Origin: Gemmatimonadota bacterium
Lineage (GTDB): Bacteria > Gemmatimonadota > Gemmatimonadetes > Palauibacterales > Palauibacteraceae
Direction of reading: 5' to 3'
Length of the DNA: 39,035 nt
NCBI GenBank assembly: GCA_022825725.1
Contig: JAJDWE010000054.1
Span: 1-39,035, forward strand
A program made the position numbers and the translations under genes. Under the pieces are notes generated by a model. That model worked only from the letters and a program-made list of their open reading frames with translations, was not told the origin of the DNA and ran no database searches. Below are positions 1 to 39,035 of the stretch, piece after piece (the stretch's first letter is position 1; each line of letters begins with the position of its first letter).

Positions 1-301
1 CTCCCGCCTCGTCGAGTCCCTGGTCCGCGTGCGAATGAATGTCGATGAATCCGGGGACGACGTAGCGGCCGTCAAGTTCGATCACGCGGCCGGCCGTGGC
101 GTCGGCGAGGTCCCCGACCCGGACGATGCGTCCGTCGCGGATTCCCACATCGGCGCGGAACCACGGATTCCCCGTGCCGTCCAGGACGCGTCCGCCGCGC
201 AGCAGGATGTCGAAGGCGGGCTCCTGGGCGTCCGCGGTCGCGACGGGCAGGAACCCGAGGACGGCGGCAACAAGGAGCATGCGAAGGTCACGGCGGTTCA
301 T
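1..301 (-). CDS. Secreted amidohydrolase, D-aminoacylase type (N-terminal 100 residues only)
   Basis: Partial gene: its start lies at 301 and the rest runs off the left edge. The visible part begins MNRRDLRMLLVAAVLGFLP and has a signal peptide ending near ADAQ, so the product is exported. After it come the beta-strand LLRGGRVLDGTGNPWF, typical of N-acyl-D-amino-acid deacylases, and the strand motif GFIDIHSHAD, whose HxH contributes two metal-binding histidines. By family knowledge it hydrolyses N-acyl-D-amino acids or related cyclic amides in the periplasm. The class is clear; the substrate cannot be told because the catalytic C-terminal half is missing. It is divergent from hemE with about 115 bases between them, in which I see no clear promoter. 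Confidence 0.85.
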   Translation of the reverse strand, partial: MNRRDLRMLLVAAVLGFLPVATADAQEPAFDILLRGGRVLDGTGNPWFRADVGIRDGRIVRVGDLADATAGRVIELDGRYVVPGFIDIHSHADQGLDEAG

Positions 302-416
302 GATCGCTCCCCCTGTGAGAGATCCGAGGTCGTGGGCCGCAAGCTACGACAGGTCGCACACGGGTCCAACCGGGCGGTTTGGCGAGCGGCGCGCGACCGG
401 GTAACATCGGCGGGCC

Positions 417-1439
417 ATGAACAACCTTCTTCTGCGCGCGCTCGCGCGCGAACCCGTCGAGCGGACCCCGGTGTGGTTCATGCGGCAGGCGGGACGCTCC
501 CTCCCCGCCTATCGCGAACTTCGGCGGGCGCGCGGGTTCCTCGAACTCGTGCGCGACCCGGAGGCGGCGGCACAGGTCACCCGACTCCCGCTCGAGTACT
601 TCGATGTGGACGCGCTCGTCCTCTTCATGGACCTGTCGACGCCGTTCGAAGCGGCCGGGATCGAGATCGAACTGAGGGCGGGCGTCGGACCCGTTCCCCT
701 GCCCCCCTGGGGCGGCCTCGGGGATGTGGACCGTCTGCGGCCCTTCGAGCCACGGGAGCGGCTCGGCTTCGTGCTCGAGGCGATCCGCCTCCTCGCCGCG
801 GACGAGGCGCGCCCGATCCTCGGCTTCGTGGGGGCCCCCTTCACCCTGTGCTCGTACCTCGCCCGCGGCACGCGCGACAGCCGGCTCGCCCAGCTTCGGG
901 CCTTCATGCTCCGGTCTCCCGGGCTCTGGGACCGGCTCGCGGGATTTTGGGCCGAGCACCTGGCGGAGTTCGCGATCGCGCAGCACGAGGCCGGCGCCGG
1001 CGCGATCCAGGTGTTCGATTCTTGGTCCGGCATCCTCGATCCCCACAGCTACCGGACGCATGTGCTCCCGTACTCGCGCCGCCTGCTGGAGCGGCTCCGC
1101 GAGAGGGGCGTCCCCAGCATCCACTATGGCGCGACGCACGCCGCGGTGGCGGAGGCGGGAGGCGATGCGATCAGCGTCGATTGGCGCACCCCGCTGGACG
1201 AGGCTTGGGAGATCGTCGGCCTGGAGCGGGCGATCCAGGGGAACCTCGACCCGGCCTGCGTTCTCGCGGGCGAGGAGGCGGCGCGCGCGGGGACGCGGGA
1301 CGTGCTGCGCCGGGCGGGTGGCAGGCCCGGCCACGTCTTCAACCTCGGACACGGCCTCCACCCGGACTCTGATCCGGCGGTGATCGCCGCCGTCGTCGAC
1401 GAGGTGCGAAGCTGGGGTCCGCCGGACGAGAACCGCTGA
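417..1439 (+). CDS. hemE: Uroporphyrinogen decarboxylase
   Basis: HemE decarboxylates the four acetate side chains of uroporphyrinogen III to give coproporphyrinogen III, a cytoplasmic step of haem synthesis. At 340 residues it has the usual length. The family signature MRQAGRSLPAYRELR is at residues 22-36, and the region ALVLFMDLSTPFEAAG holds the conserved aspartate near residue 72 that holds the substrate pyrroles. Other family motifs are GFVGAPFTLCSYL and the C-terminal FNLGHGLHPDSDP. The ATG at 417 gives the normal N-terminus. It converges on a protoporphyrinogen oxidase gene, and a ferrochelatase gene follows, so three late haem genes sit together although not in one operon. Confidence 0.97.
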   Translation: MNNLLLRALAREPVERTPVWFMRQAGRSLPAYRELRRARGFLELVRDPEAAAQVTRLPLEYFDVDALVLFMDLSTPFEAAGIEIELRAGVGPVPLPPWGGLGDVDRLRPFEPRERLGFVLEAIRLLAADEARPILGFVGAPFTLCSYLARGTRDSRLAQLRAFMLRSPGLWDRLAGFWAEHLAEFAIAQHEAGAGAIQVFDSWSGILDPHSYRTHVLPYSRRLLERLRERGVPSIHYGATHAAVAEAGGDAISVDWRTPLDEAWEIVGLERAIQGNLDPACVLAGEEAARAGTRDVLRRAGGRPGHVFNLGHGLHPDSDPAVIAAVVDEVRSWGPPDENR

Positions 1440-1445
1440 GGACGT

Positions 1446-1471
1446 TCCCGCGGGAGCGCCGGCCGGCGGGA
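1446..1471. terminator. GC-rich nested palindromes between convergent genes (weak terminator candidate)
   Basis: The 37-base gap between hemE and the convergent protoporphyrinogen oxidase gene holds two perfect palindromes, at 1446-1455 (TCCCGCGGGA) and 1457-1468 (CGCCGGCCGGCG). The outer TCCCGC and GCGGGA can also pair. The place suits a bidirectional terminator, but there is no T-tract on either strand, so intrinsic termination is doubtful. Confidence 0.3.
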
Positions 1472-1476
1472 CGGCG

Positions 1477-2742
1477 CTATGCGTGCGCGGCGAGACGCTC
1501 CGCGACCGACTCGGCTTCGGCGATTCGACTCGATATGCCCAGCCGTCCCGTGTAGCCGGCGGCGAGCGTGATGCCGGGAGGAAGATCGAGTTCGTCCAGC
1601 GCCGCCCACGAACCGTCGTACGCCGGGAGCCGCGGCCGGGCCGTGCAGAGCGGAGCCGCCGCCACTCCGTGGATCGCCTCGTACTCCTCGGCCGCAGTCC
1701 GCTCGACGCTGGCTGAATTCCATGCGGCCAGATCGGGGTCGAGGCCGCCGCCCAGATAGGCCGTGCAGAGGCCTTCGCGCCCGAACAGCGAGGCGTTCCA
1801 CGTCACGCCACGCGTACGCCACCGTTCCCCCAGCGCGACCTGGAACCCGAACCCCTCCGGCGCGCGCTCCACTTCCAGCGGCACCACGGCCACGCGGTGA
1901 TACCGCAGCCCCGCGAGACGGTCGGCGGCCGCGGGCGCGACGTGCCTCAGAAGCTCCGCCGCCGCAGGTGCGGGCGTCGCGACCGCCACATGGTCCACGG
2001 CTTCGGAGTCCGGGCGCACGCCCCCGTGGCCGATCTCGAACCGCCGGCCGGAGCGGCGGATCTCCTCGACCGGGCTGGATACGCGGACCCGTTCCGCGTG
2101 CCTCCGCGCGATCGCGCGCGGGAGCGTGTCCATGCCCTCGTGAAAGGTGAAGGCGGGCGGGGTGGCGCCGGGCTCCCGGCGCTGCGCGGCGGCGAGCAGG
2201 CTGCGCTTCACGCCCAGCGGATCGAGGAACAGCGGAAGGACCCGCGCCGCCGGCATCGTCTCCGGGTCGGATCCGAAGGTCGCGGAAACGAGGGGGCCGA
2301 AGAGCCGGGCGTACGCCTCGCGGCCGAGCTTGCGGCGGAAGTAGCGGGCCACGGACTCCCACGGCCGGACCCCCCCGGTGAAGGGTTCGAGGGCGGCGCG
2401 GGCGCGCCCCGCCGGCGAGAGAAGATCGCCCGTCAGGAGCCCGCGCGGCCGGGTCGGCACGACCCGCAGGCGGCCGCGGGCCCAGATGAAGAGCCGCGCT
2501 CCGGGCCGCGCCTCCAGGATCTCCCCCCGAAGCTCCAGTTCATCGATGAGTCGCCGCACCGGAGGCGAAAGCCGCGTCCGTTGGGGGCCGAGTTCCACTA
2601 CCCGGCCGCCCTGACGGGACGTGCGGATCACCCCGCCGACGTCGTCGGCCCCTTCGAAGAGGATCGAGTCGACGCCACGCCGCGCCAGCGCGTGCGTGAG
2701 CGCCAGCCCCGTGATCCCTCCGCCGATGATTCCGACCCGCAT
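1477..2742 (-). CDS. hemY: Protoporphyrinogen/coproporphyrinogen oxidase (HemY/CgoX family)
   Basis: FAD-dependent, oxygen-using oxidase that aromatises the porphyrinogen ring late in haem synthesis. I start it at the ATG at 2742 (421 aa), preceded by a purine-rich GGAAGGGGGAGG; a longer frame upstream adds only low-complexity residues. The protein opens with MRVGIIGGGITGLALTHALA, a Rossmann GxGxxG FAD-binding motif, followed by the acidic end of the second strand and DDVGGVIRT. The C-terminus AGYTGRLGISSRIAEAESVA is the second FAD-contact region of the HemY family. Whether it acts on protoporphyrinogen or coproporphyrinogen cannot be read from sequence. The hemE-hemY-hemH grouping also occurs in coproporphyrin-pathway bacteria. 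Confidence 0.93.
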   Translation of the reverse strand: MRVGIIGGGITGLALTHALARRGVDSILFEGADDVGGVIRTSRQGGRVVELGPQRTRLSPPVRRLIDELELRGEILEARPGARLFIWARGRLRVVPTRPRGLLTGDLLSPAGRARAALEPFTGGVRPWESVARYFRRKLGREAYARLFGPLVSATFGSDPETMPAARVLPLFLDPLGVKRSLLAAAQRREPGATPPAFTFHEGMDTLPRAIARRHAERVRVSSPVEEIRRSGRRFEIGHGGVRPDSEAVDHVAVATPAPAAAELLRHVAPAAADRLAGLRYHRVAVVPLEVERAPEGFGFQVALGERWRTRGVTWNASLFGREGLCTAYLGGGLDPDLAAWNSASVERTAAEEYEAIHGVAAAPLCTARPRLPAYDGSWAALDELDLPPGITLAAGYTGRLGISSRIAEAESVAERLAAHA

Positions 2743-2864
2743 GCCTCCCCCTTCCGGCCTCCCGCGAGTAGGCGGCGACGTTTCGAGCCCTCCCGCGAGG
2801 GGCGGCAACGTTCCGAACCCTCCCGGCGCGGGCAAGCGGGGGACCGCGCCGATATGTTCGAGCG

Positions 2865-3929
2865 ATGGCGAACTCCGAACCCCGACCCGCCGTCCTCCTC
2901 CTGAACTTCGGTGAACCGGGAGGAGGGGACCCGGGCGCCGTCACCCGCTTCCTGGAGCGGATCTTCCTGGCGAACGCCCGGCTGGAGCCGCACATGGACG
3001 CGGCGGCGGCCCGCGAGCGAAGCCGCGAACTCGCGCGGCGGCGGACGCCCGGTCTGCTCGAAGTCTACCAGAGGATCGGCGGCTCACCGCTTGGCGGGCA
3101 GGCGGAGGCGCAGGGCGCGGCGCTCGACAGGGCGCTGAAGGCCCGCGGGCACCCGATGCGCGTGGCCGTGGGGATGCAGTTCACCGAACCTTCGGTCGAG
3201 GAGGCGCTGCGCGGCCTGCGGGAGACCGGGGCCGCGGCGCTCGTTCCCCTGCCCGTGTACCCCCTCTGCGGCCCTTCGACCACCGTCGCGGCGCTGGACG
3301 AGGTCGAGCGGGCGCTCGAGCGCATCGGGTGGCGTCCCGAGGTGCGCGGCGTGAGCGGGTGGCATCGGCATCCCCGTTACGCGCGCCTCCGCGCCGACGC
3401 GATCCGCCGCACCGCCGCCGAAGCCGGATGGAGCCTGGCCGACCCGGACGTCCGCCTCGTGTTCAGCGCCCACGGCACCCCGCTCCGGTACGTCGAAGAG
3501 GGCAGTCGCTACGTGGAATACGTCGAGGAGTGGTGCGCGACTCAGGCCCGCGCGCTCGGCGTGGAGGCGTGGACGCTCGGCTACCAGAACCACTCGAACC
3601 GGCGGATCGAATGGACCCCGCCGGACATCGAAACCGCGGTCGAGCGCCTCCCGGGCATCGCGAAGATCCTCGTCGACGCCGTCAGCTTCATGCACGAGCA
3701 GTCCGAGACGCTGATGGAACTGGACGTGGATCTCGCCGGGCACGCCGCCGCGCTCGGCCGCGAGTTTCGCCGCGTCCCCATCCCGCACGACGACGGAGCG
3801 TTTGCGGAAGTGCTCGCCGACCTCGCGCTGGCGGCGCTGGGTCACGATCTCCCCGCCCTGCCTCCGCGGACTTCATGCCGTTGTCGCCCGGGAACGGCGG
3901 TCTGCTTCAACGGCGATCCGGTCGGCTGA
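2865..3929 (+). CDS. hemH: Ferrochelatase with a cysteine-bearing C-terminal tail
   Basis: Inserts ferrous iron into protoporphyrin IX, or into coproporphyrin III if this lineage uses the CpfC route. The protein has 354 residues. Family marks are VLLLNFGEP near the N-terminus, the catalytic His203 in FSAHGTP, and Glu281 in FMHEQSETLMELD. The last 20 residues carry Cys338, Cys340 and Cys347 (CRC then GTAVC), and Cys135 lies in PLCGPST. Some bacterial and animal ferrochelatases bind a [2Fe-2S] cluster through three C-terminal cysteines and one internal cysteine, so this tail may do the same; the spacing is not identical to the forms I know. It is divergent from hemY. Confidence 0.95.
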   Translation: MANSEPRPAVLLLNFGEPGGGDPGAVTRFLERIFLANARLEPHMDAAAARERSRELARRRTPGLLEVYQRIGGSPLGGQAEAQGAALDRALKARGHPMRVAVGMQFTEPSVEEALRGLRETGAAALVPLPVYPLCGPSTTVAALDEVERALERIGWRPEVRGVSGWHRHPRYARLRADAIRRTAAEAGWSLADPDVRLVFSAHGTPLRYVEEGSRYVEYVEEWCATQARALGVEAWTLGYQNHSNRRIEWTPPDIETAVERLPGIAKILVDAVSFMHEQSETLMELDVDLAGHAAALGREFRRVPIPHDDGAFAEVLADLALAALGHDLPALPPRTSCRCRPGTAVCFNGDPVG

Positions 3930-3962
3930 CAACCGCCGCGGCGCCGGCCTTCGCGCCTTCGC

Positions 3963-4559
3963 TCAGCCCTCCGGGCTCGCGGTGAGGTCTTCGATCACAC
4001 GGCCGCCGACGCTGTCCACCTGCCCGCGGATGACGCACGCCAGCATGTCGGCGGCTTCGCGGAGCATCGACGCCGGTTCCCGCCGGTCTCCCTCGAAACG
4101 CACGACCTCGCCGAGGAAGATTCCGACCAGCTGAGTGGACCCGGACTCGCCGCCGCCCGCCTTGATCGCGTCGTCGTACGCCGCGCCGGGGACGCTGGCC
4201 CTCCACGGCTCATCCCGCTCGGATCCACCCGGCGACGCCCGGTCCATCGGCACGAGCGCGAGAAGGCTGCCCTCCATGCCGGGACCGCCCTTCCGGACGT
4301 TCAAGGCGAGCGAGACCGGCCTGTCGAAGAGGTCCATCTCGAGAAAGTCCTTCACGCTGTCGTGGGGGATGGCGCAGCGCCCGATCGGCCGGTCTTCGTG
4401 AAAGGTCCCGATGCAGATGCTGCCCCGGGGCGTCAGGTGGTGCTCGACCGGCCGGACATCGAGCTTGAGAGGGGTGGCGGTGCCGACGAGGACGTGTTCG
4501 CGACGGTTCTCGGCCTCGCGCGACGGGGGGAGCATGTCTCCGAAGAACAGTGTCGTCAT
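3963..4559 (-). CDS. Protein of unknown function, about 198 aa
   Basis: I do not recognise the family. The ATG at 4559 is preceded by GGGAGGTG and gives MTTLFFGDMLPPSREAENRR; frame upstream of it looks non-coding. There is no signal peptide or membrane segment, so it is probably cytoplasmic. The middle part (GSICIGTFHEDRPIGRCAIP, then SVALNVRKG-like strands) suggests a small beta-rich fold. A charged stretch rich in Gly, Ser and Glu is near residues 120-150, and the C-terminus is helical. It converges on hemH with 33 bases between, and is divergent from the amino acid dehydrogenase with a 167-base gap. Codon use matches its neighbours, so it is likely a real gene. Confidence 0.7.
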   Translation of the reverse strand: MTTLFFGDMLPPSREAENRREHVLVGTATPLKLDVRPVEHHLTPRGSICIGTFHEDRPIGRCAIPHDSVKDFLEMDLFDRPVSLALNVRKGGPGMEGSLLALVPMDRASPGGSERDEPWRASVPGAAYDDAIKAGGGESGSTQLVGIFLGEVVRFEGDRREPASMLREAADMLACVIRGQVDSVGGRVIEDLTASPEG

Positions 4560-4726
4560 CCCAGCACCTCCCGGTCGGTCGCAGCCGTCTTTCCTCCCGA
4601 GCACCGATACGCGATCACGCCCCGCATGTTCCAATGTCGCCCGCGCGGGCAGCCCGCGATAGTCTCACCGCGCTCACGCGCCCCGCCCGCGCACCCGACG
4701 ACGCACGAATCGAATACGGAGAGTGT

Positions 4727-5800
4727 ATGACCCGCGGCTTTCTCGACGTCATGGAGGCGTGGGACGGCGAGTCCGTCGTCACCGCCTTCGACGCCGCCAC
4801 CGGCGCCTGGATCTTCGTCGCCCTGCACGACACGCGGCTGGGGCCGGCCGCCGGAGGCACCCGGATGACCTCCTATCCCGCGCCCGTGGACGGCCTGATC
4901 GACGCCATGCGCCTCGCCGAAGGCATGACGTGGAAGTGGGCGGGCGTCGGCATTCGGTACGGCGGCGGCAAGGCGGTCATCGCCGTCCCGGACGACCTGG
5001 ATGACGACGCCCGCACGGGCCTCGTCGACCGCTACGCGGCGCATCTCATCTCGCTCCGCGGCGCCTTCCAGACCGGCGTGGACCTCGGCACGACGCCGGA
5101 GGACATGGCCCGGATCGGCGCCATCTCCGGGTACGCCGTGGGCCTCGTGGACGGGAAGCCGGGCGATCCGGGCCCGTACACGGCGCGCGGCGTCCTCGCC
5201 GGGATCCGGGCCGCGCTCGAGCACCGGTTCGGCGAGGCGGATTTCGGCGCCCGCTCGGTGCTCATCCAGGGACTCGGGGACGTCGGCCTGCCGCTTGCCG
5301 GGCTCCTGGCCGAGGCCGGGGCGACGCTCTACCTGACGGACCTGCGCGAGGAGGCCGCCGAGCGGACGCGGACGCGTTTCGGGGGCGTCGTCATCCCCGC
5401 CGACGACATCTGGGATGTGGACGTGGACGTGTATGCGCCCTGCGCCGTCGGAGCGACGCTCAATCCCGACACGATCCCCCGCCTCCGGTGCCGGATCGTG
5501 GCCGGATCCGCGAACAACCAGCTCCTCTCGGAGACCGATGGAGAGAGACTGCACGAGCGCGGGATCCTCTACGCTCCCGACTACGTGATCAACGCCGGCG
5601 GGGCGGCCGCCTTCGCCGCCATCCATGAGGGCGAGAGGGACGAGACCCGGCTCCGGGCGATCGTCGACGAGATCGGGTCCTCGCTGCGAGAGATTTTCGA
5701 GGAGGCGGCCGTCGCCGAAGAATCGCCGGTTCACGCGGCCCTCCGGCGAGCCCGGCGGTTCCTCGACGCCGCTGGCGGACCGCCCCCCGGCGCCGGTTAG
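4727..5800 (+). CDS. Leu/Phe/Val-type amino acid dehydrogenase
   Basis: NAD-dependent oxidative deaminase of the Glu/Leu/Phe/Val dehydrogenase family, turning a branched or aromatic amino acid into its 2-oxoacid and ammonia. The ATG at 4727 is preceded by GGAGAG and gives 357 residues. The substrate-binding region has GPAAGGTRM, then Lys70 in GMTWKWAG and the catalytic Lys82 in YGGGKAV. The Rossmann domain begins at SVLIQGLGDVGLPLAG with an acidic residue at the strand end (LTDLREE), consistent with NAD. The family segment YAPCAVGATLN and the run VAGSANNQL are intact. It fits leucine dehydrogenase best, but phenylalanine dehydrogenase is not excluded. Amino acid catabolism fits the peptide and amino acid genes elsewhere in the window. 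Confidence 0.93.
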   Translation: MTRGFLDVMEAWDGESVVTAFDAATGAWIFVALHDTRLGPAAGGTRMTSYPAPVDGLIDAMRLAEGMTWKWAGVGIRYGGGKAVIAVPDDLDDDARTGLVDRYAAHLISLRGAFQTGVDLGTTPEDMARIGAISGYAVGLVDGKPGDPGPYTARGVLAGIRAALEHRFGEADFGARSVLIQGLGDVGLPLAGLLAEAGATLYLTDLREEAAERTRTRFGGVVIPADDIWDVDVDVYAPCAVGATLNPDTIPRLRCRIVAGSANNQLLSETDGERLHERGILYAPDYVINAGGAAAFAAIHEGERDETRLRAIVDEIGSSLREIFEEAAVAEESPVHAALRRARRFLDAAGGPPPGAG

Positions 5801-5818
5801 CCCACCGGCACCCGCCGG

Positions 5819-6493
5819 CTAGCGGCGGGAGGCGATGCGGTCCAGCGGCTTCTTCGTGATGTCCGGGACGAGCGCGTCGTCCGCGGGATAGCCCACGACG
5901 AGCAGCAGGAAGGGCCGCTCGTTGGGAGGACGGTCGAGGACCTTGTTCAGGAAGCCCATGGGGCTCGGCGTGTGGGTGAGGGTGGCGAGCCCCGCGTGGT
6001 GCAGCGCCGTGATGAGGATCCCCGTGGCGATGCCGACGGATTCCGTCACGTAGTAGTTCTTGAGCTTCTCCCCGTCGCGCACCTCGTAGCTCTCCGCGAA
6101 GATCGCGATGAGGACGGGCGCCGTCTCCAGGAACGGCTTGTGCTCGTCCGTTCCGAGGTGGGCGAGCGCCTCCAGCCACGCGGCCGGCGCGCGGTGCGCA
6201 TAAAAATCACGCTCCTCCTCCTCCGCCTCCGCCCGGATCCGGCGCTTCACCTCCGGGTCGCGCACGACGACGAAGTGCCACGGCTGCCGGTTCGCGCCGT
6301 TGGGCGCCGTCCCCGCCGCCTCGATGCAGGCGTCGATGACCTCCTCGGGGACGGGTTCGTCCGAGTACTCGCGGACCGTCCGGCGACGTCGCACCTCGTC
6401 ACGGAAGGCCCGGGCGCGGCGCGCCATCTCCTCCTCGTCGCGCCGCGTGAACGTCGTCAGCGGCACCGGGCGGTAGGCACCGCCGTCCGTCAT
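5819..6493 (-). CDS. Nitroreductase-superfamily flavoprotein, iodotyrosine deiodinase type
   Basis: FMN flavoprotein of 224 residues. The N-terminal [14 protein letters not shown] and [16 protein letters not shown] are the FMN-phosphate and dimer motifs of nitroreductases. What sets it apart is an exact match to the active-site lid of iodotyrosine deiodinase: Glu94, Tyr98 and Lys119 have the spacing E-x3-Y-x20-K that in the human enzyme (Glu157, Tyr161, Lys182) grips the zwitterion of the halotyrosine. The LTHTP motif (residues 172-176) corresponds to the threonine region that contacts flavin N5. The C-terminus ([17 protein letters not shown]) also matches that family rather than NfsA/NfsB types. 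A role in removing halogen from tyrosines is therefore likely, but untested. It converges on the amino acid dehydrogenase gene. Confidence 0.9.
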
Positions 6494-6529
6494 CGGATCG
6501 ACCCGCGAGTCAGGGGACCGCAGCGGGAC

Positions 6530-7981
6530 TCAGCGGATCCCGACGAGACCCCGCGTCGCCTGAACGAGCTCGCGGGAATCGTATCCGACGCCGTCCTTGA
6601 ACACCCAGCGGACGGCCCGAATCGCGCTCGGATCGCTCCCGGGATCGCCGTTCAGCACTATGAGATCGGCGAGCTTCCCGGCTTCGACCGTGCCGAGTTC
6701 GTCGTCCACCCCGAGAATCCTCGCCCCGTTGGCGCTCACGACCTGCACGGCCTGCACCGGCGAGAGACCGGCCTCGAGCAGAAGCTCGAAATTCCGCTGG
6801 TTCCCGAAGCCGGGGAGCGCGCCGCCGTTGCCCGTGGGATCGACGCCCGCGGCGAGCAGGCCCCCGGCGTCGACGAACGCCTTCTCGAAACGCAGTTCGT
6901 TGTGGAAGTTCTCGGGATCGGGTCCCATCTCCTGGATGCGCCCGCGCTCGTCCAGGTACGCTTCCCGGAGGTCCGGAGCCATCAACTCGAGCGTCCGCTC
7001 ATCCACGACCGCGCGGTCCGGGAAGAAGGCCTCGTAGACCGCTAGCGTGGCGGTGAGCCCCACGCCGGCCTCCACCATCGCCTCGATCGTCTCCTGCGCG
7101 ATCGGCCCCGTGGGGTCCGAGCCGCCGGCCCGCTGCATGATGTTGCCGGGACAGCGGTCGGGCTCCTTCTCCGGCACGAAATCGGACGCCGTGAGCATCC
7201 CGTGCTCGAGGTTGTCGATCCCGAGCGCGACGGCCTCCTGGAAGCTCACCGAACACAGGTGTCCGGTGACGCGGAGACCCAGACGGTGCGCCTCCTCGAT
7301 CGCCGCCCCGAGTTCGGCGCTCCCGATCGACGTGTACGCCTTCACCCACGTCGCCCCCTCCTCAGCCCAGTACTCGACGAAGCGCCGAGCCTGTTCGGGG
7401 GAGGTCAGGCGGGCCTGGTGGGGCGAGCCCGTCGAGCCGGTGATGTACGGCGCCGTGATGTGGATGCGGGGGCCCGGCGAATCGCCCCGGTCGATCGCGT
7501 CCTTCAGGTGGACGTCCGCGTAGGGCGTGAAGCTCCCGGTCGTGCGGATCGTCGTGACGCCGGAGCCGAGGTAGAGCCGCGGCGCGCTGAAGCCGAGCTG
7601 CACGCGCCGCCCCCCGACGGCGGTGTAGAACAGGTGGTCGTGCATGCCGACCATCCCGGGGATCACGGTGTGGCCGCCCAGGTCGTGACGGTCCGCGCCC
7701 TCCGGAACGGCGACGGACGAGGCGGGGCCTACGGCGGCGATCCGCCCATCGCTCAGCAGCACCGTCTGATCCTCGAGCACCGGGCCGCCGGTGCCGTCGA
7801 TGACGCGGACGTGTTCGAGCGCCACGACCGGCCCCTCCACCGCGACATAGGCGCGGGTCTGCTCGGACAGCCGGTCGTAGCTCTGCGCGGCGGCCGGAGC
7901 GGCGAACGCGACGGCGATGGCGAAGGCGGCAATCCCGGTTCGGGCACGGCGATATTCGCTGGACATCCTCATTCCGATCAT
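6530..7981 (-). CDS. Secreted metal-dependent amidohydrolase (paralogue 2)
   Basis: Exported amidohydrolase-superfamily hydrolase of 483 residues. A signal peptide runs to AAPAAAQSYD. The TIM-barrel metal ligands can be followed: the HDH pair in GMVGMHDHLFY, the lysine that is usually carboxylated in TWVKAYTSI, His in VTGHLCSVSFQ, His in DNLEHGM, and the catalytic Asp in LLAAGVDPTGNGG. The C-terminal strand returns with AGKLADLIVLNGDP. It belongs to the imidazolonepropionase-like/prolidase-like group, which acts on cyclic amides or dipeptides; the substrate is unknown. Its start ATG overlaps the stop of the upstream paralogue (ATGA, 7978-7981), so the two are probably translationally coupled. 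Confidence 0.92.
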   Translation of the reverse strand: MIGMRMSSEYRRARTGIAAFAIAVAFAAPAAAQSYDRLSEQTRAYVAVEGPVVALEHVRVIDGTGGPVLEDQTVLLSDGRIAAVGPASSVAVPEGADRHDLGGHTVIPGMVGMHDHLFYTAVGGRRVQLGFSAPRLYLGSGVTTIRTTGSFTPYADVHLKDAIDRGDSPGPRIHITAPYITGSTGSPHQARLTSPEQARRFVEYWAEEGATWVKAYTSIGSAELGAAIEEAHRLGLRVTGHLCSVSFQEAVALGIDNLEHGMLTASDFVPEKEPDRCPGNIMQRAGGSDPTGPIAQETIEAMVEAGVGLTATLAVYEAFFPDRAVVDERTLELMAPDLREAYLDERGRIQEMGPDPENFHNELRFEKAFVDAGGLLAAGVDPTGNGGALPGFGNQRNFELLLEAGLSPVQAVQVVSANGARILGVDDELGTVEAGKLADLIVLNGDPGSDPSAIRAVRWVFKDGVGYDSRELVQATRGLVGIR

Positions 7982-9414
7982 CGGATCCCTACCATTCCTT
8001 TCACGGAGTCGATCAGCTTCTCCGAGTCGTAACCCACGCCGTCCTTGAACACGACCGTGACGTTCCGGATGATCGCGGAGTCCGATTCGAGATCGCCATC
8101 GAGCACGATGAGGTCCGCGAGTTTTCCGGCCTCGATCGTCCCCAGTTCATCGTCCACGCCCATGATGCGGGCGCCGTTCGCGCTCACGATCCGAACCGTC
8201 GTCGGCGCATCGAACCCCGCCTCGACGAGAAGCTCGTAGTTGCGCTGGTCCCCGAAGCCCGCGATCGCGCCCCCGATCCCCGTCGGGTCCACACCCGCCG
8301 CGAGCACGCCACCGGCCTCGACGAAGCCGCGCTCGAACGCCATGTGCTTCTGGAGGTGCGCCTCCGTCATCGGCCAGTCCGGGTTCGCCTCGATCGCGTC
8401 CACCGTCTCGAGGTAGTCCTCCCGCACCTCGGGCGCCATCGCCTCCAGCGTCCGCTCGTCGAGGACCGCCCGCCCCTTCGTCATGGGCTCGATCACGGCC
8501 ATCGTCGAGGTCATTCCCACGTCGTTCTCGACCATGGAGAGGATCAGCGCCCGGGCGGTCTCCCCGCTCGGGTCTCCCTCCTCTCCGACCGTGACCATGG
8601 AGTTCGGCGGACACTCGTCTGGCCGCTTGCGCGGGTCGAAGTCCGTCGCCGTCCCGAAGCCGTGCTCGATGTTGTCCATCCCCATGTCGACGGCTTCCTG
8701 GAAGGTGATCGAACAGATGTGGCCCGTGACCCGAAGGCCCTGCGCGTGCGCCTCCTCGATGACGGCGGCAAGCTCGGCGCGGCGGATCGTCGTGTAAGCC
8801 TTGATCCAGGAGGCGCCCTCCCCGGCCCAGTAGCGGACGAAGCGGCGCGCTTCCTCGGGCGAGTTCACCTGCGCCATGTCCCCGAGCGCCGGGTTGGGTC
8901 CGGTGACGTACGGCGCGGTCACGTGCATGCGGGGGCCGGGCGCGAGCCCGCGTTCGATGTTCGACTTGACGTTGAGGTCCGCGTAGGGCGAGACGCTGCC
9001 CGTCGTGCGGATCGTCGTCACCCCCGCCGCGAGATAGAGGCGCGGGGAGGAGATGTTGCCCTGGGCCATCCGGCCGCCGGCGCCCATGAAGAACATGTGG
9101 TTGTGGAGCCCGATCATTCCCGGGATCACGGTGTGTCCCGGCAGCTCGTGGACCTCGGCTCCCGACGGGATCTCGACCGTGCCCGACGGACCGACCGCGG
9201 CGATGCGGTTCCCCTCGATCACGACCGTCTGGTTCGTCCGGCCGCCGGCGCCGGTCCCGTCGATGACCTTCACGCCGACGAGGGCGACGGTCGGGCCGGC
9301 GATGGAGACGAACTCGGAGGTCGCGTCGTCGAGTTCGGCCGCGGACTGCGCGGGCAGGTGGGCCGGGGCGAGAAGGGCCGCGAGCGCGACGGGGGCCGCG
9401 ATGAACTTTCTCAT
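7978..9414 (-). CDS. Secreted metal-dependent amidohydrolase (paralogue 1)
   Basis: Exported hydrolase of 478 residues, collinear with the next gene and clearly its paralogue by tandem duplication. The signal peptide is MRKFIAAPVALAALLAPAH and cleavage is likely after LPAQS. Metal ligands are HNH in GMIGLHNHMFF, Lys in SWIKAYTTI, His in VTGHICSITFQ, His in DNIEHGFG and Asp in LAAGVDPTGIGG. Loops between the barrel strands differ most between the two copies, which suggests different substrates. It starts 49 bases after the multicopper oxidase stop on the same strand and probably shares its transcript. Confidence 0.93.
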   Translation of the reverse strand: MRKFIAAPVALAALLAPAHLPAQSAAELDDATSEFVSIAGPTVALVGVKVIDGTGAGGRTNQTVVIEGNRIAAVGPSGTVEIPSGAEVHELPGHTVIPGMIGLHNHMFFMGAGGRMAQGNISSPRLYLAAGVTTIRTTGSVSPYADLNVKSNIERGLAPGPRMHVTAPYVTGPNPALGDMAQVNSPEEARRFVRYWAGEGASWIKAYTTIRRAELAAVIEEAHAQGLRVTGHICSITFQEAVDMGMDNIEHGFGTATDFDPRKRPDECPPNSMVTVGEEGDPSGETARALILSMVENDVGMTSTMAVIEPMTKGRAVLDERTLEAMAPEVREDYLETVDAIEANPDWPMTEAHLQKHMAFERGFVEAGGVLAAGVDPTGIGGAIAGFGDQRNYELLVEAGFDAPTTVRIVSANGARIMGVDDELGTIEAGKLADLIVLDGDLESDSAIIRNVTVVFKDGVGYDSEKLIDSVKGMVGIR

Positions 9415-9463
9415 GGGAGACTCCTGTGAGTTGGGCCGTTCAGGGCCCGAAAAACCTACCGCG

Positions 9464-11722
9464 TCACGGCTCCACCGTGAACACCATCTTCATGCCCGCC
9501 TCCAGGTGCTCGGCGATGTGGCAGTGCAGCATCCAGTCGCCGGGATTCGAGAGTTCGAGCAGGAGGTCGAGCGAACCACCCACGGGGACGACCGCCGTGT
9601 CCTTCCAGGCGAGGTTGTCGTGTTCGACGCCGTTCGTCGCGAGGACGAGGAAACGCTGGCCGTGGATGTGGATCGGGTGCTGCATCTGGTGCAGCGTCTC
9701 CCGGCGGCTCCGGATCCTCAGCTTGACGACGTCGCCCACGCGGAAGTTCCACCGGATCGCCTCGTTCTCGAGCCCCGTCGAAGGTTCGCGCAGCGTCCAC
9801 GACACGTTTTCCGGCGTCGACATCAGGTTCATCATCGGCATCGTTCCCGACCACTCGATCGGGTGGAAGTACGCCGAATCCACCTGCATGAGACGCTCGA
9901 CGACGAGGGGGAGGCCCTGCGTCGTCATGTCGAGTTCCAGCTCGAGGTCCACCGGCCCGTCGAAGAGGACGCGGTACGGCGCGATCTCGTCCTGCGCGCG
10001 CCCGTTCCCCCGCAGTTCCTCGAAGGTCGCGGTCAGCTCCGGCGCCGCGTCCTCCGCGCCGACGCGGACGATGCCCAGCGTGTCCTCTTCCGGGAAGAAG
10101 GCGCCGTTGATGTGGTCGATCCCCTGCACCCGGTTCAGCAGCGGAACCTCCCCGCTCTCGGGGAAGGCGACGTGCACGATGTAGCGCTCCGCCGGCGCCA
10201 TGACGACGCTCTCGACCCACGCCTCCCGCTCGAAGTTGCCCACGTCGGTGCCCACGAGCTTCATCGGCGCTCCGCCGAAGGAGAGGTTGAAGGTCCTCGT
10301 GTTCGACGCGTTCGTGAAATGGAAGCGGACGACGGACCCGCGCTCCACATCGAGGGCGTAATCGGGCTCGCCGTTCACGAGCATCTCGTTGCCGAAGCGG
10401 CCCATGAGCGCGTGCGTGGCGCGCTCGAGTCCGAAGGGGACGATCCCGTGCTCGCCCACGAGCAGGTCGTCGAGCATCACGATCTCCTCGCGGTGGACGG
10501 GGCCGAAGTAGTCGGGATCTTCCGACCGGACCATGATGTTGCCGGCGAGCCCCAGCTCCTGCTGGACGTCCTCGCGGTGGTGGGGGTGGTACCAGTAGAG
10601 GCCGGGGTCGGGGAAATGCAGGGTATAGCGGAAGCTCCCGCCGGGGGGCACCACGTCCTGCGTGAGGCCCGGGACGCCGTCGAAGCGGTTGTCGAGCCGG
10701 AGTCCGTGCCAGTGGATCGCGGTGGGCCAGTCGATCCGGTTCGTGAAGTCGATCGTGACGGTCGCGGCCTCGGGGACCCGGAGGAGGGGCCCGGGGATCT
10801 GCCCGTTGAAGCCGTAGCCAAGGATTTCGCGGCTCCCGATGCGGTGGCGCACGTAGACGGCGTCGAGGGAGAACGAATCGCCGTCGCCGAGTTCGACCAG
10901 CTCGCGCGGGCGCGAGTCCACGATCTCGCCCTCCCAGCCGTCTCCCGGCAGCCAGGGCTGGACCTCCGGCCGAAGCTCCATGAGGGACGGGAGCATCATG
11001 ACCCCGTCGGGCATCGGCACGCCGCCCCAGGCGTCATCCATCGCCATCTCGCCGGGGGGATTCCGCGAGGCGCCGAGCGCGAACTCGAGGAAGTCGGCGG
11101 GCTGCATGCGACTGGAAGGCGACTGGGCCCGCAGCACGTAGGGACCCGCCGGCTCCGCGTCCGCCCCGTCGGCCGCGCCGGACTCCGCGCCGGACTCCGC
11201 GCCGGATTCCGCCGTGACGAGGATGAGGAACTTGTTGAACCCGACCTGCCCCACCTCGGTGCGTCCGCGCGCCGGGACCTCCCCGAGCCGCTCGATCGGC
11301 CACAGCACCTGGGTGGACGCCCAGGCGACGTAGCGGTCGTACGGACCGAGCGTGGAGGGCGGCGGAAGGTCCGTCGCGATCACGGCGTCGTACAGGAGCC
11401 GGCCGTCCGGCGTCACTCCCATCGAGAACGGCCCCGGCGGGCGGCGGAGTTCGACCGTGCCGGTCGCGCCGGGCACCCGTGGCGTCGGGAACAGGGCCAT
11501 GCAGTACAGGTCGCGGTTCGCCGCGCCCCCCGGTTCCGCACCGGGCGTGCAGGCCGCGGCTTCCTGCGGCGGCGGCATATCCGGGGGCGCGCACGCCGAC
11601 AGCCAGAGCGCCCCGCCAGCGACGAGCGCCGCCGCGGCGGCCACGGCGCGCGGCCCGGAAAGGCGCCGTCCGGATGGGAGCCGCCCGGCTGCGCGCCGGG
11701 CCCTGGGGGTCACCGGGGTCAC
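9464..11722 (-). CDS. Lipoprotein multicopper oxidase with a long N-terminal extension
   Basis: Three-domain (laccase-like) multicopper oxidase that couples one-electron oxidation of a phenol, metal or other donor to reduction of oxygen to water. I start it at the GTG at 11722, which overlaps the stop of the SDR gene (GTGA), giving 752 aa. The N-terminus then has a hydrophobic stretch and a lipobox LSAC, so it is a periplasm-facing lipoprotein. Copper ligands are all present: HWHG and WYHPHH in the first cupredoxin domain, and HPIHIHG and HCHIAEHLEAGM in the last; the final Met is a type 1 copper axial ligand. About 200 residues before the first cupredoxin domain match nothing I know and contain an (ESGA)3 repeat. 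Another GTG at 11713 is possible as start. Confidence 0.93.
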   Translation of the reverse strand: MTPVTPRARRAAGRLPSGRRLSGPRAVAAAAALVAGGALWLSACAPPDMPPPQEAAACTPGAEPGGAANRDLYCMALFPTPRVPGATGTVELRRPPGPFSMGVTPDGRLLYDAVIATDLPPPSTLGPYDRYVAWASTQVLWPIERLGEVPARGRTEVGQVGFNKFLILVTAESGAESGAESGAADGADAEPAGPYVLRAQSPSSRMQPADFLEFALGASRNPPGEMAMDDAWGGVPMPDGVMMLPSLMELRPEVQPWLPGDGWEGEIVDSRPRELVELGDGDSFSLDAVYVRHRIGSREILGYGFNGQIPGPLLRVPEAATVTIDFTNRIDWPTAIHWHGLRLDNRFDGVPGLTQDVVPPGGSFRYTLHFPDPGLYWYHPHHREDVQQELGLAGNIMVRSEDPDYFGPVHREEIVMLDDLLVGEHGIVPFGLERATHALMGRFGNEMLVNGEPDYALDVERGSVVRFHFTNASNTRTFNLSFGGAPMKLVGTDVGNFEREAWVESVVMAPAERYIVHVAFPESGEVPLLNRVQGIDHINGAFFPEEDTLGIVRVGAEDAAPELTATFEELRGNGRAQDEIAPYRVLFDGPVDLELELDMTTQGLPLVVERLMQVDSAYFHPIEWSGTMPMMNLMSTPENVSWTLREPSTGLENEAIRWNFRVGDVVKLRIRSRRETLHQMQHPIHIHGQRFLVLATNGVEHDNLAWKDTAVVPVGGSLDLLLELSNPGDWMLHCHIAEHLEAGMKMVFTVEP
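11175..11210 (-). repeat. Three tandem 12-bp units inside the multicopper oxidase gene
   Basis: Three head-to-tail 12-base units (GCGCCGGACTCC on the + strand, the third with one mismatch) encode Glu-Ser-Gly-Ala three times in the unrecognised N-terminal extension of the oxidase. The units are in frame, so a copy-number change would not break the gene. Confidence 0.9.
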
Positions 11723-12510
11723 TGGAGGGCCCGCGTGCGCCCCCCGTCGACGGCGATGGAGACGCCCGTCACGTAGCTGGCGCGCTCGGAGGCGAGGAAC
11801 GCCACGACCGCGGCGAACTCGCCCGGGTCGCCGAGACGATTCGCGGGAATCGCGGCGTTCCACCCCGCTTCCACCTCCTCCGTCGAGATTCCCGCGGTTT
11901 CGGCGCGCACGGCAGCCAGTTCCTCCAGCCTCGCGGTGCGCGTGAAGCCCGGGAGCACGTTGTTCACGGTGATGCCGAACGACGCGACCTCGTTCGACAG
12001 GGTCTTCGCGAAACCCGTCACGGCGGCGCGCACGCTGTTGGAGAGGATGAGCCCGTCCACCGGTTCCTTAACGGCGACCGACGTGATGTTCAGGATCCGC
12101 CCCCAGCCGCGCTCCTTCATGCCCGGCAGAACCTCGCGCGTGAGATCGAGGGCGCTCTCGAGGTTGAGGCGGACGGCCGCCTTCCACGCCGCCCGGTCGT
12201 GGTCCTCGAACTTTCCCGCCGGCGGCCCGCCCGCGTTGTTCACGAGGATGTCCACGCGTCCGAAACGGGCCATCGCCGCGTCGACCAGACCGGCCACATC
12301 CGCGGGATCCGACAGGTCGGCCGGGATCGCGACGACGTCGCCCGGCCCCCGTGCGTCTGCGGAGGCCGCGGCCTCCTCGAGCGCCGCCTTCCCGCGCGCG
12401 CACATGAGAAGATGCGTCCCCTCCGCCGCCAGTTCCTCCGCCACGGCCCGGCCCAGCCCCTTGGAGGAGGCAGCGACCAGGGCGACGCGGCCCGCGATCC
12501 CCAGATCCAT
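11719..12510 (-). CDS. SDR-fold protein lacking the catalytic Tyr and Lys
   Basis: Short-chain dehydrogenase fold of 263 residues. The first loop is AASSKGLGRA instead of TGxxxGxG. NNAGGPPAGK and the C-terminal VTGVSIAVDGG are normal. After Ser144 (NITSVAV) the usual YxxxK is replaced by Ser157 and Arg161 in LSNSVRAAV, so the canonical acid-base pair is missing. A known subgroup of beta-ketoacyl-reductase-like SDRs has this same pattern, so it is not a damaged gene. Its activity is unknown: it may bind a nucleotide without normal redox chemistry, or use other residues. Its ATG overlaps the cupin stop by one base, and its stop overlaps the oxidase GTG, so it is the middle of a coupled operon. 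Confidence 0.92.
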   Translation of the reverse strand: MDLGIAGRVALVAASSKGLGRAVAEELAAEGTHLLMCARGKAALEEAAASADARGPGDVVAIPADLSDPADVAGLVDAAMARFGRVDILVNNAGGPPAGKFEDHDRAAWKAAVRLNLESALDLTREVLPGMKERGWGRILNITSVAVKEPVDGLILSNSVRAAVTGFAKTLSNEVASFGITVNNVLPGFTRTARLEELAAVRAETAGISTEEVEAGWNAAIPANRLGDPGEFAAVVAFLASERASYVTGVSIAVDGGRTRALQ

Positions 12511-12890
12511 CAGTCGTCCGAGTCGTGGAAGTAGGAATCCGTCCCGTCGAGCCAGTCCGTGCGGGGAGGACAGAAGATGTCGAGATCCAGCGTCTTCTCG
12601 AGGGCGATGGCCTTGTGTGGGACGTGAGAGGGAATGTGAAGGATCTCGCCCGCGCGCACGACGACCTCCTCGCTCCCGTCCTCGCCCAGCCAGAAGTGCA
12701 GCGCGCCTTCGAGGATATATGTGAACTGTTCGTTCTCGTGCGAGTGCGTGGGGACGACCGCGCCCTCCTCGAGCAGCACCTGCGCGATCATCGCCCGGTC
12801 TCCCGTCACCATGCGCCGGCCCAATTGCTCGGTCACGCGTTCCCAGGGCAACGCCTCCCAGCGGAAGTGCCGGGGCTTCGCTTCGCTCAT
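12510..12890 (-). CDS. Small single-domain cupin
   Basis: A 126-residue cytoplasmic cupin. The ATG at 12890 follows a strong GGAGGAAACG ribosome site and gives MSEAKPRHFRWEALPWERV. Metal ligands are visible: His49 and His51 in VVPTHSHENEQ with Glu54, and His92 in IPSHVPHKA. The remainder (LEGALHFWLGEDG, VVRAGEILHIP) is the standard cupin barrel. Small cupins of this kind act as metal-dependent dioxygenases or isomerases, or simply bind ligands, so no reaction can be assigned. It is the first gene of the operon with the SDR, oxidase and amidohydrolases. This suggests that the group handles one aromatic or cyclic amide substrate, but that is inference. Confidence 0.9.
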   Translation of the reverse strand: MSEAKPRHFRWEALPWERVTEQLGRRMVTGDRAMIAQVLLEEGAVVPTHSHENEQFTYILEGALHFWLGEDGSEEVVVRAGEILHIPSHVPHKAIALEKTLDLDIFCPPRTDWLDGTDSYFHDSDD

Positions 12891-12961
12891 CGTTTCCTCC
12901 TCGCGGGGTCGCTCCCGGATTCCGTGACCGGGGCCTCTAGAGTGGACGGACGATGTGCCGC

Positions 12962-13714
12962 CTACCGATTCGCGGCAAGCGTCCAGGCGACGCCCGCGCG
13001 AAGGTTCCAGTCTCCGCTCATTTCGGTGGTTCCGTGCCCGAGCGCGGCGTCGATGGACACCGGTCCCCGTCTCCACTCCACCGTGGCCCGGAGTTCGCCG
13101 AGGTCGCCGGTGCCGGGCGGAGACACGCTCCTCGTGCTGGCCCGACCCCGGGTCCCGACGGACAGCCGCCAGCTCGGGGCCGCGTCCCACAGAGCCTCGA
13201 ATGCCCAGGCGAACGCATCGTTCTGCTCGAAGGGCTCGGCCGGCACCTCCAGGATGGAGACGCCGAACCAGCCGGTCGCGCGCCAGCGGGCGGAGGCCCA
13301 GGAGAAGAGGGCCGCCATCGTGACGTCCGTTGTGTTCGTGCCGACTCCCAGCGATTCGTCGGAGTTCGGCAGCTTGACTCCCAGGTGCCCGCCGGCCGAG
13401 AAGCCCCCCGGTCCCCTGAGGGGGACGATCGAGATGCCGATTTCGAAATCCCCCACATCGCGCGTCGTCCCGTCTCGAACGGAGGGGTCGAGCGCGACGG
13501 CGGGGGCCCGATCCCGCGCCTCGATCGACAGCACCTTTCGGACCGCCCCCTTCAGTTCGGCGACCGCGTGCGGCCCGATCGCCCAGGCGGCGTGGAGCAC
13601 CGGGAAGGCGGTCAGATCTCCTCCGTGTCCGGCGAGCGGGAAGGCGGCGTTCGTCGTGCGGCTGAAGCCGACGCCGATGAGGGCTTCGCTCCGCTCCAAC
13701 CCCACCGGCTGCAC
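12962..13714 (-). CDS. Probable outer-membrane beta-barrel-like protein; signal peptide out of frame or start unclear
   Basis: Protein of unknown family with alternating hydrophobic and polar strands, glycines and aromatic strand ends (ALIGVGFSRTTNAAFP, TMAALFSWASARWRATGWFG). It ends in WNLRAGVAWTLAANR, which suggests a small outer-membrane barrel. The first in-frame start is GTG at 13714. However, the same frame continues upstream without a stop and encodes a good signal peptide (FPAAFLAAALGIVLPG, then TAAAQ) that has no ATG, GTG or TTG. The only suitable ATG, at 13826, is in a frame displaced by one base. Either one extra base near 13812-13822 broke the start, or a non-standard start is used. 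It lies downstream of a hairpin that ends the preceding gene. Confidence 0.65.
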   Translation of the reverse strand: MQPVGLERSEALIGVGFSRTTNAAFPLAGHGGDLTAFPVLHAAWAIGPHAVAELKGAVRKVLSIEARDRAPAVALDPSVRDGTTRDVGDFEIGISIVPLRGPGGFSAGGHLGVKLPNSDESLGVGTNTTDVTMAALFSWASARWRATGWFGVSILEVPAEPFEQNDAFAWAFEALWDAAPSWRLSVGTRGRASTRSVSPPGTGDLGELRATVEWRRGPVSIDAALGHGTTEMSGDWNLRAGVAWTLAANR

Positions 13715-13771
13715 GAGCGCGTCGCGCTTCAGTTGCGCCGCCGCGGTCCCCGGGAGGACGATGCCGAGCGC

Positions 13772-13807
13772 CGCGGCCAGGAACGCGGCCGGAAACGCGG
13801 TCGGAAA
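13772..13807 (-). repeat. Three tandem 12-bp units in the putative signal peptide region
   Basis: Three imperfect 12-base units (consensus CGCGGCCGGAAA on the + strand) lie just upstream of the barrel-like gene. In the frame of that gene they encode FPTA, FPAA and FLAA, which form the hydrophobic core of its signal peptide. This supports that frame as the true coding frame for the N-terminus. Confidence 0.85.
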
Positions 13808-13810
13808 CGA

Positions 13811-13842
13811 CGAGAGCCCGACGCATGAACGCCGGGCTCTCG
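13811..13842 (-). terminator. Perfect 10-bp hairpin after the two-repeat protein gene
   Basis: CGAGAGCCCG at 13811-13820 is the exact reverse complement of CGGGCTCTCG at 13833-13842, with a 12-base loop. It begins 52 bases after the stop of the minus-strand gene ending at 13894 and is followed on that strand by TCGTTTCC, a weak T-run. The position and the strong GC stem suit an intrinsic terminator. The loop also contains the only ATG available to the next gene. Confidence 0.5.
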
Positions 13843-13893
13843 GGAACTGCGGCGAAGCGGACCGCCGGCGGGGGGCCGGCCGGCCGGTGCGAC

Positions 13894-14601
13894 TCAGTTT
13901 CGAGCCGCCTGCATGATGTCGTCCACGTAGCCGTCCAGCCGCGCCATGACCTCGATCGTCTCGGCCTGCGTCCCGGCGTTGGCCAGTTCCCTCGCCAGAC
14001 TGAGAAGCAGTCCGCGGATGGCGGCAGCATTCCCGTCTCCCATCGATGGGGCCTCGGCCACGGTCGGCGGCGGCGTGGGCTCGGCCACGGCCGGCGCGGC
14101 GGGCTTCCGGGTCCGCGCGGCGGGCATCCGGGGCTTCGGGGCGGGCTTCCGGGGCTTCGGGGTGGCCTTCGGAGCTGGCGCAGCCGCGGCCAGACGCCGC
14201 TTCACCTGGAGCGGGTACTTCGCATGGAACTGTCGGGCCGACAGCTTGGCGACCGAAGCGTCGATCTCGCAGGCGCCCTTGAACAACTCCGCGTTCTTGA
14301 CGTCGGGATTCCTCTTGAGCACGCGTGCCACGTACGCCAGCACCGCTGCTTCCCCGTCGCGCTTCGGGGCACGCGGCCGCCGCGCCGCCTTCGCCTTTGC
14401 CGGCGCCCGGACCGTCCTCTTTGTGCCGGCCCCCGCCAGACGACGCTTGACCTGCAGCGGATACTTCGCGTGGAACTGCCTCGGGTTCAGCTTCCCGATG
14501 GCCTTGTCTATGAGTTTCGCTCCCTCAAAGAGCGTAGCATTCGAGACTTCGGAGTTCTTTTTCAACTCCTCCTCTATGAATTTCATCACATCTTCGTTCA
14601 T
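13894..14601 (-). CDS. Basic protein with two copies of a 53-residue helical repeat (possible nucleoid protein)
   Basis: A 235-residue protein I cannot name. Residues 4-56 and 86-138 are copies of one unit: amphipathic helix, then N-A-x-L-F-x-G-A, then an identical RQFHAKYPLQVKRRLA block in both. Lys/Arg/Ala/Pro-rich linkers follow each copy (residues 57-82 and 139-185), like the tails of histone H1-type bacterial proteins. Residues 192-235 form a third helical segment, acidic at its end. The charge pattern and repeats suggest binding to DNA or RNA, perhaps bridging two sites. The ATG at 14601 follows a very strong GGAGGAGG. The first 100 bases are clearly AT-richer than the surroundings. Function is inferred, not recognised. 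Confidence 0.85.
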   Translation of the reverse strand: MNEDVMKFIEEELKKNSEVSNATLFEGAKLIDKAIGKLNPRQFHAKYPLQVKRRLAGAGTKRTVRAPAKAKAARRPRAPKRDGEAAVLAYVARVLKRNPDVKNAELFKGACEIDASVAKLSARQFHAKYPLQVKRRLAAAAPAPKATPKPRKPAPKPRMPAARTRKPAAPAVAEPTPPPTVAEAPSMGDGNAAAIRGLLLSLARELANAGTQAETIEVMARLDGYVDDIMQAARN

Positions 14602-14675
14602 TGTGCCTCCTCCTGCAGATTTTTCGCTCGACGATAGATGTCGGGTAGCGCGTACTTGCTGTGTGGCAATGGACC

Positions 14676-14704
14676 ATGATCTACTCCGATGCGCCGCAAG
14701 TCAA
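14676..14704 (-). promoter_or_regulatory. Candidate sigma-70-type promoter for the two-repeat protein
   Basis: On the minus strand TTGACT (14704-14699) is followed after 17 bases by GATCAT (14681-14676); a 15-base spacer would give TAGATC. It lies about 75 bases upstream of the start at 14601, in a stretch noticeably poorer in GC than the rest of the window. This is a visual match only. Confidence 0.35.
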
Positions 14705-14773
14705 CTGTAAGGCAAGCAAAGATGTACGACCTTCCCTTTCTGGGGTCGCGGCGCGGACGTAGCTTCCCGCCCC

Positions 14774-17491
14774 ATGCAGCTTCGATCGACGTCCACCCTG
14801 GTCGCCGCCGTGGCGTGGTGCCTGCTCCCGGCGCTCGCGCACGCGCAGGGGTCGCGCCTCCCCGGCGCGATCGAAGCGGGACTCATCCTCCGGCACCTCG
14901 ATGGCGTGAAGAGGGTGCTCGTGGTGGCGGCGCACCCGGATGACGAAGACACCGCCCTGCTGACCACGCTCGCGCGCGGATGGGGGGTGGAGGCCGCCTA
15001 CTTTTCATTCACGCGAGGCGAGGGAGGCCAGAACCTCATCGGCACGGAACTCGGCGAGGGGCTCGGCATCATCCGCTCGGGCGAACTGCTCGCCGCCCGC
15101 ACGATCGACGGGGCGCAGCAGTTCTTCGGCCGCGCCTTCGACTTCGGCTACTCGAAAACGGCGGACGAAACCTTCTCGAAGTGGCCACGCGAGCGGATCC
15201 TTTCCGATCTGGTGTGGACGATCCGGCGCTTCCGTCCCCATGTGCTCATCAGCATGTGGAGCGGAACGGAGCGGGACGGCCACGGGCACCACCAGGTGTC
15301 CGGCCTTCTCACGCGCGAAGCCTTCGACGCCGCGGGAGACGAGACCCGCTTCCCGGAGCAGTTGGCGGCGGGCGCGGCCCCCTGGGCGCCGCTGAAGCTG
15401 TACCGCCGCCCGCTGTTCGAACTGGGCGCCACCTCGATCGAAATCGAGACGGGCACGCTCGATCCCCTGTTCGGCCTCACGCATCACCAGGTCGCGATGG
15501 ACAGCCGCAGCCAGCACCGCTCGCAGGACTTCGGCACGGCGCTGCCGCTCGGTCCGCGCGTCACCCGCCTCTCGCTCGTCTCTTCGCGGGTCGGCGGCTC
15601 TCCGACGGAGCCGCTGTTTATGGGGGTGGACACGACGCTGGCGACTCTGGCCGCCGGTCTCGGCGAGTCCGCGGGGGCGGACGTTCAGGCGGACATTCGG
15701 GCGTACCGGGAGGCGGTCGGCGACGCCGGCGGTTCGCTCAACGCGACGAGGCCGGAGGCCGCTCTGCCCTTCCTCGCCGAGGCGCTGCGGCGGCTGGAGC
15801 GGCTCCGCGCCGCCGCACGCGCCGGGGCCGAAGGCGCCGGGGATGAGAGCGAGCTGCGACGCGAACTCGACCGTCGCGCGCGCCTGCTGATGCGGGCGAT
15901 CGCGGCCGTGGCCGGAGTGCGGGTCGAACTGCGGGCGCGGGACGATGTCCTGGTCCCGGGACAGACCGTCCTCGTCGAAGCGCGCGTCCGGAGCGGCACC
16001 GACGCCGCCGTGGAACTCGACCCGCCGGTCATCGAAGTTCCCTCCGGGTGGTCGGTGGAGGGCATCGGCCCGGATGTCGAGACGGAGCCCGACGATCTGG
16101 GTCCGTTTGCCCGCTTCTTCCGGCAGGAGGACACCGTCTTCGATCCGTCGGCCCGCGCGCGGCTCGGGCCGGGGGAACTCGGGCTGTGGCGCTACGCCGT
16201 CACCGTGCCCGAGGGCGCGCCGCCCGTTTCCCCGTGGTTCCTCGAGAACCCGCGGGACGGCGACCTGTACGACTGGCCCGCGGCGCCCGAGCTTCGCGCG
16301 CTCCCGTTCCGTCCCCCACCCGTTCGCGGCCGCGTGGCCGCGGCGGTGTCGGCGGCGGGCGAACGATTCGACATCGAGGTCCAGGACCCGGTGCGGTATC
16401 GTACGGTCGATGGCGTGACGGGAGAGAGCTGGCGACCGCTGCAGATGGCGCCCCGCATCTCCGTCGCGCCGATGGCGCCTGCGATGATCTGGCCGGTCGG
16501 CCGCTCGGATGCGCGTGACATCGCCTTCCGGATTTCGAGCTTCGCCCGGGACGCGACGGCCGGAGAGATCGGGCTCGACCTGCCGCCCGGATGGCGCGTC
16601 ACGCCCGAGACGACGGCGTTCGATCTCGCCGGAGAAGGAGCGGTTCAGACGGTCAGCTTCGCGGTCGAGCCTCCGGCGGGAGACGCCGAAGGCGAGTTCT
16701 TCGCGCGGCCGGAGATCCGCATCGCCGGCGCCGCGGTTCCCGCCACGCGCACGACGATCATCGATTATCCGCACCTCGAGCCGCGGCTCCTGTCCGGCGA
16801 CGCGGCCGTGCGGATCGTGCGTTTCCCCGTGCAGGTCGCGGACCGGCGCATCGGATACGTGATGGGTTCCGGCGACGACGGACCCGAGGCGATTCGGCAG
16901 CTCGGGCTGGATGTCGAGCTCATCGAACCGGCAGACTGGGAGGCGGAGAGGCTCGACCGGTTCGATACGATCGTGCTCGGGATCCGGGCCTACGAGGTGC
17001 GCGAGGACCTCATCGCGGCCAACGCGGAGCTGCTCGAGTGGGCGGAGCGCGGAGGCACGGTCGTCGTCCAGTACAACCGCTACGAGTTCAACGAGGGGGC
17101 CTACGCGCCGTACCCGATCGGCATCGGCCGCCCCGCGCCCCGCGTCACCGAGGAGGACGCCGCCGTCACGCTCGTCGACCCGCGGGCGCCCGTTCTGGCG
17201 GAGCCCAACCGGCTCGGCCCGGCCGACTTCGAGGGCTGGGTCCAGGAGCGCGGGCTGTACTTCCCCGACCAGTGGGACGAGAGGTATCAGGCGCCGCTGG
17301 AGATGGCCGACACGGGAGAGCCGCCGAACCGCGGCAGCCTGCTCGCCGCCCCGGTGGGTAGCGGACTCTACATCCACACGTCGCTCTCCTTCTTCCGGCA
17401 GCTGCGCGCGGGCGTGCCGGGCGCCTTTCGTCTGTGGGCGAACCTGCTCTCCCTCGACGGGAGCCGCTGGCGGGAGATCGCCGCCCAGTGA
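14774..17491 (+). CDS. Secreted PIG-L family deacetylase with large C-terminal region
   Basis: A 905-residue exported protein. The signal peptide ends at AHAQG. The PIG-L (LmbE-like) zinc site is in VVAAHPDDEDT (His54, Asp56, Asp57) and DGHGHHQVSG, so it should remove an N-acetyl or similar acyl group from an amino sugar or conjugate. Residues about 370-620 look like Ig-type beta domains. From about 690 a glutaminase-like flavodoxin fold (GYVMGSGDDGPEAIRQLG, TIVLGIRAYEVREDL) follows without an obvious catalytic cysteine. The same architecture occurs in large PIG-L proteins of Gemmatimonadota and Bacteroidota. Its stop overlaps the GTG of the next small gene, so it is coupled to a membrane protein and an SSS symporter, which may import the released product. 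Confidence 0.9.
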   Translation: MQLRSTSTLVAAVAWCLLPALAHAQGSRLPGAIEAGLILRHLDGVKRVLVVAAHPDDEDTALLTTLARGWGVEAAYFSFTRGEGGQNLIGTELGEGLGIIRSGELLAARTIDGAQQFFGRAFDFGYSKTADETFSKWPRERILSDLVWTIRRFRPHVLISMWSGTERDGHGHHQVSGLLTREAFDAAGDETRFPEQLAAGAAPWAPLKLYRRPLFELGATSIEIETGTLDPLFGLTHHQVAMDSRSQHRSQDFGTALPLGPRVTRLSLVSSRVGGSPTEPLFMGVDTTLATLAAGLGESAGADVQADIRAYREAVGDAGGSLNATRPEAALPFLAEALRRLERLRAAARAGAEGAGDESELRRELDRRARLLMRAIAAVAGVRVELRARDDVLVPGQTVLVEARVRSGTDAAVELDPPVIEVPSGWSVEGIGPDVETEPDDLGPFARFFRQEDTVFDPSARARLGPGELGLWRYAVTVPEGAPPVSPWFLENPRDGDLYDWPAAPELRALPFRPPPVRGRVAAAVSAAGERFDIEVQDPVRYRTVDGVTGESWRPLQMAPRISVAPMAPAMIWPVGRSDARDIAFRISSFARDATAGEIGLDLPPGWRVTPETTAFDLAGEGAVQTVSFAVEPPAGDAEGEFFARPEIRIAGAAVPATRTTIIDYPHLEPRLLSGDAAVRIVRFPVQVADRRIGYVMGSGDDGPEAIRQLGLDVELIEPADWEAERLDRFDTIVLGIRAYEVREDLIAANAELLEWAERGGTVVVQYNRYEFNEGAYAPYPIGIGRPAPRVTEEDAAVTLVDPRAPVLAEPNRLGPADFEGWVQERGLYFPDQWDERYQAPLEMADTGEPPNRGSLLAAPVGSGLYIHTSLSFFRQLRAGVPGAFRLWANLLSLDGSRWREIAAQ

Positions 17492-17670
17492 CGGAACGCC
17501 GGGACGGGGTGGAGGGCCGGGACGACGCCAAGGACCGGGACGAGGCCGAGGGCCGGATCGGGCCCTTCCGTAGCTGGCGGGCGCTCTATGTGTCCGTGAT
17601 CGCCTATACGGCCGGGCTCATCCTCCTCCTCTATCTCGCCACGCGCCTGCTCGACTTCAGCGTGCCGTGA
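17488..17670 (+). CDS. Small single-span membrane protein upstream of the symporter
   Basis: A 60-residue protein beginning at a GTG that overlaps the PIG-L stop (GTGA, 17488-17491). Its own stop overlaps the GTG of the symporter in the same way (17667-17670). The first 25 residues are highly charged (TERRDGVEGRDDAKDRDEAE) and then comes one membrane helix, VSVIAYTAGLILLLYLATRLL. Several SSS transporters are encoded with a tiny membrane partner, so it may be a subunit or assembly factor of the symporter. The family is unrecognised; the coupling at both ends is the main evidence that it is a gene. Confidence 0.8.
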   Translation: MTERRDGVEGRDDAKDRDEAEGRIGPFRSWRALYVSVIAYTAGLILLLYLATRLLDFSVP

Positions 17671-19343
17671 GCGGCCTCGACTGGCTCGTCTTTGCCGTCT
17701 ACTTCGGCGCCGTCGTCGCCTTCGCCTGGCGCCAGAGCCGGAAGAACCGCGGCGTCGAGGGCTTCTTTCTCGCCAACCGCCGACTCGGCTGGGGCGCGAT
17801 CGGCCTCTCCGTCATGGCGACGCAGGCGAGCGCGATCACGTATATCGGCACGACCGGACAGGCCTTCGACGACGGCATGGAGTTCGTCCAGTTCTACCTG
17901 GGCCAGCCGATCGCGATGGTCATTCTCTGCGTCGTGTTCGTCCCCTTCTTCTACCGCTCGAAGGTCTTCACCGCCTACGAGTACCTCGAGCGCCGCTTCG
18001 ACCCCAGAACCCGTTCGCTGACGAGCTTCCTCTTCCTTGTCTCGCGCGGACTCTCGGCTGGGATCGTCCTCTACGCCCCGGCCATCGTCCTCTCCGTCAT
18101 CATGGGCTGGGACGAGCGCGTGACGATTCTCGTCATGGGACTCATCACCGTGGCCTATACGATCATGGGAGGCATCACGGCCGTCATCTGGACGGACGTG
18201 CTGCAGATGATCGTCATGTTCGCCGGGATCGGGATCGCGATCGCCGTGCTGTTCGCGACGCTGCCGGAGGGAGTGGGCGTCGGCGACGTGGCGTATATCG
18301 GCGGGATCCATGAGATGTGGCGCAGCATCGACCTCTCCTGGGATCCGACGAACCGTTACACCCTCTGGTCCGGACTCATCGGAGGACTCTTTCTCGCCCT
18401 GGGCTATTTCGGGACCGACCAGAGCCAGGTGCAGCGCTATCTCACGGCGAGTTCGCTCCGCCAGAGCCGTCTTTCGCTCATCTTCAACGCCTTCGTCAAA
18501 GTCCCGATGCAGATCTTCATCCTCGCCATCGGCGTCCTCCTCTATGTCTTCTATCACTTCGAGCGTCCCCCGCTCGTCTTCAATTCGGCGGAAGCCGCCA
18601 TGGTCGTGGAAAGTCCCCGCGCCGACGCCTTCGCCGCGCTGGAGGCCGAGCACGAGCGGACGCACGAACTGCGCCGGGAGAGCACACTCGCGGTGCTGGA
18701 GGCGCGCCGCACCGGCGAGGATCCCGCCGAGCTGCAGGGCCGGATCGCCGCGTACGATGACGAACTGGCGCGGCTGCGGGAAGAGTCGAAGACGCTCGTG
18801 TCCGAGGTGCGCGGGGCCTCGTCGAACGATGTGAACTATGTCTTCCCGTCCTATCTCATCGCCTATGTCCCGGCGGGCATCCTGGGACTGTTGATCGCCG
18901 TCATCTTCGCGGCCGCGATGTCCTCGCTGGACTCCGAACTCACGGCGCTGTCGAGCGCCACGGTCATCGATTTCTACCGGAGGTACGTGAAACCGGAGGG
19001 GACGGACGCCCACTATCTGCTCATCTCGCGGCTCGCCACGCTGGGCTGGGGCGGATTCGCCGTCCTCTTCGCGCTTTACGCGGGTCAGTTGGGATCGCTC
19101 GTCGAAGCGGTCAACGAAGTCGGCTCCATCTTCTACGGCGCGCTCCTGGGCGTCTTCCTCCTCGCCTTTCTCGTGAAGCGGGCGACGGCGGCGGGGGCCT
19201 TCTACGGGCTCATCTCCTCGATGCTCGCCGTGCTCGCCGTGTCGCGCTTCACGGAGATTGCGTGGCTGTGGTACAACGTCGTCGGGACGCTGGCCGTTCT
19301 CGTGGTCGGCCTCGCGCTCCGCAGGCGGGAACGGCCGGCATGA
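17667..19343 (+). CDS. Sodium:solute symporter (SSS family) with a coiled-coil insertion
   Basis: Inner-membrane sodium-coupled transporter, 558 residues from a GTG start. The opening LDWLVFAVYFGAVVAFAWRQSR, the segment SVMATQASAITYIGTTGQAFDDG (substrate/sodium site region), and the later LGLLIAVIFAAAMSSLDSELTALSSATVIDFYRRY are SSS hallmarks. Between two transmembrane helices, residues about 311-387, there is a soluble stretch rich in Glu, Arg, Leu and Ala with heptad-like spacing that most SSS proteins lack. The substrate is unknown. Its position after the PIG-L deacetylase suggests a sugar or amino-sugar derivative. The transcript probably ends before fhs, which begins about 97 bases later. 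Confidence 0.93.
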   Translation: MSGLDWLVFAVYFGAVVAFAWRQSRKNRGVEGFFLANRRLGWGAIGLSVMATQASAITYIGTTGQAFDDGMEFVQFYLGQPIAMVILCVVFVPFFYRSKVFTAYEYLERRFDPRTRSLTSFLFLVSRGLSAGIVLYAPAIVLSVIMGWDERVTILVMGLITVAYTIMGGITAVIWTDVLQMIVMFAGIGIAIAVLFATLPEGVGVGDVAYIGGIHEMWRSIDLSWDPTNRYTLWSGLIGGLFLALGYFGTDQSQVQRYLTASSLRQSRLSLIFNAFVKVPMQIFILAIGVLLYVFYHFERPPLVFNSAEAAMVVESPRADAFAALEAEHERTHELRRESTLAVLEARRTGEDPAELQGRIAAYDDELARLREESKTLVSEVRGASSNDVNYVFPSYLIAYVPAGILGLLIAVIFAAAMSSLDSELTALSSATVIDFYRRYVKPEGTDAHYLLISRLATLGWGGFAVLFALYAGQLGSLVEAVNEVGSIFYGALLGVFLLAFLVKRATAAGAFYGLISSMLAVLAVSRFTEIAWLWYNVVGTLAVLVVGLALRRRERPA

Positions 19344-19440
19344 TCCGCGGTACGGTTTTCCGCCGGCGTCGCGGGCGGTAGAGTCTCCGACGGTCTTCAA
19401 GCCACGACAGTTTTCAAGCCACCTCATCGGGATGATACGG

Positions 19441-21108
19441 ATGCTCACGGACGTACAGATCGCCGAGGCCGCGACGCCCCGGCCCATAAGGGAGATCGGG
19501 GAGAAGATCGGGCTGGGGCTCGAGGAACTCGTCCCCTACGGCCATTACAAGGCGAAGGTTGCCCCGGAATCCATCTTCGAGCGCGAGCCCGGATCGGGCC
19601 GACTCGTCCTCGTCACGGGCATCACTCCGACGGCCGCGGGCGAGGGCAAGACGACCGTCTCCGTGGGGCTGGCCGATGGCCTGCGCCGCGTGGGGGCCAA
19701 CTCGGTGCTCTGCATTCGCGAGCCGAGTCTCGGCCCGGTGTTCGGCGTCAAGGGCGGGGCCGCCGGCGGAGGGTACTCGCAGGTGATCCCGATGGCGGAC
19801 ATCAACCTCCACTTCACGGGGGACCTGCACGCGATCACGTCGGCGCACGCGCTCCTTTCCGCCGCGCTGGACAACCACCTGCAGCAGGGGAACCGACTCG
19901 GGATCGACACGCGACAGATCACGTGGCGCCGCGCCGTGGACATGAACGACCGGGCGCTGCGGAACATCGTCGTCGGGCTCGGAGGACGGATCAACGGCGT
20001 GCCGCGCGAGGACGGCTTCATGATCACGGCCGCCTCGGAGGTGATGGCGATCTTCTGCCTCGCGGCGAGCCTGGAGGACCTCGAGGAACGGCTGAGCAGC
20101 ATCATCGTGGGGTACGACTACGGCGGGGAGCCGGTGCGGGCGCGCGAACTGAACGTGGCGGGGGCCATGACGCTGCTCCTGCGGGAGGCGATCGGACCGA
20201 ACCTCGTTCAGACGCTCGAGGGGACGCCCGCCTTCGTCCACGGCGGGCCCTTCGCGAACATCGCCCACGGCTGCAATTCGCTCATGGCGACGCGGGCCGG
20301 GCTGGCCTTCGGCGATGTCGTGATCACGGAGGCGGGGTTCGGGTCGGATCTCGGCGCCGAGAAGTTCTTCGACATCAAGTGCCGGACCGGCGGGCTCAAC
20401 CCGGAGGCGACCGTGCTCGTGGCCACGATCCGCGCCCTCAAGCTGCACGGCGGGGGCGACCGCACGGCGCTCTCCACGCCGGATCCCGATGCCGTCCGCG
20501 GCGGGCTCGCGAACCTCGGCGCGCACGTCGAGAACATCCGCGGCTTCGGCATCGAGCCGGTCGTGGCGATCAACGTCTTCGGGACGGACTCCGACGAAGA
20601 GATCGAGGCCGTGGCCGAGGCGTGCGAGGACCTGGGGGCGCCCTGGGCCCGCTCCGACGGCCACGCGCTGGGCGGCGCCGGCTGCGAAGACCTCGCCCGC
20701 GCGGTGCTCGCGGCGCTGGACGAGGGAGCGGCCGCCTTCAAGCCGAAATACGACGCGGAGGCTTCGATCCGGGACAAGATCGAGGCCATCGCCCGGAAGG
20801 TGTACGGCGCGGACGGGGTCGACTACACGCCGCGCGCCTCGAAGGACATCGCCCAACTCGAGGCCGCGGGACTCGGGGATACGCCGGTCTGCATCGCGAA
20901 GACGCCGAACAGCCTGAGCGACGATCCGGCGCGCCTCGGACGGCCGGTCGGCTTCCGCATCACGGTTCAGGACGTGCGTCCCTCGGCGGGGGCCGGGTTC
21001 GTCGTGGCCCGGGCCGGCACCGTCATGACGATGCCGGGACTCCCGCGCGTGCCCGCGGCGGAGGGGATCCGGATCGTCGAGGACGGGAGCGTGGTCGGGC
21101 TCTTCTAG
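19441..21108 (+). CDS. fhs: Formate-tetrahydrofolate ligase
   Basis: Makes 10-formyl-tetrahydrofolate from formate, ATP and tetrahydrofolate, feeding one-carbon units to purines and formyl-methionine. The 555-residue length is normal. The ATP loop is TPTAAGEGKTTVSVGLADGL, followed by EPSLGPVFGVKGGAAGGGYSQ and MADINLHFTGD, all diagnostic. The C-terminus VMTMPGLPRVPAAEGI is intact. I use the ATG at 19441 (MLTDVQIAEAATPRPI); an ATG nine bases earlier at 19432 is equally possible, and neither has a strong ribosome site. A pgi-type gene follows after 15 bases on the same strand, so both may be cotranscribed although they serve different pathways. Confidence 0.96.
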   Translation: MLTDVQIAEAATPRPIREIGEKIGLGLEELVPYGHYKAKVAPESIFEREPGSGRLVLVTGITPTAAGEGKTTVSVGLADGLRRVGANSVLCIREPSLGPVFGVKGGAAGGGYSQVIPMADINLHFTGDLHAITSAHALLSAALDNHLQQGNRLGIDTRQITWRRAVDMNDRALRNIVVGLGGRINGVPREDGFMITAASEVMAIFCLAASLEDLEERLSSIIVGYDYGGEPVRARELNVAGAMTLLLREAIGPNLVQTLEGTPAFVHGGPFANIAHGCNSLMATRAGLAFGDVVITEAGFGSDLGAEKFFDIKCRTGGLNPEATVLVATIRALKLHGGGDRTALSTPDPDAVRGGLANLGAHVENIRGFGIEPVVAINVFGTDSDEEIEAVAEACEDLGAPWARSDGHALGGAGCEDLARAVLAALDEGAAAFKPKYDAEASIRDKIEAIARKVYGADGVDYTPRASKDIAQLEAAGLGDTPVCIAKTPNSLSDDPARLGRPVGFRITVQDVRPSAGAGFVVARAGTVMTMPGLPRVPAAEGIRIVEDGSVVGLF

Positions 21109-21123
21109 TCCCGTGACCGTCTC

Positions 21124-22881
21124 ATGATCGAGATCGAACTCTCCGCGGGTCCCCACACGGAGGACGTGGATCGCCGGCTTCGGGAATGGGCCGCCGAGGA
21201 CGCGGTGGCGCGGCTCTGGCGGCGGGACCCGACGCTGTGGAGCGCGGACCCGGACACGCCGGAGCTGGCCGACCGGCTCGGGTGGCTGGACCTCCCGGAG
21301 ACGTCTCCCGCCATGCTAGGTCCGCTCGAGGAGTTGCGCGCGAGCGTGCCCTTCTGGTTCACCGACCTCGTGCTGCTCGGCATGGGGGGCTCCAGCCTCG
21401 CGCCGGAGGTCATCGCGCGCACGATGCCGGGCGAGCGGCTCCCGCTTACGCTCGTGGACACCACGCACCCGGGGGCGCTCCGCGACCTCGAGTGGCTGCG
21501 TCCGGCAAACACGATCTTCGTCGTCTCCAGCAAATCCGGCACGACCGTCGAGACGCTCTCGCTCTTCCGCCACTTCTGGTCGCGGACCGCGGAAGTCGTG
21601 GACGATCCCGGGGCGCACTTCATCGCGATCACGGACCCCGGATCTCCCCTCGCCGAACTCGGCCGTGAGCGGGGATTTCGGGCGGTGTTCGAAGCGCCCC
21701 CGGACGTCGGCGGCCGCTTCTCCGCGCTGAGCCCCTTCGGGCTCGTGCCGGCGGCCCTGGCCGGTGCCGATCTCCCGGCCCTTCTCGCGGAGGCCGCGGA
21801 GGCCGCGGACGCCTGCAGGGACGACGACCACCACAACCCGGGCTTCCTCCTCGGGGCGGCGCTGGGAGAACTCGCGCTCGCGGGGCGCGACAAGGTCACC
21901 TTCATCGCGGCAATGGACTGGAACGCGTTCCCGGACTGGGCGGAGCAACTCCTCGCCGAGAGTACCGGCAAGGAGGGCCGGGGCATCGTCCCGGTCGTCG
22001 GCGAGCCCCCGCGGCCTCCGGACGAATACGGAGAGGATCGGGTCTTCGTCGGCCTCCTCCTCGGCGGGGACGCGGCGCGCGAAGCGGAGCAGTGGGGAGA
22101 AGCCGACGAGACGCCGGACCTCCTCGACGCGCTCGAGGCGGCCGGCCACCCGACGCTGTGCATCCGGCTCGAAGGGCCGGAGGAACTCGGCGCGCTCTTC
22201 TTCGTGTGGGAGGTGGGCGTGGCGATGGCCGGAGCCGTCCTCGGCATCCATCCCTTCAACCAACCCGACGTGCAACTCGCCAAGCGCCTCGCGCGGCGGG
22301 CGATGGCGGGCGGTCGCGCGCCGGAGGGAAGGTCGCCGGACGCGGAACCGGCGGAAGACGCGCAGGTCTCCGACGCGGACGAGATCGACCTCGTCTGGGA
22401 GTTGCCGCGGTTCGGACACGCCCCGCCCCGCACGCCCGTGGCCCCGGACGTGGATGGAATCCGGGCGCGGGTCGAGGATTTCCTGGCCGCGGTGGAGCCG
22501 GCGGACTACATCGCCGTGCAGGCGTTTCTCGCGGGTGGCGAGGAGGAGGAAGGGCTACTCGCGACGCTGCGCGCGGCCCTCGCCGACGCCACAGGGGCGG
22601 CGACCACGCTGGGCTACGGCCCGCGCTTCCTCCACTCGACCGGGCAACTGCACAAGGGAGGCGGAGACAACTGCGTCTTCCTCCAACTCGTCGACGACGC
22701 CGGCGAGCATGTGCACGTCCCCGAGACCGACTTCACCTTCCGCCGACTCATCCGGGCCCAGGGCCTAGGGGATCTCGAAGCGCTCGCTCAATGCGAACGC
22801 CTGGCGCTCCGCGTCCGCGTCGGGGGCCCCGAGGGCCTCGGCCTCCGCCGCCTGATCCAACTCGTCGAGGAGTCCGCCTAG
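21124..22881 (+). CDS. pgi: Glucose-6-phosphate isomerase, transaldolase-fusion type but stand-alone
   Basis: Sugar isomerase of the SIS-domain superfamily that should interconvert glucose-6-phosphate and fructose-6-phosphate. The 585 residues resemble the Pgi half of bifunctional transaldolase-Pgi proteins more than the classical enzyme. SIS motifs are LLGMGGSSLAPEVIA and VVSSKSGTTVETLSLFRHFW. Later come DWNAFPDWAEQLLAESTGKEG and the C-terminal FLHSTGQLHKGGGDN with the catalytic Lys region. No transaldolase domain is present here or next door. An acidic, low-complexity loop at about residues 400-430 separates the second SIS domain from the C-terminal part. The ATG at 21124 is used. Confidence 0.9.
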   Translation: MIEIELSAGPHTEDVDRRLREWAAEDAVARLWRRDPTLWSADPDTPELADRLGWLDLPETSPAMLGPLEELRASVPFWFTDLVLLGMGGSSLAPEVIARTMPGERLPLTLVDTTHPGALRDLEWLRPANTIFVVSSKSGTTVETLSLFRHFWSRTAEVVDDPGAHFIAITDPGSPLAELGRERGFRAVFEAPPDVGGRFSALSPFGLVPAALAGADLPALLAEAAEAADACRDDDHHNPGFLLGAALGELALAGRDKVTFIAAMDWNAFPDWAEQLLAESTGKEGRGIVPVVGEPPRPPDEYGEDRVFVGLLLGGDAAREAEQWGEADETPDLLDALEAAGHPTLCIRLEGPEELGALFFVWEVGVAMAGAVLGIHPFNQPDVQLAKRLARRAMAGGRAPEGRSPDAEPAEDAQVSDADEIDLVWELPRFGHAPPRTPVAPDVDGIRARVEDFLAAVEPADYIAVQAFLAGGEEEEGLLATLRAALADATGAATTLGYGPRFLHSTGQLHKGGGDNCVFLQLVDDAGEHVHVPETDFTFRRLIRAQGLGDLEALAQCERLALRVRVGGPEGLGLRRLIQLVEESA

Positions 22882-22912
22882 AACGACTCCCCACGCGGAG
22901 CCGCTGCCCGGC

Positions 22913-23872
22913 TCAGTGGACCAGGCGCACCTGCAGGCCCAGACCTCCGCCGACCCAGGCCGCCGAAGGTGCGAGAAGCCGCGGGCGCTGCGACCTCAGC
23001 GCGCTCGCGAGCCCCGCTGCGGACCCGGACGCGGCAGGCTCATCCGGGCGCGACCGCAGGAGGCTCCACGCCGTGTATCCGGACACGAGCGCCAACGCGG
23101 AGTTGGCGACGGTGGAGAGTTCGGCTCCTATGCTCGAATCCTGCCACTCGCGCACCGCGTTCCACGCAAAGCCCGCGTGTGCGACGGCAAAGGCCCCGTT
23201 GACTGCGCCGAATACGGGTCTCCTCCACCCTTCCGGTCTCTCAAGGTGACTGGCAACGGCCGACAGCGCCGACAGCGGCACGACGTAGTGCCAGGTGTTG
23301 GACGCCTCATCCACGACGCACACGCAATAGTCGCCGTATTGCGGCTGGATCCTCGCCGCTTCCCCGAGCGTGAGACCCGTCTCGTCGAGCCATTCGGTGA
23401 AGCGTGCGTCGCCGGCAAGCTCCCACGCGTACACGTTGTTGTCCGCGCTCGCGATCTCCCGGACGAGGTCCTCCCTGCCCGACCTCTGAAGCAGGTAGGC
23501 CACCGCGCAGGGTGTGCCGTGTTCGTCGACGAAGACGGGCACACGGCCGGCGTGCGTGTGGTTGCGGGGGAACTCCCCCCGTTCCCGGTACTCGCGCAGC
23601 CAGTTCAGGGCAGCGTTCCGTCTCTCCCGCTGCGCCGGGCTGAGCGCGTCCGTAGCCCTTCGCCTCAGCACCCCCTCGACGTCGAGCAGGTGCCCCCGAA
23701 TCCGCCGCGTCTCCAGCACCCCCGGCTCGGCCCGCGCGAACGTGGCCGCCGAGGGCGGCGCCGTCGCGGTGCGGCCGGACGCTTCGCCGCCGGCGTCCCC
23801 GGGCCCCCCGGAAGCGGCGATGAACATGGACAGAACTCCAATGGTGGCAACGGCTTTCGATGAAGCGGACAT
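22913..23872 (-). CDS. Secreted protein of unknown function with a conserved Cys-containing domain
   Basis: A 319-residue protein with an N-terminal signal peptide (KAVATIGVLSMFIAASG) from the ATG at 23872, preceded by GGGAG. Residues about 85-180 form a recognisable domain of secreted bacterial proteins: NWLREYRERGEFPRN, then VPVFVDEHGTPCAVAYLLQRSG, a W(L/A)DETGLTLGEAARIQP ending, and a GDYCVCVVD segment. I know no function for it. The C-terminal third has three hydrophobic stretches (for example ALALVSGYTAWSLL) and is either membrane-associated or barrel-like. It converges on pgi with a 31-base gap. Confidence 0.75.
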   Translation of the reverse strand: MSASSKAVATIGVLSMFIAASGGPGDAGGEASGRTATAPPSAATFARAEPGVLETRRIRGHLLDVEGVLRRRATDALSPAQRERRNAALNWLREYRERGEFPRNHTHAGRVPVFVDEHGTPCAVAYLLQRSGREDLVREIASADNNVYAWELAGDARFTEWLDETGLTLGEAARIQPQYGDYCVCVVDEASNTWHYVVPLSALSAVASHLERPEGWRRPVFGAVNGAFAVAHAGFAWNAVREWQDSSIGAELSTVANSALALVSGYTAWSLLRSRPDEPAASGSAAGLASALRSQRPRLLAPSAAWVGGGLGLQVRLVH

Positions 23873-23996
23873 GGCTGCGACTCCCGTGAAGATCCCCCCC
23901 CTTCCCGGCGTGCTGGCGGAAGACGCGGCACCGGGACACTAGTTCGGGAGGTACCGGCGGCGGCAGCCGAAGTTCCGCGCGCGGCCGACGCCACGG

Positions 23997-24719
23997 TCAG
24001 GCGAGCGGGATCTCCGTTTGGGCGTGCGAGCCGAGGAGATCGGTTCGGCCCTCGATGTCGAGGAGGGTGCGCTTGTAGCGGAGTCCGCCGGTGTATCCGC
24101 CCAGGGTTCCGTCGGTCCGGACGACGCGGTGGCACGGCACGATGATCGGGACCGGGTTGCGGCCGAGCGCGTTGCCCACGGCGCGCGACGCCTTAGGACG
24201 GCCGATCCGACGCGCGATCTCCGTGTACGTCACCGTCTCGCCGAAATCGAGTCCGGAGGCGGCGTCCAGCACGGCGCGCTGGAATTCGCCCAGCTCCGTG
24301 AGGTCGACGAAGAGATCGAAGCGGGGGCGGCGGCGGCCGAAGTACTCCGTCAGTTGCGCTTCCGCGGGGGCGAGCCGATCGGTGTCCAACACCACGGGCG
24401 TGGACCGGTACCGGCGCTCGAGGCCGGCGACGAACGCGTCGTCGCTCTCGTCCTGCCATGAGAGCGCGACCAGACCCTCGGCGCTCGCTGCGACCCGCAT
24501 GGCGCCGAAGGGCGAATCGAAGCGGCGCCAGCGGATGACGGGGCCGTCGCGGAGGCTCTCCGCGGCGCGATGCAGGAGACGGTATTCCGCCGCCCGCTCC
24601 CGGAGGTCCGGGTTCGCCGCCAGGTCCTCGGTCATCGCCCGGGCAGCCTCCGCATCCGAATCGCCTAGAATCCATGCGACCAGCTCCTCCTCGCTCCAGT
24701 CCGTCCCGCGTCCAGTCAT
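23997..24719 (-). CDS. Anti-sigma-like domain fused to O6-alkylguanine-DNA alkyltransferase
   Basis: A 240-residue protein starting at the ATG at 24719, which overlaps the stop of the ECF sigma gene (ATGA). Residues 70-225 form a full Ogt/MGMT domain: strand FGAMRVAASAEGLVALSW, the helix-turn-helix segment TVTYTEIARRIGRPKASRAVG, the active site Cys196 in IIVPCHRV, and GGYTGGLRYKRTLLDIEG. It should remove alkyl groups from O6-guanine by self-alkylation. The extra N-terminal 57 residues (EEELVAWILGDSDAEAA, then EDLAANPDLRERAAEYRLLH) have the length, acidic first helix and helix pattern of anti-sigma domains, without the HxxxCxxC zinc motif. An alkylation-sensitive anti-sigma factor is thus plausible, but is inference. 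Confidence 0.9.
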   Translation of the reverse strand: MTGRGTDWSEEELVAWILGDSDAEAARAMTEDLAANPDLRERAAEYRLLHRAAESLRDGPVIRWRRFDSPFGAMRVAASAEGLVALSWQDESDDAFVAGLERRYRSTPVVLDTDRLAPAEAQLTEYFGRRRPRFDLFVDLTELGEFQRAVLDAASGLDFGETVTYTEIARRIGRPKASRAVGNALGRNPVPIIVPCHRVVRTDGTLGGYTGGLRYKRTLLDIEGRTDLLGSHAQTEIPLA

Positions 24720-25228
24720 ATCGGTCCCTCCTCGCGCCACACCTCGGCGAGGTCGCGGCGCAGCTTCTTCATCCCCTGGTAGACGTTGGCCCTCGCGGCC
24801 TCGGGAGAGGACCCCATCCGGCGCGCGATCGTCGCGTAGTCCAACTCTTCGATCCAGCGGAGCCAGACGGCGTCCCGCTGCCGCCGGGGAAGCTCCGCGA
24901 CCCCCTGCCGGACGCGCGCCGCGGCGGCCTCCGACAGCCGGTCCAACGCCGCGTCGGCCGCCGGGAGCGAGCCGGGGTCGAGTTCCCCCGCGTGGGCGGC
25001 GAGCAACTCCGAGCGGCGGCGGCGCATCGAGATGCGGTCGAGCGCCCGGCGGGTCGCGACCCGGTAGAGCCACGCGCGGACATTCGCGGCGTCTCCCGCC
25101 TCGGGCCGCGCGCGAAGCGCCGTCACCCACAGTTCCTGCACGACGTCGCGCGCCTCCTCCGCGTTTCCCAGCATCGCGGCGACATGGCGCTCCAGTTCCC
25201 CGCCGTAACGTTCGGACCAGTCGTTCAC
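24716..25228 (-). CDS. ECF sigma factor
   Basis: Extracytoplasmic-function type RNA polymerase sigma factor. I start it at the GTG at 25228 (170 aa), which follows AAGGAGAGGGGGCGG; a GTG at 25252 would add eight residues. Region 2 is in HVAAMLGNAEEARDVVQELWVTALRA with the core-binding and -10 helices, plus NVRAWLYRVATRRALD. Region 4 is ELPRRQRDAVWLRWIEELDYATIARRMGSSPEAARANVYQGMKKLRR, the -35-binding helix-turn-helix. There is no C-terminal extension. It overlaps the anti-sigma-like/alkyltransferase gene by four bases, the usual arrangement for a sigma factor with its regulator. It is divergent from a propeller lipoprotein, so that gene may be a target. Confidence 0.95.
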   Translation of the reverse strand: MNDWSERYGGELERHVAAMLGNAEEARDVVQELWVTALRARPEAGDAANVRAWLYRVATRRALDRISMRRRRSELLAAHAGELDPGSLPAADAALDRLSEAAAARVRQGVAELPRRQRDAVWLRWIEELDYATIARRMGSSPEAARANVYQGMKKLRRDLAEVWREEGPI

Positions 25229-25257
25229 CCGCCCCCTCTCCTTCGTTCTCACCCCGT

Positions 25258-25283
25258 GGAACGTATCATGTCGAAATCCGTGA
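25258..25283 (+). promoter_or_regulatory. Candidate ECF-type promoter in the sigma/propeller intergenic region
   Basis: GGAAC at 25258-25262 is followed after 16 bases by CGTGA at 25279-25283, similar to the GGAAC and CGT elements of many ECF promoters. It points to the lipoprotein gene at 25381, about 98 bases away. A second GGAAC nearby, at 25305-25309, has no good partner. The match is short and visual only. Confidence 0.25.
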
Positions 25284-25380
25284 GACGGGACGCCCCGGCA
25301 CCCCTCGGAACTGGCCGCGCGCGCACGCGAACTGTACCGTGTGAGCCCGCAGCCCCCACCCGGAGCACCCGGAGGTCTTC

Positions 25381-26517
25381 TTGAACTCAGAGTTTTCAGT
25401 TTCGGCGTCCGCGCTCGGCCGCGTCGCGCTCACGCTCATCCTCGCGTCCGTTGCGGCGGCCTGCGCAGGCGATGCCGGAGACGGGAGCGGCGCCGCGACG
25501 GAGCAGGACCGCGCAGAGACGACTGCCGTGGCCCGCGATCCGCTCCCCGAAGAGCGGCGTTTCGCGAGCCTGACCCAGCTCACCTTCGAGGGCGAGAACG
25601 CCGAGGCCTACTACTCGTCGGACGGACAGCGGCTGATCTTCCAGCGCACCCACGAGGACGAGTACGAGTGCGACCAGATCTTCACGATGACCGTCGAAGG
25701 CGGCGAACGACGCCTCGTGTCGACCGGGCTCGGCCGGACCACCTGCGGCTACTTCTTCCCGGATAATTCCAGAATCGTCTACAGTTCGACCCACCACGCG
25801 GCGCCCGGGTGTCCTCCGCCCCCGGACATGCGCCGCGGCTACGTGTGGGCGCTCTACGACTACGACATCTACTCGGCGCGGCCCGACGGCTCCGACGTCC
25901 GCGTGATCTCGTCGAGCCCCGGGTACGACGCGGAGCCGACTCTCTCTCCGGACGGCTCGCGGATCGTGTTCACCTCCACGCGGGACGGAGACCTGAACAT
26001 CTACTCGATGAACCCCGACGGCTCCGACGTGCAGCAACTGACGGACGAACCCGGATACGATGGCGGCCCGTTCTATTCCCCGGACGGGACGAAGATCGTC
26101 TACCGGGCGAGGTATCCCGAGAGCGAGGAGGAACTCGCGGACTACCAGGGGCTCCTGGCCGACGGTCTCGTGCGGCCCGGCGTGCTCGACATCTACGTGA
26201 TGGACGCAGACGGCTCGAACCCGATTCGCCTCACGGACAACGGGGCCGCGAACTTCGCGCCCTTCTTCCACCCCAGCGGCGAGAAGGTGATCTTCTCCTC
26301 GAACCTCAACGATCCGGACAGCCGCAACTTCGACCTTTTTCTGATCAACCTGGACGGGACGGGGCTCGAGCAGGTCACGTTCAGCGAGGAGTTCGAGAGC
26401 TTCCCCATGTTCAGCCCGGACGGCCGCCATCTCGTGTTCGCGTCGAACCGGCACGGGTCCCACGAGGGGAACACGAACGTCTTCATCGCGGAGTGGATCG
26501 ACGACCTCGCCGAGTGA
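25381..26517 (+). CDS. TolB-like PD40 beta-propeller lipoprotein
   Basis: A 378-residue lipoprotein with a TTG start at 25381, chosen because GGAGG lies seven bases before it and a signal peptide follows directly: ALGRVALTLILASVAAAC, with lipobox Cys at about residue 24. The mature protein consists of repeated PD40 blades (SPDGSRIVFTSTRDGDLNIYSMNPDGSD and similar, about six), as in TolB and related propellers. It has no catalytic domain, so it probably binds proteins or ligands at the membrane. It is divergent from the ECF sigma gene with a 152-base gap. Confidence 0.9.
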   Translation: MNSEFSVSASALGRVALTLILASVAAACAGDAGDGSGAATEQDRAETTAVARDPLPEERRFASLTQLTFEGENAEAYYSSDGQRLIFQRTHEDEYECDQIFTMTVEGGERRLVSTGLGRTTCGYFFPDNSRIVYSSTHHAAPGCPPPPDMRRGYVWALYDYDIYSARPDGSDVRVISSSPGYDAEPTLSPDGSRIVFTSTRDGDLNIYSMNPDGSDVQQLTDEPGYDGGPFYSPDGTKIVYRARYPESEEELADYQGLLADGLVRPGVLDIYVMDADGSNPIRLTDNGAANFAPFFHPSGEKVIFSSNLNDPDSRNFDLFLINLDGTGLEQVTFSEEFESFPMFSPDGRHLVFASNRHGSHEGNTNVFIAEWIDDLAE

Positions 26518-26611
26518 CCGACTTCCCGCGCGGACCGTCTAGTCTCTGAGGACAGCCCCGGCGGCGACGCGGCGGTCCGGGGCGGGGACCGGAGAAACAC
26601 GGGAGCTTGGG

Positions 26612-28705
26612 ATGCGGTTCACAAAGGCATTGCGGGGGCGGCGGCGGGTGTGGGCGGTCGGGGTGGCGTGGGGCGTCTCGTTCGCCGCGCCCCCGGTCTC
26701 CGCCCAGGAGGAGGGGATCCCGATCGACTACGACGCCGCGATCGCGCAGAGCGGGATCGACGGCAGCTACGGATACCTGAGCGCGCTGGAAGGGTCCGCG
26801 ACGCTCATTCAGGGAGACACCCGGGAGCGCATCCAGCTCGCGGTGAACGAACCCGTCCTCGTCGGCGACCGGATCTTCGTGTCCGACGAATCGCGCATCG
26901 AGATTCTGCTCGCCGACGGCAACCTCGTTCGGGTCGGGGACCGGGCGGAACTTTCCTTCCGCGCGCTCGCCAACTCGGCGGATTCGAGCGACCCCGCCTC
27001 CATCCTCGAACTCGTGCGCGGGTCGCTGCAACTCGTCGTGGCTGCGAACCCGACGGAAGCCGAACGGCCCTCCGTCGTCACGCCGAACGCGACGGTCCGG
27101 CCGCGGGGAGCGGGTTCCTTCCTGATCCTCGTCGACGAAGGGGGCCGCAGCGAGGTCGTCGTGCGCGAGGGGCTGGCGGACGTCAGGACAGAGACGGAAC
27201 TCGCCGAGGTGCGGCGGGGCGAGAGCCTCTTCGTCGAGGGGGCGCGGGGCGACCGGCTCCGCTTCGCCGCGGCCCCGGGTCTCCAGCGTCTGGAGGCGTG
27301 GGGCCGGGGGCTCGCCGACCAGGCGGGCGGCGCGTACGCCGCTCACGTGGACCCGGATCTCCACTACGCCGCGTCTTCGCTCGGAGGGCACGGGTCGTGG
27401 GTGCAGGTGGACGCGGGCGTCGCCTGGCGTCCGCGCGTGTCCACGGGCTGGGCGCCGTACCGGCACGGGCGCTGGCGAAACACGCCCAGCGGCATGTTCT
27501 GGGTCTCCTACGAACCGTGGGGCTGGGTGCCCTACCACTACGGGTACTGGGACCTCGATCCCAACTGGGGCTGGATCTGGTTCCCCGGCAGCCGCTTCGC
27601 CGTGGCGCACGTCTACTGGTACTGGGGCCCGAGCTACGCGGGCTGGATTCCCTCGGGATACTACTGGCGCCACTACCGGAACTATTACGGGAGCAGTTGG
27701 GGCTTCCACTTCGGGGTCTACGGGCACATCGGCGGCGGCTTCGGGCGGTACCGGCACTGGACCTTCCTGCCCCACGGTCGCCTGGGACATCGGCGACAGC
27801 ACTTCTACTCGGTGGGCGGTTCGGACTTCGGCCGCGGGCGGAAGGCGGTCGAGCGCGGCGTGCTGCTGACGGACTCCCGCCTGCTCGGACGGCAGGCTCA
27901 GCGGCGACCCGCGCAGACGCTGGCGAGCCTGCGGCGCGCGGTCGAGCGCGACGGGAGAACGGCGGTCGATGCGAACGGCTTCATCGATCGCCGCGCGGGC
28001 CTGCCGCGCGAGGTCGAACGCGTCGTGCTGCGGAGCCGCGATGGCCGGTCGGCCCGCCCGCGCGACGCGACCGCCGGAGTGCGGAGCGACCCCTCGCGGA
28101 CGGCGGGGGCACCACCGGTCCGCGTCACCTCGCGGTCGGCGGAGGGCCGCGCCCTGCGGCTGGAGCGGCCCGGCGTGCAGCGGGCGACCCCCCCGCCATC
28201 GACGAACGACGCCCGTTCGACGGTCCGGCGGCCCGTGACGCGGGACGTCGCAGGCTCCGCGAGACGGCCTGTGGTACGGCCGACGACGCGGTCGGGATCC
28301 AGCGGCGTGCAGCGAGCGACGACCCGGGAGCAGCCGGCCGTTCGCCGGACGGGAGGCGCGACGACCCGGCCGACCGTGCGGTCGAATCCGGTGAGGCCGA
28401 CGGCACGGTCGAACCCGACGAGACCGACCGTGCGGCGCGCTCCGGCGCGGCCGACCGTACGACCGCCGACGGCGAGGCCGTCCCGGCCGGTCGTTCGCCC
28501 CGCACCGTCCACGAGGCGACCCGTGGCCCGCCAGTCCGTCCCGCGGCCGTCCCGGCCGGCGGTGCGGCCCGCCGGCCCGTCGAGGTCGAGCGGGAGCGTC
28601 GGACGTTCCAGCGGAGGGTCCAGATCCGGGGGCGCGGTCCGCCGCAGCGGCGGCAGTACGCGGTCGAGCGGCGCCGCGCGGGCCCGCGGCCGATCCGGAG
28701 GCTAG
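26612..28705 (+). CDS. FecR-domain protein with aromatic repeats and a basic low-complexity tail
   Basis: A 697-residue exported protein with a signal peptide ending at VSAQ. Residues about 55-200 form a FecR-like domain (GSATLIQGDTRERIQLAVNEPVLVGDRI, then VVREGLADVRTE). Residues about 250-380 repeat W-x-P-Y/H motifs (GWAPYRHGRWRN, PWGWVPYHYGYWD, PNWGWIWFPGSR) as in DUF6600-type proteins. The last 220 residues are an Arg/Pro/Ser/Thr tail with many RPxVR and RPTARS units, probably disordered and strongly basic. The role is unknown; similar proteins occur in Gemmatimonadota and Acidobacteriota and may bind envelope polymers. Its stop is ten bases from the stop of the convergent AhpD-like gene. 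Confidence 0.85.
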   Translation: MRFTKALRGRRRVWAVGVAWGVSFAAPPVSAQEEGIPIDYDAAIAQSGIDGSYGYLSALEGSATLIQGDTRERIQLAVNEPVLVGDRIFVSDESRIEILLADGNLVRVGDRAELSFRALANSADSSDPASILELVRGSLQLVVAANPTEAERPSVVTPNATVRPRGAGSFLILVDEGGRSEVVVREGLADVRTETELAEVRRGESLFVEGARGDRLRFAAAPGLQRLEAWGRGLADQAGGAYAAHVDPDLHYAASSLGGHGSWVQVDAGVAWRPRVSTGWAPYRHGRWRNTPSGMFWVSYEPWGWVPYHYGYWDLDPNWGWIWFPGSRFAVAHVYWYWGPSYAGWIPSGYYWRHYRNYYGSSWGFHFGVYGHIGGGFGRYRHWTFLPHGRLGHRRQHFYSVGGSDFGRGRKAVERGVLLTDSRLLGRQAQRRPAQTLASLRRAVERDGRTAVDANGFIDRRAGLPREVERVVLRSRDGRSARPRDATAGVRSDPSRTAGAPPVRVTSRSAEGRALRLERPGVQRATPPPSTNDARSTVRRPVTRDVAGSARRPVVRPTTRSGSSGVQRATTREQPAVRRTGGATTRPTVRSNPVRPTARSNPTRPTVRRAPARPTVRPPTARPSRPVVRPAPSTRRPVARQSVPRPSRPAVRPAGPSRSSGSVGRSSGGSRSGGAVRRSGGSTRSSGAARARGRSGG

Positions 28706-28715
28706 CGGACTACCA

Positions 28716-29285
28716 TCAGAGGTCGGGCCACACCTCCGGATCCCGCTCCATTTCGGGCTCCGGTTCGACGCCGAGGGCCTCGATCATGCGCACGTAGTAG
28801 TTGAAGAAGCCGACGACCTCGGTCGCGGTCAGGATCTGCGCGTCCGTCCAGCCGACCTCCCGCAACTCGTCGATGTCCCGCCGGGCGGTGGAGGTCGGCT
28901 CGCGCGTGATCGACACGGCATAGTCCATGAGCCGGCGCGTCTTCTCGTCGAGTCCCGCCGTCCGGTAGTCGGTGCGGATCGCGCGGGCCAGTTCATCGTC
29001 TCCGGTGGCCTCACGGAGATCCTCTCCGTGCGCCTCCGTTCAGTAGAAGCACTCGAGTTCGCGCGAGGTCACGGTCGCGAGCATCTCCCGCACGTCCCGC
29101 CCCAGCGGTCCCGGCGCGAGCATCAGCGCCTCGTAGAGCCGGATCGAGGCGCGCATGACGGGCGGGTTCAGGCTCTGGATTCCGATCACGTTGAAGACGC
29201 GCCCCGCGCGGCGGACGGCCTTCTCGTACTCGCGGGCGAGGAGCCCCTCCGCTTCGTCGGGAGCTACCGTCTCGATGTGCGGCAT
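28716..29285 (-). CDS. AhpD/carboxymuconolactone decarboxylase-like selenoprotein (in-frame TGA as selenocysteine)
   Basis: Reads as one 189-residue peroxidase-related (AhpD-like) protein if the TGA at 29042-29040 is decoded. Upstream it has EYEKAVRRAGRVFNVIGIQSLNP and MLATVTSRELECFY. Downstream, in the same frame, TEAHGEDLREATGDDELARA and the C-terminal helices DAQILTATEVVGFFNYYVRM continue the fold with no other stop. The TGA takes residue 82, precisely the second cysteine of the family CxxCxxxH motif, giving C79-F-Y-U82-x3-H86. A hairpin of the bacterial SECIS type follows. Its family reduces peroxides or thiols through the redox pair; selenocysteine would make it more reactive. It is 12 bases after the hydroxyproline dehydratase gene. 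Pseudogene is the alternative, but less likely. Confidence 0.85.
29007..29034 (-). promoter_or_regulatory. Bacterial SECIS-type hairpin after the in-frame TGA
   Basis: On the mRNA, CACGGAGA (29030-29023) pairs perfectly with UCUCCGUG (29019-29012), leaving the loop GGA. The loop begins 17 nt after the UGA, inside the 16-37 nt window known for bacterial SECIS elements, and has the GG that SelB needs. GGC (29034-29032) can pair with GCC (29009-29007) to extend the stem past a small internal loop. The whole element is inside the coding frame, as in bacteria. Confidence 0.8.
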
Positions 29286-29297
29286 TTCGCCTCCTCC

Positions 29298-30326
29298 CTA
29301 GCGGACGAGGAAGCCGTCCCGCCACGGGTCGTCCGGATCGATGAGGAACTCGTGACGGCCCGTCACCCAGGCCCGGCCCCCGACCTCGGGCACGACCGCC
29401 GGATGCCCGCCGACGGCCGTCGTGTCGACGATCCGGCCGCTGAACCGGCCTCCGATGATGCTCTCCACGACGATCTCCGCGCCCCCGGGGATTTCGTCCC
29501 GGGCGCGAAGGATGGCCAGGCGGCCGCTCACCGCGGTCCCGGTCGGACTGCGGTCGAGTTCCCCGTCGGCGAAGATGCAGACGTGCCGCGAGTGGTGCGC
29601 GGGATCCGCGGCCCTGCCGGTGAACACGGTGCCGTAGAGGAACCCGAGGTCGGGGTCGTCGGGGTGGGAGATGTCGTCTCCCGCCGAGGAGGACACCGCG
29701 CGCGTGATCCGGCGCCCGGCGTCGATCAGGTCGGTGGCGGAGCCGGGCACGAGGGCGAGCCCTAGCGCATCCGCATCGACGTACGCGTAGAAGGCGCCAC
29801 CAAAGGCGAGGTCGTAGGACACGGTCCCCAGCCCCTCCACCTCCACGGCCTGCCCCAGCAGCGGCGCGAAGGAAGGCACGTTGAGGAACCGGACCTCCCC
29901 GACCCGTTCGCCGTCCAGGATCGCGGTGGCGCGCACGAGGCCGGCGGGCGTGTCGATCGTCACCGGCCGCTCGTCCCCTGCCCCGTCGATCCAGCCGGCT
30001 TCGACCGCGATCTTCGCCACGCCGATGATCCCGTGGCCGCACATCGTGGAGTAGCCCTCGTTGTGCAGGAAGAGGACGGAGAAGTCCGAGCCGGACCTCA
30101 CCGGCGGCATCACGAGACAGCCGTACATGTCGGCGTGCCCCCGGGGCTCCCACATCAGGGCGCGGCGGAGTTCGTCATGCTCCGCCCGCGCGACGCGCCG
30201 CCGCGCGAGGACGGTGTCTCCCCGCAACTCCGGGAAGCCCGCCACGATGACGCGCAGCGGCTCCCCCTCCGTGTGCGCATCGATCGTCTCGACGCGAACC
30301 CAATGCTCGGGAGCAGTCCAGGTCAT
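29298..30326 (-). CDS. trans-3-hydroxy-L-proline dehydratase (proline racemase superfamily)
   Basis: Proline racemase-fold enzyme of 342 residues from the ATG at 30326, which follows GAGGAGTTAC. The first catalytic cysteine is Cys96 in STMCGHGIIG. At the second catalytic position the motif is DRSPTGTAVS with Thr262 where racemases and 4-hydroxyproline epimerases have Cys. That Cys/Thr pair is typical of trans-3-hydroxy-L-proline dehydratase, which yields pyrroline-2-carboxylate. IDAHTEGEPLRV is the usual family opening. This would let the cell degrade collagen-like or hydroxylated proline, in line with the peptide-using genes nearby. The AhpD-like selenoprotein gene follows 12 bases later, almost certainly in one transcript. 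Confidence 0.92.
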   Translation of the reverse strand: MTWTAPEHWVRVETIDAHTEGEPLRVIVAGFPELRGDTVLARRRVARAEHDELRRALMWEPRGHADMYGCLVMPPVRSGSDFSVLFLHNEGYSTMCGHGIIGVAKIAVEAGWIDGAGDERPVTIDTPAGLVRATAILDGERVGEVRFLNVPSFAPLLGQAVEVEGLGTVSYDLAFGGAFYAYVDADALGLALVPGSATDLIDAGRRITRAVSSSAGDDISHPDDPDLGFLYGTVFTGRAADPAHHSRHVCIFADGELDRSPTGTAVSGRLAILRARDEIPGGAEIVVESIIGGRFSGRIVDTTAVGGHPAVVPEVGGRAWVTGRHEFLIDPDDPWRDGFLVR

Positions 30327-30419
30327 GTAACTCCTCGGTGGGACGGTGGCCGGTGGTGGCGGCATCATCGTATGCTGGCGCCGGTCATTCTACGCCGTGT
30401 CGCCGCTCGAGGAGAAGGC

Positions 30420-31040
30420 ATGAGGCCGAGGGCTGTCGCCGCCGAACTCGTGGGCACGTTCGCGCTCGCGTTTTCTGCCCTGATTTCCATCCACCACCCG
30501 GACTTCCCCATTCCGGGCCCGGCCCTCGCGGGGCTCACGCTGGGGGTCCTCGTCCATCTCCTCGGGCCCGTATCCGGCTGCCTGCTGAATCCGGCGGTGA
30601 CGATCGCCATCTGGTCGGTCGGTAAGCTCAACGCGCGGGACGTCGGCGCGTTCATCGTCGCGCAGTTCGCGGGCGCGGGACTGGCCCTCGCTCTCGGACG
30701 CCTCCTGTTCACCAACCCCACCCCGCTCCCCGTGGACGCTTTCGCCGGCACCGGGGTGGCCGAGCTGCTGGGAGCCGCACTCCTCGCCTTTACGATCGCG
30801 GCCGTCTTCATGGGCCGGATCCCCGCCCGGCTGACCGGGGCCGTCATCGGGGGGACCCTGGTCGTGGGGATCGCCTGGGCGGCGCACGGATCGAACGGCG
30901 TGCTCAACCCCGCGGTCGCCCTCGGGATCGGCTCCTTCTCGCTCCCCTACGTCTGGGGCCCGGTCGTCGGCGCCCTCGCCGGCGCGCACCTGTCCCGGTA
31001 CGTGTGTGACCCGGGGGGACGGAAGACCCGGGGCGATTAG
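30420..31040 (+). CDS. Small aquaporin/MIP-family channel
   Basis: Inner-membrane channel of 206 residues starting at 30420 after GGAGAAGGC. Six hydrophobic helices and both half-helix loops are recognisable: SGCLLNPAVTIA (Asn57-Pro-Ala) and NGVLNPAVALGIG (Asn163-Pro-Ala). Aquaporins have Arg directly after the second NPA, forming the aromatic/arginine filter; here that residue is Val166. The filter must therefore be wider or less cationic, so water/glycerol specificity cannot be assumed and another small neutral solute is possible. It is divergent from the hydroxyproline operon; the 93-base gap shows no clear promoter. Confidence 0.9.
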   Translation: MRPRAVAAELVGTFALAFSALISIHHPDFPIPGPALAGLTLGVLVHLLGPVSGCLLNPAVTIAIWSVGKLNARDVGAFIVAQFAGAGLALALGRLLFTNPTPLPVDAFAGTGVAELLGAALLAFTIAAVFMGRIPARLTGAVIGGTLVVGIAWAAHGSNGVLNPAVALGIGSFSLPYVWGPVVGALAGAHLSRYVCDPGGRKTRGD

Positions 31041-31053
31041 CCGTCCGTGGCGA

Positions 31054-31419
31054 TCAGCCGTCCGCGGCCTCGCCCTCGGCGAGATCGCGATAGAAGGTGA
31101 GGCCGTTCATGTCGAGGTCGAAGAAGGCGAACTCGCGGGTGCCCCAGGGGGTCCGCCGCAGCGCCGTCCGCTCGTGGAAGACGCCCTGGTCCCGGTATTC
31201 CTCGAACAGCGCCTCGACGTCGGGCACGACGAAGCGCAGCATGGGGCGCTCGACGCGCGACCACTCCTCCGCATCGTGCCACTGCAGGTGCAACTCGATC
31301 CCGTCGCGCCTCAGACCGGCGTATCCCGGATCGCGCGTGGAATCGGCGAAGGCGAGTTCGAAGCCGAGCCGCCCGACGTAGAAGCCGATCGCCGCGGCGA
31401 CGTCCCGCGACGGGAGCAC
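31054..31419 (-). CDS. VOC-superfamily (glyoxalase/bleomycin-resistance-like) protein
   Basis: Small cytoplasmic protein with the paired beta-alpha-beta-beta-beta fold of the vicinal oxygen chelate family: LPSRDVAAAIGFYVGRLGFEL at the N-terminus, DGIELHLQW in the middle, and REFAFFDLDMNGLTFYRDL at the end. Metal ligands are not obvious enough to predict an enzyme; resistance or binding proteins have the same fold. The start is unclear. The GTG at 31419 gives 121 aa with GAGG upstream but trims the first strand. The frame runs up to a GTG at 31545 inside korB. It follows korB on the same strand and is probably the last gene of that operon. Confidence 0.7.
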   Translation of the reverse strand: MLPSRDVAAAIGFYVGRLGFELAFADSTRDPGYAGLRRDGIELHLQWHDAEEWSRVERPMLRFVVPDVEALFEEYRDQGVFHERTALRRTPWGTREFAFFDLDMNGLTFYRDLAEGEAADG

Positions 31420-31472
31420 GGGCTGTACTGCCTCGAGGCGGGCCGCCCGCCCCTCCGCCCGCCCCTCCCCCG

Positions 31473-32546
31473 CTATCGGTAGTTCTCCATCAGGGCGTCC
31501 AGCGCTTCGGAGCCGGGGCACAACTCCTCGAAGGGGAGGTCCCACAGCGGCCGGTCGACCGTCCCCAGCACGTCGTGCAGGTCCCTCGACTCCGGGTCCA
31601 CGTAGAGGAGCCCGGTCGGAACCTCTCCCGCGTTCTGCCGTTCGCGCAGGTAGCCGTACACGGCGTCCCTGTCCGTCGCGTCGTAGTCGCCCTCCACCTG
31701 CCGGAAGCGGATCACGCTGCCGTCGTGCATGCGGACGTCGCGCACTTCGGCCGATGCGATGTCCGCGGTGATCTCATCGGCGGGGGGAACGAAGTCCTTC
31801 GGGGCGACGAACGCGGCCTCGACGGCCTCGCGAAAGTGTTCGCGCGTGTAGGCGTAGCTCTTCGTCGAGCCCACGTGGTCGTTGAAGGTCACGCAGGGCG
31901 AGATGACATCGACGAGGGCGAGGCCCGGGTGCCGGATTCCCGCCTTGATGATGGGGACGAGCTGGTCCTTGTCGCCGGAGAAGCCCCGGGCCACGAAGGT
32001 CGCGCCGATCGAGAGTCCGAGCAGGGCGGGGTCGATGGGAGGCTGTTCGTTCGGTACGCCCCGCTTCGACTTCGAGCCCATGTCGGCCGAGGCCGAGAAC
32101 TGGCCCTTCGTCAGGCCGTAGACCCCGTTGTTCTCGATGATGTAGAGGAGGTTGAGGTTGCGCCGCACCGCGTGGCACAGCTGCCCGAGCCCGATCGAGA
32201 GCGAGTCCCCGTCCCCGGAGACGCCGATGTAGACGAGGTCGCGGTTCGCGGCGTTCGCTCCGCTCGCGACCGACGGCATCCGCCCGTGTACGCTGTTGAA
32301 GCCGTGGGATTCGGACATGAAGTACGCGGTCGTCTTCGACGAGCAGCCGATCCCGCTCATCTTCGCGGCCCGGTGCGTGGGGATCGCGAGTTCCCACGCC
32401 GCCTCGATGAGCGCGGCGGTGACGGAATCGTGACCGCACCCCGCGCACAGGGTGGACATCACGCCCTCGTAGTCGCGGCGCGTGAGCCCAAGTTCGTTCT
32501 TCTCCAGGCTCGGGTGGAAGACCCGAGGCTTGGCGATGTACGTCAT
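31473..32546 (-). CDS. korB: 2-oxoacid:ferredoxin oxidoreductase, beta subunit
   Basis: Thiamine-diphosphate subunit of a 2-oxoacid (most likely 2-oxoglutarate) ferredoxin oxidoreductase, 357 residues. The ThDP-Mg motif is GDGDSLSIG followed by ENNGVYGLTKGQFS. Cysteines in LCAGCGHD, GIGCSSK and ISPCVTF are in the places that hold the [4Fe-4S] cluster of KorB proteins. It lacks an extra ferredoxin domain. Its ATG overlaps the korA stop (32543-32546, ATGA), so the two subunits are coupled. The C-terminal extension after residue 290 is longer than the minimal KorB. In an aerobic organism it would replace or supplement 2-oxoglutarate dehydrogenase in the TCA cycle. Confidence 0.95.
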   Translation of the reverse strand: MTYIAKPRVFHPSLEKNELGLTRRDYEGVMSTLCAGCGHDSVTAALIEAAWELAIPTHRAAKMSGIGCSSKTTAYFMSESHGFNSVHGRMPSVASGANAANRDLVYIGVSGDGDSLSIGLGQLCHAVRRNLNLLYIIENNGVYGLTKGQFSASADMGSKSKRGVPNEQPPIDPALLGLSIGATFVARGFSGDKDQLVPIIKAGIRHPGLALVDVISPCVTFNDHVGSTKSYAYTREHFREAVEAAFVAPKDFVPPADEITADIASAEVRDVRMHDGSVIRFRQVEGDYDATDRDAVYGYLRERQNAGEVPTGLLYVDPESRDLHDVLGTVDRPLWDLPFEELCPGSEALDALMENYR

Positions 32547-34384
32547 GTCCCCACTCCTTCGGCGGTCTCCGCCGCGAGGCCGAGGCGGTCCTTCACGCCC
32601 GCGATGACGTGGCGCGCGCTCAGCGGGAGCCCCCCGTAGCGGAGGACCGACGTCAGCCGTTCCTTCGAGGCCGGCGTCTCAAGCGTGAGCAGCGACTTCA
32701 ACTGCGCGTCCCGGTTCTGTTCGATGACGATGTTGAGATCGTGCGCCTCGATGAAGCCCGCGACTTCGGGCGCGAAGGGGAAGCCGCGGATCCGCATGTA
32801 GTCGAGCCGGAGCCCGTCTTCCGCCTCCATGCGCTCGATGGCTTCGCGCACCGCGCCGTCACAGGCGCCCAGCGTGATGAGTCCGTATCGCGCGTCCGGC
32901 CGCGAGCGGATCTCCGGGGGAGGCACGGCCTCCGCGGCATTGTCGATCTTCACCGCGATGCGGTCGATGACCTCCTGGTATTCGTCCGGGTCCTCCGTGT
33001 ACTTGCCGTACTTCGTGTGGCCGGAGCCGCGCGTGAAGTAGGCGCCCTTCGGGTCTTCGCCCGGGATCGTCCGATACGGGATCCCATCCCCGTCCACATC
33101 GAGGTAGCGATAGAAGGTCTCGATCTCCGCGAGCGCCTCCGCGTCGAGCACCTTCCCGCGATCCGGCCGGTACTCGTCGTCCCACTCGAAGCGGGGCACG
33201 ACCCAGTCGTTCATCCCGATGTCGAGGTCGGAGAGCACGAAGACGGGCGTCTGGAAGCGCTCCGCGACGTCGAACGCCTTCACGCTGAACTCGAAGCACT
33301 CCGCCGGGTCCTTCGGGTAGAGGCAGACGTGTTTCGTGTCTCCGTGCGAGGCGTAGGCGCAGAGGAGGATGTCGCCCTGCTGGGTGCGCGTGGGCATCCC
33401 GGTCGATGGGCCGACGCGCTCGACGTCGAAGAAGACGCACGGGACCTCGGCGTAGTAGGCGAGCCCGATGAACTCCGTCATGAGCGAGATCCCGGCGCCG
33501 CTCGTCGCCGTGAACGCCCGGGCTCCGGCCCACCCCGCGCCGATCGTGATGCCGGCCGCCGCGAGTTCGTCCTCCGCCTGCAGGATCGCCGCCTTGCTCC
33601 TCCCCGTCTCGTCCTCGACGCGCAGCCGCCCGCAGTAGGCCGTGAAGGCGTCGACGAGCGAGGTCGAGGGGGTGATCGGATACCAGGCCGCGACGGTCGC
33701 GCCCGCGTAGACGCAGCCGAGCGCCGCCGCCGTGTTCCCGTCGATGAGAATCGAGTCGCGCGTGGCGTCCATTCCCTCGAGCCGGATCGGCAGGGGGCAC
33801 TCGAAGTTCTCCGTCGCGTAGTCGTAGCCGAGCCGGATCGCCTCGAAGTTCGCGTCGAGCAGGTGACGCTTCCTCTCGCCGAAGGTCTCCTCGAGCAATC
33901 CGCGGATCACGTCCATGTCCATGTCGAGGAGGGCGGCGAGGGCGCCCGTGTAGGCGATGTTCTTCATGAGGATGCGCGTGCGGCCGCCGTCGAAGGTTTT
34001 TACGCACATCTCCGCCAGCGGGACGCCGAGGAAGGTCACCTCCTCGCGCCGCAGCGTGTCCGCCATGGGCCAGCTCGAGTCGTACAGCAGCCAGCCGCCG
34101 GGGACGAGTTCCTCGATGTCCTGGGCGTAGGTCTCCGGGTTCATCGCCACGATGAGGTCGAAGTCCGGCGTGCGCGCGACGTGGCCCGTCCCGTTCACGC
34201 GGATCTCGTACCAGGTGGGAAGGCCCTGGATGTTCGAGGGGAAGACGTTCTTCCCGGACACCGGGACCCCCATCCGGAAGATCGACTGCATGATGAGGCC
34301 GTTGGCGCTCGCGGAGCCCGTGCCGTTCACGGTGCCGATCTTGAGCGCGAAGTCGTTCACGCGGCCGGTCTTCATTTCGGCCAT
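32543..34384 (-). CDS. korA: 2-oxoacid:ferredoxin oxidoreductase, fused gamma-alpha subunit
   Basis: A 613-residue protein that joins the gamma domain (residues 1-190; GTVNGTGSASANGLIMQS, NVFPSNIQGLPTWYEIRVNG) to the alpha pyrimidine-binding domain (about 210-420; AAWYPITPSTSLVDAF, QAEDELAAAGITIGAGWAGARAFTATSGAG) and a C-terminal domain. This is the usual gamma-alpha fusion of KorA. With KorB it oxidatively decarboxylates a 2-oxoacid, makes acyl-CoA and reduces a ferredoxin. The start is the ATG at 34384, with another in frame at 34375. The gene begins four bases after the stop of the flavoprotein gene, so the three redox genes form an operon read flavoprotein > korA > korB. Confidence 0.95.
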   Translation of the reverse strand: MAEMKTGRVNDFALKIGTVNGTGSASANGLIMQSIFRMGVPVSGKNVFPSNIQGLPTWYEIRVNGTGHVARTPDFDLIVAMNPETYAQDIEELVPGGWLLYDSSWPMADTLRREEVTFLGVPLAEMCVKTFDGGRTRILMKNIAYTGALAALLDMDMDVIRGLLEETFGERKRHLLDANFEAIRLGYDYATENFECPLPIRLEGMDATRDSILIDGNTAAALGCVYAGATVAAWYPITPSTSLVDAFTAYCGRLRVEDETGRSKAAILQAEDELAAAGITIGAGWAGARAFTATSGAGISLMTEFIGLAYYAEVPCVFFDVERVGPSTGMPTRTQQGDILLCAYASHGDTKHVCLYPKDPAECFEFSVKAFDVAERFQTPVFVLSDLDIGMNDWVVPRFEWDDEYRPDRGKVLDAEALAEIETFYRYLDVDGDGIPYRTIPGEDPKGAYFTRGSGHTKYGKYTEDPDEYQEVIDRIAVKIDNAAEAVPPPEIRSRPDARYGLITLGACDGAVREAIERMEAEDGLRLDYMRIRGFPFAPEVAGFIEAHDLNIVIEQNRDAQLKSLLTLETPASKERLTSVLRYGGLPLSARHVIAGVKDRLGLAAETAEGVGT

Positions 34385-34388
34385 TCCG

Positions 34389-36227
34389 TCAGGGAGTCAC
34401 CGAAACGAAGCCGCCCGGCGACATCTCCTCGATTCCCATGCCGGAGTAGGGATGGTCCGCGTCCTGTCCGGCGTACGGCTTGAGCAGGTCGAAGGTCCGC
34501 ATGTCCCAGGCCGCCGTCGGACAGCGCTCCGCGCACAGCCCGCAGTGAATGCAGAGGTCCTCGTCCTTCACCATGACGCGGGTCGTCTGCGGCAGCGGCT
34601 CCGAGACGTAGATGTCCTGCTCCTCGTTCTCGGCGGGCGCGGTCAGCCGCGTGCGGAGGTCCGCCTCTGCCCCGTTGTGCGTGATCGTGAGACAGCTGAG
34701 GGGACAGATGTCGATGCAGGCGTCGCACTCGATGCACAGGCTCCCCGTGAAGTGCGTCTGGATGTCGCAGTTCAGGCAGCGCTCGACCTCGGTCAGCGTC
34801 TGCTCGATGTCGAACCCCTCCTCGACCTCCGTCTCGATGCTCTGGAGGCGCTCCTCGAGGCGGACGTGCCGCATCTTCCGGCGGGCGGCGTACTCGTAGT
34901 CGTTCGAGTAGCTCCACTCGTGGAGGCCCATCTTGGCGCTCACGAGGTTCATGTGCTCGGGCGGTCGCTTCCGCAGATCCTCGCCGCGGCAGTAGGAGTG
35001 GATGGAGATCGCCGCCTGGTGTCCGTGCTCGGCCGCCCAGATGATGTTCTCCGGGCCCCACGCCGCGTCGCCGCCGAAGAAGACGCCCTCGCGCGTCGAC
35101 ATGAACGTCGTGCGGTCGACGACGGCCTCGCGCCACTTGTTGAACTCGATCCCCGCATTGTCCTCGATCCAGGGGAAGGCGGTCTCCTGCCCGATGGCGA
35201 GGATGACGGCCTCCGCGGGGAAGAACGCCTCGTCGAGCTTGGTCGAGACGAGCCGGCCCTCGTCGTTTTCGTGCCATTCCACGATGTCGAAGTTCATCCC
35301 CTTGAGGACGCCGTCCTCGACGACGAACTCGGTGGGCGAGTGGTTCTCGACGATGTCGACGAGTTCCTCTTCCGCGTCCTCGAGTTCCCAGGGGGAGGCT
35401 TTGAAGTACGGCTTGGACTTGCGGGCCATGACCTTGACGTTCGTGCCGCCGATCCGCTTCGAGGTCCGGCAGCAATCCATCGCGGTGTTCCCCACCCCGA
35501 TGACGAGGACGTTCTCCTCGATCGCGTTCGTGTGCCCGAAGGCGACGGATTCGAGCCAGTCGATGCCGATGTAGATGTGGTCGGTGTCGTACCGGCCCGG
35601 CAGGCGCAGTTCCTTGCCGCGCGGGGCGCCGGAGCCGACGAAGACGGCGTCGAAATCCTGCTCCAGCAGCCACTTCATGCTCTCGACAGGCGCGTTGTAG
35701 CGGATGTCCACGCCCATGTCGAGGATGTAGTCGATCTCCTCCCACAGGACTTCGGGGGGCAGGCGGAACTGCGGAATGTTCGTCCACATGAGGCCGCCGG
35801 GGCGGTCGTTCTTCTCGAAGATCGTGACCTCGTAGCCGAGGGGCATGAGGTCGCGGGCGACGGTGAGCGACGCCGGGCCCGCGCCCACGCAGGCGATCCG
35901 CTTCCCGTTCTTCTGCTTCGGGATGTCGGGGAAGCGGGGGGTGACGTCGCCTCTGAGGTCGGCGGCGACGCGCTTGAGGCGGCAGATCGCGACGGGTTTT
36001 TCCTCGACCCGTACGCGCCTGCACGCGGGCTCGCAGGGGCGGTCGCACGTCCGGCCGAGGATGCCCGGGAAAACGTTCGACTCCCAGTTGAGCATGTAGG
36101 CGTCGTCGTACCGTTCCTGCGCGATGAGGCGGATGTAACCCGGCACGTTGGTGTGGGCCGGGCAGGCCCACTGGCAATCCACGACTTTGTGGTAGTAGTC
36201 GGGATTCTCGACGTTCGTTGGCTCCAC
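34389..36227 (-). CDS. GltD/NfnB-like FAD oxidoreductase with extra 4Fe-4S domains, partner of KorAB
   Basis: A 612-residue redox flavoprotein starting at the GTG at 36227 (GGGGAGAGACG before it). The N-terminal Fe-S region has CQWACPAHTNVPGY and TCDRPCEPACRR, like GltD and NfnB. Then come the FAD motif IACVGAGPASLTVA and the NAD(P) motif VLVIGVGNTAMDC. The C-terminus adds two 4Fe-4S clusters, CIECDACIDICPLSC and CIHCGLCAERCP. This is the layout of an NAD(P)H:ferredoxin oxidoreductase with built-in ferredoxin, here first in the kor operon. It probably passes KOR electrons to NAD(P)+, letting the ferredoxin enzyme serve an aerobic TCA cycle; the exact nucleotide is not certain. Confidence 0.92.
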   Translation of the reverse strand: MEPTNVENPDYYHKVVDCQWACPAHTNVPGYIRLIAQERYDDAYMLNWESNVFPGILGRTCDRPCEPACRRVRVEEKPVAICRLKRVAADLRGDVTPRFPDIPKQKNGKRIACVGAGPASLTVARDLMPLGYEVTIFEKNDRPGGLMWTNIPQFRLPPEVLWEEIDYILDMGVDIRYNAPVESMKWLLEQDFDAVFVGSGAPRGKELRLPGRYDTDHIYIGIDWLESVAFGHTNAIEENVLVIGVGNTAMDCCRTSKRIGGTNVKVMARKSKPYFKASPWELEDAEEELVDIVENHSPTEFVVEDGVLKGMNFDIVEWHENDEGRLVSTKLDEAFFPAEAVILAIGQETAFPWIEDNAGIEFNKWREAVVDRTTFMSTREGVFFGGDAAWGPENIIWAAEHGHQAAISIHSYCRGEDLRKRPPEHMNLVSAKMGLHEWSYSNDYEYAARRKMRHVRLEERLQSIETEVEEGFDIEQTLTEVERCLNCDIQTHFTGSLCIECDACIDICPLSCLTITHNGAEADLRTRLTAPAENEEQDIYVSEPLPQTTRVMVKDEDLCIHCGLCAERCPTAAWDMRTFDLLKPYAGQDADHPYSGMGIEEMSPGGFVSVTP

Positions 36228-36274
36228 CGTCTCTCCCCTGACAGACCCCGCCCGACAGGCCCCGCGGCACCCGA

Positions 36275-36308
36275 CCCGTGAGTCGCCTGGTCCCGTGAGT
36301 CGCTTGGT
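36275..36308. repeat. Two tandem 17-bp units upstream of the kor operon
   Basis: CCCGTGAGTCGCCTGGT at 36275-36291 is repeated at 36292-36308 with one mismatch. The pair lies 48-81 bases upstream of the GTG that starts the flavoprotein, in the 233-base gap between the divergent kor and CitE-like genes. An operator for a repressor or activator is possible, but no known site is recognised. The rest of the gap holds a 6-bp hairpin (CGCCAG/CTGGCG near 36350-36375) and nothing else I can support. Confidence 0.6.
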
Positions 36309-36460
36309 GAGATAACCGCTCGCAATCCTAGGGGACGAAGGGGATTGTCGCCAGTTTTTCGTTGCGCTGGCGGGAGTGGCGGCGGGCGGGGCGCGGCACG
36401 GGCGGCGGGCGCGCCGGACGGATCGTTGCTGCGGCGGACGGAGCCGCGGAAGTTGAGCCC

Positions 36461-37753
36461 ATGGAAAAGCAGCCCGTGCACACGGTTGTCGGCGGGGCCC
36501 ACCTCTTCCGGCGGGACACGGCGGTGAAGCTCGGACGGATCGCCGCGCGCTATCTCGACCGGTACGCGGCGGACCCCGCTTCCCTCGCCGATGTCCTGGG
36601 AAATCGCCTTCCCCCGGAGACCGCGGGAGCCCTTCCCCCGGAGACCGCGGGAGCCCTTGCCCCGGAGACCGCGGAGGCGGTGCACCGGCGGGTGCGCGCG
36701 AAGCTCGAACGCGAGCCCGTCGAGTCCTTCCTGATCGACTTCGAGGACGGGTTCGGCGCCCGGTCGGAGGCGGAAGAGGACGAGGCGGCGACGGGGGCGG
36801 CGGCGGAGGTCGCGGCGGGGGCGGCGGCGGGGAGCCTCCCTCCGTCGCTCGGAATCCGCATCAAGTCGCTGTCGGAGGCCACCGGCGGACGGGCGCTGCG
36901 GACGCTCGAACTCTTCCTTGCCGGGTTGGCGGGGACGGGGGGCGGGCTGCCGGACGGGTTCACGGTGCTTCTGCCCAAGATCGTCGACGCCGGGCAGGTG
37001 GAACGGCTCGCGGCGGCGCTGGATCGGCTCGAGGCGACGCTCGGCCTGCCGGAGAAGCGGGTGGGCATCGACCTCATGATCGAGACGCCGCAGTCGCTCG
37101 TGGCGCCGGACGGACGGATCGCCGTGCCCGGGCTGGTCGCCGCGGCGGGAGGGCGGTGCCGGACCGTGCATCTCGGGGCGTACGACCTCACGGGCGGCGT
37201 GGCGGTGGCGGCGGAGGCCCAGACGCTGGGCCACCCGTTGTGCGACATGGCCCGGCAACTCCTTCAGCTCTCGCTCGGCGGGAGCGGCGTCCGGCTTGCG
37301 GACGGGGCGACGAATGTGCTCCCGGTCGAGCCGCACCGGGGGAAGACGGAGATCTCTCCGGCCGAGCGCGCGGAGAACACGGCGGTCGTGCATGACGCCT
37401 GGCGCCTGCACTGCGCCGACGTGCGGCGGTCGCTGAACCAGGGGTTCTACCAGAGCTGGGACCTTCACCCCGCGCAGCTCGTCTCCCGCTACGCGGCCGT
37501 GTTCTCCTTCTTCCTCGAGGGACTGGACGCGGCGGCGAGCCGGCTCGACCGCTTCGTGACCGCCGCGGGACAGGCCGTCCTCACGGGATCCGTGTTCGAT
37601 GACGAAGCGTCGGGCCAGGGCCTGCTGAACTTCTTCCTCCGGGGGCTCGCGAGCGGCGCCCTGACGGCGGAGGAGGCGGCGCGTTCCGGCCTCACGCCCG
37701 CCGAACTCGAAACCCGCTCCTTCCGCGCCATCCTGGAGGGACGCGGCGGGTGA
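36461..37753 (+). CDS. CitE/HpcH-HpaI-type TIM-barrel protein (DUF6986-like)
   Basis: A 430-residue cytoplasmic protein starting at 36461 (MEKQPVHTVVGGAHLF). The barrel has DFEDGFG with acidic metal ligands, GIRIKSLSE, TVLLPKIVDAGQVE, GIDLMIETPQSLV and HLGAYDLTGG, as in the citrate lyase beta/aldolase superfamily. The C-terminal segment NQGFYQSWDLHPAQL is a strong family marker. Members bind acyl-CoA or 2-oxoacids with magnesium, but this subgroup has no proved reaction that I know. A 24-base repeat (36608-36679) encodes three LPPETAGA-type units after residue 48. It overlaps the next gene by GTGA, which suggests that they act on the same pathway. Confidence 0.8.
   Translation: MEKQPVHTVVGGAHLFRRDTAVKLGRIAARYLDRYAADPASLADVLGNRLPPETAGALPPETAGALAPETAEAVHRRVRAKLEREPVESFLIDFEDGFGARSEAEEDEAATGAAAEVAAGAAAGSLPPSLGIRIKSLSEATGGRALRTLELFLAGLAGTGGGLPDGFTVLLPKIVDAGQVERLAAALDRLEATLGLPEKRVGIDLMIETPQSLVAPDGRIAVPGLVAAAGGRCRTVHLGAYDLTGGVAVAAEAQTLGHPLCDMARQLLQLSLGGSGVRLADGATNVLPVEPHRGKTEISPAERAENTAVVHDAWRLHCADVRRSLNQGFYQSWDLHPAQLVSRYAAVFSFFLEGLDAAASRLDRFVTAAGQAVLTGSVFDDEASGQGLLNFFLRGLASGALTAEEAARSGLTPAELETRSFRAILEGRGG
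36608..36679 (+). repeat. Three tandem 24-bp units inside the CitE-like gene
   Basis: Units at 36608-36631, 36632-36655 and 36656-36679; the first two are identical and the third has a few changes. In frame they encode three copies of an eight-residue segment (LPPETAGA). The place is an exposed N-terminal loop outside the barrel, where copy number could vary without harm. Confidence 0.9.
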
Positions 37754-38742
37754 TCGCCGCCTGGATCGACCGCGGCACAATCCGCGTCCGCGATGACCTC
37801 CCGCGGCCTTCCCCCGAGCCCGGGGAGGCCATCGTGAGGGTCCTGTTGGCGGGCATCTGCGGGACGGACCTGGAGCTGCTGCGCGGGTATCGCGACTTCT
37901 CCGGGATTCCGGGGCACGAGTTCGTCGGACGTGTCGAGGAGGGGCCGTCGGAGTGGGTCGGCGCGAGGGTTGTGGCGGAGATCAACGTCACCTGCCGCTC
38001 GCGAGGGTCCGAGCCCCCCTGCTTGCCTTGCGAGAACGGGCGGCTCACGCACTGCCTTCGCCGCGAGGCGATCGGCATCCGCGGCCGTGACGGCGCCCTT
38101 GCCGAATGGCTGCGGGTGCCGGTCCCGAACCTCCATCGCGTGCCGGAGCCGCTTCCGGACGAGGTCGCCGTGTTCGCGGAGCCCGTTGCGGCCGCGTGCC
38201 GCGTCCTGCGTCAGATCGAGGCCGACATCCGGCGCGACGCCGAGCGTGGGCGCGTGACCCGGGCGCTCGTCGTGGGCGCGGGACGGCTGGGGCAGCTGGT
38301 GGCGCGGGTGCTGGCGCGTCGGCTGCCGGGCTTGGAGGTCGCCGGGCGGTCGGAGCGGAACCTGGCGCGGGCTCGCGCGGCGGGGCTCGCCACCGTGTCG
38401 GCCGCGGCCGTGGAGGCGGCGACCTACGATCTCGTCGTCGACTGCAGCGGCGCACCGGCCGGCTTCGAGGTCGCCCGCCGAGCCGTTCGGCCGCGTGGAA
38501 CGATGGTCCTCAAGGGCACGCATAAAAACGAGTTAGACGTCGACATCTCATCCATCGTCGTAGATGAGATTCGACTGCTCGGCTCCCGGTGCGGATCCTT
38601 CGACGACGCACTGTCCGCGCTGGAGCGAAGGGAGTTCGAGGTGCGCGATCTCATCGACGACCGGCTGCCGCTTTCCGCCGCCCCGGAGGCCTTCGACCGG
38701 GCGGCGGAATCGGGAATCGCGAAGGTGCTTCTCGTCCCTTGA
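37750..38742 (+). CDS. Zinc-dependent medium-chain (MDR) dehydrogenase
   Basis: A 330-residue alcohol/polyol dehydrogenase of the MDR family. The GTG at 37750 overlaps the stop of the CitE-like gene (GTGA). The catalytic zinc site is ICGTDLE and PGHEFVGRVEE. The structural-zinc lobe is altered: NVTCRSRGSEPPCLPCENG followed by THC holds four cysteines with an enlarged first gap. The Rossmann motif is VVGAGRLGQLVARVLA, with no acidic residue at the usual strand end (AGRSERNL), which may favour NADP. Enzymes of this kind oxidise threonine, sorbitol, galactitol or glucose; the substrate is not clear. Confidence 0.9.
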   Translation: MIAAWIDRGTIRVRDDLPRPSPEPGEAIVRVLLAGICGTDLELLRGYRDFSGIPGHEFVGRVEEGPSEWVGARVVAEINVTCRSRGSEPPCLPCENGRLTHCLRREAIGIRGRDGALAEWLRVPVPNLHRVPEPLPDEVAVFAEPVAAACRVLRQIEADIRRDAERGRVTRALVVGAGRLGQLVARVLARRLPGLEVAGRSERNLARARAAGLATVSAAAVEAATYDLVVDCSGAPAGFEVARRAVRPRGTMVLKGTHKNELDVDISSIVVDEIRLLGSRCGSFDDALSALERREFEVRDLIDDRLPLSAAPEAFDRAAESGIAKVLLVP

Positions 38743-38797
38743 TCCGGTTGCGTTCAGTTGACCCGGTTGGGTGTAGTCGACCGGGCCGGGTTCAGTC
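38741..38797. repeat. Three imperfect tandem 19-bp units between convergent genes
   Basis: Units start at 38741, 38760 and 38779, each of the form GAnCCGGTTGnGTTCAGTn with a few mismatches. They span the stop codons of the MDR gene and the convergent partial gene, including the whole 49-base gap. No hairpin is formed, so they are not a usual terminator. Confidence 0.7.
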
Positions 38798-39035
38798 GGA
38801 GAGCCGCACGGGGCGGACGCGCACGCCGCCTCCCTCGCCGGGGATCGTCCACGCGAACAGGAGTTCGTCCCCCAGCCGCACCATGCGCGGGAACCCGCTC
38901 GAACGCTCGCCGGCGGTCTCCGAGATGAGGAGGGGCGGCTCCTGCGAGCCGTCCGGATGGACGCGGCGGACGAGGACGCGCGGGGTGTTGTTCGAGGCTT
39001 CGAGCCACACGACTGCGGCCGAACCGTCGTCGAGG
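38792..39035 (-). CDS. C-terminal end of a protein of unknown function, possibly a propeller
   Basis: Only the last 80 residues are in the window; the 5' end is beyond the right edge. They read DDGSAAVVWLEASNNTPRVL, then VHPDGSQEPPLLIS, SSGFPRMVRLGDELLFAWT and GGVRVRPVRLSD. The alternating strands with a W/F-A-W pattern look like sialidase- or Asp-box-type propeller blades of exported proteins. The family cannot be settled from so little. It converges on the MDR dehydrogenase. Confidence 0.7.
   Translation of the reverse strand, partial: LDDGSAAVVWLEASNNTPRVLVRRVHPDGSQEPPLLISETAGERSSGFPRMVRLGDELLFAWTIPGEGGGVRVRPVRLSD

Follow-up and report, generated by a model that had tools for sequence, protein, structure and literature searches.

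A conserved in-frame TGA predicted to encode selenocysteine in an AhpD-like gene of a Candidatus Palauibacter relative

AhpD-like selenoproteins with a CxxU motif have been described since 2005, according to the part of PMC1088965 available to us. In the accessible portions of two metagenome surveys, CxxU occurs in AhpD-like and CMD proteins from the Sargasso Sea (PMC1088965) and in the AhpD-like 1 and AhpD-like 2 proteins of the GOS data (PMC2398784). A 2026 catalogue lists TIGR01926 as a CxxU selenoprotein family, with MCB9421940.1 as its example (PMC13188914, Table 1). The legend to Fig. 2A of the same source sets the limits of its bacterial SECIS (bSECIS) model: a loop of 3-9 nt, a stem of 4-16 bp, a G among the first two loop nucleotides, a spacing of 16-37 nt, and an energy of -7.5 or lower. 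The preliminary description of the gene considered here held that AhpD-like selenoproteins are known as a class, and the available parts of PMC1088965 and PMC13188914 agree. The terms "Palauibacter" and "selenoprotein" were not found together in the literature searched. Nor was a report of this gene found in the literature on TIGR01926 and on Palauibacter, gemmatimonad, or sponge-symbiont selenoproteins, which was covered incompletely for gemmatimonads and seen in part.

The gene lies at positions 28716..29285 on the minus strand of a 39,035-nucleotide stretch of DNA, hereafter called the window. Its frame comprises 190 codons with a single internal stop, a TGA at codon 82 (29040..29042, minus strand); 107 sense codons and a terminal TGA stop (28718-28716) follow, and the predicted product has 189 residues. 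Translation and orthologue alignment place the internal TGA at the second position of the CxxU motif, within an active-site motif that reads C79-F-Y-U82-T-E-A-H86 (CxxUxxxH). The codons of Cys79, the presumed partner (resolving) cysteine (29049..29051), and of His86 (29028..29030), both on the minus strand, are invariant in the 10-sequence alignment A1. Retranslation reproduced the coordinates, codon count, and motif given earlier. It had also been claimed that routine annotation would split or drop the gene; an 81-aa ORF is indeed all that a plain table-11 ORF list gives for this frame, which bears the claim out to the extent of that list. We infer the insertion of selenocysteine (Sec) at codon 82 from features that can be read in the sequence itself, namely the frame, the conserved TGA, a hairpin, the machinery genes, and family membership. 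Taken together, they make it almost certain that the UGA at codon 82 would be decoded as Sec in an AhpD-like thiol/selenol oxidoreductase of 189 residues.

When U is taken as Cys, the predicted product reaches 128.8 bits against TIGR01926 (AhpD-like, peroxidase-related enzyme), over the curated cut-off of 81.8, and 41.3 bits against PF02627 (cut-off 23). Membership in NF041238 (AhpD_rel_CFYUT, alkylhydroperoxidase-related (seleno)protein), whose model has 357 positions versus the 189 residues of this protein, was rejected on a partial match of 45.5 bits against a cut-off of 175, despite the CFYUT common to both. An AlphaFold2 model built from 10 sequences, with Sec entered as Cys, reached a mean pLDDT of 80.7 and a pTM of 0.81; the modelled protein is of the all-helical AhpD-type fold and carries the CxxUxxxH active site. 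The best chains retrieved by Foldseek were 6k40, 2pfx, 2prr, 3c1l, and 2oyo (E 4e-9 to 5e-8, TM approx. 0.75). The debrominase Bmp8 was matched at TM 0.71-0.74 (0.73-0.74 for 6ohj and 6ohi, at E of approx. 6e-5) and 13-14% identity, and Sestrin2 was also matched, more weakly by E-value.

The AhpD-like protein is matched in 30 of the 35 genomes of the family set. The closest named relatives (L051-L058; 89-94% identical) are metagenome-assembled genomes whose records bear the titles Candidatus Palauibacter, Gemmatimonadales bacterium, or Gemmatimonadetes bacterium, and together with the same-genus genomes they point to the Candidatus Palauibacter genus as the source of the window. Within this genus (17 genomes, the window's own included), an orthologue is present in 14 genomes, again counting the window's own. 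The TGA at codon 82 is kept in all 14 orthologues, none of which has another in-frame stop, and all have 189 residues except one of 190. Of the three remaining genomes, one (G029) yielded no match, and the other two (G033, G034) have only a more distant copy, also with a TGA. For the 78 pairs formed by 13 close orthologues, dN/dS (ratio of means) comes to 0.148 on the 5' side of the TGA and 0.160 on the 3' side. Since these values are nearly equal, the part of the gene 3' of the TGA is most likely translated and useful. In the single-contig genome G010, only residues 81-177 were matched (L049) and the hairpin shows a mismatch, so this copy may be decaying.

Of the 17 genus genomes, 16 are listed with a second AhpD-like match. 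In the window's own genome, it is a further AhpD-like gene with a TGA (G000:C10:16393-16866; L063), which has the motif CRYUIVHH, its own SECIS-like hairpin, and a TIGR01926 score of 107.5 bits, over the cut-off.

The preliminary description placed the TGA exactly at the second cysteine of the family motif CxxCxxxH and proposed that homologues be aligned at residue 82, where Cys or TGA would be expected. Of 395 Gemmatimonadota genomes searched, 180 gave a match with an E-value of 1e-12 or below. By hand count, the best 150 rows comprise 139 with a TGA (two of them with two TGA codons) and 11, from 10 genomes, with none. Among the TGA rows, 38 were read (L021-L024, L026-L034, L036-L041, L066-L082, L097, and L098), and in all 38 the TGA occupies the place of the second cysteine. 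All 13 TGA-free homologues that were read (L083-L095, that is, the 11 rows of the phylum search and two from the family search) have Cys at this place. Thus, every homologue read has either TGA or Cys there, as had been expected. A second TGA occurs in L098, at residue 21 of the match, and in L096 and L097, at the extreme end of the match, where it is probably an ordinary stop. The selB score exceeds its cut-off in all 16 Sec-form genomes tested (from the 17 that bear loci L066-L082) versus only one of the 10 Cys-form genomes tested, namely G354, at 249 bits versus 242. Such an exchange of Sec and Cys tracking selB inside a single phylum (26 genomes tested) should be useful for following the gain and loss of selenium use.

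One branch of these homologues (L044-L047, L099-L107), referred to here as GAPU, has the motif (G/D)GA(P/A)U, in which Gly stands in place of the first Cys of CxxU and the UGA is retained. At E 1e-40 the branch comprises 10 rows in 9 of the 395 genomes, two of them from G016; all have the TGA and the motif, and eight have a 7-bp stem with a 3-nt loop. Stems in this branch are of the GGCGGCG type. The AhpD-type rows in the accessible part of the PMC13188914 table have CxxU (one fusion also UxxG), not GxxU. Outside Gemmatimonadota, a distant homologue with 33% identity (L059; VBFR01000222.1, a record titled Chloroflexi) has a TGA at the corresponding codon, in the motif CHYULSSH.

Downstream of the TGA, a bacterial SECIS hairpin is predicted at 29013..29029 (minus strand). 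It begins 10 nt past the TGA and consists of a conserved 7-bp core stem, extended in the window to 8 bp by one extra outer pair, and a GGA loop located 17 nt from the UGA. The folding energy of the 45 nt from the UGA onward is -23.3 kcal/mol (z -5.0), a stability that none of 200 shuffles attained. However, in the GC-rich window a stable hairpin is nothing unusual: among 7,800 segments 42 nt long, 1.1% are as stable, and 5.8% of 650 TGA trinucleotides on both strands precede a stem at least as long, a loose criterion. Because of this window-wide control, stability as stand-alone evidence was dropped as weak. An Rfam search of the window at gathering thresholds gave no match. The hairpin nevertheless stands above chance because the TGA is conserved in all 14 genus orthologues and the longest run free of synonymous change coincides with the hairpin (codons 85-91), seven codons versus two for the next longest. 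When the most distant sequence (L034) is left out, this run is still the longest among the 13 close sequences, the next being five. Across the 14 sequences, 109 codons are degenerate and invariant in amino acid, 30 of which show no synonymous change; codons 86-91 are unchanged at six of six (hypergeometric p = 0.0003 for 14 sequences, 0.004 for the 13 close ones). Synonymous redraws folded as stably in 6 of 5000 cases for the window and in 4 of 5000 for L034.

Hairpins of this type (type 1; 22 sequences, 10 distinct) are paired in 70 of 70 cells, and one pair is changed on both sides, from A-U to C-G, in 4 of 10 rows. In a shuffle test, only 2 of 500 shuffles attained the covariation score and the percentage paired, whereas 458 of 500 attained the number of pairs altered on both sides; covariation support for the hairpin is modest. 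More distant members have a differently placed type 2 hairpin (GACCTC, a 6-nt loop, GAGGTC; 24 nt from the UGA; 22 sequences, 15 distinct), in which 98.9% of 90 cells are paired and no pair is changed on both sides, so that nothing beyond pairing was found. The earlier claim that a SECIS-like hairpin follows the TGA is borne out by the synonymous conservation of its codons and by the fit of the hairpin to the bSECIS limits as given in the part of PMC13188914 cited above.

The window's own genome is 97.7% complete, and the complete machinery for Sec insertion was found in it over curated cut-offs, in answer to the genome search for selA, selB, selC, and selD that had been proposed as a check. 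SelC is represented by a tRNA-Sec of 79.4 bits (cut-off 47), called by ARAGORN as tRNA-SeC with anticodon tca. The selB gene (368 bits versus 242) is located approx. 5 kb from the AhpD-like gene on the same contig, and selA and selD score 502 bits versus 268 and 372 bits versus 125, respectively. The selD gene (L018, G000:C2:15298-16224) has an in-frame TGA of its own, in the motif HGAGUACKL, which we take to be the usual Sec/Cys site of selenoprotein SelDs; SelD is likely itself a selenoprotein. Across the family, tRNA-Sec scores over the cut-off in 33 of 35 genomes; the other two, G022 and G009, have none over it although their AhpD-like genes have the TGA, perhaps through assembly gaps. The preliminary description had named two findings that would speak against it, a genome lacking selB and tRNA-Sec, and random stops or decay in close relatives. 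Neither was encountered: both genes score over their cut-offs, and the genus orthologues keep the TGA and have no other stop.

Could the TGA be a random nonsense mutation that inactivated the gene at codon 82? The 81-aa ORF and the damaged appearance of the distant relative L049 would fit such a pseudogene. The same TGA is, however, shared by all 14 genus orthologues, which have no other in-frame stop, and by 139 of the best 150 phylum rows, and purifying selection is about equal on either side of it. The conservation of the TGA and the dN/dS values refute this explanation, whose probability is practically nil, and uphold the early judgement that a random mutation was unlikely. Near-cognate read-through happens in bacteria, and the frame is open across the UGA; by this route, or by a reassigned code, the codon might be read as Trp, Cys, or Gly without selenium. 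Genome-wide reassignment was nonetheless rejected in view of the TGA codons that end the AhpD-like gene itself and selD as ordinary stops. The full Sec machinery together with a fitting SECIS, and the presence of Cys at the site in genomes of which nine in 10 have no selB over the cut-off, also run against a reading without selenium, making it highly improbable. A further alternative accepts Sec insertion but envisages a mixed output: since UGA decoding competes with termination, low selenium could release an 81-residue fragment, with a role of its own or one in regulating expression, beside the full-length selenoprotein. According to the model, though, this fragment would be devoid of Sec82, His86, and the helices past residue 81, and a functional short product seems quite unlikely. 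Decoding of codon 82 as Sec in a full-length protein is therefore retained as the preferred reading.

If so, SelD would supply selenophosphate, SelA would charge tRNA-Sec, and SelB would deliver it to the UGA given the hairpin with its loop 17 nt downstream. In the protein, Sec82 would most likely be the residue that attacks a peroxide or similar oxidant. Cys79 would then resolve Sec82 via a selenenylsulfide, which a cellular thiol reductant would reopen. The reaction is most likely that of a thiol/selenol peroxidase or reductase, with a peroxide as the presumed substrate.

Upstream of the AhpD-like gene, across a 12-nt gap (29286..29297, minus strand) that contains the Shine-Dalgarno-like GGAGGAGG before the ATG, is a co-directional gene of the proline racemase family (29298..30368, minus strand; PF05544, 357 bits). 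Its two catalytic sites read MCGHG and SPTGT, and a Cys/Thr active-site pair is presumably the mark of trans-3-hydroxy-L-proline dehydratase. The product is perhaps such an enzyme, to judge from these motifs; its score against the corresponding model NF045511 is 368 bits, under the cut-off of 540. The racemase-family gene is directly upstream in all 13 close orthologue loci (L021-L033), with a wider gap in most, and no racemase match was found in the 1.5-kb upstream flank of the more distant orthologue L034. The convergent gene downstream (26612..28705, plus strand; FecR and DUF6600 domain matches) is found on that side in L021-L034 and probably does not belong to the unit.

A shared role of the AhpD-like protein and the hydroxyproline-dehydratase-like enzyme is a guess. 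The full-length selenoprotein might have a main substrate other than a peroxide, acting for example as a reductive dehalogenase or as the partner of that enzyme. The constant racemase-family neighbour in the 13 close loci and the fold shared with the debrominase Bmp8 (6ohj, 6ohi) lend this some weight; set against it are the names of the best relatives (peroxidase-related or AhpD proteins), the identity to Bmp8 of just 13-14%, and the flank of L034. Such a substrate is possible but less likely than the peroxide or similar oxidant favoured above. If the organism lives in sponges, the racemase-family gene could serve host collagen breakdown. A broader and doubtful proposal would hold that the TIGR01926 proteins of Gemmatimonadota are mainly selenoenzymes, with Sec mostly where selB survives and with lineages whose SECIS is differently placed. 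The GAPU branch would then work on selenium alone without a partner Cys, and one copy in the window's genus would have joined a hydroxyproline dehydratase in a two-gene unit, possibly against a reactive product of host collagen or halogenated sponge compounds.

A complete and comparatively supported Sec system, together with an AhpD-like selenoprotein, can now be placed in the Candidatus Palauibacter genus; the protein is otherwise of the expected type, in a class already established. Among known structures, the Deinococcus AhpD-like proteins 2oyo and 6k40 share the fold at 33-34% identity in the structural match, and in 2oyo the second motif position, where the window protein would have Sec, is occupied by Cys. 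The GOS and Sargasso Sea AhpD-like proteins, likened here by their descriptions in the accessible text, are marine bacterial proteins of COG2128 or PF02627 that carry CxxU, with a bacterial SECIS; they come from metagenome surveys, whereas for the window gene, again compared by description, the genome with its sel genes is available along with orthologues from across the genus. The TIGR01926 selenoproteins of PMC13188914, as far as that source was available, share with the window gene the NCBIfam family and the placement of Sec in CxxU. At the family level of this partial comparison, the window gene differs only in host and context, namely a Candidatus Palauibacter relative and a hydroxyproline-dehydratase-like neighbour, and on the sequence evidence it appears to be a very well supported addition to the AhpD-like CxxU selenoproteins.
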